Shown one piece after another: positions 1 through 64,000 of a DNA stretch of 64,000 nucleotides; positions within the stretch are counted from its first letter, which is position 1; the number at the start of each line of letters is the position of its first letter. Under the pieces are notes generated by a model. The model saw only the letters and a list, made by a program, of their open reading frames with translations, had not been told where the DNA came from and made no database searches. Where the stretch lies: assembly GCF_015624505.1 (NCBI RefSeq), contig NZ_CP061379.1:6076001-6140000 (forward strand). The letters are read 5' to 3'. The translations under genes were made by a program, and so were the position numbers. Source of the stretch: Bradyrhizobium commune (lineage in GTDB: Bacteria; Pseudomonadota; Alphaproteobacteria; Rhizobiales; Xanthobacteraceae).

Positions 1-805
1 AGACCTTGCCTTCCTCGATGGTCCAGGGCGCGGCGTTCTCGCCGACCAGCACCAGTGCGCCGCGCGGCAGGACCAGCTCGATGCCGAGATTGCGCGCGGC
101 ATGCGCGCCGGAGCATTCCATGATGAGCGCGAAACGTTTTGACGTATCGCCGACCGGATGCGTTTTCGCGCCGAAGGATTGCGCGATCTTCAGGCGCGCT
201 GCATTTGGGTCGGCCACGTAGATGTCGTTGTAACCGAGCGCGTGGAGCGCCAGCACGACGCCGAGGCCGACCGGCCCCGCGCCCATCACGAGCACCGGCC
301 CGGCCTCACCCGCCGGCACGACGCGGCTGACGAAGCGCACAGCGTGGCCGGATGTGCCGATGGCGTCGAGCAATAGCGGCGCGAGACTGTCCTCGATGTC
401 GTCGGGCACCGGGAGCAGGCAGTTCTCCGGCACCGGCACGTATTCGGCGTAACCGCCGGGCCGGTTCCAGCCGATCAAGCTGGAGACCGCGAGGCACATC
501 TGGGTGTCGCCACGCTTGCAGGCGGCACAATGATCGCAATGAAGCGGGATATAAACGGCGCAACGACGGCCGTGCAGGCGATGGCTGGGTTGTTCGACAA
601 CGCCAAAGATCTCGTGGCCGGCGGTGAACTCGGCACCCTTGTGCCAGAGCTTGAAATCCGAACCACACAGCGCGGTACGCGAGACGCGCAACAGCACCTC
701 GCCGCTCCCGACGTCCGGCATCGCGACACGTTCGATGGTGATGCGGTCGTTGCCGTGGAAGACCGCGGCCTGCATGATCGCATTCGGACGGGGTGACACA
801 TTCAT
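1..805 (-). CDS. Zinc-dependent alcohol dehydrogenase (MDR family), C-terminus cut by window edge
   Basis: Medium-chain NAD(P)-dependent alcohol or polyol dehydrogenase; 268 residues are visible and the frame is still open at base 1. The catalytic-zinc region is present (Cys47 in a CGSD context, then GHE with His64). The structural-zinc lobe is canonical, with Cys90, Cys93, Cys96 and Cys104 in C-x2-C-x2-C-x7-C spacing. The nucleotide-binding GAGPVG lies at 175-180. The ATG at 803-805 is 7 bases after the stop of the upstream permease, so it is translated with the sugar ABC transporter and probably oxidises the imported sugar or polyol, or a derivative. The family is clear; the substrate cannot be read from the sequence. 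Confidence 0.9.
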   Translation of the reverse strand, partial: MNVSPRPNAIMQAAVFHGNDRITIERVAMPDVGSGEVLLRVSRTALCGSDFKLWHKGAEFTAGHEIFGVVEQPSHRLHGRRCAVYIPLHCDHCAACKRGDTQMCLAVSSLIGWNRPGGYAEYVPVPENCLLPVPDDIEDSLAPLLLDAIGTSGHAVRFVSRVVPAGEAGPVLVMGAGPVGLGVVLALHALGYNDIYVADPNAARLKIAQSFGAKTHPVGDTSKRFALIMECSGAHAARNLGIELVLPRGALVLVGENAAPWTIEEGKV

Positions 806-812
806 CGGATAC

Positions 813-1640
813 CTAGCCTTTCACCGCGCCGAGAGTCAGTCCGGACACCAGCCAGCGCTGAACCAGGGCCGCCAGCACCAGCGGCGGCAACGCGATCAAC
901 GTCGCAGCCGCCATCAGCGCGCCCCATTGCGTCGAGCCTTCGCCGATGAAGTTGAAGGCCGCCGCGATCAGCGTCTTGGTGTCGCCGTTGGAGAGCACCA
1001 GCGCAAACAGGAAATAGTTCCACGAGAACACGAAGGCGAGGATCGCCGAGACCGCGACACCGGACGCCACCAGCGGCAGCGCGATGCGCCAGAGGATACG
1101 CGTGACGCTGCATCCGTCGACCTGCGACGCCTCGAACACGCTGCGCGGGATGCCGTCGAAGGACGGCAGCAAAACCCAGATCACGATCGGCAAGGTGATG
1201 ACCGCATGGCTGAGGATCAGCGCGGTGTAGGAGCCGATCATGCCGACCTGCCGGAACATCACGTACCATGGCAGCAAGAACAGCGTGCCGGGCGCCATAC
1301 GCGCCGCCAGCGTCAGGATCGCCGGCCAGGAGATGCGCGTCCATGAGACGGCAAAGGCCGCAGGAATCCCGAACAGCAGACCGAGCGCGGTCGAGCCCAC
1401 CGTCACAATGAGACTGTTGAGCGCGTAGCTCAGGAACGGCGTGGTCCTGGTCAGCTCGACATAATTGTCGAGCGTCGGCGTGAAGACCAGCGTCGGCGGA
1501 TAGGCGGTGACCTCGAAGGACGGCTTGAACGAGGACAGCACCATCCAGACCGTCGGCGCCATGATGATGATTCCGGCCAGCACGAGCTGCACCGAATTCA
1601 GCCAGCGGATCCAGCGGTCGGTGTTGGCGGCATCGCTCAT
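813..1640 (-). CDS. Carbohydrate ABC transporter permease (MalG type)
   Basis: Inner-membrane permease of a CUT1-type sugar importer, about 275 residues with six predicted membrane segments. The EAA loop that docks the ATPase is present (EASQVDG followed by an I-A-LP pattern). The open frame extends further upstream, but the ATG at 1638-1640 (MSDAANTDRW) lies 4 bases after the stop of the partner permease and removes a basic non-membrane stretch, so it was chosen. It pairs with the MalF-type permease and the binding protein. The ATPase is not in this window and presumably lies beyond the left edge or elsewhere. Confidence 0.93.
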   Translation of the reverse strand: MSDAANTDRWIRWLNSVQLVLAGIIIMAPTVWMVLSSFKPSFEVTAYPPTLVFTPTLDNYVELTRTTPFLSYALNSLIVTVGSTALGLLFGIPAAFAVSWTRISWPAILTLAARMAPGTLFLLPWYVMFRQVGMIGSYTALILSHAVITLPIVIWVLLPSFDGIPRSVFEASQVDGCSVTRILWRIALPLVASGVAVSAILAFVFSWNYFLFALVLSNGDTKTLIAAAFNFIGEGSTQWGALMAAATLIALPPLVLAALVQRWLVSGLTLGAVKG

Positions 1641-1644
1641 GACA

Positions 1645-2532
1645 TCACCATGCCACCGCGCCGCGCAGGCGGTTGAAGGCAAGGACGGCGCCGAACACGA
1701 TCGCCGTCAGCGTCAGCATCAGCGCGCTGGCATAGCCGATGTTGAAGAATTCGAAGCCGACCCGGAAGCCGTAGATGTTGAGCGTGTTCGAGGCGTTGCC
1801 GGGACCGCCCTGGGTCGTGATGTAGATGATGTCGAAGAAGCGCAAGAGGTCGACGCTGCGGAGGATGGCGGCGGCGACGATGGTCGGCAGCAGCAACGGC
1901 AGCGTGATGCGCTGGAAGGTCTTGAACGCCGACGCACCATCGATCTGGGCGGCCTCGTAGACGCTCGGCGGCAACGACTGCAATCCGCCGAGCACGATCA
2001 GGGCGACATAGGGCGTCCACTGCCAGCTATCGATCAGCGCGACAGTCGGAATGACCCAGGTCGGCGAGGCCAGCCAGTCCGACGGCGGCAGGCCGAACGA
2101 CTGGAGAATGTAATTCGCGGCGCCGAGCGACGGATCCAAGATCACCAGCCACATCATGCCGGCCACCACCGGCGGCATCATGAAAGGCGAGATGAACAGC
2201 GAGCGCACGATTCCCGGCAGGCGCTTGGTGTGAAACAGCACGAGCGCAAGCCAGACGCCGAAGACGAGTTGCAGCACCAGCGACAGCACGAACAGCGCGA
2301 TGGTGATCCACAGCCCGTGCCAGAACTCGTAGTCGGAGATCAGCTTCGAATAATTGGCGAGACCCGCGAAGGATTGCTTGCCCGTCTGGGAAAAACTCAG
2401 GAAGCCGAGCCAGACGGTATAAACGACCGGAAACGCGATCATGGCGAGCGTGAAGACCACAGCCGGCGCCGAGAGCGCCGACATTTCCAGCCTCTGCCGG
2501 TCCTGCGTCAATGTCGCAGCCGTGTCCGACAT
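1645..2532 (-). CDS. Carbohydrate ABC transporter permease (MalF type)
   Basis: First permease subunit of the sugar importer, 295 residues with six hydrophobic segments. An EAA loop (EAAQIDG, then an I-T-LP pattern) marks the ATPase contact. The start is taken at the ATG of MSDTAATL (2530-2532), which has an AAGGAAA ribosome site about 8 bases upstream. The open frame reaches 2784, but that extension is arginine-rich, overlaps the 3' end of the binding-protein gene and lacks coding character. Family CUT1 importers use a heterodimer of MalF- and MalG-type permeases, as seen here. Confidence 0.93.
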   Translation of the reverse strand: MSDTAATLTQDRQRLEMSALSAPAVVFTLAMIAFPVVYTVWLGFLSFSQTGKQSFAGLANYSKLISDYEFWHGLWITIALFVLSLVLQLVFGVWLALVLFHTKRLPGIVRSLFISPFMMPPVVAGMMWLVILDPSLGAANYILQSFGLPPSDWLASPTWVIPTVALIDSWQWTPYVALIVLGGLQSLPPSVYEAAQIDGASAFKTFQRITLPLLLPTIVAAAILRSVDLLRFFDIIYITTQGGPGNASNTLNIYGFRVGFEFFNIGYASALMLTLTAIVFGAVLAFNRLRGAVAW

Positions 2533-2594
2533 GCATCCGTTTCCTTGATCGGGTGAGGTGCCGGCACGCCGCGAAGCCAGCCGGCATCGGGCGG

Positions 2595-3896
2595 TTAGTT
2601 CAGCGCGATCAGCGCATCGAGCGCCTTGTCGGCATCCGCGCAAGCCTGATCGACGGTCTTCTGCTTCAGGATCAGATCCTGTACCGCCTGCCCGATGAAC
2701 TCGCGCGATTGCGGATTGGCGACGATGGGATAGCCGACTTCGGATGAGCCCTTGGTGGCAAGCACGTCGAGCGCGCCTTGCCATTCCTTACGCACGGGCT
2801 CTTCGTCGATCCACTTGCGGTACTCGGGATCCTTGGCGACTGACGGACGCGGCGGGGCAATGCCCTGGAGCGCCATCTTCTTCTGTACCTCGGGGCTGGT
2901 CGCCCATTGCACGAAATACCAGGCCGCGTCCGGTTGCTTGCTGTGCGAGGACACCGCCATGCCCCAGCCGATCGTGGTCGGCACCTGGCCGGCATCGCCC
3001 GCCGGGAACGGCAACAGCCCGGTGTCCTTGAGGCGCGCGCCACCGTCCATCACCGTGCGCAGCTCATTGGACGATTCGAACGCCATCGCCGCACGGCCGC
3101 TGCGGTAAAGCGCGGAAATTTGCTGGAAGCTGTAATTGACGACGCCGGGCGGCCCGAAATCGCGCAGCAACCGGCTATAGGTGTCGAGCGCCTCCTTGCC
3201 CTTAGCGGAGCACAGGTTCGACTTGCCGTTGGCGATGTAGGTCCCGCCGATATTGTGCAGCATGTTGCTGAACGTGTAGGCGACCGCGGGCTTGAGGCCA
3301 CGCGAGACGAACGGCGTCACCGTGCCGTCGCAGCTCTTGATCTTTTCGGCGGCCGCCTCGACGTCCTTCATGGTCTTCGGCGCCTCGATGCCGCACTTCT
3401 TGAAGATGTCGGTGCGGTAATAGAAGATCGGGCCCTCGATGTTCATCGGCATGCTGGTCAGCTTGCCACCGAAGGTCGCAGCCTTCAGCAGGGCCTGGCT
3501 CAACCCGTTGGGGTCATAGTCCTTGGCGACATCGTTCTTGGCCATCACGGTGAGATCGGCATACCAGCCGGCGGACGCGAACTGCTCACCCTCGCGCGAC
3601 GGCAGCGTCATGTATACGTCGACCTCGTCGCTGTTCGCGTTCATGACGGTGACCAGACGCTGTCGCATCTGCTGTTCCTGATAGCCGTCGACCTTCAGGG
3701 TCATGCCGGTCAGCTGCTCGAAATCGGCCTTGTAGGTCAGCAGCGCCTGCGACACCGGATTATTGTTGGCGAGAAAGGTGACCGTCCTGCCCTCGAACTT
3801 CATCCAGTCGAAATCGGCTGCGCGCGCCTGCGCACTGACCGCGGCAATTGCGAGAACCGGCAGCACGACGCGTGTCGCGAGCATCCTGGCCTTCAT
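2595..3896 (-). CDS. Sugar ABC transporter substrate-binding protein
   Basis: Periplasmic solute-binding protein of the family 1 (MalE/UgpB) type, 433 residues. It starts with a Sec signal peptide whose likely cleavage follows AQARA near residue 27. The mature domain begins with a VTFLANNNP strand and has the length usual for cluster B binding proteins. A GGAGGAGAG ribosome site sits just before the ATG at 3894-3896. It is the first gene of the leftward operon (binding protein, MalF, MalG, alcohol dehydrogenase) and is divergent from the LacI regulator, which probably represses it. The sugar is unknown. Confidence 0.93.
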   Translation of the reverse strand: MKARMLATRVVLPVLAIAAVSAQARAADFDWMKFEGRTVTFLANNNPVSQALLTYKADFEQLTGMTLKVDGYQEQQMRQRLVTVMNANSDEVDVYMTLPSREGEQFASAGWYADLTVMAKNDVAKDYDPNGLSQALLKAATFGGKLTSMPMNIEGPIFYYRTDIFKKCGIEAPKTMKDVEAAAEKIKSCDGTVTPFVSRGLKPAVAYTFSNMLHNIGGTYIANGKSNLCSAKGKEALDTYSRLLRDFGPPGVVNYSFQQISALYRSGRAAMAFESSNELRTVMDGGARLKDTGLLPFPAGDAGQVPTTIGWGMAVSSHSKQPDAAWYFVQWATSPEVQKKMALQGIAPPRPSVAKDPEYRKWIDEEPVRKEWQGALDVLATKGSSEVGYPIVANPQSREFIGQAVQDLILKQKTVDQACADADKALDALIALN

Positions 3897-3914
3897 CGAA
3901 CTCTCCTCCCGGCT

Positions 3915-3935
3915 GGCCGCCTTATGTTGGCGGCC
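3915..3935 (-). promoter_or_regulatory. Hairpin in the leader of the sugar-binding-protein mRNA
   Basis: GGCCGCC (3915-3921) and GGCGGCC (3929-3935) form a perfect 7-bp stem with a 7-base loop. It ends a few bases before the GGAGGAGAG ribosome site of the leftward gene, so it lies in that mRNA's 5' leader. It could tune translation or stability. On the plus strand it is followed by a short T run, but no plus-strand gene ends here, so a terminator role is less likely. Confidence 0.4.
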
Positions 3936-3951
3936 CTTTTTGAACAGGGCC

Positions 3952-3965
3952 TGAAAACGGTTACA
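3952..3965. promoter_or_regulatory. Possible weaker LacI-family operator
   Basis: TGAAAACGGTTACA is a 14-base imperfect dyad around a central CG, with 5 of 7 pairs matching. It resembles the perfect palindrome at 4063-4076 and lies on the transporter side of the divergent region. Two sites flanking divergent promoters would suit a LacI-type looping or dual repressor, but the match is loose. Confidence 0.3.
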
Positions 3966-4062
3966 TCTTAAGCGTCATGCCCGCTGTGTCAAGCGATGGA
4001 CATGCAGCAAAATCTGCGGCAGATTTGTGGGGATATCACTACCATACAGCCTGCCGAGCGAA

Positions 4063-4076
4063 ATGTAACGTTACAT
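4063..4076. promoter_or_regulatory. Perfect 14-bp palindrome, likely LacI-family operator
   Basis: ATGTAACGTTACAT is a perfect palindrome with the central CG typical of LacI/GalR operators. It sits two bases before the chosen ATG of the LacI-family regulator and in the shared divergent region with the sugar transporter operon. That placement suggests autoregulation and control of the transporter. Confidence 0.6.
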
Positions 4077-4078
4077 CC

Positions 4079-5113
4079 ATGCGATTGACAAACGCCAAGT
4101 CTGCAAAGCAGGGCATCCGCGCCGTTGCGGCCCGCGCCGGCGTGTCGACCGCATCCGTCTCGCGTGCCCTCAACAATCCGGACGCGGTCAGTCCGTCCTT
4201 GCGCGTCCGCATCGAGCAGGCCATCGACGCGCTTGGCTACATTCCGCATGCGCCGGCGCGCATCCTTTCGTCGCGCCGCTCGCGAACACTCGGCGCAATC
4301 GTGCCAACGATCGACAACACGATGTTCGCGCGCGGCATCGCCTCGCTCCAGCAATATCTGTCGTCGGTCGGGTACATGCTGTTTCTCACCACGAGCGGCT
4401 ATGATCTCGACGTCGAATTGCAGCAGGCGCGTAATTTGATCAGCCGCGGCGTCGACGGCCTGGTGCTGCGCGGCGATTGCCATCACGACGGATTGCGCAA
4501 GCTGCTCGCCGACAACGCGGTGCCCTTCATCAATGTCGGGATCTACCAGCCCGACCGCCCTTACCCGTGCGTCGGAACGGACAACGAGGCCGCCGCCCAT
4601 CGCGCGGCCGCGCACGTTATCGAGCTTGGTCACAGCCGTATCGGCATTGTGTCGGCACTCCAGCGCAACAATGATCGCGCCAGCGCGCGCGTTGCCGGCT
4701 TTCGCCGCGCGCTGACCGGGAACGGCCTCGAATTGCCTGCGCAATGGCACGTCGAGGTGCCCTACACGCTGGACGATGCTCGCGAAGCGGCTCGTTATCT
4801 CCTGAACCTCAAGGACCGTCCGACGGCCGTGGTCTGCGGCAACGACGTCATCGCCTACGGCGTGTTGCTCGAGGCTGAGCGCAGCGGCTTTTCAGTGCCG
4901 CGCGACCTGTCGGTCGTCGGCTTCGACGATCTCGACTGGAGTCGCCATCTGCGACCAAGCCTGACCACAATCCATGTTCCGACAGGAGAAACCTGGCAGC
5001 GCGCCGGAGAATATCTGGTGCGCAGCCTCGCCGGCGAGCAGACCATCATGCACCGCGAGATCGACTTCTCGCTAGTGGTCCGGGAATCGACGGCGCCGCC
5101 CCCTCAATCCTGA
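4079..5113 (+). CDS. LacI-family transcriptional regulator
   Basis: Sugar-responsive repressor of about 344 residues. The N-terminal helix-turn-helix reads AVAARAGVSTASVSRALNN, followed by the hinge helix (PHAPARILSSRRS) and a periplasmic-binding-like effector domain (LGAIVPTIDN onward, ending with a GFDDLDW segment typical of the family). The ATG at 4079 places the HTH about 15 residues from the start; the longer open frame from 3977 would run through the palindrome at 4063-4076 and was rejected. The SDR gene follows 14 bases downstream and is probably co-transcribed. Likely regulates the divergent transporter operon and itself. Confidence 0.92.
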   Translation: MRLTNAKSAKQGIRAVAARAGVSTASVSRALNNPDAVSPSLRVRIEQAIDALGYIPHAPARILSSRRSRTLGAIVPTIDNTMFARGIASLQQYLSSVGYMLFLTTSGYDLDVELQQARNLISRGVDGLVLRGDCHHDGLRKLLADNAVPFINVGIYQPDRPYPCVGTDNEAAAHRAAAHVIELGHSRIGIVSALQRNNDRASARVAGFRRALTGNGLELPAQWHVEVPYTLDDAREAARYLLNLKDRPTAVVCGNDVIAYGVLLEAERSGFSVPRDLSVVGFDDLDWSRHLRPSLTTIHVPTGETWQRAGEYLVRSLAGEQTIMHREIDFSLVVRESTAPPPQS

Positions 5114-5127
5114 CGTGAGACCTATCG

Positions 5128-5862
5128 ATGAGTTCCAGTTTTTCCCTTGCCCCCGACTTTCATGCCGTTGTGATCGGCGGCGCCGGCGATATTGGCGCCG
5201 CGATCAGCAATCAGTTCTGCGATCTCGGCGCGACCGTGACCGCAACGGCTGCCGACGAGGCCGATCTGGCGCGCACCCTGCTTAAGCCGCGCACCGGGCT
5301 CTCGCTTGCGACCCTCGACATCACCAGCGATGAAGCTGTCGCGTCATTCGCGCGGCCGCATAAGCGAGTCGATGCGCTGATCAATTGCGCCGGGATTCTC
5401 GCGCGCGACAAGGAATTCGAGATCGAGACCTTCATGAAGGTGATCGACGTCAATCTCACCGGCACGTTCCGGACCTGCATGGCGTTCCATCCGCTGCTCG
5501 CGGAAACCAAGGGTTCGATCGTCAACATCGCCTCGATGAATGCGACGCTGGCGCTGCCGCGGATCCCCGCTTATTGCGCCAGCAAGGGCGGCGTCGTGAT
5601 GCTGACCAAGGCGCTGGCTTTGAAGTGGGCCGAGAACGGGATCCGCGTCAATGCCGTTGCGCCAGGCTACATCGAGACCGCGATCAACGCCGCAGGCCGG
5701 ACCGATCGCGCGCACTACCAGCGCATTGCCGACCGGACCGCGGTCAAGCGATGGGGGCAGCCGGAAGAGATTGCGGGCGCCGTCGCGTTCCTCTGCATGC
5801 CCGCTTCGCAATATGCGACCGGCACGGTGGTTGCGGTGGATGGCGGCTTCCTGGCGGGGTAG
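5128..5862 (+). CDS. SDR family oxidoreductase
   Basis: Classical short-chain dehydrogenase of 244 residues. The cofactor motif GGAGDIG lies at 17-23, NCAGI near 86-90, and the catalytic triad is Ser136, Tyr149 and Lys153 (YCASK). The C-terminal [12 protein letters not shown] and VVAVDGGF segments are typical. It follows the LacI regulator by 14 bases and, with the zinc alcohol dehydrogenase of the divergent operon, would supply two oxidation steps for an imported sugar or polyol. The exact substrate cannot be assigned. Confidence 0.92.
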
Positions 5863-5869
5863 CGCGATT

Positions 5870-7306
5870 CTAGACGCCCAGCGCCTTGCGATTGAACGTG
5901 CGCAGGAATCGCAGCGACAGCGTGCGCACATTGGCGACGTTGAGCAGCCACGTCATGGCGACGTAAGCGAGGCCGCCCGTGGCACTGACGATGATGAGCG
6001 AGACGAGACCAGTGCCGCTCACCTCCGCGCGTGCGACGAGGATCGCGCCCGCCATCGCCGCGGCAGAGGCCGCAACGCCGGCGAGCCGGTTGACGTCGAA
6101 CGGCACGGGATGGGCGCGGTACATCAAGACGACGGCGACGACGAAGCCGATCGCCTCGGTCGCGAGCGTCGCCAGCGCCGCGCCGGTGAGGCCGTAGCCT
6201 GCGACCAGCGCGAACATCAGCGCCACGCTCACGAGCAACGTCAGGAACGACTGCGCCGCCAGCATGAACGGCCGCTCGGCGAGCTGGAAGCTGATCTGCA
6301 CGTAGAACTGGTTGGCGATCCCGAAGAGGCGGGCGAGCACCAGCGTCGGCAGCAGCGCCGATACGCCGGCGCGGAAATCGATCCCGACGAGCGTGCCTGC
6401 GACCTGGTCGGCCGCGAGCGCCAGCCAGACCGCCACGGGCGCGACCACGACCAGCAGCAATTCGAGACTCTCGGTCAGCCGCTCCCGCGTCGTCTCCCTG
6501 TTCTTCTCCGACAGCGTCCGAAACACCAGCGGCACTGTCGCCGCGGCAACACTGGATGCAATCATGACCATGAACTGGCGCGGCAGGTCGGCGGCGACGC
6601 CGAAGATGCCGGCGGCGTCCTTGCCGAGGAGATAAGCGACGATGAGGCGGTCGCAGGTCGAGTAGAGTGCGACTGAAAGCCCGGCCAGCGTCAGTGGCAG
6701 GCCGTAGCGCGACAGCTGCATGAACTGGCTGGGCTGAAAGCGCGCGATCCTGGTGCGGTCACCGGCGAGATTGAGGATGATACCCGTCAGCGAGCCCAGG
6801 CCGAACGCCGCGAGCAGGCCCATGCCACCCCAGCCGAGCCAGATGCCCAGCAGACCGAAGCCGACGCTGGACACGCTCCGCACGATCGAGATCGCGGCGA
6901 AGCGATAGGGGCGCAATTTGGCGCGCTCGAACTCCTGGCCGACATCGACCGCGTTCGACATGATCGCGACGAACATGCTGGCAAGCACCAGCTCGACACT
7001 GACGTCGCTGCGGAACAGGAACACCAGCGGGGTCGCGGCGCAGAGCGCGACGGCAGTGAGCGCGAAGGCGACGATCGCCGTGCCGCGAAAATCCACCTCC
7101 GCCGACATCGCCTGGTAGCGTGACACCGACAGCTTGATCCAGGCGAAGAAGATCGCGCCCAGAATGCCGGCAATGCTGATGCCGACGACATAGACGCCGT
7201 ATTCCGCCGGCGTCAGCAGGCGCGTGTAGGCGGTGACGGCGAAGAACCCCACCGCCGCAGGCAGAATGTAGGCAACGAGATAAATCGAGAAATGGCGATT
7301 CAGCAT
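5870..7306 (-). CDS. Oligosaccharide flippase (Wzx-like, polysaccharide biosynthesis family)
   Basis: Integral membrane protein of 478 residues with about 12-14 hydrophobic segments spread along its length and short basic loops, the pattern of the MATE/MVF superfamily polysaccharide exporters. The N-terminus (MLNRHFSIYLVAYILPAAVG) and the early LLTPAEYGVY segment match the family. It would flip lipid-linked glycan repeat units across the inner membrane. It ends 7 bases from the convergent SDR gene. The divergent glycosyltransferase, xylanase and DUF6492 gene nearby support a role in surface-glycan assembly. Confidence 0.85.
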   Translation of the reverse strand: MLNRHFSIYLVAYILPAAVGFFAVTAYTRLLTPAEYGVYVVGISIAGILGAIFFAWIKLSVSRYQAMSAEVDFRGTAIVAFALTAVALCAATPLVFLFRSDVSVELVLASMFVAIMSNAVDVGQEFERAKLRPYRFAAISIVRSVSSVGFGLLGIWLGWGGMGLLAAFGLGSLTGIILNLAGDRTRIARFQPSQFMQLSRYGLPLTLAGLSVALYSTCDRLIVAYLLGKDAAGIFGVAADLPRQFMVMIASSVAAATVPLVFRTLSEKNRETTRERLTESLELLLVVVAPVAVWLALAADQVAGTLVGIDFRAGVSALLPTLVLARLFGIANQFYVQISFQLAERPFMLAAQSFLTLLVSVALMFALVAGYGLTGAALATLATEAIGFVVAVVLMYRAHPVPFDVNRLAGVAASAAAMAGAILVARAEVSGTGLVSLIIVSATGGLAYVAMTWLLNVANVRTLSLRFLRTFNRKALGV

Positions 7307-7579
7307 GCGTGCACGAGACCGGCGGCCTTGAAATCGAGCGGCCGTTAATCAGTTGGACCTTGGCTTGACGATCAAAGGCTTGGCGATCGGACTGCGCCGC
7401 AGCATCCCCCAAGAGTGTCACATAAGTCTGCAAATCGGCTGCCGAATGGGGCGGGCCCGCGGGTTTCGCGCGTTAGCGTTAAATTTGCCCTGTCCTTGAA
7501 CCGGATGGCGCGATCACACAAAAGAAACCATGTTTTCAGGACGTCGCCCGACCCCCTCCAATGCTTGGACGTGACTGAC

Positions 7580-8665
7580 ATGGACGTTGCCGAACGTATT
7601 AGGGCGAATCCGGCCTCCCTGCCCCATGGCGGCAGCGATGCGTCCCTGGTTCCGACGGCTCCCGCGGACGGGCGCGAGCGGATGACACTCAACCTGTTCT
7701 TCGAAGAGCGGGACGACCGCTGGCTTCCGGGCGACCGCCACATCCGACCGCTGCTGCGGCGGATGCTGCTCGGCAAATCCTGGATCAGCGGCCAGCGCCG
7801 TGTGTTCCTCAACCTCTGCGCCGGCCTCGACAGGGTGGGTATCCGCTATCGCGTGAACGATTACGGCTATATCCGGAAGCATCCGGACGAGCTCGCCTGC
7901 ATCATCGGGCGTCCCTTCGTGCTCGATTGGTTCGAATGGAAGAACCCGCTGCTGCTGGGCGTCGCCATGTACAACCATCCGGTGGAAGCACCGGACCGCC
8001 TGAAACTGCAAACCAAGACCGTTCTGGTGCCTTGCACCTGGTACGCCGACATGTGCCGGCCCTACTGGCCGCATGTCGAGGTCTGGCCGGTCGGCATAGA
8101 GACCGATTTGTGGACGCCGACGCCTGCCGCGCAGAAGAGCGTCGACGTGCTGCTCTATGACAAGGTGCGCTGGGAGCACGACCGCTATCAGACGGAGCTG
8201 ATCGAACCGATCCGCAAGCATCTCGAAGCAGCCGGTCCCTCCGTCGAAGTGATCCGTTATGGCCATTACAAGGAAGACGACTACAAGGCGGCGCTGGCGC
8301 GCTGCCGCAGTATGATCTTCCTCTGCGAGCACGAGAGCCAGGGCATCGCCTGCCAGCAGGCATTGTCGAGCGATGTTCCCGTATTCGCCTGGGATCGCGG
8401 CGGCCCGTGGCAGGATCCGGAATATTTCCCGCACAAGGTGACATACGAAGGCGGCGTGTCCTCGGTGCCCTATTTCGACGCACGCTGCGGCAGCTCGTTC
8501 ACCGGTGCGGACGGTTTCGTCTCCGGCTGGAGCGACTTCTGGTCGCATGTCAGCGCCGGCGATTTCGCACCTCGCGACTATGTGATGGAGAATCTGACGC
8601 TCGAGAAGGGCGCACTTCACTATTGCGACATTGCAGAAGCGGCCATACAGCGCCAAAGCCGCTGA
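7580..8665 (+). CDS. Glycosyltransferase (GT-B type)
   Basis: About 361 residues. The C-terminal half has an E-x7-E-like signature (EHESQGIACQQAL, then PVFAWDRG) as in GT4-type retaining enzymes that use nucleotide sugars. The start is uncertain: ATG 7580 (MDVAERIR) was chosen, ATG 7682 (MTLNLFFEE) begins the part that looks conserved, and the frame is open back to 7415. None has a strong ribosome site. The gene is divergent from the flippase and followed by the xylanase on the same strand. Likely adds a sugar in exopolysaccharide or LPS assembly. Confidence 0.78.
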   Translation: MDVAERIRANPASLPHGGSDASLVPTAPADGRERMTLNLFFEERDDRWLPGDRHIRPLLRRMLLGKSWISGQRRVFLNLCAGLDRVGIRYRVNDYGYIRKHPDELACIIGRPFVLDWFEWKNPLLLGVAMYNHPVEAPDRLKLQTKTVLVPCTWYADMCRPYWPHVEVWPVGIETDLWTPTPAAQKSVDVLLYDKVRWEHDRYQTELIEPIRKHLEAAGPSVEVIRYGHYKEDDYKAALARCRSMIFLCEHESQGIACQQALSSDVPVFAWDRGGPWQDPEYFPHKVTYEGGVSSVPYFDARCGSSFTGADGFVSGWSDFWSHVSAGDFAPRDYVMENLTLEKGALHYCDIAEAAIQRQSR

Positions 8666-8763
8666 CGACGTCCGGCAACGGTTAACCCAACACCAGGAAA
8701 CCCCGACGTCGCCAAGCGACGCTTGGTACGATGGTGCGTTGGTTCCGAAAGGACGCCCCCCAC

Positions 8764-9831
8764 GTGACCAAGCTCGACAGACGCGAATTTCTCCTCGGCA
8801 GCGCCGCGACGCTCGCGGCCGGCGCAACGGCGTCCGCGTTGCCTGCGTCAAAACTCGCCCAGCGCCGTCCGGGCTATGGGGCCGCCGCCACGCTGTGGGA
8901 TCTGCAAGCCGACCCGCGGCTTGGCGAGGCCATCAGCACCTATTGCACGCAGGTCGTGCCGGTGCTCGAGCTGAAATGGCCGATGCTGCGGCCGGACGCG
9001 CACACCTTCGCCTTCGAACGCGCCGATGCCATTTTTGATTTCGCCCAGAAGAACGACCTGACGATGCGCGGCCACGCGCTCGCCTGGTACCATGACATTC
9101 CGGACTGGACCAAGCAGATCAAGGATTCGAAGGGCGTCGAGCGCGCCTTCGTCGATCACATCTCGACCGTGGTCGCTTATTACAAAGAGAAGCTGACATC
9201 GTGGGATGTCGTCAACGAGCCGATCCCTGACAATCCGAAGGGCATCACCGACCGCCGCGACACCTTCTGGACACAACATCTCGGCGATCGCTGGATTCCG
9301 CTGGCCTTCCGCACGGCGGCCGCGGCCGACCCCTACGTCAAGCTCGCAATCAACGAATACGACATCGAGTCGGCGAAAGATTCGTTCATCGCCAAGCGCG
9401 CCGCCTACCGCAATCTGATCATGGACCTGCTCGACCAGGGTGTCCCGCTTCACGCGGTGGGGCTTCAGTCACATCTACATGCCGAGCTCGATATCGACAC
9501 CCATGGGCTGGCCGAGTTCGTCACCGAACTGCGGTCGTGGGGCCTGGAGGTGTTCGTCACTGAGCTCGACGTCGACGATCAGAAGCTGACGGGAAGTCCT
9601 TCGGAGCGCGATGCCATCGTCGCCAAGCGTGTCGATGATCTCCTGACCGCGATCTCGACCAGCGGCCCGGTGCGTTCGATCCTGACCTGGGGCATCTCGG
9701 ACCGCTACAGCTGGATCAACGGCACCTTTGCCCGCAAGGACAAGCAGCCGAACCGGCCGCTGCCGCTCGACGGCGAGTTCAAGCCAAAGCCGTTCATGGA
9801 CGTCATCAGCAAATTCACGAAGGACGTTTGA
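8764..9831 (+). CDS. Endo-1,4-beta-xylanase, glycoside hydrolase family 10, with Tat-like signal
   Basis: About 355 residues from a GTG that has an AAAGGA ribosome site 10 bases upstream; an in-frame ATG at 8731 lacks one. The N-terminus DRREFLLGSAATLAAG is a twin-arginine signal, predicting export as a folded protein. The GH10 barrel shows RGHALAWYH and the acid/base Glu152 in WDVVNEP. The nucleophile is Glu267 in VFVTELDVDD, and LTWGISDRYSW is also present. Family members cleave xylan or related beta-1,4 glycans. Its place among glycan assembly genes could mean trimming of the cell's own polysaccharide or attack on plant xylan. Confidence 0.92.
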   Translation: MTKLDRREFLLGSAATLAAGATASALPASKLAQRRPGYGAAATLWDLQADPRLGEAISTYCTQVVPVLELKWPMLRPDAHTFAFERADAIFDFAQKNDLTMRGHALAWYHDIPDWTKQIKDSKGVERAFVDHISTVVAYYKEKLTSWDVVNEPIPDNPKGITDRRDTFWTQHLGDRWIPLAFRTAAAADPYVKLAINEYDIESAKDSFIAKRAAYRNLIMDLLDQGVPLHAVGLQSHLHAELDIDTHGLAEFVTELRSWGLEVFVTELDVDDQKLTGSPSERDAIVAKRVDDLLTAISTSGPVRSILTWGISDRYSWINGTFARKDKQPNRPLPLDGEFKPKPFMDVISKFTKDV

Positions 9832-9834
9832 CGG

Positions 9835-10785
9835 CTAGCGCGTCTTCGGCACTTCGAATGCGGTGGCATCGCCCATATCATCAGGCGACAGGCTCGGCCC
9901 GCGCCGGTCGCGCGAGCTCAGCCGGAACACATCGCGGATGTCGTCGATCGAGGTCGACGAATAGGACTGGATGCAGAGCGCGACCTGCTCGGGCGAGGCG
10001 GCAGCCATCATCGCTTCGATCGCCTGGCGATCGAGACGGGTGTCGTCCCAGTGCGAGACGGCAATGCTGTCTTCGGTAACCCGATGTCTCGCCAGATATT
10101 CCGGCGCGTTCGCGACGAAGTTTCCGTAAAGCAGATACTCGGAGAATTTTTTCTTCCGGCACAACGCCAGCGCCCAGCTCAGGCCTGTCGCCGCGCTGAT
10201 GGCGTCAGTCATCGCGCGCGCGGTGTCCTTGTCCCAGACCAGCGCGTTTCCGACATAGTCGTCCGCCGGGAACGAGCGCTGCTTGATACCGAGAAGCTGG
10301 TCGACGGTGCGGAGCCACAGGCCATGCAAGGGGTGGTCAGCGTCGATCGCCTTGCGCGTGACGAACAGCGGCGTCTTGTCACCGCCGGCATATTGGCCGA
10401 CGTCGAATTCGCGGAAGAACAGATTGTCCGAGTCCAGGATGCAGACGCGCTGTTCCGGCGCGTTGAGGACGCCGGCGATCTTGAGGATCTGCTGGATGTG
10501 CCAGCCGTGCACCGGCGAGGACAACAGCGACAGCCAGACCCGGCGGCGGCTGACGAACTGGAGCGCCGGCGGCAGCGCCCAGAGCCATTTCGGCAGGTAA
10601 CGCGAGGCTGGCACAATCACGCGCTTGTCGGACCTGAACCGCTCGAACAGCGGCACGTCCTCATCGTTAACGAGAACATAATGCCGCGTGTATCCCGTCA
10701 GCCAGGTGTCGATGCTCTCGCCAAGCAGCGAAAAGCGCTCGATATCCTTGGCATAGCTGGCAGTCAGCAGTGCGACGGAATGCAT
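9835..10785 (-). CDS. DUF6492-like putative glycosyltransferase
   Basis: A 316-residue protein with no signal peptide. A GT-A-like feature is the DSD motif in CILDSDNLFF near residue 117, the usual spot for metal and nucleotide-sugar binding. The start SVALLTASYAKDIERF is characteristic of proteins I recall as DUF6492, often found in rhizobial polysaccharide loci. It ends 3 bases from the convergent xylanase gene. Function is inferred from the DxD motif and the neighbours; the family name is from memory. Confidence 0.65.
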   Translation of the reverse strand: MHSVALLTASYAKDIERFSLLGESIDTWLTGYTRHYVLVNDEDVPLFERFRSDKRVIVPASRYLPKWLWALPPALQFVSRRRVWLSLLSSPVHGWHIQQILKIAGVLNAPEQRVCILDSDNLFFREFDVGQYAGGDKTPLFVTRKAIDADHPLHGLWLRTVDQLLGIKQRSFPADDYVGNALVWDKDTARAMTDAISAATGLSWALALCRKKKFSEYLLYGNFVANAPEYLARHRVTEDSIAVSHWDDTRLDRQAIEAMMAAASPEQVALCIQSYSSTSIDDIRDVFRLSSRDRRGPSLSPDDMGDATAFEVPKTR

Positions 10786-10879
10786 AATGCGTGCTCAAAT
10801 GGCCATCAGGACGCAGTTTTAGCCGTGCCGGGAGAGGCTGGAAACTCACAATATGAATCAAGGTAAAGCGAAACGATGC

Positions 10880-11674
10880 CTAACCATCCGCCGGCAGCCC
10901 CTGTTCGATCTCGCGAAACCGCAGCGGCGCCAGCGCCGCGGCACGCTGCCACCACTCGGCCACGCGGTCGTCGAGGGTGGTCACGCCGCGGCCCTGGCCG
11001 GGAAAGATCCGGATCTGCTGGACCGCCTCGGCCTCGAACCCTTTGCCTTTGCGCGTGATCTTGATGATTGCGCCTTCGCGGTCACGTTGCGTCAGCGGCA
11101 CCAGCAGGCGGCCGCACGGGCGGAGCGCGTCGAGCCAGAGCGGATGCGGATGCGAGAAGCCGGCATGCACGATGATGACATCGGCCGGCTCGCCGATCTC
11201 CGCGCATCCGTCGCCATTGATGACCTCGACATTGCGGTAGGCGCGAAGATAGTTCGTGGCGCGCACCGCAAGCCGCTCGTCGCATTCGATGGCAAGCACG
11301 CCGCCCTTGGGGCCAACGATTGTCGACAGGATTGCCGAGAAATAGCCGAGCCCGCAGCCGATCTGCACGACGCGCTGCTTCGGCTTGACGTCGAGCACGT
11401 CGATGACATGCGCCCACAGGCTCGGCAGCCCGGTGTCGAGCTTGCGGCGCGCGTCGATTGCGACCAGCACATTGTCATAGAGATGGACGGGATCGGCATC
11501 TGGCGTCAGCCGGTAGCCGCGCGCAGCCTCGCTCTTGATGCGCCAGGGGCCTTTGGCAAGAAAATCTTCGCGCGGGACGTCGGCAAGGGCTGCGAGCAGG
11601 CGCAGCGACGAGATCCGCTCGCGCTTGGCAATCAGCTCCACATAGCGCGCACGCGCGGCGGCGAGATCGCTCAT
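10880..11674 (-). CDS. Protein-L-isoaspartate O-methyltransferase-like SAM methyltransferase
   Basis: 264 residues with a Rossmann SAM-binding motif (VVQIGCGLGYFSAIL), an acidic strand (LAIECDE) and a preceding helix region typical of the PCMT family. PCMT repairs isoaspartyl residues, and this protein is longer than the usual 210-220 residues. Its ATG overlaps the stop of the upstream cyclase gene by 4 bases (ATGA), so the two are translationally coupled. Whether it repairs proteins or modifies another target is open. Confidence 0.8.
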   Translation of the reverse strand: MSDLAAARARYVELIAKRERISSLRLLAALADVPREDFLAKGPWRIKSEAARGYRLTPDADPVHLYDNVLVAIDARRKLDTGLPSLWAHVIDVLDVKPKQRVVQIGCGLGYFSAILSTIVGPKGGVLAIECDERLAVRATNYLRAYRNVEVINGDGCAEIGEPADVIIVHAGFSHPHPLWLDALRPCGRLLVPLTQRDREGAIIKITRKGKGFEAEAVQQIRIFPGQGRGVTTLDDRVAEWWQRAAALAPLRFREIEQGLPADG

Positions 11675-14600
11675 CTCACGGGATCGGCCTGCGGACGCGC
11701 CGGCGCGTCGCCACCGAGCTCGTTGACGAGCTGCATGGCCTGCTTCAGATCCGGCGTCAGGAACCCCTCGTTGAACTTGCCGACGATCGGCAGCAGCAGC
11801 AGGCTTGCATGCTCGCGCTTGCCGCTTTCATGCGACAGGCGCGCGAGGCTGACGGCGGTTCTGAGCTCCCAGGACAGCGCACCCTGCTTGCGCGCGGTCT
11901 CGAGCGACTGGCCGAACAGATCCTCGGCCTCCTGAACGGAGGCCGGATTGCCGTCCGACAGCGTGATCTCGCCTTGCAGGCGATAGACTTCGGCGAGGTA
12001 GGAATGATCGCCGGTGCGCCTTGCGGTCGCGAGCGCACCGTCCAGCGCGCGCAAGGCGGCGTCGCGCATGCCGACCTTGGCATAGGCCTCCGCGAGCAGG
12101 CAGCGGAACCAGCAGCCGGCGAGCCAGGAATCCATCGCCTCATATTCATCGAGGCCGAAGCGCATCTGGCTGATGCCCTCGTCGGCCTCGCCGAGCTGGC
12201 TCAGCGCCCAGCCGCGCAAGATCGCGGCCTGCTGCTTCCAGTGCAGGAAGTTGTGCTCGGTCGCGATGATCATGGCGCGATTGGCATGGTCGCGCGTGCC
12301 CTCGATATCGCGCAAGTGCTGGCAGAGATAGGCGCCGAACACCAGAGCGAAGGCGAGCGAGAATGGATGGCGGATCTTCTCCGCAAGCGCGATCGCCTGC
12401 TCGCTGTGCTGGCGCGCCGCATCGGGCCGGCCGAGGAACCACAGGAGATAACCAAGATAGGACAGCGAGACCACGCCGGGATCGGTGCCGTGGCGCTCCA
12501 TCAGGTCGGAGTGGAGATCGGGGCTGTACAGATTGATACAGCGGTGCAGATGATGCTGCGAGGCGGCGAAGCGCCCGCGATAGAGCATGGTCATCGCGAT
12601 CGAGCGATGCGCCTCGATCAGATAGCCGGTCTGCTGCGCCGGCTGCGTCCGCTCGTTCAGCCGCTCGCGCTTGGCGAACTTCAACAGCTCGACGCTGAGA
12701 TCGTGCGCACGGGTCAGATCGGCGCGGATGAAATGGCAGACCCAGAGCCCGCGCGTGGCGGCAAAGGCCTTCTCGTCGTCGTCGAGCTGCTGGCCGAGCT
12801 CGAGCGCGCGAATGTAGTTCTCCTCGACCTCCTGCACCGCGTAGCCCTTGGCGGCGATCAGCGCATTGCCGAGCGCGATGCGGATCTCGAGCTCGATCTC
12901 GTCGGCGCCCTGCATCCGCGCATTGGCCTGCACGACGCTCAAGCCGCGGCGAAGATGGCCGATCGCCTCCAGATTGGCGCCGCTCTTGGCCGCCTGCTTG
13001 CCGGCCTTGAGCCAGAAGCTCGCCGCGCCCTCGCTCTGGCCGGACTCGGTCAGATGGTGGGCGAGAAGCTCCGGCTCACGCTCGGTCTTCTCCGGATACA
13101 TCTCGGCGAGCACCTGGGCGATGCTGGCATGCAGCTTGCGCCGCTCGCTGTGCAGCAGGCTCGCATGCGCGGCGTTCTGGATCATCACATGCTTGAAGGA
13201 ATAGAGCGCGTCGGGCGGATGGCCGCGGCGCATCACCAGCCCGGCCTCCTCCAGATGATTGAGCGCTGCCTCGATCTGCTCGGCCGGCGTGTTGGCAACT
13301 GCATGCAGGGTCTCATAGGAGAATTCACGGCCGATGGTGGCGCCGATCTGCGCGATCCGCTTGAACGGACCCATCCGGTCCAGGCGAGCCATCAGCGAGT
13401 CCGTCAGCGTCGCCGGAATCGCGAGCTGCCGCCACGGGCCCGACAGCACGTAGCGCCCATGCCGCTCGGTCAAGAGATTGGATTCGAGAACCGTCTTGGT
13501 CAGCTCCTCCAGGAACAGAGGCACGCCGTCGGTCTTGACGATGATCTCCTCGACCACCTCCTTGGGCAGCTCTCTGCCCGCGACACGCTCGACCAGCGTC
13601 GCGCGCAACGGCCGGCTCAGGCGGTTCAGCACCAAAGTTGTGATGTGCGAATGCGCATTCCAGCTTGGCTGGAATTCGGAGCGCGCGGTGATGATGGCGA
13701 GGACCGGTCGGTTCTGCACCCGATCGACCAGCAGGTCGACCACTTCCCGGGAGGTCGGATCGATCCAGTGCAGATCCTCGAAGGCCATCACCAGCGGCAT
13801 CTCGCGCGCGAGGCCCAGGAAGTGGTTGACCAGCGCCGCAACGGTCGCGTCCTTTTGCTGTTGCGGCGACAGGTCGAGCGGCGGATAGCGCTCTCCGGTC
13901 GGGATCGACAGCAGCGCGGCAAACAGCGGCGTGACCTGCTCGATGTCGCCATGGGCGGCAGCGATCGCGGTCTCCAGGCTCGCCAACGACTGCGCGGATG
14001 GATCTTCGCGGTCGAGGCCGAGGGAGAATTTGAGTTGCTCGGAGAACGGATAGAACGCCGTGGACGTGTAATAGGGTGAGCACTGGAACGAGACCTGTCC
14101 GTGGCGATCGCCCGCGACACGTTCGAAGATTTCCTGGATGATGCGCGACTTGCCGATGCCGGGCTCGCCGAACTTGACCACGACCTGGCCGTCGCCGTCC
14201 TTGGCCTGCTGCCAGCGCCCCGTCAGGAGCGCGATCTCCTCCTCGCGGTTGACGAGCGGGGTCAGCCGCGTGCCCATCGCCGCGGCAAAGCGGGTTTCCA
14301 CCCGCGAGGCGCGCACCACGTGCCAGGCCTGCGCCTTTTCCGAGATGCCCTTCAGCGCATGGGCGCCGAGATTGCGGTAATCGAATTTCCCCTTCAGCAG
14401 CGATTGCGTCGAGGCGGAGATCACGACGCCGTTGGGCGGCGCCAGCGCTTGCAGGCGCGCCGCGAGATTGACGGTTTCGCCGACCGCGGAGTCGCGCTCC
14501 TCGGTGCCCTGGCCGACGAGGTCGCCGACCACGACGAGGCCGGTCGCGATCCCGATGCGGACGGCGGGCGCATGGCTGAGCGCACCGCGCGGCTCGATCG

Positions 14601-15135
14601 CACGCGCGGTGGACAGCACCCGTACGATCTCGAGCCCGGCGCGCACCGCACGTTCGGCGTCGTCCTCATGCGCGGTCGGATAGCCGAAATAGACCAGAAT
14701 GCCGTCGCCGACGAAGCGGGCGGCAAAACCTTCGTAGTGCTTGACCACGCGGACGCAGGTCTCGCGGAAGCTCGCGATCATGTCGCGCACGTCTTCGGGG
14801 TCGAACTGCGCCGACAACGAGGTGGAATCCACCATGTCGCAAAACATGGTGGTGAGCTGGCGCCGTTCGGCGCCGACCTCAGCCCGGGTTTGCGGGCGCA
14901 CCGACGCGACCGGCGCCTCCGCCGTTTCAGCCTTAAACAGCGCGGCCATCGCCCGCTGGAGTCGTTTCCGATCGCCGAGCGGCAGTCCGAGCTCGGTCAG
15001 GTCAGCCTCGGTCAGGTCCGCCATGACGTCGAGATCGAGGCGGTGCTGCGCGAACAGAGCGGTGTAGTGGCCGAGACCAATGCCTTCGAGCCAGTGCTTC
15101 AGCCCGCCTTCCGTCTCCGGCTCTTTCTCCAGCAT
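11671..15135 (-). CDS. SAM-domain / class III nucleotide cyclase / ATPase / TPR signalling protein
   Basis: 1154 residues in four parts. A sterile-alpha-motif domain spans about 10-68. A class III adenylate/guanylate cyclase domain spans about 92-275, with metal-binding Asp100 (FCDMVDST) and Asp144 (FVGDGILVYFG). A STAND-like ATPase follows with Walker A GEPGIGKS at 323-330 and a FEDLHWID Walker B region. A long helical TPR C-terminus follows from about 700. Both catalytic metal aspartates are kept, so activity is plausible. No membrane segment is seen, so it is probably cytoplasmic. It heads a two-gene unit with the PCMT-like gene and is divergent from the peptide synthetase across 136 bases. 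Confidence 0.9.
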   Translation of the reverse strand: MLEKEPETEGGLKHWLEGIGLGHYTALFAQHRLDLDVMADLTEADLTELGLPLGDRKRLQRAMAALFKAETAEAPVASVRPQTRAEVGAERRQLTTMFCDMVDSTSLSAQFDPEDVRDMIASFRETCVRVVKHYEGFAARFVGDGILVYFGYPTAHEDDAERAVRAGLEIVRVLSTARAIEPRGALSHAPAVRIGIATGLVVVGDLVGQGTEERDSAVGETVNLAARLQALAPPNGVVISASTQSLLKGKFDYRNLGAHALKGISEKAQAWHVVRASRVETRFAAAMGTRLTPLVNREEEIALLTGRWQQAKDGDGQVVVKFGEPGIGKSRIIQEIFERVAGDRHGQVSFQCSPYYTSTAFYPFSEQLKFSLGLDREDPSAQSLASLETAIAAAHGDIEQVTPLFAALLSIPTGERYPPLDLSPQQQKDATVAALVNHFLGLAREMPLVMAFEDLHWIDPTSREVVDLLVDRVQNRPVLAIITARSEFQPSWNAHSHITTLVLNRLSRPLRATLVERVAGRELPKEVVEEIIVKTDGVPLFLEELTKTVLESNLLTERHGRYVLSGPWRQLAIPATLTDSLMARLDRMGPFKRIAQIGATIGREFSYETLHAVANTPAEQIEAALNHLEEAGLVMRRGHPPDALYSFKHVMIQNAAHASLLHSERRKLHASIAQVLAEMYPEKTEREPELLAHHLTESGQSEGAASFWLKAGKQAAKSGANLEAIGHLRRGLSVVQANARMQGADEIELEIRIALGNALIAAKGYAVQEVEENYIRALELGQQLDDDEKAFAATRGLWVCHFIRADLTRAHDLSVELLKFAKRERLNERTQPAQQTGYLIEAHRSIAMTMLYRGRFAASQHHLHRCINLYSPDLHSDLMERHGTDPGVVSLSYLGYLLWFLGRPDAARQHSEQAIALAEKIRHPFSLAFALVFGAYLCQHLRDIEGTRDHANRAMIIATEHNFLHWKQQAAILRGWALSQLGEADEGISQMRFGLDEYEAMDSWLAGCWFRCLLAEAYAKVGMRDAALRALDGALATARRTGDHSYLAEVYRLQGEITLSDGNPASVQEAEDLFGQSLETARKQGALSWELRTAVSLARLSHESGKREHASLLLLPIVGKFNEGFLTPDLKQAMQLVNELGGDAPARPQADPVR

Positions 15136-15271
15136 GGTGATTCTGCCCGACTCTCACTCCGTCGAAGGGCTCTGGGGCCCCTCAACCACAGATTTTGGGG
15201 CCCAAACTTCACCTCAGACTGGACGCATTCCCTAACTTCTTGGAAGAATAGCTCAATCAGATCAAAAGGGA

Positions 15272-18200
15272 ATGGCGTTGTCGGAACTTGCATCCGGAGC
15301 GGGAGAGGAAAAGGCCGGCTCGGGTCCGGAGACGAAAGTCTTCGCACATATCGGCGGCCTTCTCGACCTCTATGCACAAAAGACGCCGACGGCGCCAGCT
15401 TTGCTCGCCCCCGGCCGTCCGCCCCTGAGCTATGCCGGGCTCGGCGCCAGAACCGTGCATCTGGTCCGTACGCTACGCGGGCTCGGCATCGGGCCCACCG
15501 ACCGGATTGCGGTTGCGCTGCCGCGCGGCGCCGACAGCGCGCTGGCGCTGATCGCGGTCGCCTCGGCCTGCGCCTGCATCCCCGTCAATCCCGACCTGAC
15601 GGCCGACGAGCTGCAACGCTATTTCAGCGAATTGAAGCTGACGGCGCTCGTCACCCGGGCCGACCTGAACTCGCCGAGCCGCGATGTCGCGAGAGCGCTG
15701 GATATCGCGGTGATCGACTTCGTGCCGGGACCGGAGAGCGATCTCGGCGGGTGCGAATTCAAGGGGCCGACGATCGGGCTGGCCTGTACGAGCGGCGTCG
15801 CGCGCGGCGAGGATGACGCCTTCATCCTCCTGACGTCGGGCACGGCGGCACGGCCGAAAATGGTGCCGTTGACGCACCGCAATGTATGCCTCTCCGCCTA
15901 CAACGCCGGCCACGTGCTGTCGCTCAATTCGCACGACCGTCTCCTCAATGCACTGCCACTGTTTCATGCCCATGGGCTGATCTCCGGCCTGTTGACGGCG
16001 CTGGCAGCCGGCTCCAGCGTGATCGTGACCGATGGTTTCGACGCGCCGTCCTTCTTCTCCTGGATGCGGGAGCTGCAACCGACCTGGTACACGGCCGTGC
16101 CGACCATTCATCGTGCGCTGCTGACGGCTGCGGAAGCCAACCCGGACCGCATCCGCTCGTCATCGCTGCGTGTGATCCGCTCGGCCTCGGCCTCGCTCGC
16201 GCCGGCGATCCTCAGCGGGCTGGAGACGACCTTCGGCGTTCCCGTGCTCGAGACCTATGGCATGACGGAAGCGGCCTCGCAGATCGCAGCCAATCCGTTC
16301 GAGCTGCGCAAGATCGGCTCGGTCGGCCGCGCCGCGGGCCCCGAGATCGCGATCATGGACGAGACAGGCCGCGAGCTGGCGCCGGGCGATCACGGCGAGA
16401 TCATGCTGCGCGGACCGAACATGAGCCGCGGATATTATAATGACGAGGCGGCGACGCAGTCCGCATTCCGGAACGGCTGGTTCCGGACCGGCGATCTCGG
16501 CTATCTCGATGCCGACGGCTATCTCTTCATCGTCGGCCGCATCAAGGACGTCATCAACCGCGGCGGACAGAAGGTGTCGCCGCTGGAGGTGGAAGAGGTC
16601 CTGTTGAGCCATCCGGCGGTATTGGAGGCCGGCGTCTTTGCCGTTCCGCACCCAAAACTCGGCGAGAACGTCGCCGCCGTCGTGGTGCTGCGAGCGAGTT
16701 CCGAGGCGGGCTCGGACCAGTTGCGCCAGTTCGCGCGCAAGCGGCTTGCCGCCTATAAGGTGCCGAGCCTGATCCGCAGCGTCGCGGCATTGCCGAAAGG
16801 CGCAAGCGGCAAGGTGAAGCGCAACGCGCTGGCCGGGCTGATTGCGGCAACAGATGATGGCGCCGACGCCCAGTTGCCGCGCACGACGCTGGAAACCCAG
16901 CTCGCGGAGATCTGGGCCAATCTGCTGGAGCTGCCGCAGGTCGGCGTCGATCAGGACGTCTTTGCGCTCGGTGCGGACTCGCTCGCCGCAACACAGATGC
17001 GCTCCCGTCTGCGCGAGCGCTTCAATGTCGATTTCTCGTTCGAGGACATCTTTGATTGCGCCACGGTCGCCGCGCTCGCGGCGCGGCTGGAGACCGCTGC
17101 GGCCTATCGTGCGGCGGCGCTGCCGACGTGGCGTCAGGCGACCTCCGAGGGTGATGCGCCGCTGTCGTTCCAGCAGCAGCGGATGTATCTGCTCTCGCGG
17201 CTCGATCCGACCCGCTACAACTATAATGTCGTCGAAGTCGCGCTGCTCAGGGGCCTGGTCGACGTCGCCGCGCTTCAGTCAAGCTTGGCTGCAATCTGCG
17301 CGCGCCATGAGGCGCTGCGCTCGGTCTTCGTCGAAAGTGCGGGCGAACCGATCCAACAGGTCCTTCTGCCGCCGCCGCGGCTGGCGCGGGTCAAGCTCAA
17401 GCCTTGTCCTGCGGACAAGCGGGCCGCGATCGTCAGGCGCGAAGCGCTCAAGCTCGCGCAATACCCGTTCGACCTGGCCAGCGAAGTGCCGGTGAAAGTC
17501 ACCCTGTTCTCGTTCGACAAATCGAATCATGCACTGGTGGTCAACGTCCATCACCTCGTCACCGATGGCTGGTCGCAGCGGCTGTTCTGGGAGGAGCTGG
17601 CAGCCGAATATTCCGCTGCGCGCAAGGCAAACGCCAAAGCGCTGCCGTCGTCCACTTTCCAATATCGCGATTTCGCCCGCTGGCAGCAGAGCTGGGCGCA
17701 GACACCAGCGGCCAACGAGCAGCTCGGCTACTGGCGGACGCAGCTCGACGGCGTCACCACGCTGCCGCTGCGGACCGACCGGCCGAGGCCGGAGATCTGG
17801 AGCGGCCAGGGCGCCCGTCACTATTTCGAGTTCTCCAAGACCCTGTCGGCCGATGTGAGGGTGCTGAGCCAGGACCAGGGCGTCACCCCGTTCATGACAC
17901 TGCTTGCGCTGTTCCAGTGCCTACTGTTCCGCCACACCGGGCATGAGGATGTCGCAACCGGCTCGCTGATTGCGAACCGCAACCAGATCGAGAGCGAGCG
18001 CCTGATCGGGCTGTTCGCCAACACGCTGGTCCTGCGCAACGATTTCGGCGGCGACCCGACCTTCGGCGAAATGCTGCGGCGGGTGCGCCAAGTCACGCTC
18101 GATGCCTATCGCAATCAGGATCTTCCGATCGAGGAGGTTTTGCGTGCATTGCAGATCGTGCGACGGAGCGACGGCAATCCGCTGTTCCGGATCATGTTCA

Positions 18201-21200
18201 TCCTCCAGAACGCATCGATCGAGGCGGCGCGCTTTCCCGGCCTGTCGACGCGCCGGCTGGAGATCGACCCGAAGGTCGCACGTTTCGATATCACGCTCGA
18301 GCTGGTCGAGGCCGAGGGCCGCTTCACCGGCTTCTTCGAATACGCCACCGATTTGTTCGACGCGGTGACGATCGCTGGCATGGCGGATCAGTTCAAGACC
18401 CTGCTCAAGGCGGTCATCGCCAATCCGGAGCAGCGCATCTCGCGCCTGCCGCTCCTGACCGCGGCCGAGCGCCGGCAGTTGCTGGCGTGCGGCCAGGGAC
18501 GATCCGCCAATTTCGCGAGCCGCGGCAATCTATGCGAAAGGTTCGAACGCCAGGCGAAGAAGACGCCGAACGCGATCGCGGTGTCGGACGGGGCCGGATC
18601 GCTGAGCTATCGCGAGCTGGCGCGACGCAGCCAGGCGATCGCGCGATGGCTCGCGCGCGAGGATGTCGGTACGGAAACGGTGGTCGCGCTGCTTGCGGAT
18701 CGCGGAACCGATTTGCTCGCGGCAATGATCGCAGTGCAGCGTGTCGGTGCGGCGTTCCTGAACGTCGACCCCGAGCAGCCGCCGGCACGGCTCGCGACCA
18801 TCCTCGGATCAAGCTGCGCCCGCGTGCTGCTGACGGCGCGTGCGCAGTCGGCCATGGTCGATGCGCTGCTTGAGCCGCTGGTTGAGCGTATCCTGGTGGC
18901 CGAGCTCGATGACACGATTGCGCCCGGATCGACCAAGCCCGTCCGCGCGGCGCGGCGCGCGGCCTCAAGCCTTGCCTATCTCATCTACACGTCCGGCTCT
19001 TCCGGCGCGCCGAAGGGCGTCATGATCGAGCAACGCGGGCTGTCGAACCATCTGGCGTCGCTCGTCGCCGAGCTCGGCCTCACGCACAATGACGTGGTCG
19101 CGCAAACGGCGCCTCAGAGCTTTGTCATCTCGGTCTGGCAGTTCCTCGCCGGACCGATGGTCGGCGCGCGCGTCCATGTCTGTGCCAATGCGATCGCGCA
19201 GGATCCGATCCTGCTTGCTCGGGAGATCGAGCGCGAGGGCATCACCGTGCTCGAAATCGTCCCCTCGCTGCTCCGCGTGATCCTCGAACGGATCGACGAG
19301 GCGCCGATGCTGCGCGCCTTCTCCACACTGCGCGTGCTGATCTCGACCGGCGAGCCGCTGCCGGTCGACCTCTGCCGCGCCTGGTTCGCCCGTTGTCCAA
19401 AAGTACCGCTGATCAATGCCTATGGCGCCTCGGAATGTTCCGACGATGTTTCCCTGCACCGGCTGACCAAGGCGCCGGCCGAGACGACGAACAACGTTCC
19501 GGTCGGCGCGGCGCTGCCCAACACCCAGCTCTACGTGCTCGATCCCAATCTGGAACCGCAGCCGGTCGGCGTGGTCGGCGAGCTCTGCATCGGCGGCGCC
19601 GGAATCGGCCGCGGCTATGTCAACGATCCCGCACAGAGCCGGCAGCGCTTCATCCCCGATCCCTTCGCGCGCCAGGCAGGCAGCCGGCTGTACCGCACCG
19701 GGGACCTCGCCCGCCGCCGCGCCGACGGGACGATCGAATGCCTCGGCCGCGCCGATCACCAGGTCAAGGTCCGCGGCTACCGTGTCGAGCTGAAGGAGAT
19801 CGAGACTGCGCTGACCGATCACGCGAGCGTGCGAGCCGGCATCGTCGAGCCGCGCCGCGACGCCAATGGCGATGTCCGGCTGATCGCGCATGTCGTCGCC
19901 AGGACCGGCAGTCAGACCAGCGCCAGCGAACTGCGCGACTTCCTCAAGGGCCGGTTGCCGGGTTACGCAATTCCGTCGGCGTTCCTGTTCCTGGACCAGC
20001 TCCCGCTCAATGCCCACGGCAAGATCGATCGCTCCGCGCTGCTGGCGCCTGCGCAACAGGAAGCCGCCGGAGCGGAGCCTGCCGTGCCGGCACGCCGCTT
20101 CACCGAAAAGGTCCTGTCCGATATCTGGACCGACCTGCTGAAGGTCGAGAGCCTCGGTGTCACCGACAATTTCTTCGATCTCGGCGGCCATTCGCTGCTG
20201 GCGGGCCAGGCCATGGCGCGCGTCGCCCGCGCGCTCGGCGTGTCGCTGCCGATCAAGACCATCTTCGAGGCGCCGACGGTCGAAGAGCTTGCCCGAAGGG
20301 TCGATGAGGCCGTGGTAGCGCAACCGCGCAGGCCGCCGACAAGCATGCCGCGGCTGGCCGATAGCGGGCCTGCCACGCTCTCGATCGCGCAGGACCAGAT
20401 GATGCGGATCGAGCAGAGCCTGCCCGACCTGCCGCTGTTCAACCTGCCCTTCGCCTTCCAACTCCATGGCCCAATTGATCCACGCACGCTGGCGCAGGCC
20501 ACCGACGACGTCGTACGCCGCCACGAATCGTTGCGGACGGCGTTCGGCTGGAGCGGTGGCGAGCCGGTCAGCCGGATCGCCGCGCCCAGCACGCTCGGCC
20601 CGGTCCTGACCGTCGAGACCATTGGCGACGGACGGCCCCACAACAACAAGCGGCGCAAAGTGCTCGAACTCAGGAAGATCGAGCTCCTGATCAAGCAGGA
20701 GACCTATACACCGGTCGACTCGACCCGGGCACCGTTGCTGCGGGCACGGCTGCTGCGGCTTCACGCCGAGGATCACATCCTGCTGCTGACGCTGCATCAT
20801 GCCATTGCCGACGGCTGGTCGATCGGCGTTTTGTTCGAGGAATTGTCCAACCGTTATGCCGCGTTGGCCGGGCGCCCGTCCGTGCCGCTGCCCAAAATGC
20901 CGCTCGCCTTCTCCGACGTCGCCCGCTGGCAGCGCTGGTGGTGCGGCACCGATTCGGCGCGGCGGCAGGCCGCCGAGTGGACGGATGCCTTGCGTGACGC
21001 AACGCCTGTGTTCGACGGCCAAGCGAGCCCCGGCGCCTCCACCGGCCATCATCCGGTGAACCTGGAGCGTGAGCTGATCGCGCGGCTCACCGCTTTTGCC
21101 AGCCACCACAACGGCACGCCGTTCATGTGTCTTCTCACCGGCCTGAAGGCGCTGCTGCTGGCACGGACCGGACGCACGGACATTTCCGTCGCAACCGCCA

Positions 21201-21718
21201 TGGCCAATCGCAGCCAGCCGGACACCGAGCGGATCGTCGGCCCGTTCGAGAACACGGTGATCGTCCGCAGCCGAATCACGCCGGAGCTGTCGTTCGCGCA
21301 AGCCTTGGGCCGGGTGCGCCAGAGCGTGCTCGACGCGCATGCGCGGCAGGAGCTGCCGTTCAACATCCTGGCCGACCATCTGGAACAGGAAGGTATCGAT
21401 CCTGCCTCGCTGCTCCAGGTCTATTTCACGCTGCAAAATCCGCTGCGCCAGCCACTCGATCTGCCTGACGTCGCGGTGCGATCGGTCGGCAATGTCGCGC
21501 GCGAGGGCCAGCCGGTGCTGCCGATCGACCAGACCTGGCTGTCCCTGATGCTGAAGGAGCGCCCGACCGGGATCACCGGTTCCTGCAACTACAAGGGTGA
21601 GCTGCTGGACGGTGACATGGTCGGCGCGTGGATGGAGGACCTCGTTGCGCTGCTGGCGGCGGCCGTTGCCCAGCCCCACACGCCGCTCGGCCGGTTGCTG
21701 GATCGCAGAGCGGCATGA
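15272..21718 (+). CDS. Nonribosomal peptide synthetase, A-PCP-C-A-PCP-C, no thioesterase
   Basis: 2148 residues. A1 (about 25-525) resembles acyl-CoA ligases of the oxalyl-CoA synthetase type (LFHAHGLISG, WYTAVPTIH), suggesting a carboxylic-acid starter. PCP1 carries Ser570. C1 (about 630-1060) has HHLVTDG at 760-766. A2 (about 1080-1595) has TSGSSGAPKG, NAYGASE and Lys1584 in NAHGKIDR. PCP2 carries Ser1641. C2 (about 1700-2140) has HHAIADG at 1842-1848 and ends the protein; no thioesterase or reductase follows. The A2 pocket lacks the usual Asp235 equivalent (Val1285). The ATG has AAAAGGG only one base upstream, so an in-frame TTG at 15278 may be the true start. Phosphopantetheinyl transferase and monooxygenase genes follow. 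Confidence 0.95.
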   Translation: MALSELASGAGEEKAGSGPETKVFAHIGGLLDLYAQKTPTAPALLAPGRPPLSYAGLGARTVHLVRTLRGLGIGPTDRIAVALPRGADSALALIAVASACACIPVNPDLTADELQRYFSELKLTALVTRADLNSPSRDVARALDIAVIDFVPGPESDLGGCEFKGPTIGLACTSGVARGEDDAFILLTSGTAARPKMVPLTHRNVCLSAYNAGHVLSLNSHDRLLNALPLFHAHGLISGLLTALAAGSSVIVTDGFDAPSFFSWMRELQPTWYTAVPTIHRALLTAAEANPDRIRSSSLRVIRSASASLAPAILSGLETTFGVPVLETYGMTEAASQIAANPFELRKIGSVGRAAGPEIAIMDETGRELAPGDHGEIMLRGPNMSRGYYNDEAATQSAFRNGWFRTGDLGYLDADGYLFIVGRIKDVINRGGQKVSPLEVEEVLLSHPAVLEAGVFAVPHPKLGENVAAVVVLRASSEAGSDQLRQFARKRLAAYKVPSLIRSVAALPKGASGKVKRNALAGLIAATDDGADAQLPRTTLETQLAEIWANLLELPQVGVDQDVFALGADSLAATQMRSRLRERFNVDFSFEDIFDCATVAALAARLETAAAYRAAALPTWRQATSEGDAPLSFQQQRMYLLSRLDPTRYNYNVVEVALLRGLVDVAALQSSLAAICARHEALRSVFVESAGEPIQQVLLPPPRLARVKLKPCPADKRAAIVRREALKLAQYPFDLASEVPVKVTLFSFDKSNHALVVNVHHLVTDGWSQRLFWEELAAEYSAARKANAKALPSSTFQYRDFARWQQSWAQTPAANEQLGYWRTQLDGVTTLPLRTDRPRPEIWSGQGARHYFEFSKTLSADVRVLSQDQGVTPFMTLLALFQCLLFRHTGHEDVATGSLIANRNQIESERLIGLFANTLVLRNDFGGDPTFGEMLRRVRQVTLDAYRNQDLPIEEVLRALQIVRRSDGNPLFRIMFILQNASIEAARFPGLSTRRLEIDPKVARFDITLELVEAEGRFTGFFEYATDLFDAVTIAGMADQFKTLLKAVIANPEQRISRLPLLTAAERRQLLACGQGRSANFASRGNLCERFERQAKKTPNAIAVSDGAGSLSYRELARRSQAIARWLAREDVGTETVVALLADRGTDLLAAMIAVQRVGAAFLNVDPEQPPARLATILGSSCARVLLTARAQSAMVDALLEPLVERILVAELDDTIAPGSTKPVRAARRAASSLAYLIYTSGSSGAPKGVMIEQRGLSNHLASLVAELGLTHNDVVAQTAPQSFVISVWQFLAGPMVGARVHVCANAIAQDPILLAREIEREGITVLEIVPSLLRVILERIDEAPMLRAFSTLRVLISTGEPLPVDLCRAWFARCPKVPLINAYGASECSDDVSLHRLTKAPAETTNNVPVGAALPNTQLYVLDPNLEPQPVGVVGELCIGGAGIGRGYVNDPAQSRQRFIPDPFARQAGSRLYRTGDLARRRADGTIECLGRADHQVKVRGYRVELKEIETALTDHASVRAGIVEPRRDANGDVRLIAHVVARTGSQTSASELRDFLKGRLPGYAIPSAFLFLDQLPLNAHGKIDRSALLAPAQQEAAGAEPAVPARRFTEKVLSDIWTDLLKVESLGVTDNFFDLGGHSLLAGQAMARVARALGVSLPIKTIFEAPTVEELARRVDEAVVAQPRRPPTSMPRLADSGPATLSIAQDQMMRIEQSLPDLPLFNLPFAFQLHGPIDPRTLAQATDDVVRRHESLRTAFGWSGGEPVSRIAAPSTLGPVLTVETIGDGRPHNNKRRKVLELRKIELLIKQETYTPVDSTRAPLLRARLLRLHAEDHILLLTLHHAIADGWSIGVLFEELSNRYAALAGRPSVPLPKMPLAFSDVARWQRWWCGTDSARRQAAEWTDALRDATPVFDGQASPGASTGHHPVNLERELIARLTAFASHHNGTPFMCLLTGLKALLLARTGRTDISVATAMANRSQPDTERIVGPFENTVIVRSRITPELSFAQALGRVRQSVLDAHARQELPFNILADHLEQEGIDPASLLQVYFTLQNPLRQPLDLPDVAVRSVGNVAREGQPVLPIDQTWLSLMLKERPTGITGSCNYKGELLDGDMVGAWMEDLVALLAAAVAQPHTPLGRLLDRRAA

Positions 21719-21769
21719 CCGGCCGTTGGTCCGGGCCGAACACGGGTTCACCCGCCAAAGCTGTGAATG

Positions 21770-21787
21770 ATCAAGTTGCATCTTGAT
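21770..21787. promoter_or_regulatory. Inverted repeat upstream of the small lysine-rich gene
   Basis: ATCAAG (21770-21775) and CTTGAT (21782-21787) are perfect 6-bp arms around TTGCAT. The site lies between the synthetase stop and the small gene at 21860, in DNA that is more AT-rich than its surroundings. It is a candidate operator for a separate promoter of the small gene; no matching site was found elsewhere in the cluster. Confidence 0.3.
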
Positions 21788-21859
21788 TATTTGGCGCTTG
21801 CCGCGCAAGATTATTCCCGCGTTTTGATTTGGACGATTATTTTCAACCGGGGGAGTGTT

Positions 21860-22030
21860 ATGGGTTTCATCAAATTTGCTAAGGGCACCTCGCTGAGCGA
21901 CAAGGACCGCAAGGCCCTGCAAAAGCTGCTCACCGACGAGAAGAAGAAGCTTCAGGCCGCGCTGAAAGAGGTCGACGCCACGCTTATGATCGTGGGCGGC
22001 TCGAAGAAGAAGGCCAAGAAGAAAAAGTAA
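21860..22030 (+). CDS. Small lysine-rich hypothetical protein in the NRPS cluster
   Basis: 56 residues starting MGFIKFAKGTSLSDKD, with a GGGGGAG ribosome site about 5 bases upstream of the ATG. The open frame extends back to 21767, but that leader has no ribosome site. A charged amphipathic helical middle (DRKALQKLLTDEKKKLQAAL) is followed by a short hydrophobic strand (TLMIVGG) and a tail of eight residues, seven of them lysine. No family is recognised. It lies 141 bases after the synthetase and 258 before the phosphopantetheinyl transferase. It could be a nucleic-acid- or carrier-binding accessory, or an unrelated small gene. Confidence 0.7.
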   Translation: MGFIKFAKGTSLSDKDRKALQKLLTDEKKKLQAALKEVDATLMIVGGSKKKAKKKK

Positions 22031-22062
22031 GACTCGTCGGCCGGGACGCCGCACGAATCTTC

Positions 22063-22105
22063 CGACTTGGTTTTTCGGACCGGGGTTTTTCGACTTGGTT
22101 TTTCG
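22063..22105. repeat. Two copies of a 15-bp direct repeat with 28-bp period
   Basis: CGACTTGGTTTTTCG occurs at 22063-22077 and again at 22091-22105; a related GTTTTTCG-like stretch lies between the copies, and a degenerate CGAGTTGGGG follows near 22126. The run sits in the gap between the lysine-rich gene and the phosphopantetheinyl transferase gene. Its T tracts could act in termination or be a slippage expansion. Confidence 0.6.
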
Positions 22106-22288
22106 AAACTGGGCCGCTCGCTTGTCGAGTTGGGGTCTCGCACAAGCTTGCGCCTGTAAACCGGCCAGCAATCGACAAGAATTTGCCCGGGTGGACCGCT
22201 AGAAGCGGTCCGCTCAGTTGCTTTCTGGTCGGTTGATTCTTCCGTCAGCGCCGGATTTGGCCTCCGCCTGACGCCATGGGCCCAATTG

Positions 22289-23020
22289 ATGGCAGACGAC
22301 GGAATTGAACTGTTTGTCGGACTGATCGAGAGCATCGACACGCCGGGCGCAATCGATGCATGCCGGCGCTTGCTCTCGACCGACGAACGCGCGCGCGCCG
22401 ATCGCTTCATGTTCGAGCGGCATCAGCGACAGTATATCTTCGCGCATGCCATGTTGCGCCTCGCGCTCTCGCACGCAGCCCCCGATGTCGCGCCCGCCGA
22501 CTGGTCGTTTTCGGCCGGCCGTCACGGGCGGCCCTTTATCGCGGCGCCCGCAACCGCGACAATGCTGCATTTCAGCCTGTCCCATGCCGACGGCTGCGTG
22601 GCCTGCGTTATATCCCGGCACGAGGCCGTCGGCGTCGACGTCGAGACCGTGTCGCGGCGTGTCGCGCCGCTGTCCACCGCGCTTCGCTTCTTTGCGCCGG
22701 AAGAGGTCGAGACCTTGCGCGCACTGCCGGATCCGGCTGCGATCGAGCGCTTCTTCGACTATTGGACGCTCAAGGAAGCCTATCTGAAGGCCAGGGGTTT
22801 TGGGCTCAATCTGCCGCTCGACGCATTTGCGATGCAGGTGTCGCGGGAGGCGATCGAGATCAGCTTCAAGCCAGATATCGCCGACGATCCGGCCGGATGG
22901 CGCTTCTCGCTGTGCTCGCCGTCGCCGTCACACCGGCTGGCGATCGCCGACGGCTCCCGCGCGGCCGGCGGGCTTCCCATCATTCGCAACGCTTGGCCGC
23001 TCCAGGAAGCAGCCGAATGA
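22289..23020 (+). CDS. 4'-phosphopantetheinyl transferase, Sfp type
   Basis: About 243 residues. It transfers phosphopantetheine from CoA to the active serine of carrier domains, here most likely Ser570 and Ser1641 of the synthetase. The family motifs are in order: GRPFI, LHFSLSHADG, VGVDVE (metal-binding Asp and Glu) and FDYWTLKEAYLKARG. An in-frame TTG three bases upstream is an alternative start. The monooxygenase gene downstream overlaps its stop by 4 bases, so the two are translationally coupled. Confidence 0.92.
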   Translation: MADDGIELFVGLIESIDTPGAIDACRRLLSTDERARADRFMFERHQRQYIFAHAMLRLALSHAAPDVAPADWSFSAGRHGRPFIAAPATATMLHFSLSHADGCVACVISRHEAVGVDVETVSRRVAPLSTALRFFAPEEVETLRALPDPAAIERFFDYWTLKEAYLKARGFGLNLPLDAFAMQVSREAIEISFKPDIADDPAGWRFSLCSPSPSHRLAIADGSRAAGGLPIIRNAWPLQEAAE

Positions 23021-23997
23021 CGCCGGCGCGGCTGCGCGTCTTTCCCGCGGTTTCGCGCAACCGCGATCCCAAGACATATGTCGGCGAGCTGATGCGGGTG
23101 GCAGAGTTCGCCGACCGCAACGGCTTCGAGGGCATTTTGCTGTTCGAGGGCAATGACGTGTTCGTCGAGCCCTGGGCGATGGCCCAGCACATCATGGCGG
23201 AGACGACGCGATCCTCACCGTTGATCGCCGTCAACCCGGTCTACATGCATCCGTTCACGGCGGCGAAGTTCGTCTCCTCCTTTGCGCAGCTCTACGGCCG
23301 CAAGGTCTATCTCAACATGATCACGGGGACCGCGGTCAGCGACTTGCAGGGGTTGGGCGACAATCAGTCGCATGCGGACCGCTACGTTCGACTGGGCGAG
23401 TTTGTTGCGCTCGTGCGCCAGCTGCTCTCAAGCCCGCGGCCGGTGAATTTTGCGGGCCAATTCTATCGCGCAAGCAATTTGCAGCTGCGGCCGCGCCTTG
23501 CGGCCGAAGTGATGCCGGAGTTTTTGATCGCCGGACAGTCGGAGGCGGCGCAGCGGGTGGCGGAGGAGACCGGCTGCATCAAGATGCAGATGCTGCCGCC
23601 CGATCTCGATCGCGGCCTCAATGCGCCCGGAATGAATTTTGGCATCTTCGCGCGCGAAAGCGCCGTTGAGGCGCGGCAGGCGGCAAAGGCGCGCTTCCGC
23701 GACAATCCCGACGATCGCGAGCTGCTTGCGCTCACCGTGGAGAACTCGGACTCCGTCTGGAAGCGGCGGCTGTATGAAGGGCAAAGCGGCGAGCTTGCGG
23801 ACAACGGCTACTGGCTGTTGCCATACCTCACCTTCCAGGCCGACTGCCCCTATCTCGTCGGCGGCTATGCCGAGATCGGCGCGAGGCTGAGGGATTTTGC
23901 GGCGAAAGGCCTCACCACGATCATGCTCGACGTGGTCGCCGATGAAACCGAGATGCAGCACGTCTGCAAGGCGCTCAAGGCGAGCGGGATGTTTTGA
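23017..23997 (+). CDS. LLM-class flavin-dependent oxidoreductase (luciferase-like monooxygenase)
   Basis: 326 residues with the bacterial-luciferase/alkanesulfonate-monooxygenase pattern: a VAEFADRNGFEGILLFEG opening, NPVYMHPFTAAKFVSSFAQLYGRKVYLN, and a HADRYVRLGEFVALVRQLL region. Members use FMNH2 and O2 to oxygenate small substrates. The ATG overlaps the stop of the phosphopantetheinyl transferase (ATGA), so the enzyme is likely part of the same biosynthetic unit and may modify the peptide or its starter acid. The frame is open upstream, but only because that stretch is antiphase to the transferase gene. Confidence 0.88.
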   Translation: MTPARLRVFPAVSRNRDPKTYVGELMRVAEFADRNGFEGILLFEGNDVFVEPWAMAQHIMAETTRSSPLIAVNPVYMHPFTAAKFVSSFAQLYGRKVYLNMITGTAVSDLQGLGDNQSHADRYVRLGEFVALVRQLLSSPRPVNFAGQFYRASNLQLRPRLAAEVMPEFLIAGQSEAAQRVAEETGCIKMQMLPPDLDRGLNAPGMNFGIFARESAVEARQAAKARFRDNPDDRELLALTVENSDSVWKRRLYEGQSGELADNGYWLLPYLTFQADCPYLVGGYAEIGARLRDFAAKGLTTIMLDVVADETEMQHVCKALKASGMF

Positions 23998-24022
23998 ATC
24001 TTTGCGAGCGGTGCTCTCTCCG

Positions 24023-24104
24023 CGTCATGGCCGGGCTTGTCCCGGCCATCCACGCCTTACCACATCGAAGAACGTGGATGCCCGGGACAAGCCCGGGCAT
24101 GACG
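24023..24104. repeat. Inverted pair of palindromic intergenic repeats
   Basis: A 32-base unit (24023-24054) beginning CGTCATGGCCGGGCTTGTCC is present inverted at 24073-24104 with near-perfect complementarity and an 18-base spacer. Each arm also holds its own GGCCGGG/CCCGGCC-type dyad. It lies between the convergent monooxygenase and deacetylase genes, where the large hairpin could end transcription from both sides. I recall this sequence as a common dispersed element in Bradyrhizobium, not verified. Confidence 0.75.
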
Positions 24105-24124
24105 ACCCTCCCTAGACGCGAATC

Positions 24125-25150
24125 TCACCGCGCCTCTTCAAATCCCGCGAGCACCGAGGTCAGGTTCGCGCCCAAAATATCCGAGAGATAGCCGCCTTCC
24201 TGCACGAACATGGTCGGCAGGCCCATCTTCGCGATCGCTTGGCCGATGCGGCGGAAGCCGGGCGTGGTGACGGCGAGGCCTTTCAGCGGATCGTGCTCGG
24301 ATGCGTCGAGGCCGAGCGCGATCACGAGCGCGCCGGGCGCAAAGGACTCGATCGCCTTGCGCGCGACGTCCATCGCCTGGATGTAGCCGTCATCGCCGGT
24401 GCCGATGGCGAGGGGAATGTTGAGATTGGTGCCGAGGCCAGCGCCCTCGCCGCGCTCATGGGCGTAGCCCCACACGAAGGGATAGTACGCAGCCGGATCG
24501 GCGTGGATCGAGATCGTGTAGACATCGGGCCGTGCGTAGAAAATGCCCTGCGTGCCGTTGCCGTGATGGACGTCAACATCGAGGATCACCACGCGCTCGT
24601 GCTTGAGCCGCAGATGCGCCGCCGCGATCGCGCTGTTGTTGAGGAAGCAGAAGCCGCCGGCCATGTCGCGATAGGCGTGATGGCCGGGCGGACGGCAGAG
24701 CGCGTAGACCGCGTCCTCGCCGTCCATCGCCATCTGCGCCGCGGTAACTGCAACGTCCGTTGCCGCGCAAGCCGCGGCCCAGGTGCCCGGACCGATCGGT
24801 GCTGCGGTGTCGGCCGTGTGCCAGCCGAGCTTTCCGACGATATGCGTCGGATAGGTCGCGGCATGACGCACGGGATGGATGTTGCCGATCATCTCCGGAC
24901 CGGAATCGCCGAGCGCGGTCCAAGCGTCCCAGGCCTCGCTGAGGAACGCGAGATATTCGGGGCTGTGAATCCGCGCTCGCGGGCCCTGCCCGAATTTGAT
25001 CGGCTCGACCAGTTGATGCTTGCCGTCCTTCAAGCCCTTGAGCAGGCGGTCGGCGCGCTCGGGCTGCTCAGTCGTGCGCTTGACGACACCGCGAACCAGG
25101 AAGAATTGCGGATCATGGCTGCGGTGCAGTTCGGTATGGACGGCCTTCAC
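24125..25150 (-). CDS. Histone-deacetylase-fold amidohydrolase (acetylpolyamine amidohydrolase-like)
   Basis: 341 residues from a GTG preceded by GGAGTG. The arginase/deacetylase zinc motifs are complete: the PPGHHA histidine pair, metal-binding DVDVHHGNGT, and the third metal Asp in GLDASEHDPL. A QEGGYL segment near the C-terminus is typical. The sequence style (MKAVHTELHRSHDPQFFLVRG) matches acetylpolyamine amidohydrolases, which free acetylated putrescine or related amines. The later amine-use genes in the window are compatible with that, but they are not adjacent. Confidence 0.85.
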   Translation of the reverse strand: MKAVHTELHRSHDPQFFLVRGVVKRTTEQPERADRLLKGLKDGKHQLVEPIKFGQGPRARIHSPEYLAFLSEAWDAWTALGDSGPEMIGNIHPVRHAATYPTHIVGKLGWHTADTAAPIGPGTWAAACAATDVAVTAAQMAMDGEDAVYALCRPPGHHAYRDMAGGFCFLNNSAIAAAHLRLKHERVVILDVDVHHGNGTQGIFYARPDVYTISIHADPAAYYPFVWGYAHERGEGAGLGTNLNIPLAIGTGDDGYIQAMDVARKAIESFAPGALVIALGLDASEHDPLKGLAVTTPGFRRIGQAIAKMGLPTMFVQEGGYLSDILGANLTSVLAGFEEAR

Positions 25151-25285
25151 TCAAACACTCCGTGGTCGCATGCTGTCTGGACAGTGCCACAGCTGTCTTG
25201 ATCGCTGCAGCGGCGAGATGCAAGCAAGAAGAATGCCGCCTTCGCGCCACGGCTCTGCGCCACGAGCAGACCGCCTTTGATGTGC

Positions 25286-26227
25286 CTAGCAGCGTCCGCG
25301 CTGGAGGCAGTGCTCGCGGCCCGGCTGATCGGTGCGGAAGGCCTCGATGAAGCCGCCCTGGCGCTGGGTGACGAAGACGGTCTTGCCGTCGCTGCCGCCG
25401 AAGGCGAGGTTGGTCGGCTCCTTCGCCTTCAGCGCGATCTCGCGCTCGACCGCACCACTGGGCTTCATCAGCGCGATCGTGCCCTTGAGAATGCGTGCGA
25501 TGTAGAGACGGCCGCTGACGTCGGTGCGCAGGCCGTCGATCGTATCGGGCTGGAATGATTTCACGAGCTTTGCATCGGTGAGCGCGTTGCCGTTGACGGC
25601 GTAAGACCACACCTGGCCATTGCTGGATTCGCCGACATAGAGCGTCTTGCCGTCGGGGCTGAGATCGATGCCGTTGGTGGTGCCCATCGCGCGCGGCGCC
25701 GTCATCACCTGCCCCTGCACCGAGCCATCAGCGGCCTTTGCAACGCGCCAGATGTGGCCTTCGCGGCCCTTCCAGTTCGGATCGCTCGCATAGATCGTGC
25801 CGTCGCGGGCAATCGTGATGTCGTTCGGCTGGTTCATCTCGTCCGAGTGAAACCAGACGGCGGGCTCGATCGCGCCTTTCGCGATCGCGAAAATGTTGTG
25901 CTTCTTGTAATCAGCGATGAACATGGTGCCGTTGCGATCGAACCGAATCGCGTTACCGACGCTTCCCTCGGGGAGTGCCATGAAGAGCTCCGACGCCGCA
26001 CCGCCCGCAGGCAGCCTGCCGATGGTGCCGGGCCTGCCGAGATTGACCACGAACAAATTGCCGTCGAGATCTGCCGCGGGCCCCTCGATACCGAACGTAT
26101 ATTCGCTGGCAGGTGTCACCTGCACGCTGTCGAACAGCTTCGTCTCGGTTGCGGCCAGCGGCGTCGCGATGGCGAGCAAAATGCTACTGCACAGGCACCA
26201 GAAATTCCTGCCGGATGTAATAGCCAT
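25286..26227 (-). CDS. SMP-30/gluconolactonase-like beta-propeller protein, secreted
   Basis: About 313 residues. A hydrophobic signal-like segment (LCSSILLAIATPLAATE) opens the protein. Repeated propeller blades follow, with motifs such as GPAADLDGNLFVVN, AIRFDRNGTMFIADY, DITIARDGTIYASD and GIDLSPDGKTLYVGE, the pattern of SMP-30/LRE lactonases. It overlaps the end of the dehydrogenase gene upstream by about 44 bases, so the two are co-expressed. A lactonase acting on the lactone made by a sugar dehydrogenase is the natural pairing; this is inference. A slightly earlier in-frame start at 26248 is possible. Confidence 0.8.
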   Translation of the reverse strand: MAITSGRNFWCLCSSILLAIATPLAATETKLFDSVQVTPASEYTFGIEGPAADLDGNLFVVNLGRPGTIGRLPAGGAASELFMALPEGSVGNAIRFDRNGTMFIADYKKHNIFAIAKGAIEPAVWFHSDEMNQPNDITIARDGTIYASDPNWKGREGHIWRVAKAADGSVQGQVMTAPRAMGTTNGIDLSPDGKTLYVGESSNGQVWSYAVNGNALTDAKLVKSFQPDTIDGLRTDVSGRLYIARILKGTIALMKPSGAVEREIALKAKEPTNLAFGGSDGKTVFVTQRQGGFIEAFRTDQPGREHCLQRGRC

Positions 26228-28256
26228 CGTCGTCGCTGCACTCGCCATTCAGATAGGGATCGGCCGGCCGGAAGAATCGGCTGAAGCCGGATTTGTCTAC
26301 AGCGTTCCTTTGTGTCACGACGACGACCTTGGCGGCCGGTATTTCGCCGCATTCCTTATTCGTCTTGCCAAAAAACTTGCGCTGCGGCGGCCCGGGCTTG
26401 ATGCGCATCCGCGTTCCCGGAACCATCTTTGCGACGAGCAGGTCCGCGGTATCAAGCAGGCCTTTGTAACCGGGCTCCGTCTTCGGCAGATTTTCGCCGC
26501 CAGGCGGCATCAGCTTCTCTGCGCCGATGCCGCGCAGGCGCGTGCGCAGCTTGCCGGAGTCGGGATCGCCCGGATAGATCCAGCCGTCCTGCGACAGCAT
26601 GAAGCGCAGCGCGGTTGCGTCCTTGTCCGCATCCGATTGTCCCGTCTTCAAGCCGAAATCCGAGTGGCAGCCGAGGCAGTGCTTTTCGACGAGACCTTTG
26701 CGCAAGCTGGTGAGCCGGACGCGGTTCTGCGCATCTTTTGCAACGAAGGCCGCAAGCTGGTCGATCAATGCCTGGCTGCGGGTGTCGCAGGGCAAGGGCG
26801 GCGATGGATCGCCCGCGGCACGATCGATGCGGATCACCGTCTGGTTCTTGTCCTCGACCAGCCAGATCGCGCCGTCCTCCGCAACCGTCATGCCGACGGG
26901 CGCGCCTTGCGGTCGTGCGCCGTTGACGCGGTGCCAGCCGGCGATCAGCTCGTCGAACGGCGCAGCGGGTACCTCGCCGGCATCGGTTTGAAAACTGCGG
27001 GTCGAGTCGGCGGTGCAGCTCACATGGTAGCGCACCGGCGCTGGCGTAGGTTTTGGAAAACCGTGGTCGTCGACATCATAGACGAGGACACGGCTGCCGG
27101 TCGGACGATAACCATGCAGGCCGACCAGCAGCTTGCCTTCGAGCTCCGGGAATTTGGCGCCGTGATAATAGAGCATCGCGAGCGGCGCGCCGTGCGGCGG
27201 CATCAGCGCGAACGGCGGCTTGTAGAGCGCGTTCGCCGTGCAGAGCGATTTGTAGACGCCCGACTGCAGCACGCTTTTGAACTCGGGGCTCGGCGTCGAC
27301 AGATCAAAGCAATAGGGCCAGCCATAATGCCTGCCCTGTTCGATCGCGTTGATCTCCTCGTTCGGCTTGAAGATGTCGGGCAGATCGCGGCCATTCTCGC
27401 CCTGAAGAAAGGCGTAGCCGGCATCGGGGAAATTCGCGTGCAATGCCAGCGCCATCGAATTGCGCAAGCCGCGCGCATACACCGTGTGCGGTGGATCGGG
27501 ATCGTTCGGCTTCAGCGCCGGGAGGACACCGCCTGAGGGCGGGGTGAACAGCCAGATCGCGGCCATGGCGGAGGCGCCTTCCGCAGGCGCGCAGGGTTTC
27601 GTGATCGGCGCGGGCGTGATGCAGTCGTCGCTGTGGGCGCCGACATTGACGAACAGCCGGCCATTTTTGTCGAACACGAATTGCTTGAGCGGATGCGCGC
27701 TCTCGCCGAGCTTCGTCCCATCCGGCAGGGTAATCCGACGGCCCGGCATGTGGCGGATGACGGTCTCGACCGTGCTGCGTGGATTGTCCGCGAGCGGATC
27801 AAAGCGGAAGATCGTCTCCGCGCTCGAGGCATAGAGCTTCTTGTCAGGGCCGATCACGAGGCCGAACGGATATTCGACCCCGGTCAAAAGCTCCTTGAAC
27901 CGCTGGCCTTGCGGAGCATGCGGATCGAGCAACAACAGCCGGCCGTCGGTGTGGCCCCAGCCGCCCATGTCGGCGACCACAAACAGGTCACGACCGGGCA
28001 CCTGGATGATCGAACGCGGAAATTTCAGACGATCCTCCTCGCTGGCGACGAGGCCGGCGCAATATCCCGCCTTCATGTCGATCTGGAGTCTGGGAAACGC
28101 GAGATCGCCGCTGCCGCAGCTGTCTGCCCCGATCGCATAGCCGCTTTTCCTGACCGGCTCGGACGATGCCGGCGCGAAGCCCAGCAGCGCTCCGACCAAA
28201 ACCGCTGCAAAGAAGCGCAGATTTCGGCGTTCGCTCCCGAATGTGAACTGGTTCAC
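26184..28256 (-). CDS. PQQ-dependent sugar dehydrogenase-like protein with C-terminal cytochrome c domain
   Basis: 690 residues from a GTG. A signal peptide (to about residue 32) directs it to the periplasm. The central part is a soluble-glucose-dehydrogenase/sorbosone-dehydrogenase-type propeller (VVADMGGWGHTDGRLL, VYARGLRNSMALALH, GENGRDLPD). A C-terminal c-type haem site CLGCH lies at 527-531, with a likely axial Met in KLMPPGGENLP near 585. The haem domain would pass electrons to the respiratory chain. It is the first gene of a leftward pair with the SMP-30-like protein and is divergent from the DUF6894 gene. Confidence 0.85.
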   Translation of the reverse strand: MNQFTFGSERRNLRFFAAVLVGALLGFAPASSEPVRKSGYAIGADSCGSGDLAFPRLQIDMKAGYCAGLVASEEDRLKFPRSIIQVPGRDLFVVADMGGWGHTDGRLLLLDPHAPQGQRFKELLTGVEYPFGLVIGPDKKLYASSAETIFRFDPLADNPRSTVETVIRHMPGRRITLPDGTKLGESAHPLKQFVFDKNGRLFVNVGAHSDDCITPAPITKPCAPAEGASAMAAIWLFTPPSGGVLPALKPNDPDPPHTVYARGLRNSMALALHANFPDAGYAFLQGENGRDLPDIFKPNEEINAIEQGRHYGWPYCFDLSTPSPEFKSVLQSGVYKSLCTANALYKPPFALMPPHGAPLAMLYYHGAKFPELEGKLLVGLHGYRPTGSRVLVYDVDDHGFPKPTPAPVRYHVSCTADSTRSFQTDAGEVPAAPFDELIAGWHRVNGARPQGAPVGMTVAEDGAIWLVEDKNQTVIRIDRAAGDPSPPLPCDTRSQALIDQLAAFVAKDAQNRVRLTSLRKGLVEKHCLGCHSDFGLKTGQSDADKDATALRFMLSQDGWIYPGDPDSGKLRTRLRGIGAEKLMPPGGENLPKTEPGYKGLLDTADLLVAKMVPGTRMRIKPGPPQRKFFGKTNKECGEIPAAKVVVVTQRNAVDKSGFSRFFRPADPYLNGECSDDDGYYIRQEFLVPVQ

Positions 28257-28457
28257 GGCGGCCCCCGGACGTCCCGCGAAACTTGTTCCATGCCGCCTGA
28301 GCGTCGTCCAGCCATCACCCGCCTGTGATTAAACCTGTAACGACCTTGGCGCCGACCAATCTCCGTAAATTCCCTTACCGGGCTCGACCCGAATGTTTCG
28401 CGAAGGCTTCAGGTGGTATCGATTTGCCGTCCCGGTCGCTTTCTACAGGAGGCGCTT

Positions 28458-28691
28458 ATGGTCCAGGTCTATTTCCACTGCTCCAATCCCGAGGGCACGC
28501 TGATCGACCGCTACGGTTCCGCCGTGGCCAGCCTGACCGAAGCGCGCGACCGTGCCGCCCAGATCATGCACTCGATGATCCAGACGCCCGGCTCTGAAGA
28601 TTGGCGCGATTGGGTGATCCATGTCAGCGACGACGACGGCGAGGAGATTTTCGATCTCCCCTTCACCGCCATGCTCGGCAAGCCGCATTGA
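28458..28691 (+). CDS. DUF6894-like small protein
   Basis: 77 residues with a strong AGGAGG ribosome site 4-5 bases before the ATG. The sequence VYFHCSNPEGTLIDRYGSAV, then a helix (LTEARDRAAQIMHSMI) and a final strand pair (WVIHVSDDDGEEIFDLPF), matches the layout I recall for DUF6894, a family abundant in Bradyrhizobium with no known function. The longer open frame upstream lacks a ribosome site. The 56-residue frame at 28701 follows at once and may be co-transcribed. Confidence 0.75.
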   Translation: MVQVYFHCSNPEGTLIDRYGSAVASLTEARDRAAQIMHSMIQTPGSEDWRDWVIHVSDDDGEEIFDLPFTAMLGKPH

Positions 28692-28700
28692 GGTGATGCC

Positions 28701-28871
28701 GTGCTGTTCGTTTCATTATTTCGCCAGCCTCTGAACTTCGTCGCCAGCAAATGGCAGAAGCTGGTCCGGATCGCGGGTAACCCCTACCGGCCCGAGCTGC
28801 ACTACATGCGTGGCCCTGGCCCGAAATGGCACGCCAAGTATCAGGCCAGCCGGTCGAACCGCGGGCTCTGA
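28701..28871 (+). CDS. Small hypothetical protein (56 aa)
   Basis: A GTG-started frame of 56 residues, beginning VLFVSLFRQPLNFVASKWQK and ending RSNRGL, 9 bases after the DUF6894 gene. A GAGG lies 7-8 bases upstream. It is basic, with a hydrophobic start and an aromatic/proline-rich middle (GNPYRPELHYMRGPGPKWHAKY). Codon choice is GC-rich at third positions like its neighbours. No family is recognised. Confidence 0.45.
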   Translation: MLFVSLFRQPLNFVASKWQKLVRIAGNPYRPELHYMRGPGPKWHAKYQASRSNRGL

Positions 28872-28892
28872 GCGCAGGCTGCGCCGCCTCCC

Positions 28893-29666
28893 CTACTTGC
28901 CGGTGAACTTCGCCTTGCGCTTCTCGACGAAGGCATTGCGGCCCTCGATGGCGTCGGCACCCTTGCGGACCACGGCCTGAAGCTCGATCTCGCGGCGGAA
29001 CTGCGCCTCATAGGTCGCATGCTCGCTCTCCTCGACCAGGGCACGGGTCGCGACCAGGGCGCGGGTCGGCCCCTCGGCCAGGCGGCGGGCCAGCGTCAAC
29101 GCCTCCTCCATCAGCTTCGCATCGTCGACGACCTGCCGGACCAGACCGGTCTCATGGGCGCGTTCGGCCGTGAGCGGCTCGTTCAGCAGCATCAATTCGA
29201 GCGCACGCTGCCGGCCGATCAGGCGCGGCAACAGCCAGGTCGAGCCGAGATCCGGCACCAGTGCGATGCGGCTGAACACTTGAATAAAACTTGCCGATCG
29301 CGCCGCGACGATCATGTCGCCCGCCATTGCGAGACTGAAGCCGCCGCCGGCCGCGACGCCGTTGACGGCGACGACGACAGGCACGCGGCATTCGCGCAAC
29401 GCCTTGAACGCCGGCCAATAGAGCCGCATGACGCCGGTCGCAATGTCCTCGCCGAGCGCCTCTGAGGCTTTCAGATTTTGGCCCGAGCAGAAGCCGCGCC
29501 CCTCCCCGGTCAGGATCAGCGCGCGAACGTCTTCGTCGCGCGTCATCTCGGCAATCGCGGCGGCGAGCGCGCCGAGCAGGTCGGGCGTCATCGCGTTCAG
29601 GCTTGCCGGCTCGTCGAGCGTCAGGATCCCAACGGCGCCATCCCGCGCCTGTTTCACACCTGCCAT
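28893..29666 (-). CDS. Enoyl-CoA hydratase/isomerase family protein
   Basis: 257 residues of the crotonase fold. The oxyanion-hole motifs are visible: GRGFCSGQNLK and NGVAAGGGFSLAMAGD. The SFIQVFSRIALVPDLGSTWLLPRLIG stretch resembles PaaG-type 2-(1,2-epoxyphenyl)acetyl-CoA isomerases, including Asp at the second catalytic site. The ATG at 29664-29666 has an AAGGGAG ribosome site; upstream codons are antiphase to other DNA. No other phenylacetate or beta-oxidation genes lie nearby, so the pathway is open. Confidence 0.88.
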   Translation of the reverse strand: MAGVKQARDGAVGILTLDEPASLNAMTPDLLGALAAAIAEMTRDEDVRALILTGEGRGFCSGQNLKASEALGEDIATGVMRLYWPAFKALRECRVPVVVAVNGVAAGGGFSLAMAGDMIVAARSASFIQVFSRIALVPDLGSTWLLPRLIGRQRALELMLLNEPLTAERAHETGLVRQVVDDAKLMEEALTLARRLAEGPTRALVATRALVEESEHATYEAQFRREIELQAVVRKGADAIEGRNAFVEKRKAKFTGK

Positions 29667-29765
29667 GCCGCATCTCCCTTTCGATGTTCTGGTTGGACGC
29701 AATGTGCCATTGTCCGCAGGCTTCGCCAATCGGGAAGCAGCCACGATCGAGATCTAGACGACATC

Positions 29766-31355
29766 ATGCCTCATCAGTTCAGCCACACCCAGATCATCCG
29801 CAAGCCAGCCGTCAAGTCCAAGGGCGGAATTGTCGCAGCGCAGTCGCGGCGCGCGGCCGAGGTGGGGACGGAGGTGCTGGCGGCGGGCGGTGACTGCGTC
29901 GACGCGATCGTTGCCACCACATTTGCCCTGAACGTGCTGGAGCCCTGGAACAGCGGCATCGGCGGCGGCGGCGCGATGGTGCTCTACCGCGCCAAGGAAA
30001 ATCGCTACGAGGTGATCGACTACGGCATGAGCGCGCCGCAAAGCCTGCGCGCCGCCGATTATCCGATCACCGGAGACCGCGTCGCTTCCGACCTGTTCCC
30101 GTGGCCCCGGGTGAAGGACGATCGCAACGTTCACGGTCCCGCCGCGATCGCCGTGCCCGGTGTCGTCGCGGGCATGGAGGAGGTGCATCGCCGCCACGCC
30201 AGGATGCCGTGGAAAGATCTGGTCGCGCCGGCCGCCGCACTCGCCGGTGAGGGCTTGCTGGTCGACTGGTGGACCACGTCGACGATCGCGGGCTCGGCGG
30301 CTGACCTTCGGCGCTATCCCGCGAGCGCGGCAATGTTTTTGAAGGACGGCCTGCCCCCGAGCCCGCCCTGGAGCGTCGAGGCGGAGACGCGGCTGCCGCA
30401 GGGCGCGTTGAAGGCGACGCTGTTGCACCTTGCCGAAGCAGGGCCGCGCGACTTCTATCAGGGCGATCTCGCCAAGAGCATCGCCTCCGACATCAGGGCC
30501 GATGGCGGCTCGCTGTCGGTCGAGGATCTGGCAGCGTTCCGCAGCCATTTGCGCGAGCCGCTGGCGATCCCCTATCGCGGCGGCAAGGTGCTTGCGACGC
30601 CGGAGCTGACAGCCGGGCCGACGCTGGCGCATGCGCTGCGCCTGTTGCAGCAGAATTTGAAGCCGGCAGGTGCGCCGGATGCAGCCGCCTATGCCGAATA
30701 TGCCGCTGCCCTGCAAGCAGCCTATCGCGAACGGCTCAAGGACATGGGCGATGCCGACGGCAAGCGCTCGCTCGGCGCCGAGTATCTGGCGCCGGCCTGC
30801 ACCACGCATTTCTCCGTCGTCGACCGCCACGGCAATACCGCCGCGGTGACCCAGACGCTGCTGTCATCCTTTGGCTCGAAATATGTGACGCCGCACACCG
30901 GCATTCCCATGAACAACGGCATCATGTGGTTCGACCCGACGCCGGGCACCACAAACTCGCTCGCCCCCGGCAAGCGCTGCCTCACCAACTACACACCGGT
31001 CATCGCCGAGACCAAGGACGGCAAGCGCCTCGCGGTCGGCGCCTCCGGTGGCCGCCGCATCCTGCCTTCGGTGATGCAACTCCTGTCCTTTGCGATGGAT
31101 TTCGGCATGGACCTCGATGCCGCCATCCACCAGCCGCGCATCGACGCCAGCGAAGGCGCGCTCGTGCTCGGCGACACGCGCCTGCCGGCGGACGTTCGCA
31201 AGGCGCTCGCCGCGCGCTTCGATTATAAGGAGGCGCCAGTGCAGACCCTGCCGATGAAGTTCGCCTGCCCGAGCGCGGTGATGCGCGACGGCGACGTCAA
31301 TTCCGGCGCGGTCGAGATTTTTCAGCCTTGGGCCGAGGCCGTGGCGGAGGGCTAG
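29766..31355 (+). CDS. Gamma-glutamyltransferase family protein
   Basis: 530 residues, an Ntn-hydrolase that hydrolyses or transfers gamma-glutamyl groups after self-cleavage. The nucleophile is Thr346 in CTTHFSVVD. GNTAAVTQTLLSSFGSKYV and ASGGRRILPSVMQ match the family's small subunit. No clear signal peptide is seen, so it may be cytoplasmic, as for gamma-glutamylated amine catabolism. Its stop overlaps that of the convergent PuuB-like oxidase gene (shared CTAG). Start at 29766 was chosen over upstream codons that run antisense to the hydratase. Confidence 0.9.
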   Translation: MPHQFSHTQIIRKPAVKSKGGIVAAQSRRAAEVGTEVLAAGGDCVDAIVATTFALNVLEPWNSGIGGGGAMVLYRAKENRYEVIDYGMSAPQSLRAADYPITGDRVASDLFPWPRVKDDRNVHGPAAIAVPGVVAGMEEVHRRHARMPWKDLVAPAAALAGEGLLVDWWTTSTIAGSAADLRRYPASAAMFLKDGLPPSPPWSVEAETRLPQGALKATLLHLAEAGPRDFYQGDLAKSIASDIRADGGSLSVEDLAAFRSHLREPLAIPYRGGKVLATPELTAGPTLAHALRLLQQNLKPAGAPDAAAYAEYAAALQAAYRERLKDMGDADGKRSLGAEYLAPACTTHFSVVDRHGNTAAVTQTLLSSFGSKYVTPHTGIPMNNGIMWFDPTPGTTNSLAPGKRCLTNYTPVIAETKDGKRLAVGASGGRRILPSVMQLLSFAMDFGMDLDAAIHQPRIDASEGALVLGDTRLPADVRKALAARFDYKEAPVQTLPMKFACPSAVMRDGDVNSGAVEIFQPWAEAVAEG

Positions 31356-32638
31356 ATCCCTAGCCGGTCCCGCACCCGGCCCGCGATCACCGCGCTCGTC
31401 ACACCCACCGGCCAGAGCGCATGCATCGGGATCGGCTTGATGCCGGTGATGGGCATATCGATCTCTGCCTTGGCGCCGCCGAGCAACCGGCGTGCGAGCT
31501 GCGCACCCATCGCAGTTGAGAGCGCGACGCCGCGTCCGTTGCAGCCGAGCGAGATGAGGATACTCTCCGCCGGCTCGTGCACGTGCGGGTAATGGTCCTT
31601 GGTGATGGCGAGCCGGCTGTTCCAGCCATGGGTCCAGGCAACGCCCTTGAGCTGCGGCCATAGCCGCTCGGCGTAGCGCATGAGATAGGCGACGTCGGTC
31701 GGCGAGCTGATCCAGCGCATCGGGCCGCGGCCGCCCATCAGGAGGCGGTTGTGCTGGTCGATGCGGTAGTAGACGGTGATGTGGCCGCTTTCGTAGAGGA
31801 CGGGGCGCGTCGGCATGATCGAACGGGCGACCTCGTCGGAGAGCGGCGCAGTCGCGGCAATCGACGAAAATACCGGCACGATGGTGCGGCGGAGCGCGGG
31901 CCAGAGATCGTCGGTAAAACCGTTGGTCGCGAGCAATACCTTGTCGGCATGGACCACCGCGCGCGGCGTCTCGATGCGCCAGCGGCGGCCGTCGCTACGC
32001 AGTGAGAGCGCCGGCGTTTCACCGTAGACTTTCGCCCCCGCCGAGATCGCGGCGCGCGCGAGGCCGCGGGCGTAGCTGAGCGGATGCAGATCGCCACCGC
32101 GCGCATCAAGCATGGCGCCGATATAGCGGTCGGTGCCGGTCATCTCTCGCAACTGCTGGCGGTTCAGGTAGGTGACCGGCATACCGCGGCGGATGCACTG
32201 CTGCGCCGTCTTCTCGATCGCGGCGGCGCTGGCCTCATTATAGGCTGCGCGCAGCGTTCCGTTCTGCCTGGCCTCGCACGGGATCTGGTAGCGGCGGATC
32301 AAATCGTGCGTGAAATTCGGCGCGCCGTAGGAGAATTCGATCATGCGGCGGCCGAGCTCAGCACCGAAATCGGCCTCGATCTGATCGGGATCGTGCTTCA
32401 GGCCGGGATTGGTGTGGCCGCCATTGTTGCCGGATGCGCCCCAGCCGGGCTCCTGCGCCTCCAGCACGAGCGCCTCAACGCCCTGTTCGGCGAGATGCAG
32501 CGCGGTAGATAGACCGGTGTAACCGCCGCCGATGATGGCGACGGAAACGATCTTGTCCGTATCGAGCGGAGGCGTTGCGATCGGAGTAACCGCAGTGTCG
32601 GCATAGAGGGACGGAGGCAGAGGCAGGCGCGCGTTCAT
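31352..32638 (-). CDS. FAD-dependent amine/amino-acid oxidase (PuuB/DadA family)
   Basis: 428 residues of the DAO superfamily. The FAD-binding GGGYTG lies in SVAIIGGGYTGLSTALHLAE near residue 35. GASGNNGGHTNPG follows, as in gamma-glutamylputrescine oxidases. It starts 12 bases after the stop of the ABC ATPase gene, so it is the last gene of the polar amino acid transporter operon. With the convergent gamma-glutamyltransferase it fits oxidation of an imported amine or gamma-glutamyl amine. Sarcosine or D-amino acids are alternatives. Confidence 0.85.
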   Translation of the reverse strand: MNARLPLPPSLYADTAVTPIATPPLDTDKIVSVAIIGGGYTGLSTALHLAEQGVEALVLEAQEPGWGASGNNGGHTNPGLKHDPDQIEADFGAELGRRMIEFSYGAPNFTHDLIRRYQIPCEARQNGTLRAAYNEASAAAIEKTAQQCIRRGMPVTYLNRQQLREMTGTDRYIGAMLDARGGDLHPLSYARGLARAAISAGAKVYGETPALSLRSDGRRWRIETPRAVVHADKVLLATNGFTDDLWPALRRTIVPVFSSIAATAPLSDEVARSIMPTRPVLYESGHITVYYRIDQHNRLLMGGRGPMRWISSPTDVAYLMRYAERLWPQLKGVAWTHGWNSRLAITKDHYPHVHEPAESILISLGCNGRGVALSTAMGAQLARRLLGGAKAEIDMPITGIKPIPMHALWPVGVTSAVIAGRVRDRLGI

Positions 32639-32650
32639 GGCGAAGACCGA

Positions 32651-33382
32651 TCAGAGCGGATGCAGCACGCGGCGCAGAAAATCCTGCGTCCGCGCGTGCT
32701 GCGGTTGATTGAGGACCGACTTGGCCGGCCCCTGCTCGACGATGACGCCGCCATCGATGAACAGCACGCGGTCGGCGACATCGCGGGCAAAGCTCATCTC
32801 GTGGGTGACGACGACCATGGTCATGCCATCGTCGGCAAGCTTGCGCATCACGCCGAGGACGTCGCCAACGAGCTCGGGATCGAGCGCCGAGGTCGGCTCG
32901 TCGAACAGGATCGCCTTGGGCTGCATCGCGAGCGCACGCGCGATCGCGACGCGCTGCTGCTGGCCGCCCGAGAGCTGCGGCGGATGCGCATCGGCCTTCT
33001 CGGCAAGGCCCACCTGGGCGAGCAGCATGCGGCCGCGCTCGAGCGCCTGCGCGCGGGGCTCTTTCTTCACAAAGAGCGGTCCTTCCACGACGTTTTCCAG
33101 CGCCGTGCGGTGGGGGAACAGATTGAAGCGCTGAAACACCATCGAGACCTGGGTCCGGATCTTCACGATCGAGGGCGCGTCGCGGTCGACTTTCAGTCCT
33201 TCGACGCTGATCTCGCCGCGGTCGTAGCTTTCGAGGCCGTTGATACAGCGCAGGATGGTGGACTTGCCGGAGCCGGAGGGGCCGACGATACAGACCACCT
33301 CGCCCTTCTCGACGGAGGCCGTGATGCCTTTGAGGACCTCGTTCCGGCCAAAGCTCTTGTGGACGTCGTTGAGCTCGATCAT
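32651..33382 (-). CDS. Polar amino acid ABC transporter ATP-binding protein
   Basis: 243 residues of the HisP/GlnQ type. Walker A GPSGSGKST, the signature LSGGQQQR and Walker B AILFDEPTSALD are intact, with the D-loop and H-switch (VVTHEM). The ATG overlaps the stop of the permease by 4 bases. It energises import by the binding protein and permease encoded just upstream. The longer frame to 34039 is a shadow of the permease gene. Confidence 0.95.
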   Translation of the reverse strand: MIELNDVHKSFGRNEVLKGITASVEKGEVVCIVGPSGSGKSTILRCINGLESYDRGEISVEGLKVDRDAPSIVKIRTQVSMVFQRFNLFPHRTALENVVEGPLFVKKEPRAQALERGRMLLAQVGLAEKADAHPPQLSGGQQQRVAIARALAMQPKAILFDEPTSALDPELVGDVLGVMRKLADDGMTMVVVTHEMSFARDVADRVLFIDGGVIVEQGPAKSVLNQPQHARTQDFLRRVLHPL

Positions 33383-34032
33383 CGCTTGCCGGCCCGCTTT
33401 TCGAAGTGACGGACCAGCAGGATCAGCGGAATGCTCATGGTGAGGTACATCAGCGCCACCAACGTGAACACGTTGGTGTTCTTGAAGGTCGAGGACGCGA
33501 TCAGCTTGCCTTGAAGCGCGAGCTCGGCGACCGTGATGGTCGAGGCCTGCGAGGAATCCTTCAACATCATGATCATCACGTTGCCGTAGGGCGGCAACAC
33601 GATGCGCACGGCCTGCGGCAGCACCACGCGGCGCATGGTGAGCCACCAGCCCATACCGATGGATTGAGCCGCCTCGATCTGCCCCTTGTCGATCGCCTCG
33701 ATGCCGGCGCGGAAATTTTCGGCCTGGTAGGCCGAGTAGGCGATACCGAGCCCGAGAATCGCGGCCTGCAGGGCGGAGAGCGTGACACCGAGATCGGGCA
33801 TCACGAAGTAGAGGTAGAACAACAGCACGATGATCGGGATGCCGCGGATGACGTTGATCAGGCTGCCGCTGAGCATCGACAGCGCCTTGATGCCGGAGAC
33901 CCGCATCATCGCCCAGACCAGGCCCAGCACCGTCGAGAGCAGCAGCGAGCCGATGGTGACGACGATCGTCAGCGCGACGCCGTTCATCAGGATCGGGAAG
34001 AACTCGACGGCGTCGTGCCAGAAGCCTTTCAT
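33379..34032 (-). CDS. Polar amino acid ABC transporter permease
   Basis: 217 residues of the HisMQ family with about five membrane segments. The family signatures are present: VIRGIPIIVLLFYLYF near the first half, then a docking loop with EAAQSIGMGWWLTMRRVVLPQA. A single permease gene implies a homodimer. It starts 28 bases after the binding-protein gene and overlaps the ATPase start. Confidence 0.94.
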   Translation of the reverse strand: MKGFWHDAVEFFPILMNGVALTIVVTIGSLLLSTVLGLVWAMMRVSGIKALSMLSGSLINVIRGIPIIVLLFYLYFVMPDLGVTLSALQAAILGLGIAYSAYQAENFRAGIEAIDKGQIEAAQSIGMGWWLTMRRVVLPQAVRIVLPPYGNVMIMMLKDSSQASTITVAELALQGKLIASSTFKNTNVFTLVALMYLTMSIPLILLVRHFEKRAGKR

Positions 34033-34060
34033 CGGGCAACCTTCGATCAGCCTCTATTGG

Positions 34061-34825
34061 TCAGCCCTGCGCCTTCTGACCCCACTTCTCGAGAATCTTG
34101 TCGATGGTGCCGTTGGCCTTGAGCTTCGCCAGCGACGCGTTGATCTTGCCGAGCAGCTCGGTCTCGCCCTTGCGCACGCCGATGCCGACCGAGCCGACGG
34201 TGACGGGCTTGTAGCTGTCGACGAGCCGCACATCGGCAAAGCCGCCCTGCTTCAGATTGTAGGCAAGGATCGGATAGTCGGCGAAGCCGGCCTTGAGGCG
34301 GCCGGTGTTCACGTCGCGCATGATGTCGGGGATGGTGTCATAGGCCTTGACGTCGGCGAACAGGCCGGACTTCTTCAGTGCGTCGACGAAAGCGGTGCCG
34401 ACCTGGGCGCCGACCGTCTCACCCTTCAGATCCTCCTGCGTGGAGTAAGCCTTGGTGTCGGTCTTCGGCACGACGAGGCCTTCACCATAGGTGTAGATCG
34501 GGTCGGAGAAGTCGACGACTTCCTTGCGCGGGGCGGTGATGAACATCGCAGCCGCGATGATGTCGATCTTGCTCGAGGTCAGCGAGGGAATCAGCGCCGA
34601 GAACGACATCGGCTCGATCTGCACATTGAGGCCGGCGTCCTTGCCGATCTCGGTGATGAGATCGACCATGATGCCCTGGATGGTGTTGGTCTTGGTGTCG
34701 AGGAAGGTGAAGGGAATGCCCGTCGGCGTCGAACCGACTTTCAGCACCTGCTGCGCCGAGGCCGGCGCCACGGTGGCAATCGCGAGCGCCGCGACCGCGG
34801 CCTGAACAATACGCTTCAGCGGCAT
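34061..34825 (-). CDS. Polar amino acid ABC transporter substrate-binding protein
   Basis: 254 residues with a Sec signal peptide (cleavage after APASA near residue 25) and a family 3 binding fold (VGSTPTGIPFTFLDTKTNTIQG, ITAPRKEVVDFSDPIY, VGAQVGTAF). These proteins bind polar amino acids, opines or polyamine-like amines. The ATG at 34823-34825 has AAGGGGAA upstream; the extra frame to 34897 was rejected. It is the first gene of the leftward transporter-oxidase operon, divergent from the XRE-cupin regulator. Confidence 0.93.
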   Translation of the reverse strand: MPLKRIVQAAVAALAIATVAPASAQQVLKVGSTPTGIPFTFLDTKTNTIQGIMVDLITEIGKDAGLNVQIEPMSFSALIPSLTSSKIDIIAAAMFITAPRKEVVDFSDPIYTYGEGLVVPKTDTKAYSTQEDLKGETVGAQVGTAFVDALKKSGLFADVKAYDTIPDIMRDVNTGRLKAGFADYPILAYNLKQGGFADVRLVDSYKPVTVGSVGIGVRKGETELLGKINASLAKLKANGTIDKILEKWGQKAQG

Positions 34826-34920
34826 CGTATTCCCCTTTGGGTCCGACCGGTGGCGGCGCTCGCAGATGTCGTTATCACAGACGCTGATCGCAGACATTGC
34901 GGGGCAAGCCGTTTCGGCCT

Positions 34921-34940
34921 ATTTTCACCAATATGAAAAT
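34921..34940. promoter_or_regulatory. Inverted repeat, candidate operator for the XRE-cupin regulator
   Basis: ATTTTCA (34921-34927) and TGAAAAT (34934-34940) are perfect 7-bp arms with a 6-base spacer. It lies in the 176-base divergent region between the transporter operon and the regulator gene. A second, shorter TTCAT/ATGAA dyad follows at 34974-34987 with the same core, so a repeated TTCA...TGAA motif may be the regulator's site. Confidence 0.5.
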
Positions 34941-34973
34941 TTGGTCACACTTTCGCGGACGTTGCAAGCGGTT

Positions 34974-34987
34974 TTCATGCACATGAA
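34974..34987. promoter_or_regulatory. Second TTCAT/ATGAA dyad before the XRE-cupin gene
   Basis: TTCAT (34974-34978) and ATGAA (34983-34987) surround GCAC, 14 bases before the GTG start. The core matches the inverted repeat at 34921-34940. It could be an autoregulatory half of a paired site. Confidence 0.35.
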
Positions 34988-35001
34988 GAGAGCGGTTTGA
35001 C

Positions 35002-35685
35002 GTGAGCGGTGGCAAAAGAATGCGCAAACCGGCCGCCGCAAAGCCGGTCAGGAAGGTGAAGGCCAAAGCGAAGGCTATCACCAACAAGGCCATCATCAAG
35101 CCGGCCGAGCCTGCAATGGACGTCGCGGTCGGCCGCCGCATCCGCGATCTCAGGCGTGTCAGGCAGTTCTCGCTCGAAACCGTCGCCGCACGCACGGGGC
35201 TTTCGATCGGCTTCCTCAGCCAGATCGAGCGCGGCCTGTCGTCGCCCTCGCTGCGCGTGCTGGCAACGCTCGCTGACGTGCTTGGCGTCGGCATCGCGGC
35301 GCTGTTCGGGGCAAGCCCGAGCAGCGATGGCGCATCCGATCAGGTGGTGACGCGCGGATTGCAACGACCCGAGCTCAAACTTTGGCGCACCGGCGTCTCG
35401 AAACAATTGCTGAGTCCGGCGAGCGCCGACAACAAGCTGAACCTGTTCCTGGTGCATCTGGAGCCCGGCGGCTCGACGGGCGACGAGCTCTACACCCATG
35501 ACGGCGAAGAGGCCGGCCTGGTGCTCGAGGGCGAGATGATGCTGACGGTGGACAGCGAGACCTGGTCGCTGAAAACCGGCGACAGCTTTCGCTTTGCGAG
35601 CCGAAGGCCGCACCGGTTTTCAAATCCGGCGGATGATTCGAAGGCCGTGGTGCTGTGGGTGAATTGCGTGACGGGGGCGGGGTAG
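35002..35685 (+). CDS. XRE-family regulator with C-terminal cupin domain
   Basis: 227 residues from a GTG. A lysine/alanine-rich N-terminal tail of about 40 residues precedes the helix-turn-helix (LETVAARTGLSIGFLSQIERGLSSPSLRVLATLADVLG). The C-terminal half is a small-molecule-sensing cupin (HLEPGGSTGDELYTHDGEEAGLVLEGEM, FASRRPHRFSNP). It is divergent from the amino acid transporter operon and is the probable regulator of it. A shorter start at an in-frame ATG (35020) is possible. Confidence 0.9.
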   Translation: MSGGKRMRKPAAAKPVRKVKAKAKAITNKAIIKPAEPAMDVAVGRRIRDLRRVRQFSLETVAARTGLSIGFLSQIERGLSSPSLRVLATLADVLGVGIAALFGASPSSDGASDQVVTRGLQRPELKLWRTGVSKQLLSPASADNKLNLFLVHLEPGGSTGDELYTHDGEEAGLVLEGEMMLTVDSETWSLKTGDSFRFASRRPHRFSNPADDSKAVVLWVNCVTGAG

Positions 35686-35744
35686 CTTTCCGGCCTCACA
35701 CCACGAGCACAACTCCAACCCCGTCATTGCGAGCGGGTGGATTC

Positions 35745-37010
35745 TCACCCGAACCGGTGTTGATACCGATCCACCGTCAGCGCGCCGACATCGATGTCCG
35801 GCTTCTTGCCCGACAGCATGTCCGCGAGCACGCGCCCCGAACCGCAGGACATGGTCCAGCCGAGCGTGCCGTGCCCGGTATTGAGGTGGAGGTTGGCGTA
35901 CCTGGTCGGGCCGATCACGGGCGGGCCGTCCGGCGTCATCGGGCGCAGGCCGCTCCAGAACGTCGCCTCGGCAAGATCGCCGCCGCGCGGGAACAGATCC
36001 GTCAGGGAATGATCGAGCGTGGCGCGGCGGGCGTCGTAGAGCTTGGTCGAGAAGCCTGAAATCTCGGCGGTGCCGCCGACGCGGATGCGATTGCCCAGGC
36101 GCGTGATCGCGACCTTGTAGCTCTCGTCCATCACGGTGGATTCCGGCGCGCCGGAGGCGTCCTTGATCGGCACCGTGATCGAATAGCCCTTCACGGGATA
36201 GACCGGCAGTGAAATGCCGAGCGGCGCGACCAGCCGCGACGACCAGCTTCCGAGCGCAAGCACGTAGCTGTCGGCCTGCAACAGGCCGGCACTGGTCGCC
36301 ACACCAGTGACACGCGACGCATCCGTCACGATGCCGTTAATGCCGGTGTTGAACATGAAGCGCACACCGAGCGCTTCGGCATGCTTGGCCAGCGCCTGGG
36401 TGAACATGTGGCAGTCGCCGGTCTCGTCCTGCGGCAGCCGAAGGCCGCCGACGAATTTCTCCTTCACGCCGGCGAGCGCCGGCTCGACCGCGATGCAGCC
36501 CTCGCGGGTCAGCGTCTCGTAAGGCACGCCGTATTGCTTGAGCACGGCGATGTCTTCGCCGGTGCCGTCGAGCTGGGCCTGGTAGCGGAACAGCTGAAGC
36601 GTGCCCTGCGAGCGTTCGTCATACTGAATGCCGATGTCGCGGCGCAGATCGCGCAGGCAATCGCGGCTGTATTCCGCGATCGGGATCATGCGGCTCTTGT
36701 TGACCGCGTAGCGCGCACTGGTGCAGTTGCGCAGCATTTTTGTGAGCCAGACCCACATCACCGGATCGAGCTTCGGCCGGATCACCAGCGGGCCGTGCTT
36801 CATCAGAAGCCATTTGATCGCCTTGACCGGCACGCCGGGGCCGGCCCAGGGCGACGAATAGCCGGGCGATACCTCGCCGGCATTGGCAAAAGACGTCTCC
36901 AGCGCCGGCGCAGGCTGACGGTCGACGACCGTCACCTCGTGACCGGCGCGGGCGAGGTAGTAGGCAGTGGTGACACCAATGACACCGCTGCCGAGGATCA
37001 GAACTTTCAC
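35745..37010 (-). CDS. dadA: D-amino acid dehydrogenase
   Basis: 421 residues from a GTG. The FAD-binding motif [24 protein letters not shown] opens the protein, and the family's [13 protein letters not shown] and [10 protein letters not shown] segments are present. DadA oxidises D-amino acids to 2-oxo acids and ammonia and feeds electrons to the respiratory chain from the inner face of the membrane. It is transcribed leftwards 71 bases after the omega-aminotransferase gene, with which it likely forms an amine and amino acid catabolic unit. Confidence 0.9.
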
Positions 37011-37080
37011 GCTACCTCAAACTCCCGCGGCATCACGCCCGCCGCTGCAAGAAACACTTTCGCAACGGCGAGAGCAATTA

Positions 37081-38409
37081 TCAGGCCACCCGCTTGATGG
37101 CGTCGCCCAGGATCGACACGATGTCGTCGATGTGGCTCTTCTCGACGATGAGCGGCGGCGACAGCGCGAAGCTGTCGCCGCTCATGCGGAAGTACAGCCC
37201 GCGACTGAAGCAGTCGACCATGACGTCGTAGCCGCGCGCACCGACCGTGCCGTCGCGCGGCGACAGCTCGACCGCGCCCATCAGGCCGCAATTGCGGATG
37301 TCGACGACGTTGGGCAGACCTTTCAACGAGTGCAGCGCATCGCGCCAGTATTCGGCGATCGACGCGCCGCGCGTGAGCAGGCCTTCGTCCTTGTAGATGT
37401 CGAGCGTCGCGATACCGGCAGCGCAGGCGGTCGGATGCGCCGAATAGGTGTAACCGTGGAACAGCTCCATCTGATTCTCGGGGCCAACCATCATGCCGTC
37501 GTGAATCTTGCGGCTCGCGAACACCGCGCCGCAGGGAATGGTGCCGTTGGTGATGCCCTTGGCGGTCGTCATCAGGTCGGGCGTGACGCCGAAGAAGTCG
37601 GCGGCGAACGGCGTGCCGAGGCGGCCGAAGCCGGTGATGACCTCGTCGAAGATCAGCAGGATGCCATGCTTGTCGCAGATCTCGCGCAGGCGGTTGAGAT
37701 AGCCCTTCGGCGGCGGCAGCACCGCGGTCGAGCCCGGCACCGGCTCGACGATCACGGCGGCGATCGTCTCGGCGCCGTGCAGGGCCACCAGACGCTCGAG
37801 ATCGTCGGCGAGCTCGGCGCCATGCTCGGGCTGATCCTTGGCGAAGGCGTTGCGGGTGAGATCATGTGTGTGGCGGATGTGATCGACGCCCGGCAGCAGG
37901 GTGGCGAAGGCACGGCGGTTGGCGACCATGCCGCCGACCGAGGTACCGCCAAAGCCGACGCCATGATAACCGCGCTCGCGGCCGATCAGGCGGGTGCGGC
38001 TCGCCTGGCCGTTGGCGCGGTGATAGGCGAGCGCGATCTTCAGCGCGGTGTCGACCGATTCAGAGCCGGAGTTGGTGAAGAAGATGCGATCGAGGCCCTT
38101 CGGCGCGATCTCGGCAAGACGCTCGGCAAAGTCGAAAGCCAGCGGGTGGCCCATCTGGAACGAGGGCGCGAAGTCCAGCGTCATCAGCTGCCGCTCGACC
38201 GCAGCCGCGATCTGCTTGCGGCCGTGACCGGCGTTGACGCACCAGAGACCGGCGGAGCCGTCGATTACCTTGCGGCCGTCGACGGTGGTGTAGTGCATGC
38301 CCTCGGCCGAGGAGAACAGGCGTGGCGCCTTCTTGAACTGACGGTTGGCTGTGAACGGCATCCAGAACGAATCGGTCTTGATAGTGTTCGGAATCTGATG
38401 AAGGGTCAC
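37081..38409 (-). CDS. Class III aminotransferase (omega-amino acid:pyruvate type)
   Basis: 442 residues from a GTG that has an AAGGAG ribosome site 8 bases upstream; the open frame to 38547 has none. PLP-binding features are intact: NSGSESVDTALKIA, LIFDEVITGFGR with Asp255, and the Schiff-base Lys284 in TTAKGITNG. The N-terminus (TDSFWMPFTANRQFKKAPR) and the GYHGVGFGGTSVGG loop match beta-alanine/omega-amino acid:pyruvate aminotransferases. The divergent PuuR-like regulator probably controls it. Confidence 0.9.
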   Translation of the reverse strand: MTLHQIPNTIKTDSFWMPFTANRQFKKAPRLFSSAEGMHYTTVDGRKVIDGSAGLWCVNAGHGRKQIAAAVERQLMTLDFAPSFQMGHPLAFDFAERLAEIAPKGLDRIFFTNSGSESVDTALKIALAYHRANGQASRTRLIGRERGYHGVGFGGTSVGGMVANRRAFATLLPGVDHIRHTHDLTRNAFAKDQPEHGAELADDLERLVALHGAETIAAVIVEPVPGSTAVLPPPKGYLNRLREICDKHGILLIFDEVITGFGRLGTPFAADFFGVTPDLMTTAKGITNGTIPCGAVFASRKIHDGMMVGPENQMELFHGYTYSAHPTACAAGIATLDIYKDEGLLTRGASIAEYWRDALHSLKGLPNVVDIRNCGLMGAVELSPRDGTVGARGYDVMVDCFSRGLYFRMSGDSFALSPPLIVEKSHIDDIVSILGDAIKRVA

Positions 38410-38558
38410 GGGCCACGCTCCTTTGCTGACCGCATAGCAGAGCCACGGCTTCAGAGGCGCAACAAGTCCTTTTCTGGTGATCTGCAAGCCATTGATTCGA
38501 CTGGGGCTGCTGGTCCATATTTGCGCGATCCGCAACACCTGCAACACGGACTTTGGGC

Positions 38559-39107
38559 ATGAGCGTCGACATCGGTGGACGGCTGCGATTCATCCGGGCC
38601 CGCCACAAGCTGTCGCAGCGCGAGCTCGCCAAGCGCGCCGGCGTCACCAATTCGACGATTTCGCTGATCGAATCCAACCAGATGAACCCGTCGGTGGGCG
38701 CACTCAAGCGCATCCTCGACGGCATCCCGATGGGGCTCGCCGAATTCTTCGCGCTGGAGCCGGAGAGCCGGCGCAAGATCTTCTACCGCGCGGAGGAGCT
38801 GACCGAGGTCGGCAAGAAGCCGATCTCGTACCGCCAGATCGGCGACAATCTGTTCGGTCGCAGCCTGCAGATCCTCAAGGAACGTTACGAACCCGGCAGC
38901 GACACCGGACGCGTTCACCTGGTCCATGACGGCGAGGAAGGCGGCATCGTGATCTCCGGCAAGCTCGAAGTCACCGTCGAGGACGAGCGGCGCATCCTCA
39001 ATCCCGGCGATGCCTATTATTTCGAGAGCCGCCGGCCGCATCGCTTTCGCTGTGTCGGCGGCAAGCCGTGCGAGGTGATCTCGGCGTGTACGCCGCCGAC
39101 GTTTTGA
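38559..39107 (+). CDS. XRE-cupin regulator (PuuR-like)
   Basis: 182 residues. The helix-turn-helix is near the start (LSQRELAKRAGVTNSTISLIESNQMNPSVGALKRILDGI) and the cupin ends the protein (VHDGEEGGIVISGKLEVTVED, YYFESRRPHRF). This short form matches PuuR, the repressor of putrescine use. An in-frame TTG at 38553 is an alternative start. It is divergent from the omega-aminotransferase across about 150 bases and is its probable regulator. Confidence 0.88.
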   Translation: MSVDIGGRLRFIRARHKLSQRELAKRAGVTNSTISLIESNQMNPSVGALKRILDGIPMGLAEFFALEPESRRKIFYRAEELTEVGKKPISYRQIGDNLFGRSLQILKERYEPGSDTGRVHLVHDGEEGGIVISGKLEVTVEDERRILNPGDAYYFESRRPHRFRCVGGKPCEVISACTPPTF

Positions 39108-39251
39108 AGCGCATAGAGGACATCCGGACTCTTACGGAGCCCCGGTGTCTTACGGAGCTTGAGCCATCTCAATTTCCGCGAGCCAGGCCGCTATAGGTTG
39201 CGAGCCGCAGCCGAGAGACATTCCGGCGCCGCTTCATAACTGGGCTCGCAG

Positions 39252-39404
39252 ATGAAGATCACGCTCGCCAATGCAGAGGCTGCGCTCGATGAAGTGCAGC
39301 GCGACACCGATAAGCTCCATTCGCAGGAGCTGCGAAAGGCTATTTGCGAATACATCGAGACGCAGCGGCAAGCGCTCAAGGCGCTCCGCAGGAAGCTGCA
39401 TTAG
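39252..39404 (+). CDS. Small hypothetical protein (50 aa)
   Basis: A complete 50-residue frame starting MKITLANAEAALDEVQRD and ending RRKLH. It is almost wholly helical in propensity with alternating charged and leucine/alanine positions, suggesting a short coiled coil. A weak GGGCTCGCAG precedes the ATG. It stands alone between the PuuR-like gene and the molybdenum hydroxylase operon. No family is recognised. Confidence 0.5.
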   Translation: MKITLANAEAALDEVQRDTDKLHSQELRKAICEYIETQRQALKALRRKLH

Positions 39405-39444
39405 CAGTACACGGCGGAGCGAGAAGACCCGCCCCGCCTTTACC

Positions 39445-41706
39445 TCAGAGCCCCGTCAGCAGCTCCTCGATCCGGATCGGGAAACGTCGGACGCGCACGC
39501 CGGTCGCATGCCAGACGGCATTGGCGACCGCGCCGGCGCTCCCGGTGATGCCGATCTCGCCGACGCCCTTGATGCCGAGCGCATTGACATGCGGGTCGTG
39601 CTCCTCGACCGTGATCACGTCGAGCGGCGGCACGTCGGCATTCACCGGGATATGGTACTCGCCGAGATTGGCATTCATGATCCGGCCACTGCGCCGGTCG
39701 GTGATGGCCTCCTCGTGCAGCGCAAAGGACAGGCCCCAGATCATGCCGCCGAACAGCTGGCTCTTCACCAGATGCGGATTGACGATGCGCCCGGCCGCGA
39801 AGGCACCGACCATGCGAGTGGCCCGGATCTGGCCGAGCTCGGGATCGACCTTCACTTCCGCGAACACCACGCCATGGGCGTGCATCGCGTATTCTTCCAT
39901 CGCCGCAGGGTTCGGCGCGCCGGTTCCGCTCGCCTCGACCTCGGCGACGCCGGCGCGCGCGAGGATCTCGGCGTAGCTCTCGCCGCGGCTCTCGTCGTCG
40001 CGCCGGATCAACCTGCCATCGCGCGCGATCACGCCGGCATTGCCGGCGCCGAACAGCGGCGAACGCTCGTCGTTGGTAGCGAGATCGGCGAGCTTTGCGA
40101 CCACAGCTGCGCCGGCGCTGTGGATCGCGGCGCCAGCCGTGGCCGTATGCGCCGAGCCGCCGGCGATGCCGGCATCGGGCAGATCGGAGCTGCCGGCTTT
40201 GAATTCGACGCGGTCGATATCGAGGCCGAGTTCGTCAGCCGCGATCTGGGCGAGCGCGGTCCAGGCGCCCTGCCCCATGTCATGTGCACCGATTTCCATC
40301 GCGCCGGAGCCATCGCGGCGTATCACCGCGCGCGCCTGCGCCTGGAACATCAGCGCCGGGAAGGTCGCAGTACCCACGCCCCAGCCGACCAGCAAACCAT
40401 TATCGTCGCGCATCTGCCGCGGCTGAAGCGAACGTTTTGACCAGCCAAAGCGGGCCGCGCCCTGCTCGTAACAGGCGCGCAGCGCCTTCGACGAGAACGG
40501 TTTTCCCGTGATCGGCTCGACCTCGGCGTAGTTCTTCAGCCGAAAGGCGAGCGGGTCGATGCCGCAGACCCACGCCATCTCGTCGATCGCGCTCTCCAGC
40601 GCAATCGAACCGGTCGCTTCGCCCGGAGCGCGCATGAACAGCGGCGTGCCGGTGTTGACCCGCACGGCATCGTGCGAGGTGCGGATCGCCGGGCTCGCAT
40701 AGAGCGTGTGCGAAGCGTCCGCGGCGGGTTCGTAGAAATCGTCGAACGTGCTCGACACGGTTCTGGCGTGGTGATCGAGCGCGGTCAGACGCCCCTCACC
40801 GTCGGCACCGATGCGCAAGCGCTGACGCGTCGGCGCGCGATGGCCGACCGGGCCGTACATCTGCTCACGCCGCAGCACCAGCTTGACCGGCTTGCCGACC
40901 AGCTTTGCGGCCATCAGGCCGAGCACGGGAGGACCGGCCATCAGTCCCTTCGAGCCAAAGCCGCCGCCAAGGAACGGGCTGCGAATGTGGATCTTGTCGG
41001 GCGCGATGCCGAACAGCTCGGCGATGCGGCCAAGCGAGAGCATCAAGCCCTGGGTCGGCATGTCGACCGAGAGGTTGTCGCCGTCCCAGCTGGCCACGAT
41101 CGCGTGCGGCTCCATCGCGTTGTGATATTGCGGGGGCGTCTCATAGATCGCGTCGATCTGCTTCTCGGCAGACGCAAGGCCCGCCTCGACATCACCGCGG
41201 TGATTTTCCGTGGGATTGCCGACGCCGACGACCGGCGGCACGAAACTGTCGCCGGCATCGAGTCCGATGAGCGCAGGCAACGTCTCATAGCGCGGCGCCA
41301 GCAGCACCGCGCCCTCCGTCGCCGCCTCGAGCGTCTCGGCGATTACGACCGCGATCGGCTGGTTGGCGTAGCGGACCTCGTTGCTCTGCAACACCTCCAT
41401 CCGGAACACGAAGGGATTGGTCTTGATTTCGGGGTCGATCGCGAGTTGAGGCTTGTGATCCGGCGTCATGACATCGACCACGCCGGGATGGCGCTTGGCG
41501 GCAGCGACATCGAGCGAGGTGACGCGGCCATGTGCGATGCTGGACACAGCCATCACCGCAAACAGCATGCCGGGTGGATGATTGTCGGCGGCGTAAGTCG
41601 CCTGCCCCTTGACCTTGAGCACGCCGTCGCGGCGGGTCAGCGGTTGGCCGATGTTCGAGCCATGACGCAGATGGGCGGGAGCGCTGGTGAGATTGAGCTC
41701 AGGCAT
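39445..41706 (-). CDS. Molybdenum hydroxylase large subunit (xanthine dehydrogenase family, PaoC-like)
   Basis: About 753 residues carrying the molybdopterin-cytosine-dinucleotide site. Family motifs include the first-domain DRRDGVLKVKGQATYAAD-like opening, PSPFLGGGFGSKG-type substrate channel segment, and the catalytic-Glu region KGVGEIGITGSAGAVANAV near the C-terminus. It oxidises an aldehyde or N-heterocycle with water as oxygen donor. Its ATG overlaps the stop of the FAD subunit by 8 bases (ATGCCTGA). Partner genes give the complete S-M-L set. Note that the first motif reads RRDGVLKVKG in the protein. Confidence 0.92.
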   Translation of the reverse strand: MPELNLTSAPAHLRHGSNIGQPLTRRDGVLKVKGQATYAADNHPPGMLFAVMAVSSIAHGRVTSLDVAAAKRHPGVVDVMTPDHKPQLAIDPEIKTNPFVFRMEVLQSNEVRYANQPIAVVIAETLEAATEGAVLLAPRYETLPALIGLDAGDSFVPPVVGVGNPTENHRGDVEAGLASAEKQIDAIYETPPQYHNAMEPHAIVASWDGDNLSVDMPTQGLMLSLGRIAELFGIAPDKIHIRSPFLGGGFGSKGLMAGPPVLGLMAAKLVGKPVKLVLRREQMYGPVGHRAPTRQRLRIGADGEGRLTALDHHARTVSSTFDDFYEPAADASHTLYASPAIRTSHDAVRVNTGTPLFMRAPGEATGSIALESAIDEMAWVCGIDPLAFRLKNYAEVEPITGKPFSSKALRACYEQGAARFGWSKRSLQPRQMRDDNGLLVGWGVGTATFPALMFQAQARAVIRRDGSGAMEIGAHDMGQGAWTALAQIAADELGLDIDRVEFKAGSSDLPDAGIAGGSAHTATAGAAIHSAGAAVVAKLADLATNDERSPLFGAGNAGVIARDGRLIRRDDESRGESYAEILARAGVAEVEASGTGAPNPAAMEEYAMHAHGVVFAEVKVDPELGQIRATRMVGAFAAGRIVNPHLVKSQLFGGMIWGLSFALHEEAITDRRSGRIMNANLGEYHIPVNADVPPLDVITVEEHDPHVNALGIKGVGEIGITGSAGAVANAVWHATGVRVRRFPIRIEELLTGL

Positions 41707-42754
41707 GGATGGCTCCGGATGTGGAGGCAAAGGGTGAAGCCGGCAGCGCCGGCAGGCGCGCAGGCGTACCGGCTGCGGCCAGCGTCAGCGCGCGCACGAC
41801 GATGCGGCGCGCGAGCTCGATCTTGAAGGCATTGTCACCGGACGGTTTTGCGTCGGTGAGTGCGCGCCAGGCGGCTTCCTGAAAAGCGTCCGCCGTCGGC
41901 GCGGCACCCCTGAGAACGTCTTCCGCTGCGCGGGCGCGCCATGGTTTTGCGGCGACGCCGCCGAGTGCAAGCCGGGCCTCGCTGATCTTGCCGTTCTCAA
42001 TGCGCAACGCGGCTGCGGCCGCGGCCACCGCAAATGCATAGGAGGTGCGCTCGCGAACCTTGAGATAGCGCGCATGCGCGGCGAAGCCACTGGCCGCGGG
42101 AGGCAGACGCACCGCGACGACGAGGTCACCGGCTTCGAGCGCAGACTCGCGCCCGGGCGTGTCACCCGGCAGCCGGTGCAGATCATCGAGCGCGATCTCG
42201 CGCCGGCCGCTCTTGCCCTCGATCTCGACGACGGCATCGAGCGCGACCAGCGGCACGCAGAAGTCGGACGGATGCGTCGCGATGCAGCTCTCGCTCCAGC
42301 CGAGCACGGCGTGGGTGCGGTTCTCGCCGCCACGGGCGTCGCAGCCGCTGCCGGTCTCGCGCTTGTTGCAGCGGCTCGCGGTGTCGTAGAAATACGCACA
42401 GCGCGTCCGTTGCAGGAGATTGCCGCCGACGGTCGCGGCATTGCGCAGTTGCGCGGAGGCACCAGAAAGCAGCGCCTCGGCCACGGCAGGATAGGATTTG
42501 GCAAACTCGGCGTCGTGCGCGAGATCGGCATTACTCACGAGCGCGCCGATGCGAACGCTCCCGTCGGCAAGAGTCTCGATTCCGTCGAGACCATCGAGAT
42601 GCGTGAGATCGACCAGGCGATCCGGCCGGCTGGCGCCGCCCTTCATCAGATCGAGCAGATTGGTGCCGGCGGCGAGATAGACCGCACCCGGCTGGGCTGC
42701 GGCAGCGACGGCCTCGGCGACAGTCGCGGGCCTGACATAGTCGAACTGTTTCAT
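41699..42754 (-). CDS. Molybdenum hydroxylase FAD subunit with extra iron-sulfur cysteines (PaoB-like)
   Basis: 351 residues of the CO-dehydrogenase medium-subunit fold with FAD-binding AAGTNLLDLMKGG and LRNAATVGGNLLQR. A cysteine-rich insert (Cys119, Cys129, Cys138, in the context CNKRETGSGC) matches the [4Fe-4S]-binding loop known from the periplasmic aldehyde oxidoreductase PaoB and 4-hydroxybenzoyl-CoA reductase. This argues for a PaoABC-type enzyme. Start at 42754 overlaps the small-subunit stop by 4 bases; the longer frame was rejected. Confidence 0.9.
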   Translation of the reverse strand: MKQFDYVRPATVAEAVAAAAQPGAVYLAAGTNLLDLMKGGASRPDRLVDLTHLDGLDGIETLADGSVRIGALVSNADLAHDAEFAKSYPAVAEALLSGASAQLRNAATVGGNLLQRTRCAYFYDTASRCNKRETGSGCDARGGENRTHAVLGWSESCIATHPSDFCVPLVALDAVVEIEGKSGRREIALDDLHRLPGDTPGRESALEAGDLVVAVRLPPAASGFAAHARYLKVRERTSYAFAVAAAAAALRIENGKISEARLALGGVAAKPWRARAAEDVLRGAAPTADAFQEAAWRALTDAKPSGDNAFKIELARRIVVRALTLAAAGTPARLPALPASPFASTSGAIHA

Positions 42755-43248
42755 GCGGAGCGCCTCTGGCTGGCTTCGTCGGCACCGGCTTGCGCCTCGA
42801 GCACGGCATCGACGATGCCGGCATAGGCGCCGCAGCGGCAGAGATTGCCGCTCATGCATTCGCGGATGCGCTCGGGGTCATTGCCGGCCTGACCTTCGCG
42901 CATCATGCCGATCGCGCTCATGATCTGGCCGGGCGTGCAGAAGCCGCACTGGAAGCCGTCATGGGCGATGAAGGCAGCCTGGACAGGATGAAGCTGATCG
43001 CCGCGCGCGACGCCTTCGATGGTGAGGATGTCGGCGCCGTCATGGCTGATGGCGAGCGCGAGGCAGGAATTGATGCGCTTGCCGTCGACGAGAATGGTGC
43101 AGGCCCCGCATTGGCCGCGGTCGCATCCCTTCTTGGTTCCGGTGAGATGGAGGCGCTCACGCAGGAGATCGAGCAGCGTGACGCGCGGATCGTCGAGGAC
43201 GAAGTCGCGCCGCTCACCGTTCACGGTGAGGCTGATGGAGTGGTTCAT
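42751..43248 (-). CDS. Molybdenum hydroxylase 2Fe-2S subunit (PaoA-like)
   Basis: 165 residues with two [2Fe-2S] clusters: a plant-type site (Cys42, Cys47, Cys50, Cys62) and a C-x2-C...C-x-C site (Cys101, Cys104, Cys137, Cys139). No signal peptide is visible, unlike E. coli PaoA, so the complex is probably cytoplasmic. First gene of the leftward operon, divergent from the TetR regulator across about 250 bases. Confidence 0.93.
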   Translation of the reverse strand: MNHSISLTVNGERRDFVLDDPRVTLLDLLRERLHLTGTKKGCDRGQCGACTILVDGKRINSCLALAISHDGADILTIEGVARGDQLHPVQAAFIAHDGFQCGFCTPGQIMSAIGMMREGQAGNDPERIRECMSGNLCRCGAYAGIVDAVLEAQAGADEASQRRSA

Positions 43249-43359
43249 ACAAGGCTCCGATCAGATATGGACATGAGTCATCGCGCAGCGCGCCATCGCC
43301 ATGGCCGCCGTCGACATGCGCTGACCAGGCGGAACCGGGCCAACGTCTCAACGAAGATA

Positions 43360-43374
43360 CGGAGGTACCCTCCG
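43360..43374. promoter_or_regulatory. Inverted repeat, candidate TetR operator
   Basis: CGGAGG (43360-43365) and CCTCCG (43369-43374) are perfect 6-bp arms around TAC, in the divergent region between the molybdenum hydroxylase operon and the TetR gene. TetR-family sites are usually such short-spacer palindromes. The rest of the 250-base gap shows no gene. Confidence 0.45.
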
Positions 43375-43500
43375 CTTAACAAGGGCCGCCGAAAAATATT
43401 TGGAATTCGTCAAAAGCCCGTGCGCAGACAACGCGGTGCAGCCAGCCAAGGGTTCAGTGCAAGGGTTCAATCTAACCAATTCGTGATCTACATTGCCGGG

Positions 43501-44139
43501 ATGGACGACCACACCGACCAGATCCGAAAGCCCCGCGCCGATGCCGTGCGCAATCGCGAGCGCGTGCTCGAAGCAGCCAGGGCCGTGTTCAACGCGGGTG
43601 GCCCGGAGGCGAGCCTGGAAGCCGTGGCAAAACGCGCCGGTGTCGGCATCGGAACGCTCTATCGACATTTTCCCGCGCGCGAGGACCTCTATGAGGCGGT
43701 GTACCGGCGCGAGGTCGAGCAGCTCAGCGTGCTTGCCGAGCAACTGAAGACCGCCAAGGATCCGGTCGACGCGCTGCGGCGCTGGCTACGATCCGCGGTC
43801 GAATTCGTTGCCACGAAAAAGGGCATGTCGGCCGCACTGGCGCTGACATTCCAGAGCTCGTCGGAACTCGCGGCGTTCTCGATGGATCGGCTGACCAAGG
43901 CGATCGGGACACTGCTCGATCGCGCGGTCGCGGCCGGTCAGATGCGCGCCGATGTCAGTCCGGATGATCTGCTCAGGGCGCTGATCGGCATGTGCTACAT
44001 GCACGACCAGCCGGGCTGGCAACGCTCGGTGCTGCGCATGCTCGACGTGTTCGTCGACGGTTTGCGCGTTCAGCCTGACGTCAAGGCCAAGGCGCGCACG
44101 GCCAAGCCGGCGAAGCCAGCGGTGAAACAAAAGCGATAG
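43501..44139 (+). CDS. TetR/AcrR-family transcriptional regulator
   Basis: 212 residues. The N-terminal HTH is clear (RERVLEAARAVFNAGGPEASLEAVAKRAGVGIGTLYRHFPAREDLYEAVY), followed by a helical ligand domain and a lysine/alanine tail. The ATG at 43501 puts the HTH in the usual position; the open frame upstream runs antisense through the small subunit gene. Divergent from the molybdenum hydroxylase operon, which it probably represses until an aldehyde-like inducer appears. Confidence 0.9.
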   Translation: MDDHTDQIRKPRADAVRNRERVLEAARAVFNAGGPEASLEAVAKRAGVGIGTLYRHFPAREDLYEAVYRREVEQLSVLAEQLKTAKDPVDALRRWLRSAVEFVATKKGMSAALALTFQSSSELAAFSMDRLTKAIGTLLDRAVAAGQMRADVSPDDLLRALIGMCYMHDQPGWQRSVLRMLDVFVDGLRVQPDVKAKARTAKPAKPAVKQKR

Positions 44140-44204
44140 TGCGTCCGTATTTCACAGCGGCGTGCTAGGATCAGCATCGCCGGGATCTCAACGCGGAGCC
44201 TGAC

Positions 44205-44612
44205 ATGCGCATCGCCGCCTTTCTCGTCGCTTTCAGTATCGCTTTCGTCGCGGCCCCGGCACGCGCCGATGATGTCACATCAGCGCAAGGCGTGATCCGC
44301 TCCCAGGAGCAGGCCTTCAGCCACGACGATGCGGCAGCCGCCTATTCCTACGCCGCACCGGCGATCAAGCAGATCTTCCCCGCGCCCGACATCTTCATGT
44401 CCATGGTGCAGAACGGCTACGCGCCGGTCTATCGCCACAAGAGCTTTGAGTTCGGCGACAGCAAGACCGAAGGCACATCGATCGCGCAGCGTGTCCATAT
44501 CATCGACGCCAATGGCGAGGCCTGGGAGGCGCTCTACACGCTCGAGCAGCAGGCCGACGGCAGCTACAAGATCACCGGCTGCTCGCTGCTGAAGGCGGGA
44601 CAGGCGGTTTAG
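44205..44612 (+). CDS. DUF4864-like secreted protein
   Basis: 135 residues with a signal peptide ending AAPARA near residue 22. The mature part (VIRSQEQAFSHDDAAAAYSYAAPAIKQIF, then FMSMVQNGYAPVYRHKSFEF and YTLEQQADGSYKITGCSLL) fits the cystatin/NTF2-like DUF4864 family as I recall it. Function unknown; it probably acts in the periplasm. It stands alone, convergent with the GntR operon. Confidence 0.75.
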   Translation: MRIAAFLVAFSIAFVAAPARADDVTSAQGVIRSQEQAFSHDDAAAAYSYAAPAIKQIFPAPDIFMSMVQNGYAPVYRHKSFEFGDSKTEGTSIAQRVHIIDANGEAWEALYTLEQQADGSYKITGCSLLKAGQAV

Positions 44613-44626
44613 CCTATGCTCCCGCC

Positions 44627-45466
44627 TCAGGCCACCATCGCCGTGACGGCGCGCAGGACCTCCCCGTCGGCTTCTGCGATACGGTCAAGCACCGAGAAGT
44701 GATTGCTGCCGGGGATCTCGCAATAATCGGCGGTCCCGCCGCGCTTGCGCCAGCCGGAGACGAGGTCCGAGGTCCAGTGCTTGAAGCCCTCAGTCTCGTC
44801 GCCGCCGACGACGCCGAGTAGCGGCACCAGCTTCGCATCGTTTGGCAAATTCTGAAGGCGCAGGAACGGGCTCACATCTGCTGCCTCATCGACCGACAGC
44901 GTGAGATCGCGGTTGATCGAGGTCCTGAGCAGCGGACGCAGATCGAAGGCACCACTGACGCCGACAAGTCCGACGATGCGCCCATGCCCCCGCACGGCCT
45001 GATCCAGCACGAGCATTGCCGCCAGTTGGCCGCCGGCGGAGTGACCGGAGACGACGACGCGCGCGGGCCTCAGATGGGCAAGCGACCAGGCGAAAGCGAG
45101 GCGGACCTGCTCGACGATTTCATGAACGCGCACCGCCGGCACCAGATCGTAGCTCGGCATCACCACGGTCATGCCAGCGTTTCGATAGTGCTCCGCAATG
45201 AAGGAGACGTAGGACTTGTCTAGGGCGCGCCAATAGCCGCCATGGATGAAGAAGAACACCGGCGCGCCGTCACCCGCCGGAAAGACGTCGAGGACGCAGC
45301 GCGGTCCGGCGGCATAGCGATTGTCGAGCCGGCAATTGCCCGCCGCACGCAATGCAGCGCTGCGCTGCTGGTGATCGCGATAGATGTCCTCGCGCTCGGG
45401 ATGGCGCTTGCGAAGCGCGTACTGCGCTTCGAGACCGTCGTCGATCGCTTGCAGGGTTCTGTGCAT
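44627..45466 (-). CDS. Alpha/beta hydrolase (kynurenine formamidase/esterase-like)
   Basis: 279 residues. The oxyanion motif HGGYW and nucleophile elbow GHSAGG (Ser in VVVSGHSAGGQLAAML) place it in the HSL/BD-FAE esterase group that includes kynurenine formamidase. A final GSNHFSVLDRI supplies the catalytic His. It begins 2 bases after the ATPase stop and is the last gene of the GntR operon, so it may hydrolyse an amide or ester of the imported compound. Confidence 0.88.
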   Translation of the reverse strand: MHRTLQAIDDGLEAQYALRKRHPEREDIYRDHQQRSAALRAAGNCRLDNRYAAGPRCVLDVFPAGDGAPVFFFIHGGYWRALDKSYVSFIAEHYRNAGMTVVMPSYDLVPAVRVHEIVEQVRLAFAWSLAHLRPARVVVSGHSAGGQLAAMLVLDQAVRGHGRIVGLVGVSGAFDLRPLLRTSINRDLTLSVDEAADVSPFLRLQNLPNDAKLVPLLGVVGGDETEGFKHWTSDLVSGWRKRGGTADYCEIPGSNHFSVLDRIAEADGEVLRAVTAMVA

Positions 45467-45468
45467 GA

Positions 45469-46182
45469 TCAAAGTCCGAGATAGGCCGTACGTACGATCG
45501 GGTCACGCGCGAGCATCGTGCTTTCCGCCTCGCGCACGATCTCGCCTTCGGCGATGACGTAGCCCCGAGCGGCGCTTTGCAGCGCCATATTGGCGTTCTG
45601 CTCGCCAAGCAGGATCGAAATGCCCTGCTGGTTGAGTTTGCGGATGGTGGCGAAGATGTCCTGCACGACGCGCGGCGCCAACCCCATGGACGGCTCGTCG
45701 AGCAGCAACAGCCGCGGTCGCGACATTAGGGCACGCCCGATCGCCAGCATCTGCTGCTCGCCGCCGGACAACAGCCCCGCAGGCTGACCTTGCCGCTCGC
45801 CAAGCCGCGGAAACATGTCGAAAACCGCGTCCATGTCGGCCCCGACTTGACGGTCACGCCGTGGCCAGAGGCGGCGGAAAGCGCCCATCTCCAGATTCTC
45901 GCGCACGGTCATCGGCGCGAAGACGCGACGGCCTTCCGGCACCAGCGTCACGCCGAAATCGAGCCGCGTGGACGCCGGCCGCCCCGCGATATCGTTGCCT
46001 TCGACCAGGATACGCCCGCCGCTTGGGCGCAAGAGCCCGGCGATGCAGCGCAATAGCGTCGTCTTGCCGGCGCCGTTCGCCCCGATCAGGCAGACCGACT
46101 GGCCCTGTTCGACGCGCAGCGAGATCCTGTGCAGCACGGCGACGTGGCCGTAGCCTGCCGAGAGCGCTTCGACCTCAAGCAT
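45469..46182 (-). CDS. Branched-chain-type ABC transporter ATP-binding protein (LivF-like)
   Basis: 237 residues. Walker A GANGAGKTT, signature LSGGEQQML and Walker B LLLLDEPSMGLAP are intact and typical of LivF. The ATG at 46180-46182 overlaps the end of the LivG-like gene by 8 bases. In this operon the transporter probably imports the substrate of the diiron proteins and hydrolase rather than branched-chain amino acids. Confidence 0.94.
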   Translation of the reverse strand: MLEVEALSAGYGHVAVLHRISLRVEQGQSVCLIGANGAGKTTLLRCIAGLLRPSGGRILVEGNDIAGRPASTRLDFGVTLVPEGRRVFAPMTVRENLEMGAFRRLWPRRDRQVGADMDAVFDMFPRLGERQGQPAGLLSGGEQQMLAIGRALMSRPRLLLLDEPSMGLAPRVVQDIFATIRKLNQQGISILLGEQNANMALQSAARGYVIAEGEIVREAESTMLARDPIVRTAYLGL

Positions 46183-46948
46183 GCTCAGTCCCCCCGAGAT
46201 AGGCCGCCAGCACGTCGGGATGGCGGCGCACGCTGTCGGCATCACCTTCGGCGATCCGCATGCCGTTGTTGAGCACGAGGATGTCGTGCGAGAGCGACAT
46301 CACCATGCGCATGTTGTGCTCGACCAGCAGCACCGTCATGCCGTCGCGGTTGAGGGTGGAGATTATCTTGCCGATATGCACGGCCTCGGCCTGCGGCAGG
46401 CCGGCGGCGGGTTCATCGAGCAGCAGCAGCCGCGGCTCGCTTGCCAGCGCACGCGCGAGCTCCAACACCTTCATCTGTCCGAAGCTGAGATCGCCGGCCA
46501 GCACATCGGCCTTGTCGTCGAGTTCGAAGCGCGCCAGCAGCTCCATCGCGACATCCGCCATCGCCCGGTTTTCGGCGCGGAGCGACGGGACGTGCAGCAG
46601 CGCACCGATCACCCCGGCACGGCCTTGCATGTGGCGCCCAGTAATGACGTTCTCGAGCACGGTCATGTCGCGGAAGATCTGAAGGTTCTGGAAGGTGCGG
46701 GCGATGCCGAGTCGAGCGCGGCGAAAGGTCGGCATTGCGTCGATGCGGATGCCGTCGAAGAAAATCCGACCCGCGGCCGGCCGGGTCACCCCGGCGATCA
46801 TATTGAACAGCGTGCTCTTGCCGGCGCCGTTCGGGCCGATGACTGCCTTGATCTCGCCGGGGCGGACCTCGAAGCTCAGGTCCGCAACGGCACGCAGGCC
46901 CGCGAAGTAGCAATTCAGCGCTTCGGTACGGAGCAGAGGGGCGGTCAT
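46175..46948 (-). CDS. Branched-chain-type ABC transporter ATP-binding protein (LivG-like)
   Basis: 257 residues with Walker A GPNGAGKST, signature LSFGQMKVLELARAL and Walker B LLLLDEPAAGL, plus the longer insert usual in LivG (NVITGRHMQGRAGVIGALLHVPS). The start overlaps the permease stop by 4 bases. Forms the ATPase heterodimer with the LivF-like subunit. Confidence 0.94.
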   Translation of the reverse strand: MTAPLLRTEALNCYFAGLRAVADLSFEVRPGEIKAVIGPNGAGKSTLFNMIAGVTRPAAGRIFFDGIRIDAMPTFRRARLGIARTFQNLQIFRDMTVLENVITGRHMQGRAGVIGALLHVPSLRAENRAMADVAMELLARFELDDKADVLAGDLSFGQMKVLELARALASEPRLLLLDEPAAGLPQAEAVHIGKIISTLNRDGMTVLLVEHNMRMVMSLSHDILVLNNGMRIAEGDADSVRRHPDVLAAYLGGTEHA

Positions 46949-47979
46949 GGTCGCCTCCTTGCGAGCCTGCGGCGCAGGGTGGCAGGCAATCCGGCGATTC
47001 CAGTCGGCGAAGCGATCAGCACGACGAGCATCGCGAGGCCAAACAGCATCAGCTCGGCGTCTTCGTAGTCGAGCAGGAGCTGCGGCACCGCCGTATAGAC
47101 CAACGCGCCGAACACCGGTCCCCAGAACAGGCCGCTGCCGCCGATTGCAACCATCACCACCAGCAGAATCGAATTGGAGACGCTGAAAGTCTCCGGCGAA
47201 GCGAACTGGTTGACGTGGACGTAGAGGCTTCCGGCGATGCCCGCCATGCCCGCGGAGAGGACGAAGACCAGAAGCTTGGTGTGGAAACTGTCGATACCGA
47301 CGGCATCCGCACCAAGCTCGTTGGTCGCGACCGCCCGCAAGGCGCGCCCGATCCGCGAGCGCAGCAGGTTGAGGATCGCGAACATGACCAGCAGCGACAC
47401 AAGCCAGATCAGCGGGAACTGCCGCACATCACTGTTGAGCGCGAAACGGCCGAACGCAAAGGGACGGACGCCGAGCAGACCGTTGGGGCCGCCGGTCACG
47501 TCAATCAGCCGGTTGAACATCACGACGAGAATGGCGTTCCATCCGAGCGTCGCCATCGCCAGATAAAGCCCGCGCAGGCGCAACGCCGGAATGCCGATGA
47601 TCAGCGCGGCGAGCCCGGTGAACAGCGCCGCTGCCGGCAAGCCGATCCACGCGTCGACACCGAGTTTTGCGCTGAGCACGCCGCTCGCATAGGCGCCGAG
47701 GCCGAAGAAGCCGGCATGACCGAGTGAGATCTGCCCACCATAACCCATCAGCAGGTTCAAGCTGGCGATCAGAATCAAGTTGATCAGCAGCATGTTGGCG
47801 AGCGAGACCAAATACGCATTCGGCGCGACGAACGGCACCGCCAGCAGCGCAAGCCATACGATCGGCAGGAGACGGTGATCTGACAGGCGCGAAACCGTCC
47901 CACGCGCGCCACCCGCGAGCGGACGTGGCGCCGCCTCGGCCGGCGCCGGGGCTGCGGATTTTGCGCGCGCCATCGCCAT
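46945..47979 (-). CDS. Branched-chain-type ABC transporter permease (LivM-like)
   Basis: 344 residues with about ten membrane segments and an N-terminal alanine-rich tail. LivM signatures include GYGGQISLGHAGFFGLGAYASG and an EAA-like loop (RAVATNELGADAVGID). It starts 4 bases after the LivH-like stop. Confidence 0.94.
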   Translation of the reverse strand: MAMARAKSAAPAPAEAAPRPLAGGARGTVSRLSDHRLLPIVWLALLAVPFVAPNAYLVSLANMLLINLILIASLNLLMGYGGQISLGHAGFFGLGAYASGVLSAKLGVDAWIGLPAAALFTGLAALIIGIPALRLRGLYLAMATLGWNAILVVMFNRLIDVTGGPNGLLGVRPFAFGRFALNSDVRQFPLIWLVSLLVMFAILNLLRSRIGRALRAVATNELGADAVGIDSFHTKLLVFVLSAGMAGIAGSLYVHVNQFASPETFSVSNSILLVVMVAIGGSGLFWGPVFGALVYTAVPQLLLDYEDAELMLFGLAMLVVLIASPTGIAGLPATLRRRLARRRP

Positions 47980-47983
47980 CTTG

Positions 47984-48859
47984 TCAGACCTTCACGACAT
48001 CGGCGCGGCCGAGCAGGCCGGAGGGACGCACGAACAGGATCAGGAGCAGCACCGTGAACGCGATCGCATCCTTGAAATCGGACGAGATGTAGAAGCTGCC
48101 GAATGCTTCCAGCAGCCCGAGCGCCAACCCGCCAACCACGGCGCCCGACAGGACGCCGACGCCGCCAAGCATTGCCGCGCTAAATCCCTTGAAGCCGAAC
48201 ATGGCGCCCTGATCGTAGGAGGAGAGCGTCAGCGGCGTAATGATGGCGCCGGCCAGTGCGCCCGCGAGCGCGGCAATTGCGAACGAAAGCATCACGGTGG
48301 TCTCAACGCGCACCCCGACGATGGCCGCTGCCTCGCGATCGGCAGCCGCCGCGCGCAGCGCCTTGCCCAGCATGCTGCGCTCGAAGAAGAAATGCATGGC
48401 AATCAGGAAGAGGATCGTGAGACCGATGATCCACAGCGTCTGTGTCTGCACCGCGATGCCGCCCACGACTAGCGTCGATACCTGGGAGAATCCGGGATAG
48501 CCGACCGGCTTCTTGCCAAGAACCAGCATGATGAGGCTACGCGTGCAGATCGCAAGCCCTATGCTGACCAGCGTGATCAGCAGCGTGTTGGGCCGCCGCA
48601 GCGGCCAGATCACCAGCCGCTCCGACACGATACCGACAAGGACCGCGAGCACCATTGCGGCGACGCAGGCGAGCCCAATATTGCTGGTCGCGGCGAACAG
48701 CAGGGCCGAGATCATGCCGCCCATCACCACCCACTCACCTTGCGCGAAATTCATCGCCCCCGTGCTCTTGAACACGACATTGAAGCCGAGGGCGATCAGC
48801 GCATAGATGCTGCCGGTCCCGATGCCGGCGACGAGCAGTTGAAGGACGGAGGTCGACAT
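47984..48859 (-). CDS. Branched-chain-type ABC transporter permease (LivH-like)
   Basis: 291 residues with about eight membrane segments. The LivH opening GTGSIYALIALGFNVVFKSTGAMNFAQGEW is clear, and RAAAADREAAAIVGV is the ATPase-contact loop. The ATG at 48857-48859 follows the second diiron gene by 4 bases; a longer frame to 48946 was rejected because it runs inside that gene. Confidence 0.94.
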   Translation of the reverse strand: MSTSVLQLLVAGIGTGSIYALIALGFNVVFKSTGAMNFAQGEWVVMGGMISALLFAATSNIGLACVAAMVLAVLVGIVSERLVIWPLRRPNTLLITLVSIGLAICTRSLIMLVLGKKPVGYPGFSQVSTLVVGGIAVQTQTLWIIGLTILFLIAMHFFFERSMLGKALRAAAADREAAAIVGVRVETTVMLSFAIAALAGALAGAIITPLTLSSYDQGAMFGFKGFSAAMLGGVGVLSGAVVGGLALGLLEAFGSFYISSDFKDAIAFTVLLLILFVRPSGLLGRADVVKV

Positions 48860-48863
48860 AACG

Positions 48864-49799
48864 TCAAAAAGTCCGCATGCGGTTGGATTCGAACATGGGC
48901 AGCACGATCCCGAACTCGGCCAGCTTCGCCCGCGTGTTCGCGGCATAGTTCACCAGCGCATCCTCTTCGGCCGCGCGCGGCGCGCCACCGAGCCCAGCGC
49001 AGGCGATCAGCGCATCGGCTTCGGCCTCTGCGGCGGCATGTTCCGGCGCGAGCCAAGGGCAGTGATAACCCTTCAGTTCGGTCTCGCGTACATGCGCGAC
49101 AAGCTCGTCGGCAATCAGCGTCCGATCCTTCGCACTCCAGTACGGCGCGCGCGAGGCGAGATAGAGCCAGCCGAAGGCGGCGTGACGCTCCTTGTCGGCG
49201 ACGACGCGATCGAGCACGGCGATCACGGTCGGATCGATGGTATTGGCCCGCCAGGTGCGGCAGAGCTCGAGTTCGAGGCCATCCTCGAAGGCCGCAAAGG
49301 ACGCCACGTAACTGTCGAGATTCTGGCTCGCATCCATCGCGCGCCGGTGTAAATTGCGGTTGAAGGTCGCCTCATAGGCGCGATCGGCCGGCGCCGCGAT
49401 CCGCCCGCCGAAGGCCTCGGCGAGTCTGTCGAAGCACTCGACATGCCAGGCCTCCTCGGTGTTGCGGACCGTGAGATAGAATTTTGGATCGATCTCGCGG
49501 CCGACTTCCATGCAGAAGCGCATCAGGAGCGCCGGGGTCTCGGTGAGGCCTGTGGCCTCGACCCAGAGCCGGCGGCTCCAGGAGCGCCGCGCGGCCTGCC
49601 GCGTCGGCTCGTCGTATTGCGCCGGGTCGAGCGCCTTCCAGTCGACGTCGCGCTGCGGATTCCAGCGTCCGGCCTTGCCGGTGTCGTAGAGTTCCCGAAT
49701 ATCCGGAAGCGTGACATTCATCTCGAGCGGAAAACGACGCTCGATCAGAAGTCGCGAAGACGGCAGGCTCGGCTTGACCTCGTGCATCACCCTCTGCAC
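48864..49799 (-). CDS. Ferritin-like diiron-type protein, paralogue with altered metal ligand
   Basis: 311 residues from a GTG one base after the stop of its paralogue upstream. The two proteins align along their whole length (RFPL...LP-IREL near the start, RHxAFGW near 206). The four-helix metal pattern is partly kept: Glu81, Glu116-x2-His119 and Glu172 or Glu176, but the second ExxH reads Lys203-Glu-Arg-His206, with Lys where the paralogue has Glu207. That could weaken or remove one iron ligand. It may be a regulatory or structural partner of the other protein. The GTG is supported by the homology upstream of Met27. Confidence 0.72.
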   Translation of the reverse strand: MQRVMHEVKPSLPSSRLLIERRFPLEMNVTLPDIRELYDTGKAGRWNPQRDVDWKALDPAQYDEPTRQAARRSWSRRLWVEATGLTETPALLMRFCMEVGREIDPKFYLTVRNTEEAWHVECFDRLAEAFGGRIAAPADRAYEATFNRNLHRRAMDASQNLDSYVASFAAFEDGLELELCRTWRANTIDPTVIAVLDRVVADKERHAAFGWLYLASRAPYWSAKDRTLIADELVAHVRETELKGYHCPWLAPEHAAAEAEADALIACAGLGGAPRAAEEDALVNYAANTRAKLAEFGIVLPMFESNRMRTF

Positions 49800-49800
49800 G

Positions 49801-50754
49801 TCAGATCGTCCCGAGCTTATCGTGATGGAACGGCGGCAGGTTGATGCCGAGCGGCTTCATCTGGTCACGAATGCGTTGCACGGTCGCGACGAACACCGGC
49901 TTCTCGACCTCTTCCACCGTGGAGCCGAGCCCGGCCTCGTAAGTGATGCGATCGGCCTCGACCTCGGCGCACGAGGCGGGGTTCTCCGGCGCAAGCCAGC
50001 TCGAATGGTAACCGTTGAGCTCGACCTTCTCCATCATGGTGATGACCGAGTTCTCGATCATCTTCTTCTGCTCCGGCGTCAGTGTCTCGCAGATCGCCTC
50101 TAGGAAATACCAGCCGAAGGCGCAGTGGCGCGATTCATCGCGCATGATGAAGCGCACGACCTGCCTGGCGACCGGGTCGCGTGTCACGTCGTCCAGATGC
50201 TTGAACACGTCGAAGGCAATCTCCTCTGCGGTGCAGACCAACGCTGCGATGATGCCTTCGAGCGGAACGTCGGCGTTGAGCGTCGCGCGGCGTACGCCGT
50301 GGGTCGAGACCGACCCCTCGAACAATTGCTGCACCGGTTTCTCGATATAGCCGCCGAGCTTCTCCGCCATGGTGTGGCAGACCTCGGCATGTCGCGCCTC
50401 CTCCTGGGAACGGATGGTGAAGAACAGCTGCATATCGGAGGGGCGGTTCTCGACGCCGAAGCGGAGCTGGAGCGACGGGCTCTCCGAGATCGCACCATAC
50501 TCGCTCCAAGCGCGGCGGCTCCAGTAGAGCCGCGCCGCATAGCGCTGCTCCTCGGTATAGCTCTCCGGCTTGAGCTGATCCCAGGCCACGTCCGTCTTCG
50601 GATCCCACTGGTTGCGGGTCGCGGCATGAAACAGCTCGCGAATCCGTGGCAGGTCCGAATTGAAGGTCAGCGGAAAGCGGCTTTCGGGGGCATCGAGCAG
50701 GGTCTGCACCATCTCGAAAGCTTGATCTTGCGACATATCGCGCGAGAGCGCCAT
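49801..50754 (-). CDS. Ferritin-like diiron protein, probable oxygenase
   Basis: 317 residues. A likely four-helix diiron site is formed by Glu85, Glu119-x2-His122, Glu178 and Glu207-x2-His210, the E / ExxH / E / ExxH order of ferritin-like carboxylate diiron enzymes. No signal peptide or membrane segment is seen, so it is cytoplasmic. An AGGAAGGAG ribosome site precedes the ATG. It follows the binding-protein gene by 23 bases and precedes its paralogue by one. An oxygenase or oxidase acting on the imported substrate is inferred from context; the family is not one I can name. Confidence 0.75.
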   Translation of the reverse strand: MALSRDMSQDQAFEMVQTLLDAPESRFPLTFNSDLPRIRELFHAATRNQWDPKTDVAWDQLKPESYTEEQRYAARLYWSRRAWSEYGAISESPSLQLRFGVENRPSDMQLFFTIRSQEEARHAEVCHTMAEKLGGYIEKPVQQLFEGSVSTHGVRRATLNADVPLEGIIAALVCTAEEIAFDVFKHLDDVTRDPVARQVVRFIMRDESRHCAFGWYFLEAICETLTPEQKKMIENSVITMMEKVELNGYHSSWLAPENPASCAEVEADRITYEAGLGSTVEEVEKPVFVATVQRIRDQMKPLGINLPPFHHDKLGTI

Positions 50755-50777
50755 GGCAGTCTCCTTCCTGTTCAGTC

Positions 50778-51947
50778 CTATTCGTAATCGGCGAGATTGA
50801 AGCGGCCGTCGCGCCAGTTGATCAGCACAATGTCCTTCTTCGACAGGCCCGAATGGCGTTCCGGCGAGAAGTTGAAAACGCCGCTCATGCCCGCGAAATT
50901 CTTGATCTGCTCCATGCCCTGCGGCAGCTTGGTGACGTCGCCGCCCACCTTGTTCAGCGCCTCCTTGGCCAGCATCGCCGCGTCGTAGGATTCCGCCGCA
51001 TAGAGGCTGGCCGCGTGGTTGAAGCGCTCCTGGTAGGAGCGGAACAGGCGGAGAATGCCGACCTTAAGCGGATCGCTGTCGGGCAACTGCTCGCCGACCG
51101 GGAATTTCAGGCTCGCAAGCAGCACGGATTTGGCCGCGTCGCCGGCCAGATTCATGTAGTGCGACGAGACGAAGCCGTAGCTGTGGATCAGCGTGCGGCT
51201 GTCGAGACCGAGCTGCTGCGCCTGTTTCAGGAACACCACGCCAGCGGGCGTCACGGTCCAGCAGATGATCGCCTCGGCGCCGCTGTCGCGGATGCGGGTG
51301 AGCTGCGGCATCATATCGGTGTCGGCCGGGTCGAACGATTCATAGATAAGGTCGAGGTTGCGGCGCGGACCGACCTTCTTCATCTGCGTGACCGCGCCCT
51401 GGCCGAAGCCACTGGTGTCGGCGATCAGCGCCACCTTCTTGATGTTCTTCTTGGCGAAATAGTCGGCAATGCGCTCGAGTACGTCTTCGTCGTCGACCGT
51501 GCTCTTGAACACGAATTTGCGCTCGGCAACCGGGGTGACGATCGCAAGCGCGCCCTCGCTCGAGATAAAGGGAATGCTGGCGGATTCCGCCATCGGCGCC
51601 ATCGCAAGCGCAATGCCGCTCATGTTGCCGCCGCTAAGGATAAGCTCGACCTTGTCCTGACTGATCAGACGCCGCGTCGCCGAGATCGCCTTCTGGGTCT
51701 GGCTCTCGGCGTCGTAGAAGGTCCAGGCGACCTTGCGGCCGCCGATGCCGCCCGCGGCATTGATCTCGTCGACGGCGAGCTGGAGACCGGCCTTCATGTC
51801 CTCGCCGAGAAACGCGGCGGGGCCGGTGACCGAGAGGATCGAGCCGACGCGCAGCGGTTCGTCCGCCGCCCAGCCCGTTCGCGCGCCCGTTGCGGCCAAT
51901 GCGGTGCCGCCCATGAGTTGCAGGAAATTGCGCCGGTCAAAATTCAC
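50778..51947 (-). CDS. Branched-chain-type ABC transporter substrate-binding protein
   Basis: 389 residues from a GTG with GGAGGGG upstream. A twin-arginine-like signal (DRRNFLQLMGGTALAATGA) precedes a Leu/Ile/Val-binding-type fold (LRVGSILSVTGPAAFLGEDMKAGLQLAVDEINAAGG). Such HAAT-family proteins bind amino acids, amides and aromatic acids. Export through Tat is unusual for this family but seen in rhizobia. Second gene of the GntR operon. Confidence 0.92.
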   Translation of the reverse strand: MNFDRRNFLQLMGGTALAATGARTGWAADEPLRVGSILSVTGPAAFLGEDMKAGLQLAVDEINAAGGIGGRKVAWTFYDAESQTQKAISATRRLISQDKVELILSGGNMSGIALAMAPMAESASIPFISSEGALAIVTPVAERKFVFKSTVDDEDVLERIADYFAKKNIKKVALIADTSGFGQGAVTQMKKVGPRRNLDLIYESFDPADTDMMPQLTRIRDSGAEAIICWTVTPAGVVFLKQAQQLGLDSRTLIHSYGFVSSHYMNLAGDAAKSVLLASLKFPVGEQLPDSDPLKVGILRLFRSYQERFNHAASLYAAESYDAAMLAKEALNKVGGDVTKLPQGMEQIKNFAGMSGVFNFSPERHSGLSKKDIVLINWRDGRFNLADYE

Positions 51948-51998
51948 GATACCCCTCCACTCAAATTGGGCGCCTCGCGGCTGCCCGTTGCCCGTCGT

Positions 51999-52823
51999 TC
52001 AATCGTCATGCACGCCGCTTTTGTCGATCTCGCTGGCTGGTGCCTTGCCGTCCCGCGACAACGGCACGCTCAGCGAATAACGCACGAGGTCGCCGCGATG
52101 GACTGTGTGTCCGGCCAACACCAGACGTCCGCTCGCGTCGCGATAGCGCAGCGTGCGTGTGAGCACCGGTGCGCCGGCGGCAAGATGCAGGTATTCGACC
52201 TCCTCGGGACCGGCGATGCCGGCCTCGATGCCGAAGTCGCCACTGCGCAGCTCGACCCGCTGCCAGAGCAGATGCAGCGGAGACGCGAGCGCCGCGCTCT
52301 CGTCCCAGTCGGCGACGAGATCAGCCGGCAGATAGCGATAGTCGAGCGCGACCGGAACGCGCGCGGCGGCGCGGGTCCGCTTGATGAAGAGAACGCGCGC
52401 GCCGACCTCGACTTCGAGCGCGGCCGCGATCTGATCATCGGCGCCGCATCGTTCGAACATGAGCAGCGTGGGCTGGATCGGTGTGCCGGCGGCTTCCCAC
52501 TGGCGCATGAAGTCCATGCCGGGCCCGAACCGCTCTTCGAGCTTGCGGACCGCGACAAAGGTGCCGAGCCCGCGGCTTCGGGTGAGCATGCCTTCGCGGA
52601 CCAGCTCCGAGAGCGCCTGACGCACGGTGTCCCGACTGACGTAGAACATCTCGCACAATTGCTCGTCCGAGAAGAAGCGCCGGTCGGGCTGCTCCCAGCG
52701 CAATATTATACCAATAAGCCTTTGTTTTATCTGGGCATATAGCGGGAGAGGCGAAGTGCGGTCGAGCGGCGGATTGGCCCAATCCGCCTCCAGCACCGGC
52801 AAGCTGTCGCTCACGTCCTGCAT
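51999..52823 (-). CDS. GntR-family regulator with UTRA domain
   Basis: 274 residues. A winged helix (PLYAQIKQRLIGIILRWEQ, LCEMFYVSRDTVRQALSELVREGMLTRSRGLGTFVA) is followed by a UTRA effector domain (ALDYRYLPADLVADW, EYLHLAAGAPVLTRTLRYRDASGR), i.e. the HutC subfamily. The ATG at 52821-52823 was preferred to the frame start at 52925, because the latter would place the inverted repeat at 52860-52877 inside the coding region. It heads the nine-gene operon with a 51-base gap to the binding protein, so autoregulation of the whole unit is likely. The ribosome site is weak. Confidence 0.85.
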   Translation of the reverse strand: MQDVSDSLPVLEADWANPPLDRTSPLPLYAQIKQRLIGIILRWEQPDRRFFSDEQLCEMFYVSRDTVRQALSELVREGMLTRSRGLGTFVAVRKLEERFGPGMDFMRQWEAAGTPIQPTLLMFERCGADDQIAAALEVEVGARVLFIKRTRAAARVPVALDYRYLPADLVADWDESAALASPLHLLWQRVELRSGDFGIEAGIAGPEEVEYLHLAAGAPVLTRTLRYRDASGRLVLAGHTVHRGDLVRYSLSVPLSRDGKAPASEIDKSGVHDD

Positions 52824-52859
52824 CACACCAACCGTATCGTCGGCTTCATATTGGATGAT

Positions 52860-52877
52860 TGTCTGCCTAAGCAGACA
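52860..52877. promoter_or_regulatory. Inverted repeat, candidate GntR operator
   Basis: TGTCTGC (52860-52866) and GCAGACA (52871-52877) form perfect 7-bp arms around CTAA, 37 bases upstream of the chosen GntR start. HutC-type regulators bind such dyads. It may control both the GntR operon and the His-rich gene on the other side. Confidence 0.5.
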
Positions 52878-53028
52878 TTTAAGCAAGCGTAAATTTAGGC
52901 CGATGTCCGCCCAGCGCTGCGTCATTCTGTGGGGGCATGAGAGCGGCGTTATAAGAGAGACTTGGCTTGTTGTGGCTAGTTTTCAGTTCGCATGCGCAAC
53001 ATGTATGCGCGGCGAGTCGTTCAGGCGG

Positions 53029-53472
53029 ATGTCATTGCAATTGACGCGATCGATGCGGATGCGGGTGGGGCGGCTTGTCGCTCTCGCCTATCTGTTCTGC
53101 GTCCTCGCGCCGGCCGCCGCACTCGCCTGGGGCAATGGTTCCGCACCGTGCCTTGACGAGACGCTGCTCGCCGACCTCGTGCCGGTGCATCACCAAGTGG
53201 CGGCAAGCCACATGCATAGCGACTCCACGCATGACCACGCCGGCATCCACGCGCATCACCAGACCGCGGCGCAGGACGCACCCATCCCGCATCATCATGA
53301 CGGCAAGGGCAAAGTCGGCCCGTGCTGCGCGATGATGTGCGTGAGTGCGCTGCCGGCCGATCTGCCCAGCGTCGCTACGCCGGTCCAGCCGATCTCCGCC
53401 TGCGCGCCCGAGATCGTGGTGAGCCTGCACAGCGAGGCGCCGCCCCGGCTCTACCGCCCTCCCATCGCCTGA
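53029..53472 (+). CDS. His-rich secreted protein, probable copper-binding
   Basis: 147 residues from an ATG with AGGCGG just upstream. A hydrophobic signal segment (LVALAYLFCVLAPAAALA) is followed by a region with over a dozen histidines between about 64 and 103 and a GPCCAMMC cysteine/methionine cluster. Those residues suit binding of copper or another soft metal in the periplasm. It precedes the copper genes on the same strand by about 76 bases. No named family is recognised. The frame upstream of 53029 was rejected for lacking a ribosome site. Confidence 0.72.
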   Translation: MSLQLTRSMRMRVGRLVALAYLFCVLAPAAALAWGNGSAPCLDETLLADLVPVHHQVAASHMHSDSTHDHAGIHAHHQTAAQDAPIPHHHDGKGKVGPCCAMMCVSALPADLPSVATPVQPISACAPEIVVSLHSEAPPRLYRPPIA

Positions 53473-53548
53473 CCTGACCCCACGATTCGAGGCCGCGCGC
53501 GTCGAGCGCGCGTAGGCCTTTGGTCATCTGACAGATCAGGGATTACTC

Positions 53549-53827
53549 ATGTTGACGCTTTCCGGGGCGAGTTCCGCCGCTGCATCCGCGGCGCGTGGAC
53601 GACACGTTCGATTCTATTGGTCTCTGCTGGTTGCGATTGCGCTTGTCGGCCCGCTGCCGGTAACCGCATCAATCGCCGGTGCCGACCCTGCCGATCCCGC
53701 TGCAAAGGTCGCGCGCACCGGCTATCGCTCGGTGATCGCGCCCTATTCGCGCCTGCGGCCGGCAACGCCGGCGTCATGGCGCGAGCGCAACGGCGCCGTC
53801 ACACCGCAGCCCAAGCAGGACAAGTAG
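53549..53827 (+). CDS. Small secreted hypothetical protein
   Basis: 92 residues. A long N-region (about 20 residues) precedes a hydrophobic core (FYWSLLVAIALVGPLPVTASIAGA) that looks like a signal or anchor. The mature part is short, basic and proline-rich (GYRSVIAPYSRLRPATPASWRERN). Nine bases separate it from the TolC-family gene, so it belongs to the copper set. Function unknown. Confidence 0.6.
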   Translation: MLTLSGASSAAASAARGRHVRFYWSLLVAIALVGPLPVTASIAGADPADPAAKVARTGYRSVIAPYSRLRPATPASWRERNGAVTPQPKQDK

Positions 53828-53836
53828 GAGCGCGCC

Positions 53837-55261
53837 ATGGCACAGCATTTTGCGCGGAGCCTGCTCTTGCTCACGGCGCTCAGCGCCTCCGGCTGCGCGG
53901 CGTTCTCGCCGGACAGCGGCATGAACGCAGTCTCGGAACTGACAAGCCAAACCATCAAGGAAGATGTTGCCTTCGTCCGCACGGCCGAGGGCGCCGAGGC
54001 AGTCGACGCCACCGTACGACGCCTGTTGTCGCGCACGCTAAGCACCGAAACAGCGGTGCAGATCGCCTTGCTCAACAACAAGGGGCTGCAAGCCGCCTAT
54101 AACGAGCTGGCGCTGGCCGAGACCGACCTGGTCGAGCAAAGCCTGCCGCCAAATCCGGTGTTCTCGATCTCCCGCATCAGCGGCAACGGGGCCAGCGAGA
54201 TCGAGCGCCAGGTCGTCGGCGATATTTTGGCGTTGGCCACATTGCCGTTCCGCTCCGACATCGCGCGCGAGCGCTTCCACCAGGCGCAATTGCGCGCGGC
54301 ACTGGCGACACTGCGGCTCGCCGCCGACGTGCGCCGAGCCTATGTCCGGGCCGTCGCCGCCAACGAGATGGTGCTGCTGCTGACGGACGCGAAATCGACG
54401 GCGGAATCGACCGCGCAGCTTGCTGTGAAGCTCGGCGAGACCGGATCGATCAACAAGCTCGACCAGGCCCGCGAGCAGGTGTTTTACGCCGAGACCACCG
54501 CCGATCTTGCCACCGCACGACAGACGGCAACCAGCGCCCGCGAAAAGCTCGCGCGACTGATGGGGCTGTGGGACGACGGTCTCGACTTCCGCCTACCCAA
54601 CGCGTTGCCATCACTACCGCGCCGACCGCAGGCATCGCCTTCGATCGAGGCCGACGCGGTCGCCCATCGCATCGATCTGCAGATCGCGCGGCTGGAGCTG
54701 ACAGCGCTGGCGAAGTCGTCGAACCTCACCGAGGCCACGCGTTTCGTCACGCTGCTTGATCTCGCCGGCATTTCCCGCCGCACCCAGGATCCGGACGGCG
54801 CGCCGTTCCGCGAGCGCGGATTCGACGTGCAGTTCCAGATCCCGATCTTCGACGGCGGCGAGGTGCGGGTACGACAGGCAACCGAGACCTACAATTTCGC
54901 CTTCAATCGCCTGACCGAGCGCGCCGTCAATGTACGCTCGGAGGCACGCGACGCTTATCGCGCGTACCGGTCGACCTATGACATCGCGAGCCACTACCCG
55001 CGCGAGATCCTTCCCTTGCGAAAAATCATCACCGAGGAGATGCAGCTGCGCTTCTCCAGCATGCAGGTCGATATCTTCGCACTCCTCACCGAGGCGCGGC
55101 AGCGGCTGGCGTCACTGCGCGGCGCAATCGACGCGAAACAAAACTTCTTCCTCGCCCAGTCCGACCTGCAGACCGCCGTCAATGGCGGTGGCGCGCCTGC
55201 AGGCGGCGGCGACAATCCCACCACTATCGCCGCGGCAGCGCCTGCCGATGGCGGCCACTGA
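53837..55261 (+). CDS. TolC-family outer-membrane efflux lipoprotein
   Basis: 474 residues. The signal ends in a lipobox (LSASGC), so it is probably a lipoprotein of the CusC/OprM group. TolC-type helical repeats are visible (VQIALLNNKGLQAAYNELALAETDLVEQSL, and a second repeat with VRQATETYNFAFNRLTERAVNVRSEARDAY). Partners would normally be an inner-membrane RND pump and adaptor, which are not in this window. It starts 9 bases after the small hypothetical gene and 13 bases before the multicopper oxidase. Confidence 0.88.
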   Translation: MAQHFARSLLLLTALSASGCAAFSPDSGMNAVSELTSQTIKEDVAFVRTAEGAEAVDATVRRLLSRTLSTETAVQIALLNNKGLQAAYNELALAETDLVEQSLPPNPVFSISRISGNGASEIERQVVGDILALATLPFRSDIARERFHQAQLRAALATLRLAADVRRAYVRAVAANEMVLLLTDAKSTAESTAQLAVKLGETGSINKLDQAREQVFYAETTADLATARQTATSAREKLARLMGLWDDGLDFRLPNALPSLPRRPQASPSIEADAVAHRIDLQIARLELTALAKSSNLTEATRFVTLLDLAGISRRTQDPDGAPFRERGFDVQFQIPIFDGGEVRVRQATETYNFAFNRLTERAVNVRSEARDAYRAYRSTYDIASHYPREILPLRKIITEEMQLRFSSMQVDIFALLTEARQRLASLRGAIDAKQNFFLAQSDLQTAVNGGGAPAGGGDNPTTIAAAAPADGGH

Positions 55262-55274
55262 CATGGAGGCCAGC

Positions 55275-56606
55275 ATGTTTTCCCGCCGAGGATTTTTGGG
55301 CACCGCCGCGCTTGTGAGCGCATCGACCGTCGGCGGCCGCGTTCAGGCCGCGTCGATTCCGGAGGCGCCCACCATGGACAAGGCGGTGATGCAGCCGCCG
55401 CTGCATCCAACCGCCGGCCCCGACTATCGCCCCGTCGTCACGCTCAACGGCTGGACGCTGCCGTTCCGCATGAACGGCGACTGGAAGGAATTCCACCTCG
55501 TCGCCGAGCCGGTGGTGCGCGAATTCGCCGAGGGCATGAACGTCAATCTCTGGGGCTATAACGGCCAGTCACCGGGACCGACCATCGAAGCGGTCGAGGG
55601 CGACAAGGTTCGCATCTTCGTCACCAACCGCCTGCCCGAATACACCACCGTACATTGGCACGGCATGATCATTCCAAGCGGCATGGATGGCGTCGGCGGG
55701 CTGACTCAGCCGCACATCCAGCCCGGCAAAACCTTCGTCTACGAGTTCGAGATGAAGAAAAGCGGGACCTTCATGTACCACCCGCATTCCGACGAGATGG
55801 TGCAGATGGCGATGGGCATGATGGGCATGGTCGTCGTGCATCCGCGCGATCCAAACTTCCGTCCCGTCGACCGCGACTTCGTCTTCGTGATGAGCACCTA
55901 TCGCGTCGATCCCGGCACCTATTTGCCGAGGGTCAACGAGATGACCGATTTCAACATGTGGACCTGGAATTCGCGGGTGTTTCCCGGCATCGATCCCTTG
56001 CCGGTGCGGCTCGGCGACAAGGTGCGCGTGCGCATCGGCAATCTCAGCATGACCAATCATCCGATCCATCTGCACGGCCACAGCTTTGCAGTGACCTGCA
56101 CCGACGGCGGCTGGATTCCGGAGAGTGCGCAATATCCGGAGACGACGACCGACGTGCCGGTCGGCGCGGTGCGCGTGTTCGACGTGCTCGCCGACAATCC
56201 CGGCGACTGGGCGTTCCACTGCCACAAATCGCATCACACCATGAATGCGATGGGGCACGAGGTGCGCACTCTCATCGGCGTACCACGCAAGGATCTGGCG
56301 AAAGCCGTCGGCAAGCTCGCGCCCGATGCCATGGCGATGGGCTCGACCGGTATGGCGATGGGCAACATGGAGATGCCCGCACCCGACAACACGCTGCCGA
56401 TGATGACCGGCACCGGCCAGTTCGGCCCGATCGAGATGGGCGGCATGTTCACCGTGATGAAGATCCGCGAGGATCTCGCGCGCGACGATTACCGCGATCC
56501 CGGCCCCTACCAATTCCCGAAAGGCACCGTCGCCTACGAGGTCGCTTCACCTGCAGCGGAGCCGGCGCGGCAGCCGGCTAGGCCGATTCAGCAGATGAAG
56601 ATGTAA
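55275..56606 (+). CDS. Multicopper oxidase (CopA/CueO-like), Tat-exported
   Basis: 443 residues. The signal SRRGFLGTAALVSAS is twin-arginine type. All four copper motifs are present: HWHG (127-130), HPHS (169-172), HPIHLHGH (262-269) and HCHKSHH (315-321), with type 1 ligands Cys316, His321 and Met326. A Met-rich tail follows (MAMGSTGMAMGNMEMP), as in cuprous oxidases. It probably oxidises Cu(I) in the periplasm. A GGAGG lies 5 bases before this ATG; another in-frame ATG at 55263 has none. Confidence 0.92.
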   Translation: MFSRRGFLGTAALVSASTVGGRVQAASIPEAPTMDKAVMQPPLHPTAGPDYRPVVTLNGWTLPFRMNGDWKEFHLVAEPVVREFAEGMNVNLWGYNGQSPGPTIEAVEGDKVRIFVTNRLPEYTTVHWHGMIIPSGMDGVGGLTQPHIQPGKTFVYEFEMKKSGTFMYHPHSDEMVQMAMGMMGMVVVHPRDPNFRPVDRDFVFVMSTYRVDPGTYLPRVNEMTDFNMWTWNSRVFPGIDPLPVRLGDKVRVRIGNLSMTNHPIHLHGHSFAVTCTDGGWIPESAQYPETTTDVPVGAVRVFDVLADNPGDWAFHCHKSHHTMNAMGHEVRTLIGVPRKDLAKAVGKLAPDAMAMGSTGMAMGNMEMPAPDNTLPMMTGTGQFGPIEMGGMFTVMKIREDLARDDYRDPGPYQFPKGTVAYEVASPAAEPARQPARPIQQMKM

Positions 56607-56639
56607 CGCAAACGTTTCGATCAACAACTGGAGACGACA

Positions 56640-57095
56640 ATGACAAGAACAATCGGCATCGTCCTGGCGCTGGCCACGCTCTCGATCGCGCCAACGCTCG
56701 GGCACGAAGGTCACGACCATCGCGGCTTCTCGGCAGGCGAGCCTGGCGATCCCAAGAAGCCGGCGCGCACCATCGAGATCGCGTTGAGCGAGATGTCCTA
56801 CGAGCCCTCCAAGATCGAGGTCAAGCGCGGCGAGCAGATCCGCTTCGTGCTGCGCAATGTTGGCAAGGAGGACCACGAATTCCTGCTCGCCACGCCCAAG
56901 GAGAATCTCGCCCATGCAGAGGTGATGAAGAAGCACCCGCACATGGAGCATGACGATCCGAACGGGGTGCGGCTCGCGCCGAACAAGACCGCCGAGATCG
57001 TCTGGAAGTTCACCAGGGCCGGCACTTTCGAGTTTTCCTGCCTGATTCCCGACCATCGCGACTACGGCATGGTCGGCCACGTCACCGTGAAATGA
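56640..57095 (+). CDS. Cupredoxin-domain copper protein
   Basis: 151 residues with a signal peptide and His-rich start of the mature protein (GHEGHDHRG). The plastocyanin-like fold ends with type 1 copper ligands His79, Cys134, His139 and Met144 (C-x4-H-x4-M). It could shuttle electrons or copper to the oxidase encoded 33 bases upstream. The next gene follows within 18 bases. Confidence 0.88.
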   Translation: MTRTIGIVLALATLSIAPTLGHEGHDHRGFSAGEPGDPKKPARTIEIALSEMSYEPSKIEVKRGEQIRFVLRNVGKEDHEFLLATPKENLAHAEVMKKHPHMEHDDPNGVRLAPNKTAEIVWKFTRAGTFEFSCLIPDHRDYGMVGHVTVK

Positions 57096-57112
57096 AGACA
57101 ATGGAGACAACC

Positions 57113-57412
57113 ATGAACAAGATCATCCGCTTCACCGCAGCGCTCGCGCTGATGCCGGGCCTGACCGTGGCTGCGCTGGCGCAAGACGCCTCGATCAGCG
57201 GTGAGGTGAAGAAGATCGACCAGGGTGCCGGCAAGATCACGCTGAAGCACGGTCCGGCCAAGGGCCTCGGCATGGATCAGCCCATGACCATGGTCTACCG
57301 CGTCAAGGACCCCGCCATGCTCAAGCAGGTGAAGGTCGGCGACAAGGTGACCTTCGAGGCCGAGGAAGCGGCCTCAGGGTACACCGTGACCAAGATGCAG
57401 AAGGCGAAATAG
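57113..57412 (+). CDS. CusF-like periplasmic copper chaperone
   Basis: About 99 residues with a Sec signal (cleavage after AALAQ-A). The mature part holds the CusF pattern GEVKKIDQGAGKITLKHG and MDQPMTMVYRV with the metal-binding methionines. The Trp of E. coli CusF that stacks on copper is not evident. Start at 57113 uses the GGAGACAACC before it; the earlier ATG at 57092 overlaps the cupredoxin stop. It normally hands copper to a CusCBA pump, of which only the TolC part is nearby. Confidence 0.86.
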   Translation: MNKIIRFTAALALMPGLTVAALAQDASISGEVKKIDQGAGKITLKHGPAKGLGMDQPMTMVYRVKDPAMLKQVKVGDKVTFEAEEAASGYTVTKMQKAK

Positions 57413-57437
57413 GGTCGCCTGCGCCCGCCGTCACCAC

Positions 57438-57477
57438 CGTCATTCCGGGCTCGCGCCTCGCGCGCCCCGGAATGACG
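57438..57477. terminator. Inverted repeat downstream of the copper genes, possible terminator
   Basis: CGTCATTCCGGG (57438-57449) pairs with CCCCGGAATGACG (57465-57477) across a GC-rich loop. It lies 25 bases after the CusF-like stop and before flhA. It may end the copper transcript. The sequence also resembles dispersed Bradyrhizobium palindromes and has no T run. Confidence 0.5.
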
Positions 57478-57535
57478 GGCTGAAACGACCCGTTTTGCCT
57501 CTTCCCCGCCCCCGTTAACCCTTTGCTAACCATAC

Positions 57536-57556
57536 ACCCGGCAAGAATTGCCGGGT
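57536..57556 (+). promoter_or_regulatory. Perfect hairpin upstream of flhA
   Basis: ACCCGGCAA (57536-57544) and TTGCCGGGT (57548-57556) make a perfect 9-bp stem with a 3-base GAA loop, about 140 bases before the chosen flhA start and 40 before an alternative GTG. It could be an operator, or an RNA structure in the flhA leader. Confidence 0.45.
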
Positions 57557-57697
57557 GAAGTCGAGTGTCGTCAGCCGCGTAGAACGGGAGCCCCCGTGGA
57601 CGCCAGTGCGGTGCCTCACTTTCGGAACGGCGGCCCATCGGCCGCCGCGCAGACGTTTGGGGCGCGCGGTCGGCAGTCGCGCGGGGAGGCAGCTACC

Positions 57698-59839
57698 ATG
57701 GTCGATGTCACCGCGGGACAGGGCGTAGGCGCGGCAAAGCCCGGCCTCCCCTCCGTCTCCGAGATCGTCAACATCCTCAAGCGCGGCGACATCGCGCTCG
57801 CGCTCGGCATCCTCACTATCCTGGTGGTGCTGATCCTGCCGCTGCCCGCGATCGTGCTCGACCTGTTCCTGGCGATCTCGATCACGCTGTCGATTTTGAT
57901 CCTGATGACGTCGCTGTTCATCCAGGCGCCGCTGGAATTCTCCGCCTTCCCGACCATCCTCCTGATCTCGACCATGCTGCGGCTGTCGCTCAACATGGCC
58001 TCGACCCGCCTGATCCTGTCGCACGGGCACGAGGGCACGGATGCCGCCGGTCACGTCATCGAGGCCTTCGGCAGCTTCGTGATGGGCGGCAATTTCGTCA
58101 TCGGCATCATCGTTTTCGCCATCCTGATCATCGTCAATTTCGTCGTCATCACCAAGGGTTCGGGCCGTATCGCTGAAGTCGCCGCCCGTTTCCACCTCGA
58201 CGCCATGCCCGGCAAGCAGATGGCGATCGACGCCGATCTCTCCGCAGGCCTGATCGACGAGAAGGTCGCCAAGGAGCGGCGCAAGGCTCTGGAGGACGAA
58301 AGCGGCTTCTTCGGCGCCATGGACGGTGCCTCCAAATTCGTCCGCGGCGACGCCATCGCCGGCCTCCTGATCGTCTTCATCAATGTGGTCGGCGGCATGA
58401 TCATCGGCGTGGCGCAGCAGGGCCTGTCCTTTGCCGACGCCGGCCGCAGCTACACGCTGCTGACCGTCGGTGACGGCCTCGTCACCCAGGTGCCGGCGCT
58501 GATCGTCTCGACCGCGGCGGGCCTGCTCGTCTCCAAGGCCGGCGTCTCCGGGGCCGCCGACAAGGCACTGATGAAGCAGTTCTCCGGCTATCCGCAGGCG
58601 CTGGCGATGTCGTCGGCGGTCATGCTGGTGCTGGCGGCGCTGCCGGGCATTCCGACCATCCCCTTCTTCCTGCTCGGCGCCGGCGCCGGCGCGCTGGCTT
58701 GGTCGGCCCGCAACCGCAATCGCGCGACCGCCAAGGCTGACGCAGCCGCCAAGGCCGCGCCGGCGCCGGGAACGCCTGGCGCGCCGGGAGCGGCTGCGGC
58801 CGAGGAGCCGATCTCGGCGGCACTGAAGATCGACGATCTCAAGATCGAGCTCGGCTATGCGCTCTTGCCGCTGGTCAACGGCCCCGACGGCACCGACCGT
58901 CTCACCGAGCAGATCAAGGCGTTGCGCCGGTCGCTGGCGATCGAGATGGGGTTCGTGATGCCGGCGGTGCGCATCCTCGACAACGTCCAGCTCGAGGCCA
59001 ACACCTACATCATCAAGATCAAGGAGGTCGACGCCGGCACCGGCAAGATCTGGCCGAACCAGTTCATGGTCATGGATCCCGGCGGCAGCCAGGTGCAGGT
59101 GCCCGGCATCCACACCACCGAGCCGACCTTCGGCCTGCCCGCGACCTGGGTCGATGCCAGCCTCAAGGAGGAAGCCTCGCTCAAGGGCTATACCGTCGTC
59201 GACGCCGCGACCGTGCTCTCGACGCACCTCACCGAGCTGCTCAAGGCCAACATGTCGGACCTGCTCTCCTATGGCGAGGTGCAGAAGCTGCTCAAGGAGC
59301 TGCCGAAGGAGCAGAGCGAGCTGGTCAAGGACATCGTGCCCGGCCAGGTCACGGTCTCCGGCATCCAGCGCGTGCTGCAATTGCTGCTCGCCGAGCGCAT
59401 CTCGATCCGCGACCTCTCGACCATCCTCGAAGGCATCGCCGACTCGCTCGCCTTCTCGCGCAATCCCTCCACCATGGTCGAGCACGTCCGCGCCCGGCTC
59501 GCCCGCCAGATCTGCGCGCAGAACACCTCCTACAACGGCTACCTGCCGCTGATCGCGCTGTCGGCGCGGTGGGAACAGGCCTTCGCCGAATCCATCGTCG
59601 GCCAGGGCGAGGAGCGCAGTCTCGCGATGCAGCCGTCGAAACTGTCGGAGTTCATGACCGCCGTGCGCGACGCGTTCGAGCGCGCGGCCCGCGAAGGCGA
59701 GGCGCCGGTGCTGGTCACCTCTGCGGCAATTCGTCCTTTCGTGCGCTCTCTCGTCGAACGGTTCCGCGCCCAGACCACGGTCCTGTCGCAGGCCGAAATC
59801 CACCCCAGGGCGCGGCTGAAAACCGTCGGAAGCGTCTGA
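57698..59839 (+). CDS. flhA: Flagellar biosynthesis protein FlhA
   Basis: 713 residues. FlhA is the large export-gate protein of the flagellar type III secretion system in the inner membrane. About eight membrane segments in the first 330 residues include the conserved FHIPEP-like signature region in LNMASTRLILSHG and GRIAEVAARFHLDAMPGKQMAIDADLSAG. A Pro/Ala-rich linker (about 345-370) joins the cytoplasmic domain, which binds chaperone-substrate complexes. ATG 57698 has GGGGAGG upstream; an in-frame GTG at 57596 with GGGAG is an alternative giving 34 more residues. No other flagellar gene is in the window. Confidence 0.96.
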   Translation: MVDVTAGQGVGAAKPGLPSVSEIVNILKRGDIALALGILTILVVLILPLPAIVLDLFLAISITLSILILMTSLFIQAPLEFSAFPTILLISTMLRLSLNMASTRLILSHGHEGTDAAGHVIEAFGSFVMGGNFVIGIIVFAILIIVNFVVITKGSGRIAEVAARFHLDAMPGKQMAIDADLSAGLIDEKVAKERRKALEDESGFFGAMDGASKFVRGDAIAGLLIVFINVVGGMIIGVAQQGLSFADAGRSYTLLTVGDGLVTQVPALIVSTAAGLLVSKAGVSGAADKALMKQFSGYPQALAMSSAVMLVLAALPGIPTIPFFLLGAGAGALAWSARNRNRATAKADAAAKAAPAPGTPGAPGAAAAEEPISAALKIDDLKIELGYALLPLVNGPDGTDRLTEQIKALRRSLAIEMGFVMPAVRILDNVQLEANTYIIKIKEVDAGTGKIWPNQFMVMDPGGSQVQVPGIHTTEPTFGLPATWVDASLKEEASLKGYTVVDAATVLSTHLTELLKANMSDLLSYGEVQKLLKELPKEQSELVKDIVPGQVTVSGIQRVLQLLLAERISIRDLSTILEGIADSLAFSRNPSTMVEHVRARLARQICAQNTSYNGYLPLIALSARWEQAFAESIVGQGEERSLAMQPSKLSEFMTAVRDAFERAAREGEAPVLVTSAAIRPFVRSLVERFRAQTTVLSQAEIHPRARLKTVGSV

Positions 59840-60075
59840 TTTGCCTTAAGAAGCCGTGTGTTTTTCGGCCACAGGCAACAGGTTTTTGAGTTCCTGGCGC
59901 CTTGTCGACCAAATGCTGAGAGGGCGCCTTACAGGCACATTACATCATTGAAATAATTGGAAAATTGCACGATCGAGGGTCGCTTTTGATCGCGATCTTT
60001 CACGTCCTGTCACGCTCTTGTGATCGCCCCTTGGGAACGAATCCCCCCAATACTAGGTTGTTGGGCACCGGAAGC

Positions 60076-60114
60076 ATGAACCTGCCCGAACAGGGTAGCG
60101 ACTACTTCGGGTAG
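60076..60114 (+). promoter_or_regulatory. 12-codon upstream frame with hairpin before the small gene at 60134
   Basis: ATG at 60076 opens a 12-codon frame (MNLPEQGSDYFG) ending with TAG at 60112, 19 bases before the start of the 66-residue gene. Within it CCCGAA (60085-60090) pairs with TTCGGG (60106-60111). The overlap of a tiny frame and a stem suggests a leader peptide or translational switch. Equally the frame could be chance and only the hairpin matter. Confidence 0.35.
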
Positions 60115-60133
60115 ATGGCGGCAGGAGCCTTCC

Positions 60134-60334
60134 ATGAACCACTCGATTTACAGCGCAGATCGCTCGACCCACCTGAAGATCGTGGTCGTGGCCCTCGTCG
60201 CAGGGATCGCGGTGGCAGGCTTCGGCATCACGGCACGCTCGGGTTCGGATGACGGCCTGACCCAGACCGCCCGCGTCATCAAGGCCGGCAAGCCGGTTGT
60301 GATCACCAGCTCGAACGCATCGCTGGTCCGTTAA
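60134..60334 (+). CDS. Small single-pass membrane protein
   Basis: 66 residues with one hydrophobic segment near the N-terminus (IVVVALVAGIAVAGFGI) and a short basic C-terminus (RVIKAGKPVVITSSNASLVR). A GGAG lies about 8 bases before the ATG. I recall near-identical small proteins in many Bradyrhizobium genomes, function unknown. A strong terminator follows 110 bases downstream, so it is probably a single-gene transcript. Confidence 0.72.
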   Translation: MNHSIYSADRSTHLKIVVVALVAGIAVAGFGITARSGSDDGLTQTARVIKAGKPVVITSSNASLVR

Positions 60335-60443
60335 GGATTTGCGCCAAGGAGATCTAACGAGTTTCAGGAATTCACGCGGCTCTTTACCAGCCCCCCAAAG
60401 TCGCCACGTGGATATGTAGACGACCCCAACCCCAAGTCGACTA

Positions 60444-60474
60444 CAGAAAGCGCCCGCCCCCCACGGGCGCTTTC
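60444..60474 (+). terminator. Strong intrinsic terminator-like hairpin
   Basis: AGAAAGCGCCCG (60444-60455) pairs perfectly with CGGGCGCTTTCT (60463-60474) around a CCCCCCA loop. The 12-bp GC-rich stem ends in T-rich sequence and would end the transcript of the 66-residue gene. Confidence 0.75.
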
Positions 60475-60509
60475 TCATGTCTGGGGTAGCTCGTGTCATT
60501 CTCTCCCCT

Positions 60510-60643
60510 CGTGTCCCGGACGCGCTGCAACGCCTCTTTGCGTTGCTGCGCAGAGCCGGGACCCAGCAGGCCACGCAGACCGCTGATGGGCCCCGGCTCT
60601 GCAGCGCATCGCTGAAGGAGCGCTGCGCTGCGTCCGGGGCACG
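60510..60643. repeat. Nested long palindrome, dispersed-repeat type
   Basis: Outer arms CGTGTCCCGGACGC (60510-60523) and GCGTCCGGGGCACG (60630-60643) match at 13 of 14 positions. Inner arms CAGAGCCGGG (60551-60560) and CCCCGGCTCTG (60591-60601) also pair. The whole 134-base unit can fold as a large stem-loop. I recall the same sequence as a frequent intergenic element in Bradyrhizobium and Rhodopseudomonas; this was not checked. It carries no credible gene. Confidence 0.7.
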
Positions 60644-61614
60644 AAACCTTCCATTCAATAGACACACCTTCGCGCCCTCGCGGCTGATCTCGCCCGAGCT
60701 TTGCTTCATTGCCTCACCCTCAATTGAAAGAGGGCGCAGGGAAGACCGGGCGCCGGCTGGCACCCGCGGTCCACTGTGCGAGGCAACAATCAGAAGATCT
60801 GCACAGCGGCATACAGGTGAAGCCAAACGTCCGGCCTTCCCTGCGCAGTGGTTTGACGGCTTATGTCGTGCTCTCCCCGGGGAGCGATGCACTATTGCCC
60901 CCGTCGCCTTGCGGATGGCTGATGCGACGGCCCGGTTGGGCCACACGCATCACCGCAACACTTGGCGCACAGACCCCGGGCGCCAGGACCACACGATTTT
61001 GCCGTACGCCGATCACACCGGTCGTATGCGCGACGGCTTCGCTCACGGTTGCCCGCCCTGCAAAACCTCATCGCGCCGATGTGACCTACGCCCACCGCCG
61101 TCCGGCCCGCGTTCGTGACGATCGCGATACGCCCCTCTTCCTTGGGCCGGGTTGCGCGACACATACGCGGTTTCCGAATTTCGGTAAAGTGGAATATTTT
61201 TGACGGCGCGGGTTGCCCCACCGCTTGGATGTTTTGCCCGTCAGGCAACGCAAGGGCTTGTAGGTGGGGTCGCTGGGTCGGATGCTGACGGTCGACGCGC
61301 GGTACGCAAGGTCAGCTACGGGCCCATTTCCAGACGTGCCAGTGAATTAGGTCAGAGATTGCGTTGGCCACGAGACGTGGCCTCGTTCTTACCGCCGGGG
61401 AAACCTACGTACCCTCCGGCCGCGCATTGATCATTCTTAAAGTTATGCTGCCGAGCCTAACCCAGCATTAACCTACCCATTCCCGTTGCTTGTGGAACCT
61501 CGATTGCACAATCAATCTTCACTCTACCTTAGATCATTTGCCGGTAAACGGTTGGCGGAATGGATGACAACCGATGGCAGAAAGCCGTCGAAGGTCTGAG
61601 TTGGACGTATTGGA
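60644..61614. other. Gene-free stretch with a second dispersed-repeat type sequence
   Basis: No convincing gene is seen. From about 60715 to 61150 the plus-strand frame at 60709-61203 contains LKEGAGKTGRRLAPAVHC and LTAYVVLSPGSDALLPPSPC. I recognise these as spurious translations of an intergenic element annotated many times in Bradyrhizobium and relatives. The stretch from 61150 to 61260 (GATGTTTTGCCCGTCAGGCA) seems to belong to the same element. A small hairpin GGCCACG-AGA-CGTGGCC lies at 61367-61383. From about 61430 the base composition becomes AT-richer, leading into the next gene's likely promoter. Claims about repeats elsewhere are from memory. Confidence 0.5.
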
Positions 61615-63111
61615 ATGAACGACGGGGATTTCCGGATGCTCCAGAACCTTGCTGGGCCATCAGGGGCAACACCGCCATTGACGTTGGGAACCTACGCGTT
61701 TCTGATCTCGCTCCTGAGCATATTCTATATTTCCAACGCCTCCCTCATCTTAAGTCACTACGACCTCGGCTGGCATTTGGCCGCTGGTGACCTGATTAGA
61801 AGCGAAGCGCACGTTCCGTTCCAGGACCCTTGGTCATTCACGCTCGGGACCAAGCAGTGGTTCAACCTCTCCTGGTTGTGGGATGTTATCGCCAGCGTGG
61901 TTTTTAAGTACGCGGGGTACGGTGGTCTTGTCGGCCTGGTCGTCCTGTGCGGTGCGCTGATTGTTGGCTATCTAACGTGCGCCTGCTTGGCGGCTGGGGC
62001 TTCCGCGCTCGCAGCCTGCATCGCGATTTTCATGACATGCCTTTTGTATCCAGCATATCAGGCTGCACCCAATATCTACCTGGCAGCATCTCCGAACGTC
62101 GCGACAATGCTGTTCAGCGTCATTTTCTACCGGGAATGTCTGCAGTCCAAGAAATTGTTGCTGTTGCCCTTGCTAATGATCCTCTGGGTCAACTTGCACG
62201 GAGGATTTGTACTGGGATTCATGATCCTCGCTGTCTTCGGCGGCGGTGCGCTGCTCCGGCGCGACTGGAACAGGCTCAGAACCATAGCGCTGGCGGGGAT
62301 CAGCTGCTTCGCCGCGACTTTCGTCAATCCGTTGGGCTGGCACATCTACCAAGGTGTAACGGAGACCTTGGGGCACTTCGTTCAAGCAAACATTGGCGAG
62401 TGGCTGCCTTATTCCCACAACATCGAAATTCCAGGTAGCATTCCCGGAATGGCCTACATTCTGGCGTTTGTCGCGCTCGAATTGCGCTATGGGGCATCCA
62501 CCAAGATCCGCCTCGAATCCCGCATGCTTTCTTGGGTCTTTCTTGTGCTCGGGCTCCACCAATTTCGATACATGTCCTTTTTCTTCATTTTCTCAACTAT
62601 CCCCGTGGCTTTACACCTCGATTGGATTCTTCCCAAGCAGCTGCAGCAGCGACACGTTCAGCAAGCCCTCATGACTGCGGCGATCGTTGGCGTATGTGTA
62701 CTGCCTCTGACGCTTCTTCAGATCGCGCCGGCTTTGGCGTTGCCCGAGATGCTATCGGAGCAAGACGCCGAATATTTGCAAACACGTCTCTCGCACGCGC
62801 GTGTGCTCAATCACTGGAATGTGGGAGGATACCTGATCCTTCTCACCCATGGATCAGTCCCCCTGTTTGTGGACGGGCGGGCCGCGACCGCCTATCCCGA
62901 CGAGCTATTGCGAGACTATTTTAGGCTCGTTCGCTGGGAGATCGATGAACGCACCTGGGATGAAGTACTTGAAAAATACCACATCGACGCTGTGTTGTGG
63001 CTGAAGGGGCATGAGCAACTGAGGCAGTTCCTCGTCGAAAAGCGCGGTTGGAAGGAGGAGCATACCGGCCTTTACGAGAGTGTATATACAAGGCCGGCTA
63101 TGGGACGTTGA
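61615..63111 (+). CDS. Polytopic membrane protein, GT-C-like, probable glycan enzyme
   Basis: 498 residues with about ten hydrophobic segments in the first 390, then a soluble C-terminal part of about 110 residues. The first periplasmic loop reads HYDLGWHLAAGDLIRSEAH followed by VPFQDPWSFT. This is the D...H...G-I...P-x-D-P-x-S pattern of GT-C-type lipid-linked sugar transferases and related uncharacterised membrane proteins. Codon use is visibly less GC-rich than in the rest of the window, hinting at separate ancestry. No clear ribosome site is present; ATG 61636 is an alternative start. The SGNH hydrolase follows 180 bases downstream. Confidence 0.72.
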   Translation: MNDGDFRMLQNLAGPSGATPPLTLGTYAFLISLLSIFYISNASLILSHYDLGWHLAAGDLIRSEAHVPFQDPWSFTLGTKQWFNLSWLWDVIASVVFKYAGYGGLVGLVVLCGALIVGYLTCACLAAGASALAACIAIFMTCLLYPAYQAAPNIYLAASPNVATMLFSVIFYRECLQSKKLLLLPLLMILWVNLHGGFVLGFMILAVFGGGALLRRDWNRLRTIALAGISCFAATFVNPLGWHIYQGVTETLGHFVQANIGEWLPYSHNIEIPGSIPGMAYILAFVALELRYGASTKIRLESRMLSWVFLVLGLHQFRYMSFFFIFSTIPVALHLDWILPKQLQQRHVQQALMTAAIVGVCVLPLTLLQIAPALALPEMLSEQDAEYLQTRLSHARVLNHWNVGGYLILLTHGSVPLFVDGRAATAYPDELLRDYFRLVRWEIDERTWDEVLEKYHIDAVLWLKGHEQLRQFLVEKRGWKEEHTGLYESVYTRPAMGR

Positions 63112-63291
63112 CGAGGAATAGCCAGTCCAGGACATTTCCGCCGCGGGTCGGTCATAGGCGGTCATTTTTCTGATCGTTCGCTTTGTGAGGCGAACTGCGT
63201 GCGGGACGAAGTCGGCGCCGTAGGTGGATTATCTTAACTTTCACCGGTCTATCTTTCGCGATTTGAACCCTGGCTGTGTTCGAGGGCGTAC

Positions 63292-63966
63292 ATGAACCGG
63301 ATGCTTGTCGGCTTTGCGGTCCTTGCGATCGGTGCTGTTTCGGTCGGAGCCTCGATCGTCAAAAAACAGGCCTTTGCGGAGTCGCATCGTCGAAGCCGGC
63401 AAATCATTCTTTATTACACGCTAAGCCGGATCGATAATCCTATCATCGTTCTGGGCGACAGCATTGTCGAAGCGTCTACCCTGCCGCGCGAGCTCTGCGG
63501 CCATGCCATCGTCAACGCTGGCCTGGATGGTGCCTCGACGACGAGCGATTTGGGCGACTGGCTGGTGGATGCGCTCGACGGCAAACCCGCCGCCGCTATC
63601 GTGATCGCACTCGGGATCAACGACGCGTTGGGGGCCGCGCGGGACTTGCCGCAGTTCGAGGCGAACTACAGCTCGCTCGTGGCGACGCTTTCCAAGGCGG
63701 CGGGCCGTGTGATCATGCTGGGGGTTCCGCCGCTCGATGCTTCTCCTCGTCTTCCCGTCGAGACGCGAACGAAAGCGACGCGGCTCATCGACGGCTATAA
63801 TTCCGCGCTGCCAGCACTCGCGGTCCGCAGCGGCGCCACCTTTGCGGCCTTGCCGCCGCTGCCGACGCCGCACACGATTGACGGGGTACACCTGAGCGCC
63901 GCCGGGTATCAGCTTTGGAATGAAGCCGTTCTGAAGGGAGCATCGGTCTCATGCGGCTCGAAATAA
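63292..63966 (+). CDS. SGNH/GDSL-family hydrolase, membrane-anchored
   Basis: 224 residues. An N-terminal hydrophobic segment (MLVGFAVLAIGAVSVGAS) anchors or exports it. The SGNH blocks are present: GDSIVE with nucleophile Ser (block I), an ALGIND block III with Asn, and DGVHLS with the Asp-His pair (block V). Such enzymes remove or transfer acyl groups, often on cell-surface glycans. The neighbouring GT-C-like gene fits that role. Confidence 0.82.
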   Translation: MNRMLVGFAVLAIGAVSVGASIVKKQAFAESHRRSRQIILYYTLSRIDNPIIVLGDSIVEASTLPRELCGHAIVNAGLDGASTTSDLGDWLVDALDGKPAAAIVIALGINDALGAARDLPQFEANYSSLVATLSKAAGRVIMLGVPPLDASPRLPVETRTKATRLIDGYNSALPALAVRSGATFAALPPLPTPHTIDGVHLSAAGYQLWNEAVLKGASVSCGSK

Positions 63967-64000
63967 AACCAGCGGCTGCCGCTGTCCGATCGAACAAGCT
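63951..64000 (+). CDS. Possible start of a further gene, cut by window edge
   Basis: An ATG at 63951 with AAGGGAG about 10 bases upstream opens a frame (MRLEIKPAAAAVRSNK) that is still open at base 64000. It overlaps the end of the SGNH gene by 16 bases in another frame. Only 16 codons are visible, so the call rests on the ribosome site alone. Confidence 0.3.
   Translation, partial: MRLEIKPAAAAVRSNK

Follow-up and report, generated by a model that had tools for sequence, protein, structure and literature searches.

How the chain leaves a nonribosomal peptide synthetase (NRPS) that ends in a condensation (C) domain is poorly settled, and the locus analyzed here raises this question. The window, by which we mean the whole stretch of 64,000 nucleotides of Bradyrhizobium commune DNA that was analyzed, carries the following features.

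10880-11674, minus strand: PCMT-fold methyltransferase, a conserved neighbor whose gene overlaps the cyclase gene (relatives)
11671-15135, minus strand: SAM - class III nucleotide cyclase - AAA_16 - TPR protein, a divergent neighbor (Pfam)
15272-21718, plus strand: NRPS, A1-PCP1-C1-A2-PCP2-C2, 2148 residues, without a release domain (ORF and Pfam)
15329-16861, plus strand: A1, of the acyl-CoA-ligase type (Pfam, solved relatives)
16898-17089, plus strand: PCP1 (Pfam)
17147-18484, plus strand: C1 (Pfam)
18512-20071, plus strand: A2 (Pfam, alignments)
about 20108-20305, plus strand: PCP2, set by eye on the GGHSL motif
20339-21715, plus strand: C2, the terminal condensation domain, in a separate clade (Pfam, tree)
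20795-20815, plus strand: HHAIADG, the C2 active-site motif (alignment)
21860-22030, plus strand: small gene, 56 residues, with a predicted single helix and a Lys-rich tail (conservation, structure prediction)
22289-23020, plus strand: Sfp-type phosphopantetheinyl transferase, PPTase (Pfam)
23017-23997, plus strand: luciferase-like flavin monooxygenase, SsuD-like, LLM (Pfam)

Pfam matched two AMP-binding, two PP-binding and two Condensation stretches in the NRPS and found neither a thioesterase nor a reductase in it, which together with the open reading frame confirms the order A-PCP-C-A-PCP-C without a release domain given in a preliminary description of this DNA. That description had missed the small gene and the divergent cyclase-TPR and PCMT-fold genes. 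We propose, with a probability of about one half, that the product of this NRPS, which is seen in a single genus only, is released through formation of an amide at a specialized C2, helped by the small protein as a partner.

The arrangement is not due to chance, because the NRPS has close full-length relatives (identity 82-100% and coverage 97-100% in the 120 listed of 3525 matches at E <= 1e-100, the window's own NRPS among them) and because 13 of the first 16 relative loci fetched show the gene order of the cluster again. The cyclase-TPR and PCMT-fold genes adjoin the NRPS in all 13 canonical loci. Single-module relatives, A-PCP-C proteins of about 1080-1110 residues encoded at other genomic sites, represent the minimal form. 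The arrangement had not been recognized as a known pathway, and the literature searched, largely by listings, likewise held no description of the cluster and no product for it; the available passages of papers on Bradyrhizobium NRPSs deal with malleobactin-like clusters and with blr2108, which may or may not be the window NRPS (PMC12815270, PMC8632152, PMC4926349).

What the two adenylation domains load bears on the nature of the released chain. The best solved relatives of A1 are the oxalyl-CoA synthetases 6qjz and 5ie0 (E about 1e-110), in agreement with the oxalyl/acyl-CoA-ligase character assigned to it earlier. Plant enzymes of this type (AAE3/Pcs60) align with A1 over almost the full length, but A1 differs from them in that it opens an NRPS and presumably charges a carrier protein with its acyl group. 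Judged by sequence, A1 is an oxalyl-CoA synthetase-like domain for which oxalate is only a putative substrate. At the Stachelhaus positions (PheA numbering), A2 reads V-I-W-E-I-T-A-D-D-K (residues from alignments), with Val in place of Asp235, and Asp235 is absent from A2 in all 14 two-module rows compared. Since A2 lacks this Asp, it probably loads an unusual residue and not an ordinary alpha-amino acid, and the N-acylated amino acid predicted earlier as the product becomes doubtful.

C2, previously put forward as the site of release, has an intact motif, HHAIADG, and HHxxxDG is preserved in the terminal C of all eight two-module rows aligned, that of the window included. In the single-module proteins the motif is HDIIIDG in 6/6 sequences aligned (of 11 loci), so the second His is not kept there. 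When C2 was placed in a tree, the check originally suggested, 15 terminal C domains formed one clade (support 100/100, stem 1.31) separate from 10 C1 domains, in a tree that includes no characterized amine-using C. A further search for C2 relatives covered the best 80 loci, of which 32 were inspected for the distance from the C domain to the stop codon. Among these 32, the C domain ends 8-25 residues before the stop in eight Bradyrhizobium loci, all of which have the small gene, and a small-gene profile scan of all 80 loci matched solely in those eight. The C domain of Microcoleus L140 ends 42 residues before the stop and the small gene is absent, and that of L165 runs into the contig end. Within these best 80 loci (32 inspected for the distance to the stop), the terminal C thus appears to be one deep clade found in Bradyrhizobium only. 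The 'special condensation domain' 8z0q, also among the C2 matches, was dismissed as evidence because its motif reads RPWGIFDG.

The gap of 570 bases between the NRPS and PPTase genes contains the conserved 56-codon gene listed above. An acceptor supplied to C2 by another protein had been considered at the outset, and this overlooked gene fits that idea. Its product is predicted to form a single helix at residues 14-53, followed by the basic tail, and matched no Pfam family at E <= 0.001. The dN/dS ratio was 0.11-0.71 in 34/34 pairs and changes in tail length are in frame, which at the level of sequence indicates that the gene is coding and under purifying selection. The most conserved columns of the family lie in the helix and not in the tail. 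The net charge of the last 16 residues ranges from +2 to +11 in 70 distinct sequences (four of them remnants), with 6-10 Lys among these residues in the canonical two-module forms. Single-module small proteins often end in ...KVSKRR, those of L091 and L097 have two Lys in the last 16 residues, and that of L101 has no long tail. MbtH-like proteins are also small (about 60-70 residues) and encoded with an NRPS, but the window protein differs from them in its lack of a Pfam match and in its predicted architecture of one helix and a basic tail.

We searched 265 genomes of the genus with profiles and sequences of C2, the small gene and the monooxygenase, counting as a C2 relative any match at E <= 1e-75. 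A terminal C was present in 127 of the 265 genomes and the small family in all 127 of these, counts that are not independent since the genomes are related. Out of the 138 genomes without a terminal C, four gave a small-profile match, of which three are incomplete remnants and the fourth is a segment fused with an NRPS; the G356 remnant is known from the genome-wide searches alone. One set of 20 loci was selected for a small-gene match and no monooxygenase match. In all four fetched loci that lack the NRPS, the small gene is truncated or frameshifted, but the PPTase gene is still present. The small-family gene is usually encoded beside the terminal-C NRPS and is found in 11/11 single-module A-PCP-C loci. 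In G274, a weak small-family match (26 bits) lies about 1.9 Mb from the NRPS, and the two stretches fetched around the terminal-C NRPS hold no small gene; in L101 the small gene (30.9 bits) is encoded on the other strand. The tie of the small family to the terminal-C NRPS therefore outlives rearrangement, as seen in G274, L101 and the single-module loci.

The partner of the small protein may not be C2 alone. In eight genomes, all with a terminal-C NRPS elsewhere, a second copy of the small gene adjoins a flavin monooxygenase gene and no NRPS occurs in the fetched stretch; seven of these copies also adjoin a cyclase gene and the eighth is located where its contig ends, which suggests the cyclase or the monooxygenase as a further partner. 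In four sister (TE-type) clusters the first NRPS stops at PCP2 and not at C2, and a weakly similar helical, basic segment (13-19 bits) is found there; in L035, the sole cluster checked, the next NRPS protein is C-A-PCP-TE by Pfam. This segment at the PCP2 end counts for the proposed partner role, and its retention without C2 counts against it. Our initial idea of a tie between the small gene and C2 alone is weakened by the second copies at monooxygenase and cyclase genes and by the fused TE-type segment. A1-PCP was found in every terminal-C locus examined, and thus A1 or PCP, instead of C2, could be what the small protein works with.

The PPTase was initially taken as dedicated to this NRPS. 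This was not borne out, because the genome holds three ACPS-family genes and 4/4 loci without the NRPS still have the PPTase gene. The PPTase and monooxygenase genes do overlap by 4 bases as reported, and the small gene lies between the NRPS and this pair. The monooxygenase is indeed present but was rejected as a core tailoring step, being dispensable: among the 127 terminal-C genomes, 94 have one at >= 84% identity, 6 at 62-72% and 27 none above 60% (the 6 and 27 counted by hand). An HDAC-fold gene at 24125-25150, considered as the gene for a lysine deacylase acting in the system, was likewise rejected; 4/4 loci without the NRPS retain it, and it is absent from the stretch of the canonical locus L027 and has no match in the stretches of the divergent clusters L081-L084, L072 and L073. 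TIGR03903 (TOMM system kinase/cyclase fusion) matches the cyclase-AAA-TPR part of the divergent neighbor over about 1000 positions, but the score of 545.5 bits falls short of the cut-off of 705.75, the alignment begins only at profile position 269 and Pfam found no kinase domain in the protein. From its gene neighborhood, the cyclase-TPR protein is probably a regulator of the system. Weak PADLOC matches, of PycC to the cyclase and of mad2 to the PCMT-fold protein, led nowhere.

In the route that we propose, A1 would load PCP1 with a short acyl or dicarboxyl group and A2 would load PCP2 with an unusual residue, C1 would couple the two, and C2 would hand the chain on PCP2 over to an amine, which would make a thioesterase unnecessary. 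The small protein would bind the carrier/C end in trans and act as a docking or accessory subunit that places the chain or the amine. There are precedents for C domains that release a chain onto a free amine: glidonin C13, which uses putrescine (PMC10587159), and the stand-alone C of the rhabdopeptides (PMC6195595). According to the passages available on glidonin, C13 resembles C2 in following the last loaded carrier and, as proposed for C2, converts the chain to an amide with a free amine in place of a thioesterase, and it binds putrescine through Ser, Asp and Glu; however, C13 is followed by partial A, T and TE-like domains whereas C2 is the end of its protein, and those passages mention no small partner whereas C2 has the small-family gene (PMC10587159). 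The terminal C of the rhabdopeptide/xenortide system, Kj12C, passes the chain to a free amine, as C2 would, and docking elements a few dozen residues long are important there (PMC6195595). Kj12C, however, forms a protein of its own that bears an N-terminal docking domain (PMC6195595), whereas C2 shares its protein with PCP2 and the helical element has a gene to itself.

Release could instead be plain hydrolysis, catalyzed either by a remote thioesterase or, at a slow rate, by C2, which would make the arrangement an ordinary one. A scan of the genome for PF00975 gave six matches above the cut-off, as such a reading would allow, but the nearest of these is about 0.9 Mb away; a thioesterase close by, named earlier as a possible refutation, was not found, the nearest match of any score lying about 95 kb off and below the cut-off. 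As HHxxxDG is preserved in C2 and this domain is part of a long-conserved clade, which is not expected of a dead or idle domain, we consider hydrolysis very unlikely. The small protein might also be the amine acceptor itself, with C2 acylating Lys side chains of the tail (or the N-terminus), in which case an NRPS would modify a ribosomal peptide. Its gene right behind the terminal C, the presence of the family in every terminal-C genome and the basic tail, rich in Lys in the canonical forms, are consistent with this, and no other acceptor or thioesterase was recognized among the Pfam-scanned neighbor genes. As far as adjacency goes, the locus shows the layout of a putative RiPP precursor, with a gene-encoded peptide adjoining its candidate modifying enzyme. 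Yet the tail is not always Lys-rich, conservation peaks outside it, and a fused copy in TE-type clusters would be odd for a substrate, so we hold an acceptor role to be unlikely. The corresponding hybrid ribosomal/nonribosomal route, in which C2 would fix an acyl or acyl-aminoacyl chain on Lys of the 56-residue protein while flavin monooxygenases would serve for optional tailoring and the cyclase for regulation, is a tentative suggestion of low probability.

It is also possible, if rather improbable, that the acceptor onto which C2 releases the chain is a small free amine, whether putrescine, some other polyamine or an amino acid, and that the small protein merely forms a regulatory set with the cyclase-TPR protein. 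The chemistry is already known from glidonin (PMC10587159). Second small copies adjoin a SAM-cyclase-AAA-TPR gene in the absence of an NRPS in 7/7 loci uncut by a contig end, the small gene of G274 sits with cyclase and PCMT-fold genes, and a cyclase match was found in 11/11 single-module loci (stretches of up to 16 kb, four checked by Pfam). Class III cyclases are numerous in Bradyrhizobium, and therefore some of this proximity may be chance. Moreover, L070 has a cyclase gene matching over its full length, yet it has lost the NRPS and its small gene is truncated, and the TE-type clusters contain the fused segment although the stretches fetched for them hold no such cyclase. We retain amide formation at C2 with the small protein as its helper as the preferred reading.

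All 127 carrier genomes combine the terminal-C clade with an unannotated small protein family, in a cluster that is common in Bradyrhizobium, a genus of soil and root nodules. With A-PCP-C and a protein of about 60 residues, the system is compact and testable. If the small protein were an acceptor, NRPSs could modify ribosomal proteins; if it were an accessory subunit, it would be a new kind of NRPS helper.

We examined the NRPS gene and the 570-base gap between it and the PPTase gene in the Bradyrhizobium commune genome, a single contig of 7.62 Mb. The preliminary description had placed here an A-PCP-C-A-PCP-C synthetase ending at its last C domain; the open reading frame and Pfam bear out coordinates and domain order, and the observation is real. 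That description overlooked a small gene in the gap:

15272-21718, forward strand: NRPS, one open reading frame of 2148 amino acids, A-PCP-C-A-PCP-C, no Pfam domain after the last C
21860-22030, forward strand: small gene of 56 codons (MGFIKF...KKKAKKKK), inside the NRPS-PPTase gap

The 4-base overlap of the PPTase gene (22289-23020) and the luciferase-like flavin monooxygenase gene (LLM, 23017-23997) was also confirmed. All organism names borne by the 120 NRPS matches listed were Bradyrhizobium. A second NRPS region of this genome (L104, G000:C1:960000-979900) has condensation and thioesterase matches.

The nearest solved relatives of A1 are oxalyl-CoA synthetases, which agrees with its earlier reading as an oxalyl/acyl-CoA-ligase-like domain and makes a short acyl or dicarboxyl group its likely predicted starter. 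The 14 two-module sequences examined, from the window, 11 relatives with a terminal C and two clusters with a thioesterase (here TE-type), all have the A2 code V-I-W-E/Q-I-T-A-D-D-K. Asp235 binds the substrate's alpha-amino group, and its loss from this code speaks against an ordinary alpha-amino acid as A2 substrate.

Phylogeny had been proposed as a check on C2, the last C domain. In a tree of 52 C domains the 15 terminal C domains form a single, separate clade (support 100/100, stem of 1.31 changes per column), the ten C1 domains form another (100/99) and the TE-type C groups among C domains of other bacteria. A terminal-C profile at 1e-85 matched 7 of 297 genomes of the order, all seven Bradyrhizobium. 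A public-genome scan gave 80 best loci, of which the eight with a small-gene match were the eight Bradyrhizobium loci, where the C domain lies 8-25 amino acids from the stop. Among the 32 loci checked for this distance, one from Microcoleus (L140) has its C domain 42 amino acids from the stop, no small gene and a place outside the clade.

The small gene is preceded by GGGGGAG a few bases upstream of its ATG and is present in 13/13 relative loci with the window's gene order. Many changes in the alignment are silent, changes in tail length preserve the frame and dN/dS is below 1 in all 34 pairs (0.11-0.71); the small gene is under selection. AlphaFold2 (13 aligned rows) predicts a single helix over residues 14-53 with weak ends (mean pLDDT 74), and Pfam gave no match. 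Profile searching against the protein database, with scoring limited to the 7982 candidates that had the most words in common, found 202 relatives; the 120 listed carry no Pfam domain, and those of them that bear an organism name are all Bradyrhizobium. Between the NRPS stop and the small gene (21740-21860), conserved blocks surround CAAGTTGCATCTTGATTATT and CGCGCAAGATTATT in the 14 sequences compared and may represent a promoter or operator. The interval between the small gene and the PPTase gene contains a 12-pair stem followed by a modest T tail (22189-22215); terminator-like sites in 21500-24200 number 4 against 2.6 expected.

Terminal-C2 relatives (E <= 1e-75, 44-100% identity) occur in 127 of 265 genus genomes and the small family, by profile search, in 131, which include all 127 (Fisher p 5e-72, genome relatedness ignored). 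The four remaining matches are remnants spanning about half of the model (G340, G356, G357) and an NRPS tail (G029, 24 bits). With the remnants that a single-sequence search adds in G319 and G211, traces of the small gene exist in 6 of the 138 genomes without terminal C. The LLM at at least 84% identity was found in 94 genomes, all among the 127, and at 62-72% in six more of them; 27 of the 127 have none above 60%. LLM relatives sharing 35-36% identity are encoded close to adenylation-domain genes in Bradyrhizobium and another genus (L036, L037, L095).

Eleven single-module loci (A-PCP-C, about 1080-1110 amino acids), at other genomic sites, share 54-58% identity with the window in A1 and 43-47% in the terminal C, and a small-family gene adjoins the NRPS in all eleven; in L101 it is on the opposite strand (48 amino acids, 30.9 bits). 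Their C motif is HDIIIDG in 6/6 aligned (L097, L098, L100-L103), whereas all eight two-module forms aligned have HH; the form without the second motif His is conserved, not decayed.

Among 20 loci chosen for a small-gene match without an LLM match, 16 retain both NRPS and small gene (in L077 the NRPS is two adjoining matches) and 19 retain the PPTase. In the four without NRPS (L070, L071, L074, L075) the small gene stops after about 29 codons (three) or is frameshifted (one), indicating that loss of the NRPS is accompanied by decay of the small gene but not of the PPTase gene. Since it outlasts the NRPS, and since the window's genome has three ACPS-family genes, this one included, the PPTase is not dedicated, contrary to what had been proposed. 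The HDAC-fold gene (24125-25150) was rejected as a member of the system: it is 89-97% identical in relatives and persists in loci that have lost the NRPS.

Four TE-type clusters (L035, L078, L079, L080), which look like one lineage, share A1-PCP-C-A-PCP at about 61% identity and an LLM at 73-74% identity to the window's. Their first NRPS ends after PCP2; in L035, the one of the four analysed with Pfam (L080 runs off its stretch), the next, separate protein is C-A-PCP-TE, with an A3 code (D-I-L-Q-C-?-V-I-W-K) that we take to resemble the glycine code. The fetched stretches of all four hold no separate small gene, and the C-terminal segment of the first NRPS weakly resembles the small protein (13-19 bits with filters off; 24 bits for G029 in the profile search of genus genomes).

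Small genes also lie away from the NRPS. In G274 one (26 bits) accompanies the genes for the SAM-cyclase-AAA-TPR protein (cyclase) and the PCMT-fold protein, both NRPS neighbours in the window, about 1.9 Mb from the NRPS. Eight genomes carry a second small gene (L189-L196) beside a flavin monooxygenase gene of 500-550 amino acids (split in L191), with no NRPS there; all eight have a terminal-C NRPS elsewhere. At seven of these second-copy loci the cyclase gene is a neighbour too, the eighth lying at a contig end. The monooxygenase is 68-73% identical to the NRPS-adjacent one of L096 and L085 (ten pairs, five of eight copies). For the cyclase, comparison of two of the seven copies gave about 70% identity to the L096 protein.

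We propose that C2 would release the chain by amide formation and that the small protein would assist at the carrier/C end. Since every terminal-C form examined has both C2 and A1-PCP, co-occurrence does not show which of the two the small protein would contact. The fusion in the TE-type clusters points to the carrier end, and the second copies to an additional tie with cyclase and monooxygenase. The boldest reading that the data allow, with the small protein itself as acceptor of C2, is unlikely: each of the 70 distinct family sequences has a basic tail, but the tail is Lys-rich in only part of the family.

C-domain release onto a free amine has been described for glidonin, with putrescine (PMC10587159), and for rhabdopeptides (PMC6195595); unlike the cluster here, neither shows a small partner in the available portions of text. 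Literature searches returned no paper on a Bradyrhizobium NRPS with a luciferase-like monooxygenase. Among the matches listed, the accessible portions of work on Bradyrhizobium NRPS with antiSMASH, mutants or secondary metabolites, and on terminal C release or Lys-rich ribosomal peptides with NRPS, do not describe the cluster, in keeping with the initial impression of an uncharacterised pathway. The proposed release, by a C domain onto an amine, is of a known kind; here it is accompanied by a small-protein family whose role is directly testable.
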